The notes beneath the pieces are model-generated. The model was not told the origin of the DNA. It searched no databases and was given only the letters and a program-made list of their open reading frames with translations. A stretch of DNA of 42,987 nt from an uncultured Bacilli bacterium (GTDB lineage Bacteria > Bacillota_I > Bacilli_A > RF39 > UBA660), in NCBI GenBank assembly GCA_944358875.1, contig CALVRZ010000011.1, positions 1-42,987 of the forward strand, in the 5' to 3' direction. This document shows positions 1 through 42,987 of the stretch, in pieces. Within the stretch, counting starts at the first letter, position 1. Each line of letters opens with the position of its first letter. The translations under genes were made by a program, and so were the position numbers.

Positions 1-1
1 T

Positions 2-79
2 TATTTTGTTAAGTTCCTATGGAATAAAAAATATTATAAGTACTATAGACAAGGTCAATTGGATGATATATTAGATTAA
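2..79 (+). CDS. C-terminal fragment of an unidentified gene entering from the left edge
   Basis: Frame 2 of the plus strand is open from the window edge for 25 codons and ends in TAA at 77-79. The visible residues are basic and aromatic (Lys/Tyr-rich) and end in RQGQLDDILD. A plus-strand hairpin with a T-rich tail lies about 90 bases downstream (166-216), which fits the end of a plus-strand transcript. The fragment is too short to assign to a family, and chance openness in AT-rich DNA cannot be excluded. Confidence 0.4.
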   Translation, partial: YFVKFLWNKKYYKYYRQGQLDDILD

Positions 80-165
80 CGTTAAAACGATATAAATATA
101 TGTTTAGCAAAGAAATATTTTGAGGGAAAGGGACCAGTTTTGTCTAAGAAAAAATAATTATAGTT

Positions 166-216
166 AAAGTCATAGTATATGCCTACTTTATATGGGCAAA
201 CTATGACTTTTGTTTT
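166..216 (+). terminator. Intrinsic terminator-like hairpin
   Basis: Arms AAAGTCATAGT (166-176) and ACTATGACTTT (200-210) are perfect complements. Inner GCC/GGC pairing (181-183 with 195-197) is possible. On the plus strand the hairpin is followed by TTTTGTTTT. It probably ends the plus-strand gene that enters at the left edge. It may also act on the convergent SUFU gene, but the minus-side tail is less U-rich. Confidence 0.6.
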
Positions 217-282
217 ATCATATTTATAATTTTATTCAATACAATTTAGACAAATATTACGAACTGGTTGATAAATTGGAAT

Positions 283-951
283 TTATATAACAGATTTTCT
301 ATTATAATCAGTTACATCACTGCCTATTTTACTATATAAAGTTTTTACATCTAATTCTTTATTTTTAAGTGCTAATAATTCATTATTTGTAACACCAATA
401 AACTCAACAAAATCAACTCTACCATTTTTTGTATTTAATGTTTGGAATTTTGTATCTGGTATAGTAATGAATCCTGTTATATTTGAAATTTGTCTTGAAT
501 CAATACCTGTTGTTTGTCCTGTATATAGATATTCAAATGGATTGAATATTTCACCATTCTTAAAAGTTATTCGTGCAATTTGTTGTAATAATCCACAAAC
601 ACATTTAATTTCTTTTTCTTCATCTTCATAGTTGTCTTTTTTTAATTTTAAAGTAAATTCCATTCCGTAACCACTCCACTCTTTATCTTCACTTTCTTTT
701 TCATAAAGTTCTGATAATCCATAAGTTACGAAATGCCAATAATCTCCACCATCATATATACTAATACCATCAAGTGGATCTGGACCACCAAATTTCCATT
801 TGATTAATGTTGCATAATGTTTTGGATTATCTTGACCAGGATATATTCTTTTTGCTTCCTCGTCAATTGCATCCCACCCAGGAGCATTTATTTCCTCATT
901 TTCTATTTTTTCATTCTTGTTATTTTTATTAAACTTATCAAATAATCCCAT
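283..951 (-). CDS. Suppressor of fused (SUFU) family protein
   Basis: A 222-residue soluble protein with hallmarks of the bacterial SUFU domain: PGWDAID (24-30), DPLDGISIY (58-66), HFVTYGLSELY (73-83) and SGYGMEFTLKL (93-103). The first 20 residues are a Lys/Asn/Glu-rich linker after MGLFDKF, with no signal peptide, so it is probably cytoplasmic. In bacteria SUFU-like proteins often occur as immunity proteins of polymorphic toxin systems or as stand-alone proteins of unknown role. No toxin gene is visible here, though the left flank is cut off by the window edge. The start is set by GAGGAGATGTAATT before ATG. It has its own sigma-A promoter (1008-1036) and is monocistronic. The family call is from remembered motifs; the cellular role is unknown. 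Confidence 0.8.
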   Translation of the reverse strand: MGLFDKFNKNNKNEKIENEEINAPGWDAIDEEAKRIYPGQDNPKHYATLIKWKFGGPDPLDGISIYDGGDYWHFVTYGLSELYEKESEDKEWSGYGMEFTLKLKKDNYEDEEKEIKCVCGLLQQIARITFKNGEIFNPFEYLYTGQTTGIDSRQISNITGFITIPDTKFQTLNTKNGRVDFVEFIGVTNNELLALKNKELDVKTLYSKIGSDVTDYNRKSVI

Positions 952-1007
952 AATTACATCTCCTCTAACTAAAAAATTACTATTTATCTTGCTAAGTAAT
1001 TAATGTA

Positions 1008-1036
1008 ATTATACCATGTATACTTTAAGATGTAAA
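1008..1036 (-). promoter_or_regulatory. Sigma-A promoter of the SUFU gene
   Basis: On the minus strand, -35 TTTACA (1031-1036) and -10 TATAAT (1008-1013) are separated by 17 bases. A TG dinucleotide lies one base upstream of the -10 (extended -10). The predicted start gives a leader of about 50 bases. Confidence 0.75.
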
Positions 1037-1140
1037 TTAATGAAAGACATTTTTATTAGTTTATGATAAATCAATAATTTTTTACTTTATTTAAGTATAT
1101 TATTTAAAGGAACATAATAGGTAAAGCTAAAAAGGCAAAG

Positions 1141-1161
1141 AAAAAACCTTGATATACAAGG
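1141..1161 (-). terminator. Terminator of tRNA-Cys
   Basis: Read on the minus strand, CCTTG (1161-1157), a TATAT loop and CAAGG (1151-1147) are followed by TTTTTT (1146-1141). The hairpin starts 15 bases after the CCA end of the tRNA. Confidence 0.75.
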
Positions 1162-1175
1162 GATTATATACTATA

Positions 1176-1249
1176 TGGAGGAGCCAGCAGGATTTGAACC
1201 AGCGATCAGGGAGTTGCAGTCCCATGCCTTACCACTTGGCTATGGCTCC
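1176..1249 (-). tRNA. tRNA-Cys (anticodon GCA), CCA encoded
   Basis: A 74-base cloverleaf on the minus strand. The acceptor arm GGAGCCA (1249-1243) pairs with TGGCTCC (1186-1180). Discriminator U73 is followed by an encoded CCA (1176-1178). The anticodon stem GGGA/TCCC holds loop CTGCAAC with anticodon GCA at 1215-1217, and the T-loop reads TTCAAAT. U73 and GCA are the main cysteine identity elements, so the assignment is secure. It has its own promoter (1262-1290) and terminator (1141-1161). Confidence 0.97.
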
Positions 1250-1261
1250 ATGTGTATTTAT

Positions 1262-1290
1262 ATTATAGCAAATTATTTTTGTTTGTACAA
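1262..1290 (-). promoter_or_regulatory. Sigma-A promoter of tRNA-Cys
   Basis: -35 TTGTAC (1285-1290) and -10 TATAAT (1262-1267) on the minus strand with a 17-base spacer. The predicted transcription start is a few bases before the mature tRNA 5' end. Confidence 0.8.
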
Positions 1291-1321
1291 TATATTTTAT
1301 GAAAAAAGTCTTGATTTGTGC

Positions 1322-1353
1322 AAAAAAGAAAGCTATTTTTCTAGCTTTCTTTT
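1322..1353 (-). terminator. Terminator overlapping the stop of the membrane protein gene
   Basis: Twelve-base arms AAAAGAAAGCTA / TAGCTTTCTTTT (1353-1342 and 1335-1324 on the minus strand) around a 6-base loop, ending in a U-run. The stop codon TAG of the upstream gene (1341-1343) sits inside the hairpin. Confidence 0.8.
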
Positions 1354-2927
1354 AAGATATATTGGTACTGATTACTACGAATATTTAATTCAATCCAGAT
1401 TTTTGATGCTGAAGTGATGTTCTTATCTACTTCAATATAATATTCTTTATTGTAATTACTTAGAGTTATATTATTTAAGATACTACTAGTATATTCTTTA
1501 CCATTTAGTTCATATTTTATTTTACCATAGTTAGTAATTAAGTCGGTTAAGGATGATAATTGGCTATTTAAACTTGTATCTGTTGTGGTCAAGGATAGAA
1601 CAGTAGCTTTATTAGTACTTGGAACTACTTGGCTAATTCTCTCACTACAATTACCTGTGCTAGTACAGTAATTAGTGGTTACTGCAAAGCGATCATTAAT
1701 ACTATAATTACTTATGGTAAATTTAGTATTACTATAGAAGGAATTAGTTAACTCTAATGATTGATTTAGATTAGAAGTGCTAATTAGGGTTGTTTCTTGA
1801 TCTAATGATACAGGGTCTAAATTAACACGATACTGCTTGGTTCGCCAATTGCCTTCTTCTTTGACATATCCTTCTTCATAACGTAAAGTCATTTCTTTAT
1901 TTAAATATTCATTATCAATATTATAAACTAGGATGTAGGTTTTTGTAGTAGTATTATCAATATTTTGGCTACGATAACCTGTAGCTATATCTTTTAGGTA
2001 TTCATAATATCTTTTCGTAGGCGCTATTCTTTCGTCTTCTACCTCTAAAAGAAATTTATTGGTATCTAATTGATAGGTTCCTTCATTGATGGCATCGATA
2101 TTGAATTTGACGATTACATATGAAGTGTTATTATAACCTATATCTTGCTGATTATAACTATACTTGGTTAAATAGCTATCGGTAAATGTTAAATTATATA
2201 GGGCTGTTTGAACTGTTTCATCTTCATTATATACTTTGTTAAAAAAGTTAATATTTAAAATAATAACTATTAAACCGACAACGGCGATGACTGATAAAAT
2301 GATAGTTATAAAGAGTTTGTTTTCAACGAAATAATAACGTAGTTCTCTTAGTTGTTTTCTTCCTTTTCTTTTTAGATTATCAGTATTAACACCAATCATG
2401 AATTCAAATTCTTCATTATCAGTTACGTCAATTTGAAGTTCATTTATATCTTTGGCAAAGTCAAATTTTTTGATATCAAAACCTAAAGCTCTTATGGTAA
2501 CGGCAGCGATAACTATGTATTGGCCAAAGACATCAATTCTTAATATATCTCTTACGAGACGTAAAGTACTGGATTCCAAAATGTCATTTTCAATAATATT
2601 TAAATTAACAGAACTATAGATTAGAACACCCGCAGTTATGATATAGAAAAGAATGATTAAAAGATAAAGTAATTTAGGTTTCTTTTTCTCTCTCATTAAA
2701 TAATAAATAGCTATACATATACCAATGATGAGTACGATAACGGGATAAACCATGACTGATAAATAGCCAGTGGCATTAATACTACTTGTTCTATTAGCAA
2801 TAAAGTCATTTAAAAAGCGTAGAACATCATTAGACATAAAGGCTAGATAAATGGTTAAACCTAATAAAACAAAGTGGATTATTTTAAAATATTTGATTAG
2901 TATAGCATATGGTTTTCTTAGTATCAT
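1341..2927 (-). CDS. Multi-pass membrane protein with large extracytoplasmic domain, function unknown
   Basis: About 528 residues from the ATG at 2927, preferred over the in-frame GTG two codons upstream because AGGG lies 9 bases before the ATG but only 3 before the GTG. Hydrophobic segments lie near residues 15-32, 56-77, 85-106, 133-150 and 205-229 (counted from this start). The stretch between the fourth and fifth is charged and probably cytoplasmic. The fifth is followed by about 300 residues rich in Asn, Thr, Ser and Tyr that look extracellular, including two cysteines in a CTSTGNC motif. No enzyme motif was recognised. It follows a LysM gene on the same strand; a TATAAT at 2952-2957 could give it its own promoter. 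It may be an envelope or sporulation membrane protein, but that is only a guess. Confidence 0.75.
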   Translation of the reverse strand: MILRKPYAILIKYFKIIHFVLLGLTIYLAFMSNDVLRFLNDFIANRTSSINATGYLSVMVYPVIVLIIGICIAIYYLMREKKKPKLLYLLIILFYIITAGVLIYSSVNLNIIENDILESSTLRLVRDILRIDVFGQYIVIAAVTIRALGFDIKKFDFAKDINELQIDVTDNEEFEFMIGVNTDNLKRKGRKQLRELRYYFVENKLFITIILSVIAVVGLIVIILNINFFNKVYNEDETVQTALYNLTFTDSYLTKYSYNQQDIGYNNTSYVIVKFNIDAINEGTYQLDTNKFLLEVEDERIAPTKRYYEYLKDIATGYRSQNIDNTTTKTYILVYNIDNEYLNKEMTLRYEEGYVKEEGNWRTKQYRVNLDPVSLDQETTLISTSNLNQSLELTNSFYSNTKFTISNYSINDRFAVTTNYCTSTGNCSERISQVVPSTNKATVLSLTTTDTSLNSQLSSLTDLITNYGKIKYELNGKEYTSSILNNITLSNYNKEYYIEVDKNITSASKIWIELNIRSNQYQYILKES

Positions 2928-2981
2928 TTTCACTCACCCTATTCTATTTTTATTATACAATAAAAAAAAAGAAAAATAAAG

Positions 2982-3431
2982 TTATTTTTTTCTCTTTATA
3001 ATAATTTGATCGGCTTTTAATTGGATATTAGGATTGTCAGTTAATAAGGTAGGAATATCTACAGCTAGTTCTTGACTGATACTTTCGATAGTGTCTTCTT
3101 CACTAGTGACATACATTATCACATTACGATTAGGGACAATTATGATTTGACCAGGATAAATGTAATCATTGGGATTAAGGCCATTAATTTTGGCTAAAAC
3201 ATTATAATTGATATCATAATCTTTGGCAATTTGATAAAGATTATCGCCTTTTTTGATAGTATAATAGCTAAAGACATTGTTGCTTTTTGGTACGACGATA
3301 TTTTCGCCGATTGATAAATTTATTCCCGCGGGTAAATCATTTAGTTGATATATTAATTCGGGTCCTATATTTAGCTTTTGTGCTATAGTGTCAATGGTAT
3401 CACCTGGTTGAATGGTATATATTTCATACAT
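2982..3431 (-). CDS. Triple LysM-domain protein
   Basis: A 149-residue protein made almost entirely of LysM peptidoglycan-binding repeats. Repeat 1 (about 4-48) contains YTIQPGDT and ends NIVVP. Repeat 2 (about 56-100) contains YYTIKKGDNLYQIA and ends IIIVP. Repeat 3 (about 105-146) is degenerate (YVTSEEDTIESIS). There is no signal peptide, membrane segment or catalytic domain. That arrangement resembles spore coat/cortex-associated LysM proteins that assemble from the mother-cell side, which would fit a Spo0A-bearing genome, but a cytoplasmic or unconventionally exported role is equally possible. The start ATG at 3431 follows AAAGGAG. Confidence 0.85.
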   Translation of the reverse strand: MYEIYTIQPGDTIDTIAQKLNIGPELIYQLNDLPAGINLSIGENIVVPKSNNVFSYYTIKKGDNLYQIAKDYDINYNVLAKINGLNPNDYIYPGQIIIVPNRNVIMYVTSEEDTIESISQELAVDIPTLLTDNPNIQLKADQIIIKRKK

Positions 3432-3459
3432 AGTATCACTCCTTTACTAATATTATATG

Positions 3460-3504
3460 AAAAAAAAGAAATTGTTGTTAGTAATGATACTAGATAACAA
3501 TTTC
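3460..3504 (-). terminator. Terminator after the PH-domain gene
   Basis: On the minus strand, GAAATTGTT (3504-3496) pairs with AACAATTTC (3476-3468), followed by a run of T (3467-3461). An inner TAGTA/TACTA pair strengthens the loop. It lies 5 bases beyond the stop of the gene at 3509. Confidence 0.8.
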
Positions 3505-3508
3505 CTTT

Positions 3509-3952
3509 TTAATGCCTATGATCATGTGGGTGGTATTTCTTTTTTTCTTCCATCATATACTGAGTAATTTTTGTTTCTATTTCATCAAGAGCATTTTTAC
3601 TTATATTAGAAAGTAATACTTCTTCTTTTACTGAATCGATGATGATTTTACCCCAGATTAATCCTTGCTTAACCGTTAAGTCATTAAACATATCAGGGGT
3701 AATAGCATAGAAGAAATAGCCAAAAACTAACCTTTTAGTTGCATATATTAATCTTTTATTTGTTAGAGCAAAGACATAGGTGTTGACAAAATCAAGTGAA
3801 CTGGCATTCTTTTGACCTAAGAAAACGTATAATACTTTTTCATCAGGATTAATATGCTTGTCAATGATTTTACAATGTTGCTTGATACGCCAGGCAACCG
3901 TTAGTGGATATTTTCTTTTAAAGTTACGAGCCATTTGATATGTTATACTCAT
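3509..3952 (-). CDS. Bacterial PH-like domain protein
   Basis: A 147-residue protein whose core (about 30-130) matches the bacterial Pleckstrin-homology-like pattern: an initial helix, INPDEKVLYVFLGQ, then FALTNKRLIYATKR, a mid segment and a terminal helix. These domains occur in Firmicutes as small proteins of mostly unknown role. The C-terminus is His-rich (HPHDHRH) and could bind metal. The gene starts 22 bases after the thioredoxin-like gene, so the two are probably co-transcribed from the promoter at 4474-4502, ending at the hairpin 3460-3504. Confidence 0.7.
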   Translation of the reverse strand: MSITYQMARNFKRKYPLTVAWRIKQHCKIIDKHINPDEKVLYVFLGQKNASSLDFVNTYVFALTNKRLIYATKRLVFGYFFYAITPDMFNDLTVKQGLIWGKIIIDSVKEEVLLSNISKNALDEIETKITQYMMEEKKKYHPHDHRH

Positions 3953-3974
3953 AATATCTTCCCTTTCTTTTACT

Positions 3975-4454
3975 CTACTCTTCTACAACGATATTTTCTT
4001 CAAAGAATTCTAATAATGCTTCTTCGTCTGTTTCACCCTCTAGTGAGTCAACAACGTTTTCTCCTACTAAGACTAATGTTGTTGGAGTTCCCCATTGATT
4101 TCGCTTTAAGTAACTGTTAGATTCTGATAATGAACTCATATCTTCATCACTAAATTCATTAAGATCAACATATTTGACTGGAATATTATGTTCTTTACTT
4201 ACTGATTCAACAACAGGCATAAAGTTTTGACAATGTGAGCAAGTAGCACTACTTAGAACGACAATAAATGGTTCTTCACTATTAATTAGTTCCTCATATT
4301 CAGAGTAATTAATTTGTGTTAAGCCACCTTCTCCTGTAACTGTAACGGGTTTTTCTATTTTGGGTGCATTTCCTTGAATAGCAAAAAAGCTAATTACAAC
4401 AATGGCAATGACACCGATAATTAATGCTATATCTGTTTTCTTTATTTTTTTCAT
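3975..4454 (-). CDS. Membrane-anchored thioredoxin-like protein
   Basis: 159 residues. One N-terminal membrane segment (about 9-26) is followed by an extracytoplasmic thioredoxin fold. The redox motif is CSHC (72-75), in the context VVLSSATCSHCQNFMPVV, and the cis-proline loop is GTPT (T123-P124). It is therefore likely a thiol-disulfide oxidoreductase tethered outside the membrane, similar to the thioredoxin-like proteins near bacteriocin exporters and in envelope redox systems. The middle-domain segment FSDEDMSSLSESNSYLKRNQ is longer than in cytoplasmic thioredoxin. The start is set by CAGGAGG before ATG. First gene of a two-gene unit with the PH-domain gene. Confidence 0.85.
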   Translation of the reverse strand: MKKIKKTDIALIIGVIAIVVISFFAIQGNAPKIEKPVTVTGEGGLTQINYSEYEELINSEEPFIVVLSSATCSHCQNFMPVVESVSKEHNIPVKYVDLNEFSDEDMSSLSESNSYLKRNQWGTPTTLVLVGENVVDSLEGETDEEALLEFFEENIVVEE

Positions 4455-4473
4455 TTTTGTACCTCCTGGTATA

Positions 4474-4502
4474 ATTTTACACTCTTTTTAGGCTAAAATC
4501 AA
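4474..4502 (-). promoter_or_regulatory. Sigma-A promoter of the thioredoxin/PH-domain unit
   Basis: -35 TTGATT (4497-4502) and -10 TAAAAT (4474-4479) on the minus strand, 17-base spacer. The leader to the ATG is short and carries AGGAGG. Confidence 0.65.
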
Positions 4503-4540
4503 GGTTTTGAAATTAATTGATACCAGTTTTTAATATTCAA

Positions 4541-4569
4541 GAAAAAAAGAGCTTACTTTTTGCGCTCTT
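4541..4569 (-). terminator. Terminator of the short-chain dehydrogenase gene
   Basis: AAGAGC (4569-4564) pairs with GCTCTT (4552-4547) on the minus strand, followed by a T7 run ending at 4542. The stop codon of the dehydrogenase (4553-4555) lies in the loop. Confidence 0.75.
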
Positions 4570-5299
4570 GGATATGGGAATTAACGATTAAAACTAATTT
4601 TGATGGGGCTATTTTGGTTAATAGATGGCTGATTTTCATATTAGGTGGTACGATAACTAATTTGTTTTTGAACATGTTATCAATGGCATATTTGGCAGCA
4701 TATTCACTAGTAATAGGCATCAAACTAAATTTGACATTTGCTACATTATTGAAATTGGTCTTGACTGGTCCTGGGCAAAAAACAGAAATTTTAACCTTAG
4801 AATGGTCATTTCTTAATTCTTGATCGATAGCAAGGGTTAAATTTAAAATATAGGCCTTAGTGGCATAGTATGTTGCCATATATGGACCAGGCATAAAGCC
4901 CGCCATGGAAGCAACGTTTAGAATACGGCCATGATCTTTTTTGACAAAATCTTGGAGAAATAATTTGGTTAAAATATGATAAGCTTTGATATTTAAATCA
5001 ATCATATTTAACTCTTTATCTAATGATGTTTCGGTAAAATTACCAGCATCGCCAAAACCGGCATTGTTGATTAGAAGATCAATATTTTCTTTTTTGACCA
5101 TTTGGTATAGTTTTAAACATTCTTCTTTTTTACTTAAATCAAGTCCAAAGGTTGTAACTTTTACTTTACTATCTTTATACATTTCATCTAGTTTACTTTT
5201 ATCGCGTGAAACTAAAAAGAGATCATAACCAAAACTAGCTAGATAATGAGCCATGTCCCTTCCAATACCTGATGATGCCCCCGTGATTAATGCTTTCAT
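4553..5299 (-). CDS. Short-chain dehydrogenase/reductase (SDR family)
   Basis: A 248-residue classical SDR. It has the cofactor glycine motif TGASSGIG (6-13), the stabilising NNAG (78-81), and catalytic Ser131 with the YxxxK pair Tyr144/Lys148. The PG motif after the active site (CPGPVKT) is also present. Arg at the end of beta-2 (VSRDKSK) is compatible with NADPH preference. The C-terminal part (about 215-248) is basic and hydrophobic and could associate with membrane. Substrate cannot be read from sequence; family members of this type act on keto lipids, sugars or steroids. It follows the helical gene 5310-5747 with a 10-base gap and is probably its operon partner. Start ATG follows AAGGAGG. 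Confidence 0.88.
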   Translation of the reverse strand: MKALITGASSGIGRDMAHYLASFGYDLFLVSRDKSKLDEMYKDSKVKVTTFGLDLSKKEECLKLYQMVKKENIDLLINNAGFGDAGNFTETSLDKELNMIDLNIKAYHILTKLFLQDFVKKDHGRILNVASMAGFMPGPYMATYYATKAYILNLTLAIDQELRNDHSKVKISVFCPGPVKTNFNNVANVKFSLMPITSEYAAKYAIDNMFKNKLVIVPPNMKISHLLTKIAPSKLVLIVNSHIQERKK

Positions 5300-5309
5300 A
5301 TGTACCTCC

Positions 5310-5747
5310 TTATAGATATGCTTTTAAATCTTTGATTCCTTGTTCTTGAAATTCTTTAATTTCCTTAGCTATATTAAGAACTTTACGGTCGACTTCTTTT
5401 TTATATTTATCAATTCTTTTTTCGGCATCGATAATTCCCATCGTAAAGCCTTTAATGATCATGTCGGCAATACGAGCATCAGAATTATCTTTCATTAATT
5501 CCATTTTAATACCCATGAGAGAGCCTAGATCGGCTTTTAGGCCTTTACTCTTGGGTTCGGCTTGATAATCTTTTAGTAATTTTTTACTTTTCTTTAAGAT
5601 TTCTTCATAACCTTTTAATTTCTCTTCAACGAGTTTTTTGATCTTATTGTCTTTATTATTAATAGCATTGATGAGGTTCGTTAAAGATTTTACACCCATA
5701 TCAGCATCTTGATAAATATATTCTAATAATTCAACATTCTTATCCAT
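5310..5747 (-). CDS. All-helical protein of unknown function
   Basis: 145 residues, strongly charged (Lys/Glu/Asp) and predicted to be a bundle of long amphipathic helices with no membrane segment. The only turn is a glycine-containing middle (about 66-85, KADLGSLMGIKM). The pattern and length recall ferritin-like or DUF2383-type four-helix proteins, but clear metal ligands are not evident. It lies directly upstream of the SDR gene and is likely co-transcribed with it. Start ATG follows GAAAGGATGATAAA. Confidence 0.65.
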   Translation of the reverse strand: MDKNVELLEYIYQDADMGVKSLTNLINAINNKDNKIKKLVEEKLKGYEEILKKSKKLLKDYQAEPKSKGLKADLGSLMGIKMELMKDNSDARIADMIIKGFTMGIIDAEKRIDKYKKEVDRKVLNIAKEIKEFQEQGIKDLKAYL

Positions 5748-5794
5748 TTTATCATCCTTTCATAGTTATTATGGAAAGAATGGAGATATCTATA

Positions 5795-6403
5795 CTATTT
5801 TTTTATTCTTCGTTTGGGCTTATTTGGTTGATTGGTTAAGTAATTGTTGGTTTTTTCCTCTAAATATTTTTCATTTATTTTGGTTATGTTATGTTTTAGG
5901 CAATCAGTAAGGATTTCTTCAATAAAGGGATTAATAATTGCTCTTAGATTTTCATTAATGGAATTATTGATAAGGACAATATTACTACTTCTTCCTAAAT
6001 TAAAGACGCTTGTAAAAATGATTTTTTGAGGTCTTTCTTTACTCTTTTTATGATAGATAATATGAATATGTCCTTCATAAACATCATCCCAAAATTGTGG
6101 TTCTTCTTTATTGAAACTTCTAGCTTTATTATTATATAGGATGCCAAAATATTCTTGATATGAAGAACGTGACCTTGGAATGGGAAAGATTAGTTCTTTA
6201 TATTTATAATCACTATTATTAATTTGATTTATTAAGTTAGTTATAGTAGGGATAATTAAAGCAATATCAAATAGTGAATATTTATAGAGAAGATCTTTCT
6301 TTTGGCCTAAACTTTCTCTTAGTTTTCTTAAAGTTCTTTCTTCTTCTTGGATTTGGTCTTGAAGTAAAAGAATTTCTTGAATTTCGGTAAGATTTTCTAA
6401 CAT
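5795..6403 (-). CDS. Coiled-coil N-terminus protein of unknown function
   Basis: About 202 residues from the ATG at 6403, chosen because AGGGGGA lies 7 bases upstream; an in-frame start 11 codons earlier would fall at the putative transcription start. Residues 1-45 form a Gln/Glu/Leu-rich coiled coil. A mixed alpha/beta region with aromatic residues follows, and the tail is basic (PKRRIKK). No known motif, signal peptide or membrane segment was recognised. It sits between the rplQ terminator and the SDR unit and has its own extended -10 promoter. Confidence 0.65.
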   Translation of the reverse strand: MLENLTEIQEILLLQDQIQEEERTLRKLRESLGQKKDLLYKYSLFDIALIIPTITNLINQINNSDYKYKELIFPIPRSRSSYQEYFGILYNNKARSFNKEEPQFWDDVYEGHIHIIYHKKSKERPQKIIFTSVFNLGRSSNIVLINNSINENLRAIINPFIEEILTDCLKHNITKINEKYLEEKTNNYLTNQPNKPKRRIKK

Positions 6404-6424
6404 TTTATTTTCCCCCTTACATAT

Positions 6425-6430
6425 ATTATA
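6425..6430 (-). promoter_or_regulatory. Extended -10 promoter of the coiled-coil protein gene
   Basis: TGC directly precedes TATAAT on the minus strand (extended -10, TGn form). No good -35 is visible at 17 bases. Expected leader is about 15 bases. Confidence 0.55.
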
Positions 6431-6449
6431 GCACAAAATAATAATAAAA

Positions 6450-6476
6450 GAAAAAAGATAGCTATTAACTATCTTT
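6450..6476 (-). terminator. Terminator of the ribosomal protein super-operon
   Basis: AAAGATAG (6476-6469) and CTATCTTT (6461-6454) on the minus strand form an 8-bp stem with a 7-base loop, followed by TTTCTTTT. It overlaps the rplQ stop codon at 6475 and is the first clear intrinsic terminator after rpsJ. Confidence 0.85.
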
Positions 6477-6816
6477 ATACTAATTCTAAGATAACCATTA
6501 AAGCGTTATCGCCTTTTCTTTCAGTAGTTTTGATAATTCTTGTATAACCACCGTTTCTCTCTTTGTAGCGTGGTGCTAATTCGTCAAATACTTTTTTTAC
6601 ACATTCATTATCATTATGTAAGAAAGCTAATGCTAGTCTTCTTGATACTAGAGTTCCTTTTTTACCATAAGTTACCATCTTATCGAATGCTTTTCTTACT
6701 TCTTTGGCTCTAGTTTCAGTAGTTACTATTTTTTCATTCATAATTAGTTGTTTTGTTAAAGTAGCTAACATACTACGACGATGTTTGTTATCTCTTCCTA
6801 GTTTTCTATATGCCAT
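6475..6816 (-). CDS. rplQ: 50S ribosomal protein L17
   Basis: 113 residues with the L17 N-terminus [17 protein letters not shown] and the [21 protein letters not shown] segment. It is slightly shorter than the usual 116-125. L17 sits around the polypeptide exit tunnel. It is the last gene of the ribosomal super-operon, 19 bases after rpoA as in most Firmicutes, and its stop codon lies in the terminator hairpin. Confidence 0.97.
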
Positions 6817-6835
6817 AATTGTCCTCCTTACTTAA

Positions 6836-7795
6836 TTAGTCTTCATCTCTAAATTTTAAGCCCATATTCTTTACTTTATCCATAACTTCTTTAAGTGATT
6901 TCTTTCCTAAATTACGGATTTTCATCATTTCGTTTTCACTCTTATCAACTAAGTCATGTAAAGTAAGTATACCTGCACGTTTTAAGCAGTTGTATGCTCT
7001 TACAGATAAATCTAAATCATCGATAGATGTTTCTAGGGCTTTTTGATTTGGATCTTCTGCTTTTGAAATCATTAATCCTGTTTCATCGGCAATTTCGTTT
7101 AGATCAGCAAGTATTTCGAAGTGTTCAATTAAGATTCTGCTTGCTAAAGCAATTGATTCTTCGGGAGTTATTGAACCGTTAGTCCATACTTCGAAAATTA
7201 ATTTATCAAAGTTGTTGTTTTGACCAACACGAGCTGTTTCAACTTCATAGTTGATTCTTTCAATTGGTGAAAATAGGCTATCAATATAGATAACATTGGC
7301 TTTACTATTTTTTTCACCATATATTTTCTTGTTTTCTTCAGCACGATTGTAACCGCGACCACTGCCAATTGTCATTTCCATATTGATACTTCCACCTTCT
7401 GCTAAGGTACAAATTACTTGATCTTTATTGAAAATTTCAATGTCAGCATCGACTTCGATGTCACCAGCAGTTACAACACCTGGTTTATTAGCAAATAATC
7501 TAATGATTTTATTTTCATCTTTAGAATGATTCTTTAAAACAACACTTTTTAGATTTAAGACAATTGCTGTTACGTCTTCGATGACACCATCAATTTTTTG
7601 GAATTCATGAGCTACACCATCAATTTTAACACTAGTGATAGCATCTCCTGGTAATGATGATAGAATTACTCTTCTTAAAGCGTTTCCTAATGTTGTTCCG
7701 AAACCTCTTTCTAATGGTTCGATTTCGAATTTACCATAGTGATTATCTTTGATATATTCTTTTACTTTATAATCTGGTTTTTCAAATTTTAACAA
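6836..7795 (-). CDS. rpoA: DNA-directed RNA polymerase subunit alpha
   Basis: 319 residues. The N-terminal assembly domain (about 1-230) carries FEIEPLERGFGTTLGNALRR. After a linker comes the C-terminal domain (about 250-319), with DLDLSVRAYNCLKRAGI and IRNLGKKSLKEV, which binds UP elements and activators. The start is TTG at 7795: GGGAG lies about 9 bases upstream and no ATG is available near the conserved N-terminus. It lies between rpsK and rplQ, the standard alpha-operon position. Confidence 0.97.
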   Translation of the reverse strand: MLKFEKPDYKVKEYIKDNHYGKFEIEPLERGFGTTLGNALRRVILSSLPGDAITSVKIDGVAHEFQKIDGVIEDVTAIVLNLKSVVLKNHSKDENKIIRLFANKPGVVTAGDIEVDADIEIFNKDQVICTLAEGGSINMEMTIGSGRGYNRAEENKKIYGEKNSKANVIYIDSLFSPIERINYEVETARVGQNNNFDKLIFEVWTNGSITPEESIALASRILIEHFEILADLNEIADETGLMISKAEDPNQKALETSIDDLDLSVRAYNCLKRAGILTLHDLVDKSENEMMKIRNLGKKSLKEVMDKVKNMGLKFRDED

Positions 7796-7817
7796 TTTAA
7801 AACACTCCCTTTCTTAA

Positions 7818-8201
7818 TTATCCACGACGTCTTTTTGGTGGACGACATCCATTATGTGGAATAGGTGTTACATCGGTAATTGACTTTACTTCTAAGCCCG
7901 CTGCTTGTAATGAACGGATTGCTGTTTCACGTCCAGCACCTAAGCCTTTTACAAAGACATCAACAGTCTTCATTCCCATAGCGGCAGCTTCACGAGCAGC
8001 ACTTTCAGCAGCTTGGCTTGCAGCATATGGAGTTGATTTTTTACTTCCTTTAATTCCAATTTTTCCTGATGAAGCCCAACTTATTACATTACCATCTTTA
8101 TCAGTAATTGTTACAATAGTATTATTGAAAGATGAACGAATATGTGCTTCACCATTTGGAACATTCTTTTTTACTTTACGTTTTCTTGCTTTATAAGCCA
8201 T
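7818..8201 (-). CDS. rpsK: 30S ribosomal protein S11
   Basis: 127 residues with diagnostic S11 segments: [35 protein letters not shown] and the C-terminal [13 protein letters not shown]11 lies on the 30S platform near the Shine-Dalgarno helix. It follows rpsM after 21 bases and has a clean AAGGAGG ribosome binding site. Confidence 0.98.
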
Positions 8202-8222
8202 AAAACTTGTCCTCCTTATTTA

Positions 8223-8591
8223 CTATTTTTTCTTATTAGCTACTGTCTTACGTTTTCCACCACGAGCAGTAACTGCATTACGATTTGTTCTTTGTCCTCT
8301 TACTGGTAACTTTTTAGCATGACGAGTACCACGGTAACATTTGATTTCCATAAGATTTTTGATATTCATACTTACTTCTCTTCTTAAGTCACCTTCAACT
8401 AAGTATTTGTCAACTTCAGTTCTGATTCTAGTTAGTTCGTCGTCTGTTAAATCTTTTGCTTTTGTGTTGATATTAACATTTGCATCAGTAAGAATTTTCT
8501 TAGATAATTTTCTACCAATACCGTAGATATAAGTAAGTGCTATTTCAATACGTTTGTTATTTGGTAGATCAATACCTTTAATACGTGCCAT
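8223..8591 (-). CDS. rpsM: 30S ribosomal protein S13
   Basis: 122 residues with the S13 start [20 protein letters not shown], the helix-two-turn-helix core and the Arg-rich tail [16 protein letters not shown]. The C-terminal tail contacts tRNA in the P site. It lies 20 bases after rpmJ. Confidence 0.98.
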
Positions 8592-8611
8592 ATTATTTTT
8601 TCCCTCCTATA

Positions 8612-8725
8612 TTAACCTTGTTTTTGTTTGTGTTTTGGATTTTCACAAATTACCATTAATTTACCTTTACGTTTAATTACTTTGCATTTGTCACAAATAG
8701 GCTTGACTGACGCTCTTACTTTCAT
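8612..8725 (-). CDS. rpmJ: 50S ribosomal protein L36 (zinc-binding type)
   Basis: A 37-codon gene starting [19 protein letters not shown] and ending NPKHKQKQG. The zinc ligands Cys11, Cys14, Cys27 and His32 are all present, so this is the C+ (zinc) paralogue. It occupies the expected place between infA and rpsM, with AGGAGG 7 bases before the ATG. L36 stabilises 23S rRNA folding late in 50S assembly. Confidence 0.97.
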
Positions 8726-8737
8726 TTTCTCATCCTC

Positions 8738-8956
8738 CTATTTTTTATTATAAATTATACGCCCATGTGTTAGATCATAAGGTGATAATTGAATAACCAC
8801 GGTATCACCTGGTAGAATACGTATATTGTTTATGCGCATTTTACCAGAAACATGGGCTTCTACGATGTGGCCACCTTCGATTTCGACTTTGAATTTTCCT
8901 CCTGGTAGTATTTCTTGTACTTTACCTTCGGTTTCAATTACATCGTTTTTACTCAC
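8738..8956 (-). CDS. infA: Translation initiation factor IF-1
   Basis: 72 residues forming a single OB-fold S1-like domain, with [20 protein letters not shown] and [14 protein letters not shown]-1 binds the 30S A site during initiation. The GTG at 8956 is chosen because AGGAG lies 9 bases upstream and it gives the family length. An in-frame ATG three codons earlier directly abuts the AGGAG and is unlikely to be used. The gene overlaps the end of map by 8 bases, suggesting translational coupling. Confidence 0.95.
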
Positions 8957-9707
8957 AATTATCATCTCCTGTCAATATTTGATAACCATCTTTGGTTACA
9001 ACAATGCTATGTTCAAAATGGGCTGATGGTTTGCCATCTTGAGTGATGATCGTCCAATCATCATCTTCCATGAACACTTCACGCGTTCCTAAATTTAGCA
9101 TTGGTTCGATAGCAATTGTCATACCTTCTTTTAAAACAGGTCCAGTTTTTTCTTTACCATAATTGGGTACATCTGGTTCTTCATGAAGATGACTACCTAC
9201 TCCATGCCCGACTAATTCTCTGACAACACCTAATTTGTGTTTGTGAGCATATGTTTCAATGGCATGTGAGATATCACCTATATGAGCTCCAGGACGAACT
9301 TGTTTTAATCCTTCGTATAAAGCTTTTTCGGTATGCTCTAAAAGATATTTCTTTTTATCTGTTACATCACCAACGGGATAACTCCAAGCGGAATCACCAT
9401 GATAGCCTTTGTAGCAAGCACCAATATCGATACTGATGATATCACCATTTTTTAATTTACGATTTCCTGGTATACCATGGACAACTTGATCATTAATTGA
9501 GGTACAAATTGATCCGGGAAAACCATTGTAATTAAGAAATGATGGCGTTGCTCCTTGACTTCTAATGAAGTCTTCGGCTATTTTATCTAAGTCTTTAGTT
9601 GTTATACCTGGTTTTATGTATGGTAATAAACATTGGTGTGTAAGATATACGATATGACCAGCTTTTTTCATTAATTCGATTTCATATTCACTTTTTATAC
9701 TAATCAT
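8949..9707 (-). CDS. map: Methionine aminopeptidase, type I
   Basis: 252 residues with the pita-bread fold of M24 peptidases. Metal-ligand contexts are visible: [17 protein letters not shown] (two Asp), [13 protein letters not shown] (His), AIEPML (Glu) and AHFEHSIVV (Glu). It removes the initiator Met from nascent proteins. There is no N-terminal zinc or SH3-binding extension. It overlaps adk by 8 bases and infA by 8 bases, in the secY-adk-map-infA order typical of Firmicutes. Confidence 0.97.
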
Positions 9708-10359
9708 TTATGACGCCTCTTATCTTATTTAACATTATTTCATTTGTATCATTATTTTCTGATTTAATCTTTCTTAAAACGCCTTTTTCTTGATAATAAT
9801 TGATTAGGGCACTTGTATTTTCTAAGTAGGTATCAAAACGTTTTAAAAATGTTTGTTCATTATCATCTTTTCTGGTTTCTAACTGATGATGGCAGATATC
9901 ACATATGCCATCTTCTTTAGGCTTGAATGCATCAATTTTAGTATTGAATGATGCGCCACAGTTAGGACATACAACACGATATAGGGCTCTATTTAATGCT
10001 AAATCTTTATCTACTTCAAGATAGATAACAAGGCCTAAATCTTTATTTAAACTTGCTAACATTTCTTCATAGGTTTTAGCTTGAGCAATATTTCTAGGAT
10101 AACCATCTAAGATATAACCATTATTACAATCTTCTTCTTTTAATCTGTTTTTTAGTAAATTAGTTATGATATCATCACTTATTAATTTACCAGTTTTCAT
10201 GTCTTCAGCAATCTCTTGACCTAAGGATGTACCTTTATTTACTTCGTCTCTTAATAGATCGCCCGTTGAGATATGAGGAATATTATATTTATCTTGTAAT
10301 AATTTGGAATAAGTTCCTTTACCTGCAGCAGGTGGTGCGATAAAAATAATATTCTTCAT
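9700..10359 (-). CDS. adk: Adenylate kinase
   Basis: 219 residues. The P-loop is APPAAGKGT (8-16), [10 protein letters not shown] marks the AMP-binding region and GYPRN the lid hinge. The LID carries a Cys4 zinc site (CPNC and CDIC), as in many Gram-positive long-form enzymes. It interconverts ATP + AMP and 2 ADP. Its start overlaps the secY stop by one base, and its end overlaps map by 8 bases. Confidence 0.97.
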
Positions 10360-11621
10360 TAACGACGACCTCGATAGCTACGATTGATAAGACTACTTTC
10401 TAGTTGACGGTATGTTTCTAGGGCAACACCGACAACGATTAAGATTCCGGTTCCACCTATACTTACACTTGATGGTAAGTTGGTGTTGATAAAGCTACTA
10501 AAGATAATTGGTAAGCCCGCGATAATGGCGATAAAGATAGCTCCAATTAAAGTTATACGACTTAAAACGGTCTTAATATAGTCTTTGGTTTCTTTACCAG
10601 GACGAACACCTGGAATATAGCCACCTTGTTTATTTAAATTCTTTGATAATTCTTCAGGATTAATTGATAAGAAGACATAAAAGAATGCAAATAAGAAGAT
10701 TAAAATTATATATATGACAAAGCCAATTGGTGTTGTATAGTTTAAGTATTTAGATACAAAGATTGAAAAGCCGTTTTCGCTTCCTAATAGTCCAGCGATA
10801 AAAGCCGGTACTGAGAATAAAACGGAAGCAAAGATAACAGGCATGACACCAGCTGAATTTAATTTAAAGGGAATATAGTTTTGTTTTTTACCATAAGCAG
10901 ATGCTGTTTGGTTTGAATATTGAATTGGTATTCTTCGTTCTGATTTTTCAATAAAGACAACACCAACGATGATGGCAATATAGAATAGAACGAATAAAAT
11001 GAAACTTACTATTCCTATAAATAATGATCCAGTTGTATCAAGGATTAGTGTATTAAATGTATCAATAAACATCTTTGGTATGGTTGATATAATACCTGCC
11101 ATGATGATTAATGATATACCATTACCAATACCCCTTTGAGTTATTTGGTCTCCTAACCATAACAAGAATGCTGTACCAGCCGTTAGAATAGTTGCTATTT
11201 TGATATAATCTAAGGTTGTTCCATCTTGAATAAAGGCAAAAGCCATAGCTAAGCCTTGGAAGAAGGCAATGATTATACCTAGATAGCGATTTATTTTATT
11301 AATCTTACGACGTCCTTCTTGTCCTTGTTCTTTTAACTCAGAAAAATATGGTATGATGTCCATTTGTAATAAACTTGTTACAATTGATGCGGAGATGTAT
11401 GGCATAACACCAATAGCAAAGATTGAGAATTGCTCTAGGGCTCCTCCACCAATTGCATTATATAATTCCCATAATCCTAAACTAGATATGGCTCCTTCTG
11501 TACCTGGTACAGGGATGGTTGTTCCGACAGCAAAGATTAATAAACCAAATAAGGTAAATAAAATTCTACCACGGATATCTTTGTTTTTGGGATTAAAGAT
11601 AAGTTTTAAGGTTTTGAACAT
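10359..11621 (-). CDS. secY: Preprotein translocase subunit SecY
   Basis: 420 residues with the ten-helix SecY channel pattern. It includes the N-terminal IRGRILFTLFGLLIFAVGTT, the cytoplasmic-loop motif IEKSERRIPIQYS and the C-terminal loop PGVRPGKETKDYI before the last helices. It is the membrane pore of the Sec system for secreted and membrane proteins. Start ATG at 11621 follows the rplO stop with no gap and is likely coupled to it. Confidence 0.98.
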   Translation of the reverse strand: MFKTLKLIFNPKNKDIRGRILFTLFGLLIFAVGTTIPVPGTEGAISSLGLWELYNAIGGGALEQFSIFAIGVMPYISASIVTSLLQMDIIPYFSELKEQGQEGRRKINKINRYLGIIIAFFQGLAMAFAFIQDGTTLDYIKIATILTAGTAFLLWLGDQITQRGIGNGISLIIMAGIISTIPKMFIDTFNTLILDTTGSLFIGIVSFILFVLFYIAIIVGVVFIEKSERRIPIQYSNQTASAYGKKQNYIPFKLNSAGVMPVIFASVLFSVPAFIAGLLGSENGFSIFVSKYLNYTTPIGFVIYIILIFLFAFFYVFLSINPEELSKNLNKQGGYIPGVRPGKETKDYIKTVLSRITLIGAIFIAIIAGLPIIFSSFINTNLPSSVSIGGTGILIVVGVALETYRQLESSLINRSYRGRR

Positions 11622-12065
11622 CTAAATCACCTCAGTTTTTCCACCATTTTTTTCTATCTTATCTTTAGCGACACTTGAAAATTTGTTGGCTTTAACGATT
11701 AGTTTTTTAGATAGTTCTCCATTTCCTAGAACTTTAATGCCATCTAATGTTTTCTTGATTAAACCAGTTTCAATTAATAATTCTGGTGTTACAACGGTTT
11801 CGTTGTCAAATCTTTCTAAATCAGAAACATTAATAGTTGCATATACAGTTCTAAAGTTATAGTTATTGAATCCTCTTTTAGCCACTCTTCTGAATAATGG
11901 TGTTTGACCACCTTCAAAACCTGGTCTTACACCGCCACCACTTCTTGCGTTTTGTCCTTTTTCACCTTTACCACTTGTTTTACCAGTTCCACTTCCTGGT
12001 CCACGTCCTACTCTTTTACGATCTTTGATTGAACCTTCATTTGGTCTTAATTCATGTAATTTCAT
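11622..12065 (-). CDS. rplO: 50S ribosomal protein L15
   Basis: 147 residues with [12 protein letters not shown], the Gly-rich [17 protein letters not shown] loop and [13 protein letters not shown], all standard L15 features. Its ATG overlaps the rpsE stop codon (TAATG). That leaves no room for rpmD (L30), which normally lies between rpsE and rplO. Confidence 0.97.
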
Positions 12066-12649
12066 TAGTTTAAGATCTCCTCGACAGTTTTTCCTCTTAA
12101 TCTTGCAACGTGGGCTGGTGATTTTTGAGCTTTTAGGGCATTTAATGTTGCTCTTGCCATATTGATCTTGGTACTTGATCCAAGGCTTTTTGACAAGACA
12201 TCTTTAACGCCTGCTAGTTCAAGGACATCACGAACTGGTCCGCCAGCTTTTACTCCGGTACCTTCAGTGGCAGGTTTTAACATTACTTTAGCAGCTCCTT
12301 CTTTAACTGTTATTTCATGAGAAATGGTACGGTTATCTATTAAGTCAATTTTAACGACATTTTTATTAGCAGCTAATGTGGCTTTTCTAACTGCATCAGG
12401 CATTTCTTTGGCTTTTCCTGTTCCTAAGCCAACTTTACCTTTACGATCTCCTACTACAACTGTAGCTGAGAAACGAAAGATACGTCCACCTTTAACAACT
12501 TTGGTTACACGATTGATATCGATAACTTTTTCTTCGTAAATTTTCGCTGGGCGATTGTTATTACGACGAGGTCTACGATTATTATTGCGTTCGTTGTTTT
12601 TGTGTGGTTCTTTAACGTTCTTAACGTCCGCTTTAACGTTTTCGTTCAT
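12065..12649 (-). CDS. rpsE: 30S ribosomal protein S5
   Basis: 194 residues. The core from about residue 38 matches S5 ([19 protein letters not shown], then [15 protein letters not shown] and [13 protein letters not shown]). The first ~37 residues are an additional low-complexity Asn/Arg/Lys-rich extension, making the protein about 28 residues longer than the typical 166. S5 acts in decoding accuracy and mRNA unwinding. It overlaps rplO by one base, and the ATG follows AAGGAGG. Confidence 0.96.
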
Positions 12650-12664
12650 AAGTTTTCCTCCTTA

Positions 12665-13027
12665 TTAGAATTCTAATCCATTTTCACGGGCTGCTTCTGC
12701 TAATGCTTTAACACGGCCGTGATATAAGTATCCACCACGATCGAATACAACTTCTTTGATCTTGGCTTTCTTTGCTCTTTTGGCTATTTCAGCACCGATG
12801 ATTTTAGCGGCTTCAATATTGCCACCATTTTTGATGTTAAGTTCTTTTTCTAAGCTTGAAGCACTTACTAAAGTTACGCCTTTTTCATCATCAATGATTT
12901 GTGCTGTTATATTAGCGTTTGATCTAAAGACATTTAGTCTTGGTCTTGCGGCTGTTCCAGATAAGTTTTTTCTTACCCTCTTATGTCTTTCAAGACGCAT
13001 GTCATTACGCGATTGTTTTTTTATCAT
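12665..13027 (-). CDS. rplR: 50S ribosomal protein L18
   Basis: 120 residues with [20 protein letters not shown] and the C-terminal [20 protein letters not shown], typical of 5S rRNA-binding L18. The ATG at 13027 is preferred over an in-frame GTG two codons upstream because AAAGGAG lies about 9 bases before it. It sits between rplF and rpsE. Confidence 0.97.
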
Positions 13028-13048
13028 AAGCACTATCTCCTTTACTTA

Positions 13049-13588
13049 TTATTTAGAAGCTTTCTTTCCTTCTTTACGACGAACTTGTTCACCTTTGTAT
13101 CTGATACCTTTTCCTTTGTATGGTTCAGGTTCTCTTACTTTACGTACTTCGGCAGCAAATTTTCCTAAAGCTGCTTTATCGATACCTTCAAGTTCAATTT
13201 CGGTATTACTAATTGCTTTGGCTGTAATTCCTGTAGGAATTTCCATTTTAACAGGATGTGAATATCCAGCATTGATTGTTAGAGTGTTTCCTTGAACATT
13301 GAAACGATAACCAACACCGATGATTTCTAATCCTTTTTTATAGCCTTCACTAACACCAATAATCATATTATTGATATTTGAATTAGTAGTTCCATGCATA
13401 GCTTCGGTTTTTTTGTCGTTTTTTAATTTTTCAACAGTTACTTCACCATCTTTAACATTTACTTTAATATTGTTAACTAAGTTTAATGTTAATTCTCCTT
13501 TTGGTCCTTTAACTGTTACTATTTGATCTGTTACTTCAACATTAACATTTTCAGGTACTTTTAAAATTCTTTTTCCTATACGACTCAT
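13049..13588 (-). CDS. rplF: 50S ribosomal protein L6
   Basis: 179 residues. Starts MSRIGKRILKVPENV and ends with the conserved EPYKGKGIRYKGEQVRRKEG segment. Two L6 repeats are recognisable. L6 lies near the GTPase centre. ATG follows AAGGAGC, 15 bases after rpsH. Confidence 0.97.
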   Translation of the reverse strand: MSRIGKRILKVPENVNVEVTDQIVTVKGPKGELTLNLVNNIKVNVKDGEVTVEKLKNDKKTEAMHGTTNSNINNMIIGVSEGYKKGLEIIGVGYRFNVQGNTLTINAGYSHPVKMEIPTGITAKAISNTEIELEGIDKAALGKFAAEVRKVREPEPYKGKGIRYKGEQVRRKEGKKASK

Positions 13589-13603
13589 TTTAAGAGCTCC
13601 TTT

Positions 13604-13999
13604 CTACCAAACATAAGCGATTACTTCGCCACCAACTTTTTCTTTACGAGCTTGTTTATCAGTCATAATGCCTTTTGGTGTTGAAATAATTGCGATTCCT
13701 AAACCGTTTAATACTTTTGGTAAATCTTCATGTGAAGAGTATACTCTTAAACCTGGTTTAGAAATTCTCTTTAGTCCAGTAATTACTGTCTCTTTATTGT
13801 GACCATATTTTAATGTTAATGTTAGTGTAGCTTGAACACCATCTTTATTTATATTATAGTTTTCGATGAAACCTTCATTTTTTAGGATTTTAGCGATTTC
13901 TACTTTCATCTTTGATGATGGCATTGCTACTTCTTTATAATGCATTGCATTTGCATTACGAATTCTTGTTAGCATATCTGCGATTGGATCTGTTGTCAT
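13604..13999 (-). CDS. rpsH: 30S ribosomal protein S8
   Basis: 131 residues. Starts [17 protein letters not shown] and contains the signature [21 protein letters not shown]8 binds helix 21 of 16S rRNA and in many bacteria regulates the spc operon. A 50-base gap separates it from rpsN upstream, the longest in this part of the operon. Confidence 0.97.
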
Positions 14000-14049
14000 C
14001 TAAATCCCTCCTTCTTTTATTATTAGTTTAAAACTAATGTTTTTAGTTA

Positions 14050-14235
14050 TTACCAACTTGATTTTTTAACGCCTGGTATTTGTCCTTTGTAAGCTAATTC
14101 TCTAAAACAAATACGACATAGTCCAAAATCACTCATAACAGCATGTGGTCTGCCACATCTTTGACAACGGGTATATTCACGAACTTTATACTTTGGTTTT
14201 TTGTGTGATTTTATCACCATTGATTTTCTTGCCAT
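14050..14235 (-). CDS. rpsN: 30S ribosomal protein S14, zinc type (type Z)
   Basis: 61 residues from the ATG at 14235, which follows AGGAGG; longer readings upstream overlap rplE and are not S14-like. Starts [19 protein letters not shown]. Two CxxC pairs (CQRC and CRIC) bind zinc, as in the short S14 of Firmicutes and thermophiles. It lies 10 bases after rplE. Confidence 0.97.
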
Positions 14236-14245
14236 ATTTTCCTCC

Positions 14246-14785
14246 TTATTTCCTAAAAGGAACTCCAAGTTCTTTTAATAGATCAAAAGCTTCGTCATTT
14301 GTCTTTGCAGTAGTGACAATTACGATATCCATTCCTCTTACTTTAACTACTTCATCGAAGTTAATTTCAGGGAAAATAATTTGTTCTTTAATACCAATAG
14401 TATAGTTTCCGCGTCCGTCAAAGCTCTTTTTAGATAGGCCATGGAAATCTCTTACACGTGGTAAGCTAATAGAAATTAATTTATCTAAGAATGTATACAT
14501 TCTTTCGCCACGTAAAGTTACTTTACATCCAATTTTGTGACCTTCTCTTACTTTGAATGAGGCAATTGATTTCTTTGCTTTGGTTTCAATAGCTTTTTGA
14601 CCTGTAATGGCTTCTAGATCCTTTACGGCAGCCTCTAACATTTTTGAGTTAGATACAGCATCACCAACACCAATATTAACGACGATCTTTTCTAATTTAG
14701 GAACCATCATTGGTGTTTTATAGCCATATTTTGCTGTTAAACTTGGAACAACTTCATTTTTATATTTTTCTTCTAGGCGGTTCAT
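14246..14785 (-). CDS. rplE: 50S ribosomal protein L5
   Basis: 179 residues. Contains [18 protein letters not shown], the [13 protein letters not shown] segment and [19 protein letters not shown], all diagnostic of L5, which binds 5S rRNA and P-site tRNA. It follows rplX after 22 bases. Confidence 0.98.
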
Positions 14786-14807
14786 TTACTGCCACCCTCC
14801 TTCCAAA

Positions 14808-15113
14808 TTAGTCAATCTTTTCATTAGATTTTTTTGAAATTCTAATTTTTTTACCATTTTTATCAAAATCATATTTGATTTTAGTTGGTTTCTTAGTTTT
14901 TGGATCCATTATTGCAACATTTGAGACATGAATAGGTGCTTCTACAGTGATGATTTCACCTGTTCCATTGTTATTTTTAGGTTTTAAATGTTTTTTTCTT
15001 AAATTTACACCTTCAACAACAACTTTGTCTTTTAAAGTTTTAATAATTTTTCCTTCTTTACCTTTATTTGCACCAGCAATTACTATTACTTTATCACCAG
15101 TTTTAAGTTTCAT
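14808..15113 (-). CDS. rplX: 50S ribosomal protein L24
   Basis: 101 residues. An N-terminal KOW motif (GDKVIVIAGANKGKEGKI) is followed by GVNLRKKHLKP and APIHVSNVAIMDP. L24 initiates 50S assembly at the 5' end of 23S rRNA. Start ATG follows AGGAGG. Confidence 0.97.
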   Translation of the reverse strand: MKLKTGDKVIVIAGANKGKEGKIIKTLKDKVVVEGVNLRKKHLKPKNNNGTGEIITVEAPIHVSNVAIMDPKTKKPTKIKYDFDKNGKKIRISKKSNEKID

Positions 15114-15140
15114 GTTTCTTTTCCTCCTTAAACTAATGGA

Positions 15141-15509
15141 TTATAGTACATCTTTAGCTAAACTTATGATCTTTGAAAAATCATGATCACGTAGTTCACG
15201 AGCTACTGGTCCAAGTACACGAGTTCCGATTGGGCTTTTATCATCTTTGATAAGAACACATGCGTTATCATCAAATTTGATATAAGTTCCATCTTCTCTT
15301 TTTACTCCAAATTTACTTCTTACGATAACAGCTTTTACTACTTTACCTTTTTTGATGTTGCCATTTGGAGTTGCTTTTTTGACTGTACCAACGACTATAT
15401 CTCCAATATTACCAGTTTTTACTTTACTACCACCAAGAACTCTTATAACTAAAAGTTCACGGGCACCACTGTTGTCCGCTACTTTTAAGCGGGTTTCTTG
15501 TTGTACCAT
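15141..15509 (-). CDS. rplN: 50S ribosomal protein L14
   Basis: 122 residues, the standard length. Starts [19 protein letters not shown] and contains [15 protein letters not shown] and the C-terminal [17 protein letters not shown]14 lies at the intersubunit interface and binds factors such as RsfS. Confidence 0.98.
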
Positions 15510-15537
15510 TTATTATTCCTCCTTCCAACTAAAGAGA

Positions 15538-15792
15538 TTATAGAACTACTGCTTTTTCAACTACTTCTACAAGTTCATATCTTTTAGTTTTAGATAATGG
15601 TCGAGTCGCAACTAAGCGTACTTTGTCTCCGACATGTGCCATATTTTTTTCATCATGAGCTGCGTATTTCTTTGTGTCTTTGTATCTTTTCTTGTATTTT
15701 TTATCAGTTTTATAAGTTTCAACTTTAACAATAATTGTTTTATCTGGCTTATCACTTACAACGACACCAATTACTTCACGTTTATCTTTCAT
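15538..15792 (-). CDS. rpsQ: 30S ribosomal protein S17
   Basis: 84 residues of OB-fold. Contains [18 protein letters not shown] and [19 protein letters not shown], typical of S17, an early 16S rRNA binder. It follows rpmC after 17 bases. Confidence 0.97.
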
Positions 15793-15809
15793 AAGGACCT
15801 ATTCCTCCT

Positions 15810-16010
15810 TTAACCTTCTATTTCTCTTTCTTTAAGAATTGTCTTTAAACGAGCAACTTCTTTTCTTAACTCTCTCATATGAGCTGGATTTTCAAGATTG
15901 CCCATTGCTTTTTTGAATCTTAAATTGAATAATTCTTCTTTAAGACTATCGATTTTTTTGTTTATTTCTTCAGTGGTTAAATTTCTTAAATCATTAGTTT
16001 TAGTTTTCAT
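15810..16010 (-). CDS. rpmC: 50S ribosomal protein L29
   Basis: 66 residues of two antiparallel helices, with [20 protein letters not shown] and [20 protein letters not shown]. The ATG at 16010 is chosen because it gives the family N-terminus ([11 protein letters not shown]) and GAGG sits just upstream; an in-frame ATG four codons earlier lies deeper in rplP. It overlaps the rplP stop by 11 bases. L29 sits near the exit tunnel and signal-recognition-particle site. Confidence 0.95.
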
Positions 16011-16428
16011 TAACCTCACCACTTTCTTTTTTTACAAATTTACATTTTATTGGTAATTTATGAGAAGCTAGACGTAATGCTTCACGAGCAGTTGCTTCAT
16101 CAACGCCACCTACTTCGAACATTACTTTGCCTTCTTTAACTACTGCTACCCATACTTCGGGATTTCCTTTACCTTTACCTTGACGTGTTTCTAGAGGTTT
16201 CTTAGTTAGTGATAAATCTGGGAAAATATTGATCCAAACTTTACCACCACGTTTCATATAACGAGTCATAGCAATACGAGCGGCTTCAATTTGTTGTGAT
16301 GTAATCCAAGCTCCTTCTTTGGCCATTAATCCATATTCACCAAAGTTTACTTTTGTATTTCCTCTGGCTTTGCCTTCGTATTTTCTTCTAAATGTTTTTC
16401 TGTGTTTAGTTCTTTTTGGCATTAACAT
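16000..16428 (-). CDS. rplP: 50S ribosomal protein L16
   Basis: 142 residues. Starts [20 protein letters not shown] and contains [19 protein letters not shown] and the [17 protein letters not shown] segment. L16 organises the A-site region of the peptidyl transferase centre. Its start overlaps rpsC by 23 bases and its end overlaps rpmC. Confidence 0.97.
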
Positions 16429-17080
16429 TGGAATTACCTCCCTTTTTGTCCTCTAGAATTTCGCCTTTGTAAATCCAGACTTTAACACCGATTTTACCAT
16501 AAGTTGTATCAGCTTCTGATGTAGCATAGTCAATGTCCGCTCTTAAGGTATGAAGTGGAATAGTTCCTTCTGAATATCCTTCACCACGAGCGATGTCTGC
16601 GCCTCCTAGACGACCTGATACTAAGGTCTTAATTCCTTTAGCACCAGCTTTCATTGTATTTCTAATAGCTTTCTTTTGAGCTACTCTAAATGAAACACGA
16701 TTTTCAATTTGATGTGCAATGTTGTCCGCTACTAATTGGGCAACCATATCTGGGTTCTTGATTTCAACAACAGTAAGTCTTAATTCTTCTTTGATTAACT
16801 TAGATAGAGCTTTAGTTGTCTTTTCGATTTCAACACCACTTTGTCCCATAATGATGCCTGGTTTTGATGCGTAGATAAAGACTTCAGTTCTCTTGCTGTT
16901 TCTTTCAATAACGATTTTAGAAATACCAGCAGTTTTATACTTCTTGAACAAGTATTTACGGATTTGAACATCGTTATTTAAGAATTTAGTGAAATCTTTT
17001 TTACCTTCAGCATACCATTTTGCTTCCCAGTCTTTATTGATTCCGATTCTAAGTCCCACTGGACTAACTTTTTGTCCCAT
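16406..17080 (-). CDS. rpsC: 30S ribosomal protein S3
   Basis: 224 residues. Starts [14 protein letters not shown]. The KH domain is visible ([20 protein letters not shown]), followed by the C-terminal domain with [17 protein letters not shown] and [17 protein letters not shown]3 forms part of the mRNA entry channel. The gene lies 12 bases after rplV. Confidence 0.98.
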
Positions 17081-17092
17081 TGAGCTTCCTCC

Positions 17093-17440
17093 TTACTTAT
17101 TTTTTTCACTTACGATTACTGTAATGTGACTTGTTTTATGATCGTTTCTTCCAACATGGCCACGTGAATCCATTTTTCCTCTTTTCATGACGATGCTTTC
17201 ATCAACGAAACATTTACTTATATATAGTTTATCTTCATTCATATTGTTATTATTAACAGCGTTAGCTACTGCCGAATTTAAGACTTTTTCAATAACTCTG
17301 GCAGCCCTTTGTGGTTGATTGAACAGAATAGCTCTTGCTTCATTTACATCTTTACCACGAATTAAATCGATAATTAGACGAGTTTTACGAGGAGCTATTC
17401 TGACAGTCTTAGCTACTGCTTTAACTTCCATAGTTTCCAT
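17093..17440 (-). CDS. rplV: 50S ribosomal protein L22
   Basis: 115 residues. Contains AKTVRIAPRKTRLIIDLIRG, the exit-tunnel beta-hairpin region and the C-terminal GRNDHKTSHITVIVSE. The ATG at 17440 follows AGGAGG at 5 bases; a second in-frame ATG three codons later is less well placed. Confidence 0.96.
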   Translation of the reverse strand: METMEVKAVAKTVRIAPRKTRLIIDLIRGKDVNEARAILFNQPQRAARVIEKVLNSAVANAVNNNNMNEDKLYISKCFVDESIVMKRGKMDSRGHVGRNDHKTSHITVIVSEKNK

Positions 17441-17461
17441 ATTATCCTCCTTTTTGAGAAA

Positions 17462-17731
17462 TTACTTCTTTTTATCTGCGCCGTGTCCGCCAAACTTACG
17501 AGTTGGTGCGAATTCGCCTAATTTATGTCCGACCATATCTTCTGTTACATAAACAGGAATGAATTCTTTTCCATTATGTACTGCAAAAGTGTGACCAATA
17601 AAATCAGGATAAATTGTTGAACGACGAGACCAAGTTTTAATAACTTCTTTTTTTCCAGATTCGTTTAGTCCTTGAACTTTTTTAAGTAATCTTTCAAAGA
17701 CATAAGGTCCTTTCTTTAAACTTCTTGCCAT
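17462..17731 (-). CDS. rpsS: 30S ribosomal protein S19
   Basis: 89 residues from the ATG at 17731, giving the family N-terminus [16 protein letters not shown]. An in-frame TTG three codons upstream is an unlikely start. Also seen: [21 protein letters not shown] and the C-terminal [12 protein letters not shown]19 forms a complex with S13 at the 30S head. Confidence 0.97.
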
Positions 17732-17751
17732 CTTAATCAATCCTTTCTTTA

Positions 17752-18582
17752 TTATTTCTTACGACGAGTCACGATATATTTATCTGATTCTTTTTTATTT
17801 TTTCTAGTCTTATATCCTAAAGCAGGTTTACCCCAAGGTGTCATTGGTCCACTGCGACCGATTGGTGCACGTCCTTCACCACCACCATGTGGGTGATCAT
17901 TAGGGTTCATAACAGAACCACGAACGGTTGGTCTTATGCCTTTATAACGGGTACGACCAGCTTTACCGATTTTTACTAGTCCATAATCTTCATTACCAAC
18001 TTCACCGATTGTTGCACGGCATGTTCCTAATATTTTTCTTGTTTCGCCACTTGCTAATCTTATTAGTACGTATTTATCTTCACGACCTAAGATTTGTGCA
18101 GAGTTACCAGCAGATCTTGCTAATTGGCCACCTTTTCCTGGCTTTAATTCGATATTGTGAATAACAGTACCAACAGGAATGTTCATAATTGGCATAGCAT
18201 TACCTGTTTTGATATCGACTCTTTCACCTGATTCTACAACATCGCCAACTTTTAATCCTTTTGGTGCAATGATATATGCTTTAGTTCCATCTTTATAGTT
18301 TAATAAAGCAATGTTTGCACTTCTGTTTGGATCATATTCGATACTGGCTACACTAGCAGTAATTCCATCTTTAACTCTTTTGAAATCAATGATACGGTAT
18401 TTTCTTTTTACACCGCCACCACGATGTCTTACGGTAATTTTTCCTTGGTTATTACGACCATTAGTTTTTTTCTTGGTTACTACAAGACTTTTTTCAGGAG
18501 TCTTTTTGGTAATTTCTTCATTGACCAAAGTACTTTTTTGTCTTTGACCATTTGTCATTGGTTTATATACTCTAATTGCCAT
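17752..18582 (-). CDS. rplB: 50S ribosomal protein L2
   Basis: 276 residues, normal length. Contains [29 protein letters not shown] and the highly conserved [19 protein letters not shown], which includes the histidine close to the peptidyl transferase centre. It follows rplW after 18 bases. Confidence 0.98.
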
Positions 18583-18600
18583 TTTTTTATCCTCCTTTTA

Positions 18601-18879
18601 TTAGTCGAAACTAATAGTACTTCCTTTTGCTAATTTTACATAAGCTTTTTTATAACTTTTTGTCATACCTTCATAACGTCCTACTCTTTTTTTCTTAGGG
18701 TGAACATTAACGGTATTAACGTTTTCTACTTTAACATTAAATATTTTTTCAATTGCTTGTTTGATTTGTGTTTTGTTAGCTTTTTTTGCTACTTTGAACA
18801 CATATGTTCCTTCTTGTTCACATAAAGCTGCTTTTTCGGTAATAACAGGTGCAATGATAATATCGCGATAGTTATTCAT
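18601..18879 (-). CDS. rplW: 50S ribosomal protein L23
   Basis: 92 residues. Starts MNNYRDIIIAPVITEKA and contains TYVFKVAKKANKTQIKQAI and VENVNTVNVHPKKKRVGR. L23 is the docking site for trigger factor and the signal recognition particle at the tunnel exit. It overlaps the rplD end by 8 bases. Confidence 0.97.
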   Translation of the reverse strand: MNNYRDIIIAPVITEKAALCEQEGTYVFKVAKKANKTQIKQAIEKIFNVKVENVNTVNVHPKKKRVGRYEGMTKSYKKAYVKLAKGSTISFD

Positions 18880-19504
18880 TAGAAAGCACCTCCTCTAATT
18901 TTTGTAATGAACTTTCAGTCATTAACATGATATCGGCACTTACAACATCAAATGAATTTACATCTTTGTAAGTTATTACTTTAACGTTAGCTAAGTTTCT
19001 AGCTGCACGGCAGATGTTATCGTTTAATTCATCTAAAACAACAAGTACTTTTGCATTTGTAATATTTAGGTTGTTTAATACTTCTAACATGTTTTTTGTT
19101 TTTGGTTCATTAATTTCTAATTTATCTAAGACGATTAGTTCTTTATCTAATACTTTATAAGTTAAAGCTGATTTTAAAGCTAATCTTCTTTCTTTCTTGT
19201 TTTGTTTCTTTGAGTAATCTCTTGGTGTTGGTCCAAATACGACACCACCATGACGCCATTGTGGAGCACGAATGCTTCCTTGACGGGCATTACCAGTTCC
19301 TTTTTGTCTCCATGGTTTTCTTCCACCACCAGATACTTCACTTCTGTCTTTTGTCTTAGCTGTTCCTTGTCTTAATGATGCTTGATTTAATACGATTGCA
19401 TTGTGTAAAACGCCATCGTTTGGTTCGATATTCCAAATGTTATCTTGTAATTTTATTTCTTTAACCTTTTCACCATTTTGGTAAAGCATATCAATTTTAG
19501 ACAT
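18872..19504 (-). CDS. rplD: 50S ribosomal protein L4
   Basis: 210 residues from the ATG at 19504, chosen because AGGAGG lies 5 bases upstream; earlier in-frame starts precede the ribosome binding site. Contains LRQGTAKTKDRSEVSGGGRK, GTGNARQGSIRAPQWRHGG and GPTPRDYSKKQNKKERRLAL. L4 lines the exit tunnel and in several bacteria regulates the S10 operon through its leader. Confidence 0.97.
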   Translation of the reverse strand: MSKIDMLYQNGEKVKEIKLQDNIWNIEPNDGVLHNAIVLNQASLRQGTAKTKDRSEVSGGGRKPWRQKGTGNARQGSIRAPQWRHGGVVFGPTPRDYSKKQNKKERRLALKSALTYKVLDKELIVLDKLEINEPKTKNMLEVLNNLNITNAKVLVVLDELNDNICRAARNLANVKVITYKDVNSFDVVSADIMLMTESSLQKLEEVLSNE

Positions 19505-19556
19505 ATTTTCCTCCTTTTTCATCACAATTTATTTTCCTTATTATATAGTAGCAATA

Positions 19557-20330
19557 TTATTCTTCTGTTTTTGTTTCTTCTTGTGATGATGCTTCTTCAG
19601 TATTTTCTTCAATATTTTCAGTTGTTTCGGCAACTTCTTCAGTCGTTTGAGTTTTTGGTGTTTCTTCAACATAAGTTACTAATTCAACTTTGTCTTTAAC
19701 AGTATCTTTATTTTTGATAGCTGTTTTGATTAATACTAAAGCTTTTTTAGGTCCTGGAACGTTTCCTTTAACTAAGATAACATTATTTTCTAAATCGACT
19801 TTAATTATTTCTAAGTTTTGAACCGTTACTTGTTCATGTCCCATATGTCCAGGCATTTTCTTTCCTGGTAAAACACGCATTGGTAACATTGTTCCTAATG
19901 ACCCAACACCACGATGATATTGGCTACCGTGTCCCATTGGTCCACGTGATTGATTGTGACGTTTAATAACACCTTGCGTTCCTTTACCTTTAGAAGTTCC
20001 AGTTACGTCAACCATTTCTCCTTCAGTAAAAATATCCGCATTTAAAGTTTGTCCTAAAGTATAGTTACTAACGTCCACCCCTCTGATTTCTCTTAAGAAG
20101 CGCTTAGGTGTTGCGTTAGCTTTCTTTAGATGACCCATTTCTGGTTTATTTGAGTGTTTTTCTGACTTGTCAACAGTAGCTAATTGAATAGCATCATATC
20201 CATCTTTTTCTTTGGTTTTGATTTGACTTACGATATTTGGCTCTATTTCAATTACTGTTACAGGAATTAATTTTCCACTTTTAGCAAATACACCAGTCAT
20301 TCCGATCTTACGACCTAAGATTCCTTTCAT
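19557..20330 (-). CDS. rplC: 50S ribosomal protein L3 with acidic C-terminal extension
   Basis: 257 residues, whereas L3 is usually about 205-215. The core matches L3 throughout: [51 protein letters not shown] and [13 protein letters not shown]. After about residue 217 comes a roughly 40-residue tail dominated by Glu and Thr (ending [13 protein letters not shown]) with no core homology. The tail is in frame and ends at a normal stop, so it looks like a genuine lineage-specific extension rather than a frameshift. It follows rpsJ after 13 bases. Confidence 0.96.
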
Positions 20331-20343
20331 ATTCTATTTCCTC

Positions 20344-20649
20344 CTATTTAATTTTTATATCAACACCACTTGGTAAATCTAAGTGAGCTAGAGCATCAAC
20401 TGTTTCTTTACTTGGGTTATTGATGACAATTAATCTTTTGTGAGTTCTTCTTTCGAATTGCTCTCTTGCATCTTTGTCCTTATGTACAGCTCTTAGAATG
20501 GTATATTTTTTGATTTCAGTTGGAAGTGGGATTGGTCCACTTACTTCACCACCAGTTCTTTTAACTGTGTCCACAATTTTAGCAGCTGCATTATCAAGTA
20601 TTTTGTGTTCATAAGCTTTTAGTTTAATGCTAACTTTTTGATTTGACAT
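20344..20649 (-). CDS. rpsJ: 30S ribosomal protein S10
   Basis: 101 residues. Contains [36 protein letters not shown] and [11 protein letters not shown]10 is both a 30S head protein and the transcription elongation factor NusE. It is the first gene of the super-operon, preceded by a structured leader and a strong promoter. AGGAGG lies 7 bases before the ATG. Confidence 0.98.
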
Positions 20650-20656
20650 CTTGTGT

Positions 20657-20778
20657 CCTCCTTTCGCCTATATCTAAGTACAGACTTGCTCCGTACGAAT
20701 TACCTGATGAACCAGTTATTTTTATTAGCAACTCAACCTGGTGTATCAGCAACTTCGCACATCTAAGCCAGTTATACG
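20657..20778 (-). promoter_or_regulatory. Structured 5' leader of the rpsJ super-operon
   Basis: About 120 nt between the predicted start site and the rpsJ ribosome binding site, with two clear helices. The larger (20704-20749) pairs CTGAT with ATCAG and, inside an internal loop, ACCAG with CTGGT. The smaller (20678-20696) is built on GTAC/GTAC plus GA/TC around a short loop. There is no U-tract, so neither is a classical terminator. Position and structure suggest autogenous control by a ribosomal protein (L4 is the known regulator in enterobacteria), but no specific Rfam family is claimed. Confidence 0.55.
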
Positions 20779-20784
20779 TTCAAT

Positions 20785-20813
20785 ATTGTATCAAATAATT
20801 TTATGCAATGCAA
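20785..20813 (-). promoter_or_regulatory. Sigma-A promoter of the ribosomal protein super-operon
   Basis: -35 TTGCAT (20808-20813) and -10 TACAAT (20785-20790) on the minus strand with a 17-base spacer, preceded by a long A/T-rich stretch resembling an UP element (runs of T and A at 20817-20860). The only strong promoter seen ahead of the 14-kb cluster. Confidence 0.8.
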
Positions 20814-20874
20814 GTGTTTTTTAGTATTTTTTAAAGTTTTTTTAGAAAAATTAAGTATACATTAAAAAAGAAGA

Positions 20875-21642
20875 TCATTTAGTTGACCTTTTCTTTATAT
20901 AATTACAATTTGGATAGTTAGAACATCCGATAAAATGACCATACTTACCTTTTTTCTTAATTATTTTTCCACCACATTGTGGACAAATCATATTTGTATC
21001 TTGAGTTTGTTTTTCGATATTTTCTTGAATATTTTTTACATGTTGTTTTCTTATCCTTTTATCTTTTATATTTGTATTTATCAATTTTTGATATAACTTA
21101 TCTAAATCTTCATTAATTATAACAGTATGATATTGTCTAATTACTTGATTTAAATTATCTAACTTAGTTACATTTGTTTTATATTTACTTACATCTATTT
21201 TGCATTGGTTAGAAAAACAGACAATTGAAATAAATTTATCTTCTGGTAATTCTAAGTATTCAGATAATGTTTTAATGTGTCCATAGTTTTGCCAAATAGG
21301 ATTATGAAAATGATATTTATTCTTGCCTAAGTATTGTGACCATTGTTCTTTATATTCATTACCAATGATTTTACCAAAATAGTTTTTTGTTTCAATAACA
21401 AATATTCCGTATTTTGATAATATAATATGATCAATTTGATGGGTTTTACCTTCAATTTTAATCATAATATCTTTTAATATTTTATATTCTTTTAGATTTA
21501 ATTTATGTAGTTCTCTATTGATCCAGAACTCACCGAAAAAACCTCTTACTTTTATATATATACAATTAAATATATAACTTAAAATAGATATTATAATTAT
21601 TATTATCATTAATTCTAAAAATAATTTTAACGTTGAATACAT
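20875..21642 (-). CDS. NERD-domain membrane protein with C-terminal topoisomerase-type zinc ribbon
   Basis: 255 residues. A hydrophobic N-terminus (about 8-28) is followed by a NERD (nuclease-related) domain. Its conserved positions are GEFWINRELHKL, then HQIDHIILSKYGIFVIETKN and NPIWQNYGHIKTL. The D-x(n)-ExK-like pattern (IDHII...VIETKN) resembles restriction-endonuclease-fold catalytic residues. The last ~35 residues carry CPQCGG...GCSNYPNC, a zinc ribbon like those at the C-terminus of type I topoisomerases that binds single-stranded DNA. The combination suggests DNA binding or cleavage at the membrane, but NERD proteins are poorly characterised. It has no obvious operon partner; the next gene downstream is rpsJ with its own promoter. 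Confidence 0.85.
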   Translation of the reverse strand: MYSTLKLFLELMIIIIIISILSYIFNCIYIKVRGFFGEFWINRELHKLNLKEYKILKDIMIKIEGKTHQIDHIILSKYGIFVIETKNYFGKIIGNEYKEQWSQYLGKNKYHFHNPIWQNYGHIKTLSEYLELPEDKFISIVCFSNQCKIDVSKYKTNVTKLDNLNQVIRQYHTVIINEDLDKLYQKLINTNIKDKRIRKQHVKNIQENIEKQTQDTNMICPQCGGKIIKKKGKYGHFIGCSNYPNCNYIKKRSTK

Positions 21643-21661
21643 AATAGTTAGACTCCTTACT

Positions 21662-22495
21662 TTATTTTACCTTTAATAAATATATATTTAAAGCAATAGT
21701 TATGGATTTTATATTGGGAATGACATTAATATTATTCATTAAGGGTGTCATATTAACTAAATATTTTAAGTTTTCTTTATTAATATGAAAAGTTGTTTTT
21801 ATCTCTTCTTTTTGAATAATATTGTATTTTGTTGCAATATTTTTATCAATTAATTCTTCATTTTCATATTCTTTAATACCTAATGCATTTCGTAATTCAT
21901 ATAAATACTCTTTTTTAGGAGTTACTTTAATTATTATTCCATCCTTCTTTAAAACTCTGGCTATTTCTTTTTCATTCGATGGTGATAAGATATTTAAAAT
22001 TAAATCAATTGATTTGTTTTTTATTGGTAGATTGTTTAAATCACCAACAATACTAATAAAATTATTGTCAATAAAATCATTAGCCATATCAATACCATTT
22101 TTAGCTAAATCGATTCCTATTAATGATATTTTTTTATTTAATAGGTTATTAATTATTTTTATGTCATGGCTTCCTTCTCCACATCCCATGTCCAGAATGG
22201 TTTTTGTGTTATATTCATTTATTATTTTACATATTTTTGTATGTAGTTCATCATAATATCCTAAATTTATAAAATTTCTTCGGTTAATAAATAGATTATC
22301 ATTATATATTCTATCTTCTTTTACTTTGGAAGTTTTATAAAGAATTACCGTTCCTTTTTTTGAAATATTGAATGTATGATTGTTTTTACATATTAAGCTA
22401 TTATTTTCAATCATAAAATCAGATTGACAAAAGGGACAGGTAATTATAGAATTCAATTGTTGTAAATGAAATTTTGCATAATCAATTTTTTTCAC
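21662..22495 (-). CDS. RlmA-like 23S rRNA (guanine-N1)-methyltransferase
   Basis: 277 residues. An N-terminal zinc finger (Cys20, Cys23, Cys36, His40) precedes a class I SAM-dependent methyltransferase domain with motif I ILDMGCGEGSHD and the acidic end of strand 2 (LIGIDLA). This finger-plus-Rossmann layout and the PSNEKEIARVLKKDG segment match the RlmA/TlrB family, which methylates G745 or G748 in 23S rRNA; the G748 type can give macrolide resistance. Which position is modified cannot be told here. The start is GTG at 22495 after AAGG. A TATAAT at 22517-22522 could be its -10. It is followed after 19 bases by the NERD gene, possibly co-transcribed. Confidence 0.8.
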   Translation of the reverse strand: MKKIDYAKFHLQQLNSIITCPFCQSDFMIENNSLICKNNHTFNISKKGTVILYKTSKVKEDRIYNDNLFINRRNFINLGYYDELHTKICKIINEYNTKTILDMGCGEGSHDIKIINNLLNKKISLIGIDLAKNGIDMANDFIDNNFISIVGDLNNLPIKNKSIDLILNILSPSNEKEIARVLKKDGIIIKVTPKKEYLYELRNALGIKEYENEELIDKNIATKYNIIQKEEIKTTFHINKENLKYLVNMTPLMNNINVIPNIKSITIALNIYLLKVK

Positions 22496-22545
22496 AATAA
22501 CACCTTCTTTAATGTGATTATATCATAAAATTTATAATTTAAATT

Positions 22546-22570
22546 AAAAAAGAAGACTGATTGGTCTTCT
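22546..22570 (-). terminator. Terminator of the exported protein gene
   Basis: AGAAGAC (22570-22564) and GTCTTCT (22557-22551) on the minus strand with a 6-base loop, followed by TTTTT (22550-22546). It lies 18 bases past the stop at 22589. Confidence 0.8.
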
Positions 22571-22588
22571 ATCTTCTATTTTGTAATT

Positions 22589-23956
22589 CTATAATCCACT
22601 ATCAAGAGTTGTTGAAAGGTTGTTTATGGCTATTAATAATTTGCTATCTTGGAGTTTTTCCATTAAATTAAGTTGTATTTCTAATTGTTGTTCTTCGGTT
22701 AAGCTTTCAATATCAATAGCATTACTTGTATCAATTTCGGAAGTTAGACTATCTACCTTAGATGGTGCCACAGTAATTGTTAATGTACCTAAATCTACTT
22801 CTTCTAATAATCCCGCTATTTGTAATTCTTGATTTTCATTTTCTTTATTGTATTCAATTTGAATGTTTGATTTTTTGTCCATACTTTCAATACCAATTTT
22901 TTTATTTTGAGCATTTTCTTGATAAGTTATAGTGGCCATATCTTCTTCATTTTCAGTATAAGTTAAGTTAATCTGACCATCACTATTCTTTAGTCCTTCT
23001 AAAACGAAATTTTCATTAGTAGATGGTGTTTCATATTTAAAATAGTAATTATCTTTTATATTTAAATATTGAATAGTTAAATCATCATTAATATTTAACT
23101 CAATGCCAACAGGAGTTAATCCTCCTTGACCATAGAGAGATATGATAAGCTTATTTTGAGTAATATCATTTTTAGAACTTTCTAAACTAGTGATCAAATC
23201 TTGCATAGTTCCAAGATTATGTTTTGTTAAAATTTCATTTATACGATCATTTTCATTCATGCTATTAAAAATCTGTAAAAAAGTATTATATAAATCTTCT
23301 CCTTCTAGAGTGTATTTATTTTTAGTTACATTATAATTTACATTGTTAATGGTAACTGCTACATCTTCTTTAGTGATATATTTTTTATCGATTTGATCTT
23401 TAACAATTCCTCTTGTTATATCTAGTAATTCAAGCATATCTTTATTATAGTCTTTACTAGTTTGCATACTTTCAATCATTTCGTTATAGGTAACTTGATA
23501 GTCATCTGGCAATTTAGTCATAAGAATTTGACTAAAGATATCTTGTAAATCAATATACATAGCTTGGGTATCCATTTGAAGGGCTAAATCTAATAAACTA
23601 CTATTATTTTCTTGATAAGAAATTTTGGCTAATGAATTTTGATTAGCATAATCAGTAGTGGCATCAATGGTTAATTTTAAATTTTCAAGATCATTTACAC
23701 CCATTAGTGTTTTAATATCTTCAGATGGTTCATAAGTAAAATTACTTTGGACATTAACGATATCTTTTTCGTAGTCATATTCAGGGATGATTTGGTTAGA
23801 TAATAGTTTGCTTGCATTATCATAGACGACGTCAACACCTCTTTTAAAGATGGCTTCAGTATTGAAGACTTTGTTGTATATAACAACTCCTAAGACCACA
23901 ATTATCAAAATAGATAATATGGCTGTTAAAATTACGACAACAACATTTTTTTTCAT
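22589..23956 (-). CDS. Membrane-anchored extracytoplasmic protein, function unknown
   Basis: 455 residues. An N-terminal signal anchor (about 4-27, ending VVIYNKV) is followed by a large hydrophilic exported region rich in Asn, Asp, Glu, Thr and Ile/Leu. It shows alternating beta-strand-like segments (KLTIDATTDYA, KLIISLYGQGG, GQINLTYTENEED, NIQIEYNKENE) resembling repetitive beta-sheet lipid-binding or scaffold folds. There is no lipobox, sortase motif or catalytic signature. The C-terminus is helical. An extended -10 (TGTTATAAT at 23992-24000) precedes it and a terminator follows, so it is monocistronic. No function assigned. Confidence 0.7.
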   Translation of the reverse strand: MKKNVVVVILTAILSILIIVVLGVVIYNKVFNTEAIFKRGVDVVYDNASKLLSNQIIPEYDYEKDIVNVQSNFTYEPSEDIKTLMGVNDLENLKLTIDATTDYANQNSLAKISYQENNSSLLDLALQMDTQAMYIDLQDIFSQILMTKLPDDYQVTYNEMIESMQTSKDYNKDMLELLDITRGIVKDQIDKKYITKEDVAVTINNVNYNVTKNKYTLEGEDLYNTFLQIFNSMNENDRINEILTKHNLGTMQDLITSLESSKNDITQNKLIISLYGQGGLTPVGIELNINDDLTIQYLNIKDNYYFKYETPSTNENFVLEGLKNSDGQINLTYTENEEDMATITYQENAQNKKIGIESMDKKSNIQIEYNKENENQELQIAGLLEEVDLGTLTITVAPSKVDSLTSEIDTSNAIDIESLTEEQQLEIQLNLMEKLQDSKLLIAINNLSTTLDSGL

Positions 23957-23991
23957 TTTTTCACTCCTACTCCTTACTTCTATTTTAGTTA

Positions 23992-24000
23992 ATTATAACA
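23992..24000 (-). promoter_or_regulatory. Extended -10 promoter of the exported protein gene
   Basis: TGT directly followed by TATAAT on the minus strand. No recognisable -35 at 17 bases, as expected for an extended -10 promoter. Confidence 0.5.
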
Positions 24001-24110
24001 CGGTTAATACTAAAAAGATACTTTTTTTTAAAATTTGTAAAAAAAAATTCACTGTTTTCGATATTGACGAGAATTTCTTTTGTAATTTATTAATTTTGGT
24101 TATAGTTTAG

Positions 24111-24398
24111 TTATAGTTTTTTAGATAATGATTTTTTTCTTTTTAATATTTTTAAGTCTGTTTTGATACTATCATCATCTAGAAGATCTCTTTTATGATA
24201 TAGTTTTATATCTTGAATTGTTTCGTCATTTAAAATATTTAGAATGCCAATGGCATCAGTAGCATATTGACTTTTACAATTTTGGCATTCATAAATATGA
24301 AGGACACTATAGTACTTGAAATCTTTGCTATGACATGTGCGGCAGCCAAACCTAGTTATGCGTTTAAAGTCACCCTTAGTAGTTAGATATATAGGCAT
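24111..24398 (-). CDS. Small double-CxxC zinc-ribbon protein
   Basis: 95 residues. Cys19/Cys22 (CRTC) and Cys38/Cys41 (CQNC) form a probable zinc ribbon; the remainder is helical and very basic at the end (KILKRKKSLSKKL). The start lies one base after the spo0A stop, so it is almost certainly translated from the spo0A transcript. It might bind nucleic acid. No family was recognised. Its position suggests co-expression with spo0A but does not prove a role in sporulation. Confidence 0.7.
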   Translation of the reverse strand: MPIYLTTKGDFKRITRFGCRTCHSKDFKYYSVLHIYECQNCKSQYATDAIGILNILNDETIQDIKLYHKRDLLDDDSIKTDLKILKRKKSLSKKL

Positions 24399-24399
24399 T

Positions 24400-25164
24400 T
24401 TAATTGGTTTGTTTAACGTATTCTAATCTTAGTTTATCAGCGATAGTAACGATGAATTCGCTGTTGGTTGGTTTGGCTTTTTCAATATCGACACTATGTC
24501 CAAAGATTTCTTCCATTAATTGCCAGTTGCCACGATTCCAACTTACTTCAATGGCATGACGTATAGCACGTTCGACACGAGATACAGTTGTATCAAATTT
24601 AGTTGCTATATCAGGATATAGCTCTTTGGTAATACCACCGATAATTTCGGGATTATTATATAGCATGGCTATTCCTTCTCTAATATACTGATAACCTTTA
24701 ATATGGGATGGCATACCTAATTCATGCAACATTTTAGTTATTGATATTTGGAGATTATTATGATATAAATTTATACTTTGACTATCCATAACATTGAATA
24801 CTTCTAATATACGATTTTCTAGTTCGGTTAAGTCAAATGGTTTTAAGATATAGTAATTAACTCCATATTCACTTACCTTTCTAATCATATCAGGAGTATT
24901 ATATGATGTTAGAACAATGATGTTTTTACTGATATTTCTTTTCTTTAATTCTTTTAAAACATATAGTCCATCTTTCTTAGGCATAATTAAATCTAACAAG
25001 ACGATACTATATTTATCTTCTTCATTTAAAATAAGATTTAAGCCTTCCTCACCATCACCAGCGAATAATGATAGTTCTATTTTTTGATGGTCATAGAAGT
25101 ATTCATTAACCATTTTGATGAGCTCCTCATTATCATCGATCATTAGTATTTTTATTTTTTCCAT
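24400..25164 (-). CDS. spo0A: Sporulation master regulator Spo0A
   Basis: 254 residues. The N-terminal receiver domain carries the acidic pocket Asp10/Asp11, phosphoacceptor Asp58 in [11 protein letters not shown], Thr86 and Lys108. The C-terminal DNA-binding domain (about 140-254) matches the Spo0A effector: [40 protein letters not shown] and [18 protein letters not shown]. These effector segments are unique to Spo0A, so the genome very probably encodes endospore formation or a relic of it. In many Firmicutes spoIVB lies upstream; here tpiA does. The promoter region contains three Spo0A-box-like motifs (25208-25235). Confidence 0.96.
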
Positions 25165-25191
25165 TTCTATTCCTCTCTTTCTTTCTTTTTT

Positions 25192-25235
25192 ATTATATTA
25201 TTTTGACTTGTCGTTTTGTGTCGAAGATACGACAA
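25192..25235 (-). promoter_or_regulatory. spo0A promoter with putative Spo0A boxes
   Basis: -10 TATAAT at 25192-25197 (minus strand), with a poor -35. Immediately upstream are TGTCGAA (25219-25225, plus orientation, exact consensus 0A box) and, around it, TTGTCGT (25208-25214, plus) and its inverted copy (25229-25235). This spacing, overlapping or abutting the -35, matches Spo0A-activated sigma-A promoters and suggests autoregulation. Confidence 0.55.
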
Positions 25236-25271
25236 TAAAAGAAAAAAGTAGTATTTTTAAAATTACTACTT
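25236..25271 (-). terminator. Terminator of the pgk-tpiA operon
   Basis: AAGTAGTA (25271-25264) and TACTACTT (25253-25246) on the minus strand with a 10-base loop, followed by TTTTCTTTTATT. It overlaps the tpiA stop codon. Confidence 0.85.
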
Positions 25272-25970
25272 CTCTATTTGATCTATTAAATTAGTTACAT
25301 ACTGATAATTGCTTGATTTTTCTCCGATGAGAGTACCAGCGATAGTATCAATAGCTAGGATATCATTAATATTATCGTTAGTAACACTACCACCATAAAG
25401 GATGTTAGGCCTAGTATGATATTTGTTTTGTAGGTATTCAGATATGAATGTGCATGTTTCTTCGATTTGATCTATCTGTAAGGTTTTATTCTGGCCAATG
25501 GCATCGGTCGGTTCATAAGCAAAGATGATAAATTCGATATGATCGATATCTTCTAAGATGGTGTCTAGCTTGTTCGTTAGTGTTTTCTTATCGTCATTAC
25601 TTTGAGCTTGAAGACAAACGATGGGGATGATGTTTCCTTCGAGACAAGCTTTTAGTTTTTGGTTGGTATCAACTTCACTTTCATGGAAATACTTGGTTCG
25701 CTCATAATGGCCAAGTAAACTATATTCGACCCCGATTGATCTTAGCTGGGTAGTCGATATTTCACCAGTGTAAGCACCATTTGCTTCATGATAAACATTT
25801 TGACTACCAATCCCCCAGTCGGAATGGTTAACAAAATCTGTTAGATAGATGTAGCTAGGACAGATAATAATGTTCATGTCGGTACTAATATTATTAAGTT
25901 GGTTGATATAGTCATAAACATCATCATATAACATATTCATTTTATGATTTAAAACAAGTATTTTATTCAT
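25266..25970 (-). CDS. tpiA: Triosephosphate isomerase (divergent)
   Basis: 234 residues from the ATG at 25970 (AAGGTG about 7 bases upstream), shorter than the usual ~250. It interconverts dihydroxyacetone phosphate and glyceraldehyde 3-phosphate. Catalytic residues are conserved: Asn8 and Lys10 (NHKMN), His88 in GHYERT (normally GHSERR) and Glu153 in YEPTDAIG. The phosphate loop GGSV (193-196) is present, but the terminal GGASL is replaced by IGEKSS. It overlaps the glycosyltransferase gene by 8 bases and is last in the operon. An active enzyme is likely; a paralogue with altered role is possible if another tpiA exists in the genome. Confidence 0.85.
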   Translation of the reverse strand: MNKILVLNHKMNMLYDDVYDYINQLNNISTDMNIIICPSYIYLTDFVNHSDWGIGSQNVYHEANGAYTGEISTTQLRSIGVEYSLLGHYERTKYFHESEVDTNQKLKACLEGNIIPIVCLQAQSNDDKKTLTNKLDTILEDIDHIEFIIFAYEPTDAIGQNKTLQIDQIEETCTFISEYLQNKYHTRPNILYGGSVTNDNINDILAIDTIAGTLIGEKSSNYQYVTNLIDQIEK

Positions 25971-27219
25971 CGGAATCACCTTCTTCGTCCTCTTTATCTT
26001 TGATAAAAACATGACGTATTTTTTCGACTAGAGGAATGTTAGTCTTAGGATAATTTTTAATAGCTATTTTATATACTTCTAAAATACTAGTGGCAAACTG
26101 ATTAGCTGAATGTAATTCGGCGGATATTCGTGCTTGTTTACTTAGTTTTTTAGTTAATTTTGGATCATGGTATAGATCACTAATAGCTTTTTTATATTCT
26201 CTTTTGTTTTTAAATATTTTACCATTTAAATCATTGATAACTGTATCAATAAAGCTTTCATCATTAATGCAAACAACAGGTAAAGAGGCCGCCATGGCTT
26301 CAATAACGGTTAGGCCTTGGGTTTCACTAGTTGAGGCGGTTGTGAAAATATCAGCGATGAGATAATATTCGGGGATTTGATCCCATGGTACTTTACCAGT
26401 AAATTTGATATATTCATCTAAATTGTGTTTATTTACATAGTTTTTATATTTTTGTAAATCTGGTCCATCACCAATGATTAATAATTTAGCTTTAGGACAA
26501 TCATCGACAATAGCTTTCATACTAGTTAATAATAATTCAACATTTTTTTCACTAGCAATACGGCCAACGAAAAGAATAACAAAATCATCTTTATTTAAAC
26601 CTAGTTCTTGTCTTTTTTTCATGATATTTAATTTCTTATGATTTTCTAAATAAAAGCGTTCTACTTCAATTCCCGTTGGGACAATATAGACATTGCGGTC
26701 AACTTTATATTTATCTTTGAATAGTTCATAGGCTTTTTTGGTAGGTACTACTAATTCGGTAATGGTCTTATCACAATAGAATAAGGTTAGATATTCGACT
26801 AGTTTTTTACTGGATTTGTTGAAATAGCCTTTAGTTATATAATGGACATAATCTTCATACATGGTATGGTAGGTATGTACAAGAGGAATCTTAAATTGTT
26901 TAGAAATGATTCTGGCAAAGGTTCCTATACCAAATTCGGTTTGACAGTGAATGATATCTAAGTTCCATTTTTTTATAATGTTGATGGCTTTTAAGGGATA
27001 AATACCGGTAAGTCGGTAATCATAGATACCAATAGGAATACCAGGAATACGAATGACTTTACCGTTTTCTTCGGTTTGATAATGTAAATTTTCGGGATTA
27101 ACAGTAACGATATAAACGGTATGTCCTTTTTTTTCAAGACCTTTTTTCAACATTAAAATACTTGTTGTTACACCATTTATATATGGTGTGTATGTATCAG
27201 TAAAAATTCCTATACGCAT
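25963..27219 (-). CDS. GT4 family glycosyltransferase, probable diacylglycerol glucosyltransferase
   Basis: 418 residues, GT-B fold. Starts MRIGIFTDTYTPYINGVTTS, a typical acceptor-side N-terminus. The C-terminal donor domain carries LFVGRIASEKNVELLL, IIGDGPD and the EX7E motif in TSETQGLTVIEAMAASLPVV. This pattern is closest to Gram-positive 1,2-diacylglycerol 3-glucosyltransferases that make the glycolipid anchor of lipoteichoic acid, though mannosyltransferases look alike. It overlaps the flippase-like gene by 10 bases and tpiA by 8 bases. The pairing with a flippase-like gene supports a lipid-linked product. The C-terminus is acidic (KEDEEGDSDE). Confidence 0.8.
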   Translation of the reverse strand: MRIGIFTDTYTPYINGVTTSILMLKKGLEKKGHTVYIVTVNPENLHYQTEENGKVIRIPGIPIGIYDYRLTGIYPLKAINIIKKWNLDIIHCQTEFGIGTFARIISKQFKIPLVHTYHTMYEDYVHYITKGYFNKSSKKLVEYLTLFYCDKTITELVVPTKKAYELFKDKYKVDRNVYIVPTGIEVERFYLENHKKLNIMKKRQELGLNKDDFVILFVGRIASEKNVELLLTSMKAIVDDCPKAKLLIIGDGPDLQKYKNYVNKHNLDEYIKFTGKVPWDQIPEYYLIADIFTTASTSETQGLTVIEAMAASLPVVCINDESFIDTVINDLNGKIFKNKREYKKAISDLYHDPKLTKKLSKQARISAELHSANQFATSILEVYKIAIKNYPKTNIPLVEKIRHVFIKDKEDEEGDSDE

Positions 27220-28220
27220 TTGTTTTCCTTCTTTCTATATAGTGCTAAGACAATGGCACCAATTATCATGGCTAAGTAATAGCTGACAAAACGCCATACT
27301 AACATGGATGATGTTAAGATACTACCTCCAATTAGGTAATTAAAGAAGTACATATAGCCATATTCTAAGCCCCCGGTTCCCCCTGGTATTGGTACAAAGG
27401 AACCCATAATCATGATATAACTAGTAGCAACAATGGTTTCAATGATATTAAGATTAGTAATATCCATGCCTGTTAAAACTAGATAGGGAATGCTATAGAG
27501 ACATATTAGAGATAGGATATTGGCAAAAAGAGATAGTAAAGATGACTTTTTATGTTTAATGATAGTTGTAGCATTCTTATGAAGATTAGATAAGTAACGG
27601 GTTATTTTTTCTTTAAGAGCCGGTTTGTTAAACTTTTTTAAAATGAATAAAGTTATTTTTAGAATGACCTGATTGAACTTTTTACTTAAGCTTACTAAAA
27701 GAGTAAACAACCAAACGAGAAAGTTAATGATAAAACCAATGATTACTAATTGTTTGATTAAACTGTTTGCAGGAAATAAATCAAAGATGACATTATAGAT
27801 AACCGCGATTAGGCTTATGATTATTAAAGCAGTTTGATAAACGATGAAGTTTTGTAAGACAATATTGGTCGACTTACCAAGAGGTATTTTTTCATTATGA
27901 AGATAATAGATTTCCATCGGTTGGCCACCACCGGCGAAGGGAGTTACCCCATGAAAAAAGGGAATGATTAAATTTATTTGAATAGCCCTCAGGAAACTAA
28001 CATGATGATCGTTAGCTTTCGTCATTTTGTACGAGCTTACTGCGGAAAAGATACGACTTATAATTAGAATAATGATACTGATTATTAACCATATGATATT
28101 CATATTTTTGATGTTATCGATGATTTCTTGATAATTATCTTTGAGAGAAAAGTATAAGACAAGCGATAAGACAACAAAAATAATGATAAGGTTAATAATT
28201 ATTTTGGATTTATTCTTCAT
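27210..28220 (-). CDS. LPG_synthase_TM / YbhN family membrane protein (flippase-like)
   Basis: About 336 residues from the ATG at 28220; a GTG four codons upstream is also possible, and neither has a strong ribosome binding site, so coupling to pgk is likely (11-base overlap). It has some 7-8 membrane helices. Family-typical motifs are FHGVTPFAGGGQPMEIYYL in the middle and PIPGGTGGLEYGY near the end, as in the lysylphosphatidylglycerol synthetase flippase domain and AglD-like proteins. It probably flips or transfers a (glyco)lipid across the membrane. It sits next to a lipid glycosyltransferase, consistent with a shared glycolipid role. Confidence 0.82.
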   Translation of the reverse strand: MKNKSKIIINLIIIFVVLSLVLYFSLKDNYQEIIDNIKNMNIIWLIISIIILIISRIFSAVSSYKMTKANDHHVSFLRAIQINLIIPFFHGVTPFAGGGQPMEIYYLHNEKIPLGKSTNIVLQNFIVYQTALIIISLIAVIYNVIFDLFPANSLIKQLVIIGFIINFLVWLFTLLVSLSKKFNQVILKITLFILKKFNKPALKEKITRYLSNLHKNATTIIKHKKSSLLSLFANILSLICLYSIPYLVLTGMDITNLNIIETIVATSYIMIMGSFVPIPGGTGGLEYGYMYFFNYLIGGSILTSSMLVWRFVSYYLAMIIGAIVLALYRKKENKCV

Positions 28221-29394
28221 TGTTAATGACACTGATGCCAGGGAGATCTTTTCCTTCTAAATATTCTAAAGTTGCTCCGCCTCCAGTTGAGATATGATAA
28301 AACTTGCCATCAAAACCTAGTTGTTTAACAGAAGCGGCACTGTCACCACCACCGATAAGAGTTTTGATGTTATGAGTAGTTAAATAGGAATAGATAGCTT
28401 TGGTTCCTTCTTGATAGAGAGGACTTTCAAAGACTCCCATTGGTCCATTGATGATAACACGTTTGGCGCCTTCTAAACAATCTTGGAACTTCTTAATGGT
28501 CTTTGTTCCAATATCAAAACCAATATCACTATCAGTAAATGTTCCAACTTCTTTGACAATATAAGTAGGACTATCTAATGACGAGCTTACTTTGGTATCG
28601 ACAGGTAAAATGATTTTATTTGGATACTTGGCTACTAAATTTTTACAGTATGATAATGAATCTTCTTCGTAGATAGAGCCCCCAATGTTATTACCTAAGG
28701 CTTTTAAAAAAGTATAGGCCATGGCACCACCAATAATGAGTTTGTCACATTTGGGAATGATGTTTTCGATTAGTTTGATTTTATCACTTACCTTTTTACC
28801 ACCCATGACAACAATATAGGGATGAGTATCTTCATTGATGATTTCATCTAGTTTGTTGATTTCTTCTTCAACTAGGAAGCCAATACCATTAGGTAGTAAC
28901 TTAGCAACACCAACATTAGAGGCATGTGCACGATGACAAGTACCATAGGCATCATTGATGAAGATATCTCCTAAATTGGCCCAATATTTTGACAATTCAG
29001 GGTCACAACTACTCTCTTTTTTGTTATCTAAATCTTCAAAACGTGTATTTTCTACGAGTAAGACATCACCATCTTTTAGATTAGCAACTTTTGTTTCTAA
29101 TTCAGGACCGTGAGTTTCTTTAGAAAAGATAACTTCTTGACCTAATAATTCAGATAATCTAACACTGACAGGATAAAGGCTATTGTTTTCTTTATCTTCT
29201 TCAGTTTTTATCTTACCTAAATGGGATAAAATAATTACTTTAGCTTTATGGTCTAAAGCGTAGTTAATAGTCTTTAAGCTTGCTTTAATTCTTGTTTCAT
29301 CAGTGATTTTTCCATCTTGCATAGGTACATTTAAATCACATCTGATAATTACTTTTTTACTGCTTAAATCATAATCTTTAATTGTCTTTTTCAT
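28210..29394 (-). CDS. pgk: Phosphoglycerate kinase
   Basis: 394 residues, family-standard length. N-terminal IRCDLNVPMQDGKITDETR and HLGK bind 3-phosphoglycerate. C-terminal KVSDKI, NGPMGVFE and GGGDSAAS form the ADP/ATP site. It transfers phosphate from 1,3-bisphosphoglycerate to ADP. It is first in an operon with the flippase-like gene, a glycosyltransferase and tpiA, driven by the consensus promoter at 29426-29454. Start ATG follows AAGGAG. Confidence 0.98.
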   Translation of the reverse strand: MKKTIKDYDLSSKKVIIRCDLNVPMQDGKITDETRIKASLKTINYALDHKAKVIILSHLGKIKTEEDKENNSLYPVSVRLSELLGQEVIFSKETHGPELETKVANLKDGDVLLVENTRFEDLDNKKESSCDPELSKYWANLGDIFINDAYGTCHRAHASNVGVAKLLPNGIGFLVEEEINKLDEIINEDTHPYIVVMGGKKVSDKIKLIENIIPKCDKLIIGGAMAYTFLKALGNNIGGSIYEEDSLSYCKNLVAKYPNKIILPVDTKVSSSLDSPTYIVKEVGTFTDSDIGFDIGTKTIKKFQDCLEGAKRVIINGPMGVFESPLYQEGTKAIYSYLTTHNIKTLIGGGDSAASVKQLGFDGKFYHISTGGGATLEYLEGKDLPGISVINNEE

Positions 29395-29425
29395 ATATTT
29401 TCTCCTTATTTCTTACTACCTCTTC

Positions 29426-29454
29426 ATTATAACATCATTATTTTGTTTTGACAA
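29426..29454 (-). promoter_or_regulatory. Sigma-A promoter of the pgk operon
   Basis: -35 TTGTCA (29449-29454) and consensus -10 TATAAT (29426-29431) on the minus strand with a 17-base spacer. It is back to back with the rnjA promoter, about 35 bases apart. Confidence 0.85.
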
Positions 29455-29488
29455 TATCTGGATTTATTTTTTATTTGTGATGTTAAAC

Positions 29489-29517
29489 TTGTCTTTTTAC
29501 TATTTTTATTGTATAAT
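29489..29517 (+). promoter_or_regulatory. Sigma-A promoter of the RNase J gene
   Basis: -35 TTGTCT (29489-29494) and -10 TATAAT (29512-29517) on the plus strand, 17-base spacer. It leaves a U-rich leader of about 85 nt before the ATG. Confidence 0.8.
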
Positions 29518-29608
29518 TAATACAGCTTTGAAATCTCATTTTTTTGTTTTATATTATTTATTTTACTTTGTTTAACGGTTAATTAGAATTATTAGAAAGG
29601 ATTGATTT

Positions 29609-31276
29609 ATGAAACAAGAACTTACTACCAAAGTTTTTGCCTTGGGGGGACTAGGCGAAGTTGGTAAAAATATGTATTGTGTGATGTATCACAATGAGAT
29701 TATTATCGTCGATGCTGGAGTTATGTTTCCGGAGGATGATTTACTAGGAATTGATTATGTTATTCCTGATTTTACTTTTTTAAAACAAAATGAAGATAAG
29801 ATTAAGGCTTTATTTATTACGCATGGTCATGAGGATCATATTGGAGGGATTCCTTTTTTACTGCAAACGGTTAAGATTCCTAAGATTTATGCTCCTAATC
29901 AAGCGAAGGCTTTAATTGATAAGAAACTACAAGAAAGAAATATTAAATATAAGAACATTATTATATATGATGATAAAACAACTGTTAAGACAAAGCATTT
30001 TAATATAGAATTTTTTAGGACAACCCATTCGATACCGGATTCACATGGTATTGCGATTGGAACACCAAATGGGACGATTGTTATGACGGGAGATTTCAAA
30101 TTTGATTTGACCCCAATTGGGCCTATGTCAGATATTCATAAGATGGCTAAGATTGGTCAACGAGGGGTTAAGCTTTTAATGAGTGATTCGACCAATGCTT
30201 TAGTACCTGGTAGTTCACTTAGTGAATCAAAGGTCGATGAAGCGTTAGGAGAAATTTTTGATAATTATCAAAATAATCGGATAATTATTGCAACTTTTGC
30301 TTCTAATATTTATCGTTTGAAACATATTATTGAGACTTGTAAAAAGCATAAGCGAAAGGTGGCTCTCTTTGGTCGAAGCATGGATACTTCAATTGAGATT
30401 GCGACGAAATATGGTTATATAAAGGATAAGGATATTATTATTACAGCGGAAGAAGCTAATCGTTTGAAACCAAAAGAAGTATGCCTTCTTTGTACGGGTA
30501 GTCAGGGGGAACCTCTAGCGGCATTATCTAGAATTGCGAATGGAACGCATAGACAGATTCATCTGATACCTAACGATATTGTTGTATTTTCATCTTCCCC
30601 TATCCCGGGAAATGCTGGTTCAGTATCGAAGACGATTAATAAATTAGCTTTAAAAGGTGTTAAGGTGTTTACGAATTCAATGACAGAAATTCATACTTCG
30701 GGTCATGCTAATCAAGAAGAACTTAAGTGGATGATTAGATTATTTAAACCGGAATATTTTGCTCCTTATCATGGGGAATATCGAATGCTTAAGACTCACT
30801 GTGACGTGGCTATTGAATGTGGTGTTCCTAAAAATAATACTTTTATCTTAGAAAATGGTGATGTACTTAGTGTTTCTAAGCATGTTATTAGAAAACAAGG
30901 TCATGTAAATGCTGGCGATATTTATGTCGATGGATCTCGAATTGGCGATGTTGGTAATGTTATTATCAAAGATCGTAAGCTTATGTCCAATAATGGTATT
31001 TTAGCGATTGTTGCTAATATTGATATTGGTAAGAAGAAATTACTAGGATTACCTTCGGTGACGACAAGAGGTTATATCTTGGTTAATGAAAATGAAGATC
31101 TTATTAGGGATATTCAGAAAAAAGCTGAGCAGATTATTATTAATAAACTTAAGGATCGTAATGTTAATTACAGTGATTTGAAGCAAGAAATTATTAACGA
31201 CCTTATGCCTTTATTATCTGATCGAATTGGACGTGTTCCTATAATTCTACCAATTATTATGGATATAAAAATGTAA
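29609..31276 (+). CDS. rnj: Ribonuclease J
   Basis: 555 residues, the full RNase J length. Contains ALGGLGEVGKNMY, the metallo-beta-lactamase zinc motif HGHEDH (72-77), MTGDFKFD, the beta-CASP core and the C-terminal domain with GDVGNVIIKDRKLMSN. It combines endonuclease and 5'-3' exonuclease activity in mRNA decay and rRNA maturation, replacing RNase E in Firmicutes. J1 versus J2 cannot be settled without a search for a second copy. It is the only complete plus-strand gene here; AGAAAGG precedes the ATG. Confidence 0.96.
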   Translation: MKQELTTKVFALGGLGEVGKNMYCVMYHNEIIIVDAGVMFPEDDLLGIDYVIPDFTFLKQNEDKIKALFITHGHEDHIGGIPFLLQTVKIPKIYAPNQAKALIDKKLQERNIKYKNIIIYDDKTTVKTKHFNIEFFRTTHSIPDSHGIAIGTPNGTIVMTGDFKFDLTPIGPMSDIHKMAKIGQRGVKLLMSDSTNALVPGSSLSESKVDEALGEIFDNYQNNRIIIATFASNIYRLKHIIETCKKHKRKVALFGRSMDTSIEIATKYGYIKDKDIIITAEEANRLKPKEVCLLCTGSQGEPLAALSRIANGTHRQIHLIPNDIVVFSSSPIPGNAGSVSKTINKLALKGVKVFTNSMTEIHTSGHANQEELKWMIRLFKPEYFAPYHGEYRMLKTHCDVAIECGVPKNNTFILENGDVLSVSKHVIRKQGHVNAGDIYVDGSRIGDVGNVIIKDRKLMSNNGILAIVANIDIGKKKLLGLPSVTTRGYILVNENEDLIRDIQKKAEQIIINKLKDRNVNYSDLKQEIINDLMPLLSDRIGRVPIILPIIMDIKM

Positions 31277-31309
31277 AATAAAAGAACTGTAATAGTTCTT
31301 TTATTTTAC
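31273..31309. terminator. Bidirectional terminator between convergent genes
   Basis: Perfect 16-bp arms (31273-31288 and 31294-31309) around loop GTAAT. The arms are A-rich on the left and T-rich on the right, so both strands end in U-rich tails. The stop codons of both rnj (31274-31276) and the convergent lipoprotein gene (31301-31303) lie within the arms. Confidence 0.9.
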
Positions 31310-31825
31310 ATCAATTCTTACTAGTGATGGAACCCAATATCTTGTTTTTAAATTTGCTGCTAATAACATAACTGCGGTATCTTCTGTTTCTGATAAAGCT
31401 ATATCATTTCGATAAAAAACTAGATATAATTTATCACTTACTTCTTCTTTGGTGTAGGTTACAGTTATATTTCCTGTTGATTTAAAATCAAGACTATCGT
31501 AATCAGTTATACCTTTCTTGTTTAATACATCACTTATCTTTATGCCTGTCCATTTTTCACGATAAACTTCAGAGCTAGGATCTAGATCATATATTGGTAC
31601 ATCGACAATAAAATCATATACTGTTAAATCTTTAATATCTTCTTGTGTAAGAGTATCATCTTTTAGACCCATAATTGATATTGTGAAATCAGGTATCTCT
31701 TTTGTTGAAACTACTTGATCTTGAATTTCTCCTACTTTTGCTTCATATTCTTTATCAACCTCATTATTACCACAACCTGTTAATATAGTTAATGTCATTA
31801 TGGATATAATTAATATTTTTTTCAT
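31301..31825 (-). CDS. Lipoprotein with a molybdopterin-domain-like region, function unknown
   Basis: 174 residues. Lipoprotein signal peptide with lipobox LTGC (Cys18), followed by an Asn/Glu linker. The exported domain contains VYDFIVDVPIYDLDP, REKWTGIKISDVLNKKGITD and a C-terminal RYWVPSLVRIDV. The WTG-x-K/P-x-SD-x-L segment resembles the fold of small molybdopterin-oxidoreductase-like domains, but no cofactor cysteine is evident, so a non-enzymatic structural relative is more likely. The gene lies 3 bases after the prepilin-like gene and is probably translated from the same mRNA. Confidence 0.65.
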   Translation of the reverse strand: MKKILIISIMTLTILTGCGNNEVDKEYEAKVGEIQDQVVSTKEIPDFTISIMGLKDDTLTQEDIKDLTVYDFIVDVPIYDLDPSSEVYREKWTGIKISDVLNKKGITDYDSLDFKSTGNITVTYTKEEVSDKLYLVFYRNDIALSETEDTAVMLLAANLKTRYWVPSLVRIDVK

Positions 31826-31828
31826 TTT

Positions 31829-33478
31829 TTACCTTTTCCTTCCTAATATACTAGATATTGTTTTTGATATAGTACTAGCTATTTTGCCTGCAATTGAAGA
31901 GCTACTTGAACTTGATGATTTTTTTGATGAGCTACTTGAGCTTGACGATTTATTTGATGAACTGCTGGAACTTGATGATTTCTTTGATGAACTACTACTT
32001 GATGAGCTTGTTTTTTTGCTACTATTACTTATTTCATAAAGATCATTTCCTGAAGCATCTCTCCATATACCTGTACTTGATTCATAATAACTGCCTGGAA
32101 TGAATTGAGATAATATTGTATTTGTAGCATGGAGGGCATTTTTTTCTGCTGTGCTGTCAGTTTGATGCCATGCTTCGGAGTTTTTTTGCATTTGACATAT
32201 TACACCACAACTTGAGCTATTACTACTAGAACTACTGGAGTTACTTGAACCTCTGTTTGATCCTGAAGAACAACTATAATAATAGCTACCTAAACTTTTT
32301 ACATCTGATATATTGCCGGCTTTATCGGTTGCTATAGCCCATGCATAATAAGTCGTATTGCATCCCATTGATATACTATTTGATGTTGTAAACGAAGAGT
32401 TATTTTTATCAGGAGTAGTGGATATTGTACTAATATAATATTTAATTTGGTTTATTCCTGACTCACTATCTTGGAATGTAGGGACAGGTATTGAATTTAG
32501 TCCCATTGAACCATTTTGACTAACAAAAATTGGTGCTGTCTTGTCAATATATACTTGGATATCACGTTTGGCTACATTTCCAGCTTCGTCTTTTACATAG
32601 AAATACCATTTACCATTAGTAGTAACTTTTTGCTTTTGACTTATTTCGTTTAAAGTTGTAGTTATTGTCTTCCACCCACTGGAATTTTTATTAATTTCAG
32701 CGTTTTGACTAAATTGATAGGCAACAATACCTGAGCCAGTGTCAATAGCTTTACCAGTTAATTCTACTTCATTTTTTTGCCAATTAGTAATACTACTATT
32801 AGGATTTTGTAATAGTGTATTAATTATTGGTAATTGAGTATCAACTATATTAACTGTACGAGCCGCTTCGGTTTCATTGTCCCCTTCATCTTTGATTTTG
32901 TAAATTATAATATACTGTCCTAAGGATAATTCTTTGGTGTTTGATATTTCTTTTCCATCTAGTTTAATACTTTGTTCGACAATATCACTTCCAGTGCCAT
33001 CAAAGGTAACTCCTGTCATCAAATTATAATCATCTTTGATTTCAACATTAACAGGATTTTCATCAAAAGTTATTATTGGTGCTTTAGTATCTTTAATTTT
33101 ACATTCGTTTGTTTTTAATAGTTGATATTTATTGACTTGTTCTTCTGATTTTATTACTTTTATTGAATAATCTTTGTAGTCATAACCAACTTCATCTTGT
33201 TTTAGAAAACCTTGATTTATTAATTCTTGAACGGTTATACAAGCCATTGTTTCTTCATCATTGCTGCGCCAATATAGATCCTTTTCAAATTCATTTGTAA
33301 AAATAGAGCCTGCGGTTAGAACACTGTTCTCATAAACAACTATACTTTCTTTTTTGACATCATCAACTGTTCCTTTTATCGATATAACAACAATACTAAC
33401 AGTAAGACCTAGAATTACTAATGCCACCAATAATTCAAATAATGTTAACCCTTTTTTTGATTTTAACATCTTTAACAT
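31829..33478 (-). CDS. Prepilin-like surface protein with Ig-like modules and Ser-rich C-terminus
   Basis: 549 residues. The N-terminus has a type III/IV prepilin peptidase site: basic leader MLKMLKSKKG, cleavage after Gly10, then LTLFELLVALVIL with Glu at +5 of the mature protein. After a pilin-like helix come two or three beta-rich modules with DTKAPI, DTQLPI and DKTAPI boundaries, as in bacterial Ig-like/HYR or DUF5011 domains. Two Ser/Asn-rich regions follow; the second is tandem SSSSSSSSKK repeats, ending in a basic helix. AGGAGG sits 8 bases before ATG. No pilus assembly genes are within the window. Confidence 0.8.
   Translation of the reverse strand: MLKMLKSKKGLTLFELLVALVILGLTVSIVVISIKGTVDDVKKESIVVYENSVLTAGSIFTNEFEKDLYWRSNDEETMACITVQELINQGFLKQDEVGYDYKDYSIKVIKSEEQVNKYQLLKTNECKIKDTKAPIITFDENPVNVEIKDDYNLMTGVTFDGTGSDIVEQSIKLDGKEISNTKELSLGQYIIIYKIKDEGDNETEAARTVNIVDTQLPIINTLLQNPNSSITNWQKNEVELTGKAIDTGSGIVAYQFSQNAEINKNSSGWKTITTTLNEISQKQKVTTNGKWYFYVKDEAGNVAKRDIQVYIDKTAPIFVSQNGSMGLNSIPVPTFQDSESGINQIKYYISTISTTPDKNNSSFTTSNSISMGCNTTYYAWAIATDKAGNISDVKSLGSYYYSCSSGSNRGSSNSSSSSSNSSSCGVICQMQKNSEAWHQTDSTAEKNALHATNTILSQFIPGSYYESSTGIWRDASGNDLYEISNSSKKTSSSSSSSSKKSSSSSSSSNKSSSSSSSSKKSSSSSSSSIAGKIASTISKTISSILGRKR
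31899..31988. repeat. Three 30-bp tandem repeats inside the Ser-rich coding region
   Basis: Units 31899-31928, 31929-31958 and 31959-31988 differ at only a few positions, and a partial fourth follows. On the coding strand each encodes ten residues of mainly Ser with a KK or NK pair. The plus-strand reading (ELLELDDFFD repeated) is a shadow. Unit length is a multiple of three, so copy-number change would keep the frame. Confidence 0.85.
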
Positions 33479-33500
33479 TTCCTAATCCTCCTATGATATT

Positions 33501-33529
33501 AGTATATCTTTTTTGGATTTGGATGTCAA
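33501..33529 (-). promoter_or_regulatory. Sigma-A promoter of the prepilin-like gene
   Basis: Consensus -35 TTGACA (33524-33529) and -10 TATACT (33501-33506) on the minus strand with a 17-base spacer. Confidence 0.85.
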
Positions 33530-33591
33530 CGATATTTGTTAAATATTATATTTAAATTATACTAATTTTTTATTGCTACTAAAACTAGGTT

Positions 33592-33627
33592 ATTTAAAAA
33601 GTTCTTCAAAAAAATGAAGAACTTTTT
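33592..33627 (-). terminator. Terminator of the MarR/ABC operon
   Basis: Thirteen-bp stem with core GTTCTTCA/TGAAGAAC (33600s) and a 6-base loop; the minus-strand 3' arm ends in a T-run. It starts directly after the stop at 33628 and closes the four-gene operon. Confidence 0.8.
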
Positions 33628-35466
33628 TTAACTTACATGTTCAAATTGAGAATTATATAGATTAGCATAGAAACCATTTTTAGCTAATAATTCTTCATGA
33701 GTTCCTTGTTCGACGATGTCACCTTTATCCATAACTAAGATTAAATCAGCATTTTTGATGGTCGATAAGCGATGGGCAATGATGAAACTGGTTCTTCCTT
33801 CTAGTAATCTGTCCATGGCTTTTTGGATTAAAATCTCCGTTCTTGTATCAACTGATGATGTTGCTTCATCTAAAATAAGGATTTTAGGATCGGCTAAAAT
33901 GGCACGAGCTATTGTTAATAATTGTTTTTGACCACCAGATATATTTGATGTTTCTTCATTTAGTTGCATTTGATAGCCATCGGGTAAGGTTTGAATGAAG
34001 TGATGGACATATGCTGTTTTGGCTGCCTCGATAACTTCATCGTCGGTGGCATCTAATTTTCCATAACGGAGGTTTTCCATAACGGTACCACTGAAAAGCC
34101 ATGTATCTTGAAGAACCATACCAAATATACCTCGTAAATCTTCACGATTGAAGTCATTGATATTATGACCATCAACAAGAATAGCACCCGAATTTACTTT
34201 ATAGAAACGCATTAGGAGTTTAACCATTGTTGTTTTACCAGCGCCAGTAGGTCCGACGATGGCAATCTTTTGACCTGGTTTAACACTGGCATTGAAATCA
34301 TTGATAATGATTTGATCAGGATTATAGCCAAAGTGAACGTTTTGGAATTCTACGGTTCCATCAACATGAGTTAGTTTAACTGGATTATCAACGACAATGG
34401 CTTCTTCCTCTTCATCTAAAAATTCAAAAATTCTTTCAGCAGCCGCTAACATTGATTGAAGCATATTTGAGACTTGAGCAAAGTTCATTATTGGTTGGGT
34501 AAAATTCTTGGTGTATGATATAAATGATTGAATATTACCAATGGTAATCTTACCTTGAATGGCGAAGGCCCCACCAATGATGGCTACTAAAACGTAACCT
34601 ATATTACCAACAAAAGTCATGATTGGATGCATAAGACCAGAAAAGAATTGGCTTTTCATAGCACTTTTACATAATTTATCATTTTCTTTTCTAAAATCGT
34701 TTAAGACTTTTTCTTCAGCGTTGAAGACTTTAACGACAGTATGACTACCAAACATTTCTTCAACTTTACCGTTAACGCTGGCTAAATATTCTTGTTGTTC
34801 TTTAAAGAAATGTTGGCTGTATTTCATGACAAAACTAATTAAGAAAATAGATACAGGTAAGATAAGGATTGCAACAATGGTCATTGGAATATTGATACTA
34901 ATCATCATAACAAGAATACCGATGATTGTTACAATCGAAGTTATTACTTCGGTAGCACTTTGGTTAAGACACATAGATAAGGTATCAACATCGTTGGTGA
35001 TAATTGATAATACTTCACCATGTGTTTTTTTATCAAAATATGATACAGGTAATCTATTTAATTTTTCTGATATTTTCTTTCTTAATTGGTAAGTATATTT
35101 TTGGCTTACCTGGGTCATGATTAAGCCTTCAATATAGGAGAAAATGGCACTTACGATATATATGATTAGAACGGTTAGTAGGATTGAACCTATAGCTTGG
35201 AAATCAATGCCCCCTACTCCTGTTATTTTATTGATAAGACCATTAGATAACTCAGTTGTGGCATTACCTAAGATTTTTGGTCCAACGATGGAAAAGATCG
35301 TACTACCGATAGCAAAGGCAAAGGCGGCAATGAGAAGGATATGGTATGATGACATACTTTTGATAAGACGAATTAAGCTTCCTTTGAAATCCTTGGCTTT
35401 CTCAGTTGGCATACCACCGACTGGTCCATGTTTAGGGCGACTAGTTTTTCTATTTTCATTACTCAT
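33628..35466 (-). CDS. ABC exporter half-transporter, catalytically consensus subunit
   Basis: 612 residues: a type I exporter membrane domain (about 30-340) fused to an ATPase. Walker A is GPTGAGKTT, the Q-loop is GMVLQDTWLF, the signature ISGGQKQ, Walker B ILILDEATSSVD with catalytic Glu, and the switch is IIAHRLST with His, so its ATP site is intact. The N-terminus has a Gly/Pro-rich cytoplasmic tail (SRPKHGPVGGMP), common in such partners. It overlaps the upstream subunit by 8 bases, indicating a heterodimer. Multidrug or peptide/lipid export is typical; substrate unknown. Confidence 0.92.
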   Translation of the reverse strand: MSNENRKTSRPKHGPVGGMPTEKAKDFKGSLIRLIKSMSSYHILLIAAFAFAIGSTIFSIVGPKILGNATTELSNGLINKITGVGGIDFQAIGSILLTVLIIYIVSAIFSYIEGLIMTQVSQKYTYQLRKKISEKLNRLPVSYFDKKTHGEVLSIITNDVDTLSMCLNQSATEVITSIVTIIGILVMMISINIPMTIVAILILPVSIFLISFVMKYSQHFFKEQQEYLASVNGKVEEMFGSHTVVKVFNAEEKVLNDFRKENDKLCKSAMKSQFFSGLMHPIMTFVGNIGYVLVAIIGGAFAIQGKITIGNIQSFISYTKNFTQPIMNFAQVSNMLQSMLAAAERIFEFLDEEEEAIVVDNPVKLTHVDGTVEFQNVHFGYNPDQIIINDFNASVKPGQKIAIVGPTGAGKTTMVKLLMRFYKVNSGAILVDGHNINDFNREDLRGIFGMVLQDTWLFSGTVMENLRYGKLDATDDEVIEAAKTAYVHHFIQTLPDGYQMQLNEETSNISGGQKQLLTIARAILADPKILILDEATSSVDTRTEILIQKAMDRLLEGRTSFIIAHRLSTIKNADLILVMDKGDIVEQGTHEELLAKNGFYANLYNSQFEHVS

Positions 35467-37684
35467 TTTCTAGTTCCTCCTTTGACAATTGTGATAGGGC
35501 TATTTCTTTATAGACATCACATGTTTTCATTAGTTCTTTATGGGTACCAATACCGGCGATGGTTCCACCATCTAAAACGATGATTTGATCAGCATTTAAG
35601 ACAGTACTAATACGTTGAGCAACAATAAATTTGGTACTATCTTTAGTTTCTTTAGTTAGTGATGCACGCAATTTAGCATCGGTTTTGTAGTCTAAAGCTG
35701 AAAAACTATCATCGAAAATGTATATTTCAGGATCAATAGCAATGGCTCTAGCTATAGCTAAACGTTGACGTTGACCACCACTGACATTGGTTCCTCCTTG
35801 TGATATTTCACTATCATATTTTTTTTCTTTAGTTTTGATAAATTCTTCGGCTTGGGCAATAGAAGCTGCTTTGGTTATTTGTTTATCACTAATCTGACCG
35901 GCATAATCTTCACCAAAGGCAATATTGGACTTAATGGTACCAGTGAAAAGATTACCTTTTTGAGGTACATAACCTATTTTTTCACGTAGATCATGTAACT
36001 TAGCATCTTTAATGTTAACACCATCGATAAGGATTTTACCACCGGTTACATCATATAATCTTGGAATTAAGTTTATTAAGGTAGATTTTCCACTTCCGGT
36101 AGAACCAATAAAGGCTGTGGTTGTTCCTGGTAAGGCCGTAAAACTAATATTTTTGAGAACATCTTCTTCAGCACCAGGATAACGGAAGTAAACATCTTTG
36201 AATTCAACAAGACCTTTTTTCTTTGGATCGAATGGAACAATTTCTTCTTTATCTTTAACAGATATATCTTTGTTAAAGATTTCACCTATACGTCTTACAG
36301 ATACAAAGGCTCTTGGAATCATAATACTCATCATTGAAAGCATTAGGAAAGCCATGATGATTTGCATTGTGTAAGTGATAAAGGCAATTAATGTTCCTAC
36401 TTGCATACTTCCGGTATCAACTTGTTTTGATCCAACCCAGATGATTAGAACGCTTACGCCATTCATGATAAACATCATAGTTGGCATCATGACACTCATA
36501 AGTCGATTAACAAACAAGTGGGTTTTAGTTAAGTTAACATTAGTCTTATCAAAACGTTCTTCTTCATGTTTTTCATTACCAAAGGCTCTAACAACAGGTA
36601 TACCAGTGATTATTTCACGGGCAACAAGATTTAGTTTATCAATTAATTGTTGAACTTTCTTGAATTTTGGTAGAGCAATGGTAAATAAAACTGTTACTAA
36701 GCCCATGATTAGTACGACTGCTAGAGCGATGACCCAAGCCATTGAACTCTTATTTACATGAGTGTAGGCACCAATACCCATGATTGGGGCATAAATGACA
36801 AGACGAAGGAGCATAACGACAAACATTTGCACTTGTTGGATATCGTTAGTACTTCTAGTTATCAACGATGCTGTGGAAAAATCTTCAAATTCTTTATTAG
36901 AAAAAATCATTACTTTAGTAGCTATTTTATTTCGTAAATCTCTACTGAAACTTGTTGCTATTTTACTTGATAGCAATGTACTTACAATTGTTATTAACAT
37001 CGCTAAGAGTGATAGACCTAACATTTTTAAGCCAGCGATGATGATGTAATTAATTTGTTTGGCTTCTAGATCGACACCGATAGTGGTATATTCGTTTTTG
37101 ACATAGTTGATAGCTACTTGTTCTAACATACTTGGTTCAATACTATCAAGAGTATCATTAATGGTTGTTTTTAAACCTTCTAATTGTTCGGGAGTTAGAC
37201 TTTGTAAATATTGAGTAGGATCAATTTCTGATGTTTCAGGATTAGTTGGTAATTTATCACTACCAATCATGTTTTTCACAGTTTCATTATCTGACTCCAT
37301 ACCATAAACAATAATGATAGGTTTTAATAATTCATCTGAAATTTCTTCTTTGGTATCATTAGATACATCTTTTAAAATATAAAGATTTTCATTTCCTAAA
37401 GCAGGATATTCATCTAAATATTCTGTGTCTTCTTTAGTTATTTTTTCATAATTTTGATTAATTAGTTCAGGATCTTCAGTGAACATAATTAGTTTTTGAT
37501 ATTCGCTTTCACGAATTACTTCAATAGCATTATTTTCAATTCCGCCCCCACTGATACCTGTATCGACAATCCTTGAGGTATAATCAGGTAATGATAAATT
37601 GCAGTAAGCTTGGAAAAATAGTAAGACAATAACAATAATAATCCATAAGGTATATTTTTTTAATATTTTAAATATTTCTTTCAT
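35459..37684 (-). CDS. ABC exporter half-transporter, degenerate-site subunit with large extracellular insert
   Basis: 741 residues. After the first membrane helix (about 13-30) there is an insertion of about 150-170 residues, Glu/Asp/Asn-rich and probably extracellular, before helix 2 near residue 215. The ATPase has Walker A GSTGSGKST and signature VSGGQRQ. Walker B reads IYIFDDSFSALD, with Asp replacing the catalytic Glu, and the switch region reads IVAQRIST, with Gln replacing His. These two changes are the known marks of the degenerate subunit in heterodimeric exporters such as TM287 or BmrC. It pairs with the downstream overlapping gene. Confidence 0.92.
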   Translation of the reverse strand: MKEIFKILKKYTLWIIIVIVLLFFQAYCNLSLPDYTSRIVDTGISGGGIENNAIEVIRESEYQKLIMFTEDPELINQNYEKITKEDTEYLDEYPALGNENLYILKDVSNDTKEEISDELLKPIIIVYGMESDNETVKNMIGSDKLPTNPETSEIDPTQYLQSLTPEQLEGLKTTINDTLDSIEPSMLEQVAINYVKNEYTTIGVDLEAKQINYIIIAGLKMLGLSLLAMLITIVSTLLSSKIATSFSRDLRNKIATKVMIFSNKEFEDFSTASLITRSTNDIQQVQMFVVMLLRLVIYAPIMGIGAYTHVNKSSMAWVIALAVVLIMGLVTVLFTIALPKFKKVQQLIDKLNLVAREIITGIPVVRAFGNEKHEEERFDKTNVNLTKTHLFVNRLMSVMMPTMMFIMNGVSVLIIWVGSKQVDTGSMQVGTLIAFITYTMQIIMAFLMLSMMSIMIPRAFVSVRRIGEIFNKDISVKDKEEIVPFDPKKKGLVEFKDVYFRYPGAEEDVLKNISFTALPGTTTAFIGSTGSGKSTLINLIPRLYDVTGGKILIDGVNIKDAKLHDLREKIGYVPQKGNLFTGTIKSNIAFGEDYAGQISDKQITKAASIAQAEEFIKTKEKKYDSEISQGGTNVSGGQRQRLAIARAIAIDPEIYIFDDSFSALDYKTDAKLRASLTKETKDSTKFIVAQRISTVLNADQIIVLDGGTIAGIGTHKELMKTCDVYKEIALSQLSKEELENE

Positions 37685-37701
37685 CTTTTTTCCTCTTTCT
37701 A

Positions 37702-39996
37702 TTATTCGGTCCTTAAAGCAATAACAGGATCTCTTTTACTTGCCATATTGGCAGGAATAGCTCCTCCTATTACGGTTAGGATAACACTGATCATTACAAG
37801 AATAATGGCATGAATGATGTTTAATTTGGCAACATTGGCTAAGCCTGATAGATTTTCAATGATAATATTGGTTGGTATTGTAAGGATATAGGCAATAACA
37901 ATACCTAGAACCCCGGAGAAGATACCTATTATCATAGTTTCAGCGTTGAAAACACGTTTGATATCTTTCTTACGGGCTCCTAAAGCTCTTAAGATACCTA
38001 TTTCTTTGGTTCTTTCAAGAACAGATATGTATGTTATTATACCAATCATTATTGATGATACTACTAGTGATATTGATGAGAAAGCTATTAAGACAATCGT
38101 AATGGCATCCATAATGTTTTGGCTTAATGATGATAGCATAGCAGCCATATCCGTATATTGAATAGTATCGGCTTCTTCTTTATCTTCATTGTAATTATCA
38201 AGATATGATAAGATTTGGTCTTTAGATTTGAAATCTTTAGGATAGATAGAGATGGCAACGGGTGTACTTTCGGCACCTAAATAAGATAAGACTGACTCTT
38301 TGGTAGTTGTTGCATCGAATGGTTGATTGGTTAAAACATTGTAATCACTTTCGTTTTGGGCTTTGACAATGTCTGAATCTTTATTTTTTGATATTACTAG
38401 TTTAGTTAAGGCATTGGTATAAGCAAGACCAGTACCACTTGTTAAGATTTCTTTATCCTCTTTTCCTCTAATAATAGCCTGAACTTTTAGGGTTATATTA
38501 TTCTCATTATTGTATAATTCTTCTAAGTTTTGATTGGGGATAAAGTAATTACCAACCTTAGTGTAGTAATCATTATTTAGAACAACTTTTAATTCTTTAC
38601 TCATGATGTCTTCAAAACTTACTTCTTCTTCAGCGTCAAAACCTAGTTGTTCTAAAGTTGAAGCATAAATTTGATTTTTACTATTTACTTGAAGAATGAG
38701 TCCTGGTTCATCATTGTTAATGGAACCCGCTAGGATATCATAGTTAGTTTCAATAATAGTATCTTCGTCATCATTTTCTTTGCTTGGTAAAAGAGTCCAT
38801 GGTTGAATTTGCATATTAGTTGCGCTTACCATTTGATAACCATCACTGCTTTTGTTGATAATGTTAAAATTAGTACCATATTGATATGAAATACCTGATA
38901 TGTCATCTTGATCTAAACCATCTAGATAATCCATATAGTCTTGTGTTATGACATTAGTATGAGTCATTGTCTCGGTAATGTCTTTAGCGACATATACTTT
39001 TTCTTCATCAGGATATTTTTCTAGATCATTACCTTGGAGTTCTTCAATTGTTTCTTCGTCCATACTCATTGCTTGTTCAGTAATCATGATAGGGGCTTGA
39101 GATAGGGAATCTTGTTCAAATTCATCTATTTCAATTTTAAAGCCATTAGATAGAGATAGGATTAAAGCAATACCGATGATACCGATACTAGATGCAAAGG
39201 CGGTTAAAGCAGTTCTGCCTTTTTTGGTTTTGATGTTATTATATGATAGTTTTAATGCTGTTAGAAAACTCATAGATGTTTTTTTGATGCTTATGGTATC
39301 TTCGTTTTTCTCCTCTTTAGTTATGGGATTGGAATCACTAATTAGTTTACCATCTTTGAATTCAATAATACGAGTTGAGTATTCATGAGCTAATTCAGCA
39401 TTATGAGTTACCATGATGACTAATTTGTCTTTGGCTATTTCTTTAATCAAATTCATTATTTGCTTACTAGTTTTGGAATCAAGGGCTCCGGTTGGTTCAT
39501 CCGCTAGAATGATATCAGGATTATTGACGAGACTTCTAGCGATGGCAACTCTTTGCATTTGGCCACCAGATAATTGGTTGGGCTTTTTATGGGCATGTTC
39601 TTTCAAACCTACTCGATCTAAGGCCTCTAGGGCTCTTTCTTTTTTCTCTTTAGCTCCAACACCACTTAGGGTAAGTGACATTTCAACATTATCTAAAATG
39701 GAAATGTGACCAATTAGATTATAACTTTGAAAGATAAAGCCAACACAATTGTTACGATATGAGTCCCAATCTTTGTCAGTAAACTTTTTGGTAGATTTGT
39801 TATTAATGATTAAGTCTCCTTTATCGTAGCGATCAAGACCACCTATAATATTTAAAAGAGTTGTTTTTCCACTTCCTGATGGTCCTAGAATAGAAACGAA
39901 TTCACTTTTACGAAATTCTAGAGATACATCTTTTAAAGCATGTTGTACAAAATCGCCAGTTTTATAGCTTTTATTTATTTTTTTTAACTCTAACAT
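37702..39996 (-). CDS. MacB-type ABC transporter (ATPase fused to FtsX-like permease)
   Basis: 764 residues. The N-terminal ATPase (about 1-225) has Walker A GPSGSGKTT, signature LSGGQMQR and Walker B IILADEPTGALD. One helix (about 262-285) is followed by a ~350-residue extracytoplasmic domain, then three helices of the FtsX/MacB permease (about 630-760), ending NMASKRDPVIALRTE. This mechanotransmission type drives export or antimicrobial-peptide sensing and resistance rather than classic membrane transport. It lies 22 bases after marR and 17 before the exporter pair. Confidence 0.9.
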   Translation of the reverse strand: MLELKKINKSYKTGDFVQHALKDVSLEFRKSEFVSILGPSGSGKTTLLNIIGGLDRYDKGDLIINNKSTKKFTDKDWDSYRNNCVGFIFQSYNLIGHISILDNVEMSLTLSGVGAKEKKERALEALDRVGLKEHAHKKPNQLSGGQMQRVAIARSLVNNPDIILADEPTGALDSKTSKQIMNLIKEIAKDKLVIMVTHNAELAHEYSTRIIEFKDGKLISDSNPITKEEKNEDTISIKKTSMSFLTALKLSYNNIKTKKGRTALTAFASSIGIIGIALILSLSNGFKIEIDEFEQDSLSQAPIMITEQAMSMDEETIEELQGNDLEKYPDEEKVYVAKDITETMTHTNVITQDYMDYLDGLDQDDISGISYQYGTNFNIINKSSDGYQMVSATNMQIQPWTLLPSKENDDEDTIIETNYDILAGSINNDEPGLILQVNSKNQIYASTLEQLGFDAEEEVSFEDIMSKELKVVLNNDYYTKVGNYFIPNQNLEELYNNENNITLKVQAIIRGKEDKEILTSGTGLAYTNALTKLVISKNKDSDIVKAQNESDYNVLTNQPFDATTTKESVLSYLGAESTPVAISIYPKDFKSKDQILSYLDNYNEDKEEADTIQYTDMAAMLSSLSQNIMDAITIVLIAFSSISLVVSSIMIGIITYISVLERTKEIGILRALGARKKDIKRVFNAETMIIGIFSGVLGIVIAYILTIPTNIIIENLSGLANVAKLNIIHAIILVMISVILTVIGGAIPANMASKRDPVIALRTE

Positions 39997-40018
39997 AAAA
40001 ATGGACCTCCTTTATATT

Positions 40019-40450
40019 TTATTGTTTTCCTTCTAAATTATTTTTGATTTTTTGAAGAACATTATGAATAGTTGTTAGTTCCTCATCAGTAATATCCTTT
40101 AAAATGATGCACATTTCTTCCTTTTTCTGAGTTTTAATTTGTTTTAAAATTTTTTCACCTTTTGTTGTTAGAAAAAGGCGAGTTGCTCTTTTATCTTTCT
40201 CGTCTACTTTCTTAGAAATGTAGCCATTATTTTCCATGTGAGATAACATAGTGGTAATGGTTGCTGGTGTACGAATGGATAATTTGGCTAATTGGGCTTG
40301 GCTTATACCTTGATTCTTATGAATTAATTCAATAAGAATTTGTTGACCAGGATAAATACCGATTTGTTCTAACTTTTTATAGGATCTTTGATAATTTAAA
40401 GAACCAATTTCTTTGGCTAATTGACATATTGTTTCAACTTGATTATTCAT
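40019..40450 (-). CDS. MarR family transcriptional regulator
   Basis: 143 residues with a winged helix: LIHKNQGISQAQLAKLSI, RTPATITTMLSHMENNGYI and the wing DEKDKRATRLFLTTKGEKIL, flanked by dimerisation helices. First gene of an operon with three ABC transporter genes, so it probably represses the operon until a ligand (drug, peptide or bile-type compound) binds. A perfect palindrome lies at its own transcription start. GGTGGGATCAT precedes the ATG, a fair ribosome binding site. Confidence 0.92.
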   Translation of the reverse strand: MNNQVETICQLAKEIGSLNYQRSYKKLEQIGIYPGQQILIELIHKNQGISQAQLAKLSIRTPATITTMLSHMENNGYISKKVDEKDKRATRLFLTTKGEKILKQIKTQKKEEMCIILKDITDEELTTIHNVLQKIKNNLEGKQ

Positions 40451-40471
40451 ATGATCCCACCTTTTAAAATA

Positions 40472-40483
40472 TTAGACGTCTAA
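40472..40483. promoter_or_regulatory. Palindromic operator at the marR start site
   Basis: TTAGACGTCTAA is a perfect 12-bp palindrome located 1-13 bases downstream of the -10 element, covering the expected transcription start. This is the usual place and form of an autorepressing MarR site. Confidence 0.7.
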
Positions 40484-40484
40484 C

Positions 40485-40513
40485 ATTATATATCTTTTAC
40501 ATTTATTAGTCAA
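40485..40513 (-). promoter_or_regulatory. Sigma-A promoter of the MarR/ABC operon
   Basis: -35 TTGACT (40508-40513) and consensus -10 TATAAT (40485-40490) on the minus strand, 17-base spacer. Confidence 0.85.
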
Positions 40514-40602
40514 GTATTAACCATAATTTCCCATAATTGCCTTGGAGGGAATTAAATATAACTTAAAATATGAAAAAGTAATCTATTATGTAAATGATAA
40601 TA

Positions 40603-40635
40603 TAAAACCCATTTCTTATGTCAAAGAAATGAGGT
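40603..40635 (-). terminator. Terminator after the secreted TasA-like protein gene
   Basis: Minus strand CATTTCTT (40631-40624) pairs with AAGAAATG (40617-40610), extended by CC/GG with a bulge, then GGGTTTTATATT. It lies about 30 bases after the stop at 40663. The U-tract is short, so efficiency is uncertain. Confidence 0.55.
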
Positions 40636-40662
40636 TCAAGTCTTGATAATTTGCTTTATATT

Positions 40663-42240
40663 TTACTGTACATTGAATGGTGATTCTAACGTACCATTTC
40701 CTTGTAATTGAACTGATGATTTAAGTGATATGACAGGTCTGATACCATTGGTAGCGTTCGTATAGTTATTGTCAACATATCCATCATATCTTAATCTCCA
40801 CATGTATACATGATTATTCACAAAGCTGGCAGGACTCATCGTCCAAAAGGAATTACCAGTAGATAAATAAAAACTAGAATTATTAATAGTATATACTCCT
40901 CCTGCCATGGATATTTCATCGGTTGTTATTAAACCAACAGGATATGTTAATGCTCTGTTGCCATCTGTTATGTCATTTACAGTGAAGGAATCATTTTTTT
41001 GATTGCATTTTAAATCTGGAGCATAGTTTCTTACAATTCTCTCATATACTTTGTAATATACTACATTATTGCCATAACCTTCATTATTATTCACACTTCG
41101 ATCATTACAATAGATCACATCTGCAATTTTGTCACTATATCCTGCATCTTGAATATTTGTTTTATACCAATTATCTACAGCTATCTTTATTATACTACTA
41201 TATGTATTAGTTGTAGCCTGACTATATGACGTTGTCCTTGTGTTTCCCGGACAAATTGTCGTTGATTCACATTCATTATCTATTCCCATCATATAGCCTA
41301 CATAGGCATTATCTCCATATGTTGAATTATATGCACTTATTCCAATTTGTCGATCTTCGCTGCTTTCTCCATTGGCATGGGCACTTGTTCCATCATAGAT
41401 TAATCGAATAGATCCATCACCATTTATTCTAATGATGCGCCAATAATAGCCTGCAAACTTGACATAGTTATTTTCTACTGCTCCTCTAAAATAATATGTC
41501 GTTCCATAGTCATCTTCAGTTGCATATATTCCTTCATCAGTTGTGGCTGTTTGGGTAAAATCTGGTGTACCTTCATTTGCTGTTAAACCTAATTTCTGTA
41601 ATGTCTCATATGCAGGGTTTATATTTTCACCAGTATTACATACACAAAAAACTTTCCATTCGCCGTTGATTCGTCTGTTTTCACATTCATTGGTACATTC
41701 TATAGTGGAAACACAGCTATCATTTCCTGCTTCTTCACTGGTTTGAAAACTTGTTATTGGTACTTCTCCTTCATTATAGATTATATCATCTGGACCTTGT
41801 GTTTCTGTAGCATAACCTGTTCTTACGCCTATTTCTACGGTTATATCACTATCGGATGTATTCTTTATGACCATTGGGACTGTTTTAGATGTGCCACTTT
41901 CTAGTTGTCCTTTTGCTAACATTGTTAAATCATCTGATACTTGGGCTATTATGACACCACTTGGTAATGTTGTTGGACTTATCATCTTATAATACATTCC
42001 ATATGATATCATACCATCCATATCATTTTCAACTACGGCATTAAATCTAAGTTTAGAATTTGCGCTTACTTTTAATTCTTGAGTTCCATTAATCTTAAAT
42101 TTATATACCATATTAGTATCCATATTAACCATATTTGTTTCAACACTTGATGTAAACATTGCATATGTTCCATATATCGTTGCACCTGCCAAAGTAATAA
42201 TTAATAATAACAATAGATAATATTTCTTAATAAACTTCAT
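40663..42240 (-). CDS. Large secreted protein with TasA-like N-terminus and DUF6273-like C-terminal domain
   Basis: About 525 residues from the ATG at 42240, which has AGAGG 9 bases upstream; the in-frame TTG three codons earlier is unlikely. A signal peptide (about 1-24) runs into GTYAMFTSSVETN, the pattern seen after the signal of TasA/camelysin-type biofilm proteins. A beta-sandwich-like region follows to about 160, then a Cys-rich segment with six Cys (about 175-205). The C-terminal domain contains FAGYYWRIIRINGDGSIRLI, SFWTMSPASF and NGIRPVISLKSS, which recalls DUF6273/C-type-lectin-like surface domains. No sortase motif. Probably a cell-surface or matrix protein; family names are from memory. 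Confidence 0.75.
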   Translation of the reverse strand: MKFIKKYYLLLLLIITLAGATIYGTYAMFTSSVETNMVNMDTNMVYKFKINGTQELKVSANSKLRFNAVVENDMDGMISYGMYYKMISPTTLPSGVIIAQVSDDLTMLAKGQLESGTSKTVPMVIKNTSDSDITVEIGVRTGYATETQGPDDIIYNEGEVPITSFQTSEEAGNDSCVSTIECTNECENRRINGEWKVFCVCNTGENINPAYETLQKLGLTANEGTPDFTQTATTDEGIYATEDDYGTTYYFRGAVENNYVKFAGYYWRIIRINGDGSIRLIYDGTSAHANGESSEDRQIGISAYNSTYGDNAYVGYMMGIDNECESTTICPGNTRTTSYSQATTNTYSSIIKIAVDNWYKTNIQDAGYSDKIADVIYCNDRSVNNNEGYGNNVVYYKVYERIVRNYAPDLKCNQKNDSFTVNDITDGNRALTYPVGLITTDEISMAGGVYTINNSSFYLSTGNSFWTMSPASFVNNHVYMWRLRYDGYVDNNYTNATNGIRPVISLKSSVQLQGNGTLESPFNVQ

Positions 42241-42263
42241 TTTTATCAACCTCTCTTTTTATA

Positions 42264-42319
42264 CACAAAAAACTACAAAGAAATCAGTCTAGTATCTACT
42301 AAACTTATCTTTGTAGTTT
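42264..42319 (-). terminator. Intrinsic terminator/attenuator just upstream of the secreted protein gene
   Basis: Perfect 12-bp arms AAACTACAAAGA (42319-42308) and TCTTTGTAGTTT (42281-42270) on the minus strand, with an inner TAGTA/TACTA pair, followed by a run of six T. It ends about 25 bases before the start codon at 42240. It therefore either ends an upstream transcript or attenuates the secreted-protein mRNA. The plus side is also followed by a T-run (42324-42335). Confidence 0.75.
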
Positions 42320-42340
42320 GCGATTTTTTATTTTTAGTGG

Positions 42341-42374
42341 CTTGGGTTAATTTATACCCCCCCCCCTAGTATAC
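42341..42374 (-). promoter_or_regulatory. G10 tract flanked by promoter-like hexamers
   Basis: Ten consecutive C on the plus strand (42357-42366), that is G10 on the minus strand. TTGTAT lies upstream and TATAAA directly downstream on the minus strand, with 14 bases between the hexamers. The tract is a striking outlier in very AT-rich DNA. Whether it is a promoter spacer or part of a leader RNA cannot be decided by eye. Confidence 0.45.
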
Positions 42375-42447
42375 AATAAGTTAACAATTTAAAATTCAAT
42401 TTTTGCATAGGGTGGCACCACCTTTCAGTTCATTTTTGGATTATTTT

Positions 42448-42477
42448 ACTTTAGACCTGTTCAATTAACTGTGTCAA
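42448..42477 (-). promoter_or_regulatory. Candidate distal promoter of the secreted protein gene
   Basis: -35 TTGACA (42472-42477) and -10 TAAAGT (42448-42453) on the minus strand, 18-base spacer. If used, it makes a leader of about 200 nt containing the GGTGG/CCACC hairpin, the G10 tract and the terminator hairpin. Confidence 0.4.
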
Positions 42478-42483
42478 TTGTCT

Positions 42484-42526
42484 TATTGTAAATAGTCTTT
42501 CTTTTTCCATATTTCTATTTACAATA
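42484..42526. repeat. Perfect 12-bp inverted repeat
   Basis: TATTGTAAATAG (42484-42495) and its complement (42515-42526) with a 19-base pyrimidine-rich spacer; an outer CTTA/TAAG pair is possible. There is no immediate U-tract on either strand. Function unknown. Confidence 0.7.
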
Positions 42527-42786
42527 TAAGTATAACAAATTTTTTATTTAACAGCAAGATTATTTTTTTAAATTTATTTAGAATTATGATTTTATTAGAT
42601 TAATATTTCTGATGTATTAACTTCTTAGACTTGTATGTCAAAAAGAATGAAAGTTAGAATAAACTTTACCTCTCCTTTATAATAATTACAACATAGTATT
42701 TAACAATTATATTTTTTTGTGACATCTCTAGGTAGTTAATATATCTTGAAAAAAAATTTTTATTAAGTTACTATTGTTTAAAAAAA
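42527..42786. other. Gene-free AT-rich stretch
   Basis: No coding region of convincing length on either strand. A minus-strand AAAGGAGAGG at about 42673-42682 looks like a ribosome binding site but has no start codon behind it. TTGACA on the minus strand (42636-42641) lacks a good -10. Nothing else supported. Confidence 0.6.
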
Positions 42787-42851
42787 ACTAGGAAATATGA
42801 TATGAAAATATTTCTTTTGTTTGGGAAATATGTTTCATATTTGTTCCTAGT
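42780..42851 (-). terminator. Long hairpin with T7 tail (minus-strand terminator)
   Basis: Outer arms ACTAGGAA (42851-42844 read on minus) and TTCCTAGT (42794-42787), continued by pairing of ATATG/CATAT and TGAAA-ATATTTC with GAAATAT-GTTTCA, spanning about 65 nt. On the minus strand it is followed directly by T7. It must end a minus-strand transcript that starts to its right, yet no coding sequence is visible there inside the window. Confidence 0.7.
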
Positions 42852-42852
42852 C

Positions 42853-42939
42853 TAATTCTTATGTGGCGCCCTTTTTAGGCATAGAATTATGTAGAATTCT
42901 ACATAATTTAATTTATGTAGAAAATTTAGTTATGTAGAA
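42853..42939. repeat. Cluster of palindrome and TTATGTAGAA boxes
   Basis: TTATGTAGAA occurs directly at 42887-42896, 42913-42922 and 42930-42939 and inverted at 42897-42906. The first direct and the inverted copy form a perfect 24-bp palindrome (42885-42908, half-site AATTATGTAGAA). A further imperfect hairpin (42853-42889, TAATTC.../...GAATTA with GCC/GGC inside) overlaps it. Confidence 0.75.
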
Positions 42940-42948
42940 AGTTAATGG

Positions 42949-42972
42949 AAAAAGCCTTAAAAATAAGACTTT
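42949..42972 (-). terminator. Possible terminator of a gene to the right of the window
   Basis: Minus strand AAAGTCTTA (42972-42964) pairs with TAAGGCTTT (42959-42951), one position being a U-G wobble, with a 4-base loop and TTTTT at the end. It suggests a minus-strand gene ending just beyond the right edge. Confidence 0.45.
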
Positions 42973-42987
42973 ACCATTCAAAACTTT

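Follow-up and report, generated by a model that had tools for sequence, protein, structure and literature searches.

Ten consecutive G residues on the minus strand of a contig from an uncultured Bacilli bacterium lie inside a short leader ORF, which is followed by a predicted intrinsic terminator and then by a gene for a secreted protein. The same element surrounds every tract of nine or more G in the genome, 21 in all (1.31 Mb in 56 contigs, tracts being counted at nine or more G). We hold with good confidence that it is a phase-variable transcription attenuator, in which slipped-strand changes in the length of the leader would control ribosome-mediated antitermination. The window referred to below is the whole stretch of DNA that was analyzed, 42,987 nucleotides in length, and the element is laid out in it as follows:

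42529 to 42557, minus strand: probable promoter TTGCTG-N17-TATACT with TG before the -10, a consensus match only.
42418 to 42426, minus strand: Shine-Dalgarno of the leader, GAAAGGTGG, 9 nt 5' of the ATG, read from the sequence and kept in type A copies.
42352 to 42408, minus strand: leader ORF of 18 codons, MQKLNFKLLTYCILGGGV*, in the short phase (predicted OFF); the same ORF stands in 10 type A copies.
42357 to 42366, minus strand: the G10 tract, read from the sequence and the putative frame switch inside the leader ORF.
42273 to 42356, minus strand: long-phase extension, open from the tract to a TAG at 42275-42273 by frame analysis.
42267 to 42318, minus strand: predicted intrinsic terminator, a hairpin (42318-42271) with T6 (42272-42267), from the predicted fold.
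42255-42250, minus strand: Shine-Dalgarno of the gene, GAGAGG, read from the sequence.
40663 to 42240, minus strand: secreted-protein gene, 525 aa, with a SipW/TasA-type N-terminus (...IYGTYAMFTSSVE), read from the sequence.

The tract is present where an earlier note on this DNA had described it, and that note was right that such a run is not neutral; dinucleotide shuffles predict only 0.08 occurrences of eight or more consecutive G in the window. Slippage, which it had proposed as the point of the tract, still appears the likely one. The gene behind it does encode a predicted secreted protein, and the strong hairpin reported between tract and start codon is there and matters: its stretch has a predicted folding energy of -23.1 kcal/mol (z -6.2), and it places a predicted intrinsic terminator between leader and gene. 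A simple terminator scan missed it, because the scan was limited to loops of 3-8 and the stem is broken by internal loops. A hairpin is predicted at this place in 29 of the 29 copies of the genus (this genome and its congener G001), at -16 to -23 kcal/mol, and in three of them (L016, L022 and L025) the outermost pair has gone from A-U to G-C with both sides changed. What the earlier note had not seen is that the tract lies in an ORF with a Shine-Dalgarno, and that the same element accompanies all 21 tracts. A C-rich stretch (CCTCCC, CCACCC in the window, 42417-42409), which could pair with the leader Shine-Dalgarno or with the G tract, adjoins that Shine-Dalgarno or sits inside the leader, and recurs in other type A leaders and in the leaders of G159 and G340.

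In the window, the leader ORF reaches a TAA stop 2 nt past the tract, and frame analysis shows that the long phase, whose TAG falls in the 3' arm of the terminator, is reached by losing one G or gaining two. The tract is not a translational switch within the coding sequence of the gene, as the longest frame ends at 42273 and the gene starts at 42240. We propose instead that the leader ORF would be transcribed and translated through the G tract. In the G10 phase, the ribosome would halt 2 nt past the tract, with about 35 nt still to go to the terminator, so that the hairpin could form and transcription would end 5' of the surface-protein gene (OFF). Slipped-strand mispairing that removed one G or added two would bring the leader into the frame that is open through the terminator; the ribosome would then cover the hairpin, the terminator could not form, and the gene would be transcribed, its own Shine-Dalgarno serving for translation (ON). 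Each of the 21 elements would switch its gene independently.

This model has a close precedent in the pil1 and pil3 loci of Streptococcus gallolyticus (Danne et al. 2014, PMC3894217), where a variable repeat likewise lies in a leader ORF with a surface structure encoded downstream, and where a short leader ends well short of an intrinsic terminator (by 39 bp) and a long one in or past it. For pil1, attenuation was established through mutated leaders, a deleted terminator and variants of the repeat: expression is low when the leader stops 28-39 nt before the hairpin and high when it reaches the hairpin (PMC3894217). OFF forms the majority in both systems, among cells there and as predicted for 20 of the 21 leaders here. 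The differences are that the repeat is a G homopolymer here and GCAGA there, that there are 21 copies against two loci, that the genes here are monocistronic-looking and encode SipW-type secreted proteins rather than sortase pili, and that the mechanism here is predicted from sequence. As in trp-type ribosome-mediated attenuation, translation of the leader would decide whether the terminator forms; unlike there, no regulatory codons are seen, and an inherited frame rather than ribosome stalling would decide. In the literature searched, we found no repeat-driven leader-peptide attenuation outside the S. gallolyticus pili.

The earlier note had assigned the slippage to a promoter spacer, with tract length setting the distance between TTGTAT (42376-42371) and TATAAA (42356-42351), and had compared this with porA and opc of Neisseria, which share with the present case a poly-G 5' of a surface gene. 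Both hexamers and their 14-nt spacer are indeed present, but as a promoter they do not hold up: the tract lies inside a leader ORF that is predicted to be transcribed and translated, TTGTAT consists of leader codons (TAT TGT ATA, Y-C-I), and the hexamers beside the tract vary among the copies. None of the 11 type B copies has TTGTAT, nor does L020 of this genome or any congener copy, and L016 (G12-TAAATTA) lacks TATAAA as well. Moreover, a transcript initiated at these hexamers would miss the leader ORF, which all copies conserve, and the terminator would still lie in its path. Most intergenic copies instead carry a TTGtCA-N17-TG.TAATAT-like site 5' of the leader Shine-Dalgarno, and the site of the window is of the same type and in the same relative position. 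With promoter-like sites in that position and TTGTAT unconserved, we therefore discard the promoter-spacer model as extremely improbable. Some copies directly behind an upstream ORF may be transcribed from that ORF. Eight of the nine genome copies of a repeat, GTACAAAATAATTCGCAA, stand just 5' of leaders (e.g., L011, L012, L013, L016, L022, L024 and L026 in this genome, G000). Most type B copies have about 100 nt of extra AT-rich, promoter-like spacer separating the gene from the terminator, and this could allow the switch to be bypassed. This spacer is conserved (TTACTACAAATATGTTGTAA ... TATATAAT, about 90-190 nt past the tract, e.g., in L013, L019 and L023), is found in part in G001 too, and might hold a second promoter.

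The other suggestion of the earlier note, a long leader from TTGACA-N18-TAAAGT in which the G tract takes part in RNA folding, came closer: that site exists and a long leader fits better, but the tract probably acts through the reading frame and not through folding. A rival of a wider kind is an environment-sensing leader, a classical attenuator or RNA element in which folding of the G run, or its slow glycine codons, would do the work and the length of the run does not switch. A leader peptide and a terminator are present as it would need, and the whole leader folds better than shuffled sequences (z -3.5), in a structure that pairs part of the G run. We nevertheless rate it as very unlikely, considering that no Rfam family matches at its gathering score, that near-identical copies differ in tract length, and that the peptides are fully unlike between genera, yet the G run and the frame logic stay. 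A known riboswitch or other Rfam RNA was also rejected, as the matches to CRISPR-repeat, snoRNA and PreQ1 families were weak and all below threshold.

The case for a frame switch rests on comparison of the copies. All 21 follow a common plan: a Shine-Dalgarno, then a short ORF that spans the tract, then TATAAATTA(A)CC or something very near it, and finally a hairpin with its T run; in other words, the simple repeat lies within a leader ORF with a ribosome binding site in 21 of 21. The leader peptide comes in two kinds: type A (MQKLNFKsLTYCILGGG) in 10 copies, and type B (M....NKPMFV[RM]GGG, with variants) in 11. Behind 20 of the 21 elements stands a secreted-protein gene, intact behind L027; for the remaining one, L026, the contig ends too early. 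Tracts measure 9-12 G in these 21 copies, 9 or 10 in G001, and 9-11 in G409-411, three Bacilli MAGs brought in by a scan for the DNA pattern. In every one of the 21 copies, exactly one frame is open into the terminator and stops 58-136 nt past the tract, the hairpin starting at about 35-47 nt, while the other two frames stop within 19 nt. The same one-open-frame design is found in 8/8 copies of G001 and 28/28 leaders of G409-411. Short leaders stop 24-43 nt (median 35) 5' of the hairpin, or 30-61 nt (median 39) in G409-411, and long ones stop in or past it, so that by frame analysis the frame sets the leader stop either well before the terminator or at it.

For a single copy, shuffling gives a 40-46% chance that exactly one frame is open to the start of the hairpin, so the strength of this observation lies in its repetition across copies; these are paralogous, however, and the counts are therefore not independent. 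Given the weak figure per copy and the relatedness of the copies, we used a test based on substitutions, in which the observed substitutions were placed at random and in-frame stops in the open frame were counted. For type A, type B and G001, 2.5, 3.8 and 2.4 stop-bearing sequences were expected and none was seen (P 0.037, 0.009 and 0.014, respectively); for G409-411, 10.6 were expected and again there was none (P below 5e-5). The position at which the open frame of G409-411 terminates is usually constant, within the 5' arm of the hairpin (...TFFHYDIRAG* or ...FFHYDLKE*), even though the spacer in front of it differs in length and sequence. A decayed type B leader, L275 (G000:C32:6900-8000, minus strand, 573-370; G000:C32:7420), has an interrupted tract (GGGAGGGGGGG) and a different hairpin, with only the C-terminal end of a surface gene left behind it; in this one case, the tract has decayed along with its gene.

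Twenty of the 21 leaders are in the short phase and predicted to be OFF. The exception, L028, is long and stands behind a thioredoxin-like ORF; an automatic ON call for L023 was rejected, its ATG lying only 3 nt past the Shine-Dalgarno. Long-phase copies thus make up 1/21 in this genome, 4/8 in G001 (four copies with G10 short, four with G9 long) and 7/28 in G409-411. Between two G001 copies, L041 (G9, long) and L049 (G10, short), the 110 nt that follow the tract match at 100% and the 60 nt that precede it at 98%. With flanks this similar, the phase differs by one G, and the repeat number thus varies between near-identical paralogues of the congener. The predominance of short leaders is itself unexpected, as at most one long copy in 21 has a probability of 0.002 under random phases, and all ten type A copies share one short phase despite tracts of G9, G10 or G12. 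Both the OFF bias and the common type A phase need selection, a population bottleneck or another mechanism, such as slippage at the RNA level.

The last of these would leave the attenuator as it is and have the frame shifted on the G run by RNA polymerase slippage or ribosomal frameshifting, so that a tract of fixed length would give constant low readthrough and no inherited switch. It would agree with the ten type A copies being in one phase despite unlike tract edges (G10-TA, G10-TG, G9-ATG, G12), and with 8 of the 11 type B copies holding one phase by similar edge changes, as if the phase were held. Against it stand the G9 and G10 copies with near-identical flanks in the congener, the spread of the G409-411 copies over phases, and the use of a similar tract as an ordinary translational switch in sister genera. 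We therefore regard RNA-level slippage as unlikely, and DNA-level slippage within each locus as the probable basis of the switch. Three sites are common to G000 and G001 (L009/L029, L015/L055 and L028/L057; 84-87% identity upstream), and at these the leader peptide differs between the species; an unlike peptide at the same site means that leaders within a genome seem to be homogenized.

Beyond these genomes, the arrangement of Shine-Dalgarno, ATG and G9 was found in 15 genomes of 14 genera among 386 of the same family, using a pattern that misses type A leaders. In G028, G097, G159, G229, G242 and G340, which belong to sister genera, a long ORF whose N-terminus is SipW-type or type IV pilin-like follows the tract in direct fusion, in frame in some copies and out of frame in most, which, judged from sequence, is ordinary translational phase variation. 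The homopolymer switches of Campylobacter and Neisseria are similar in their poly-G of 9-12, one ON frame in three, surface genes and many loci. The sister genera have this direct form; the window differs from it in that its tract lies in a separate leader ORF with a terminator before the gene. Genus g75, in the same family, also has the attenuator form (G078, G210 and G303), with leader ends as in G409-411 and similar genes; L278 of g75 is a partial exception, in which two frames come near the hairpin.

Other arrangements were observed as well. G323 has a leader MLTNTNIGGG with G9 or G10 at nine loci (L255-L261, L183 and L194), at most of which the longest frame ends 40 nt past the tract, without a clear hairpin; a third variant may therefore exist. 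A Gastranaerophilales MAG, G412 (L121, L206-L230), contains no fewer than 119 runs of nine G or longer. Several lie in short leader ORFs 5' of genes resembling type IV pilin genes; L206 and L210 are direct fusions, and in L218 and L230 a hairpin comes soon after the leader. Another phylum may be using the same device. In G001, G097, G159, G229 and G340, contigs often end at or just past the tract or element, so that these surface genes are broken up, and MAGs probably give too low a count of them.

The N-termini of the downstream proteins (...GTYAMFTS, ...LAWWTWSTS) are what we take to be SipW/TasA-type signals. The genome encodes a SipW/archaeal-type signal peptidase (TIGR02228, 104 bits, above cut-off), and MutS1 is also present. 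For the 525-aa protein, all Pfam matches were below threshold (including a weak one to DUF6273), PDB sequences and NCBIfam gave no match, and structure prediction from three sequences gave no confident fold (mean pLDDT 34.7). It is 26-27% identical to the proteins behind the attenuators in L091 and L170. A region common to the window gene (40663-42240) and L027 (1236-2000), LQKLGLTANEGTPDF...YYFRGAVENNYVKFA.YWRIIRINGDG.IRLIYDGTS, stands behind N-terminal parts that differ, which suggests domain exchange between copies of two surface-protein families. These proteins are presumably displayed at the surface, where they may have a role in evading immunity or phages.

We put forward, tentatively and at somewhat less than even confidence, that a single G-tract leader module serves as a contingency system across the family and is put to two uses, as a fused translational switch in several genera and as a terminator-separated antitermination switch in at least two, and that nearly all 21 surface genes of this genome would be silent at once. 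The sister genera would let a transcriptional and a translational version of one switch be compared as they occur in nature. Because homopolymer length can be counted in existing metagenomic reads, the ON/OFF state of the 21 genes would be predictable from sequence. Attenuation appears to control the whole surface repertoire in these uncultured bacteria; if this is true, the element would be a genome-wide on/off shuffler of the cell surface, and the near-silence of 21 surface genes would amount to antigenic variation.
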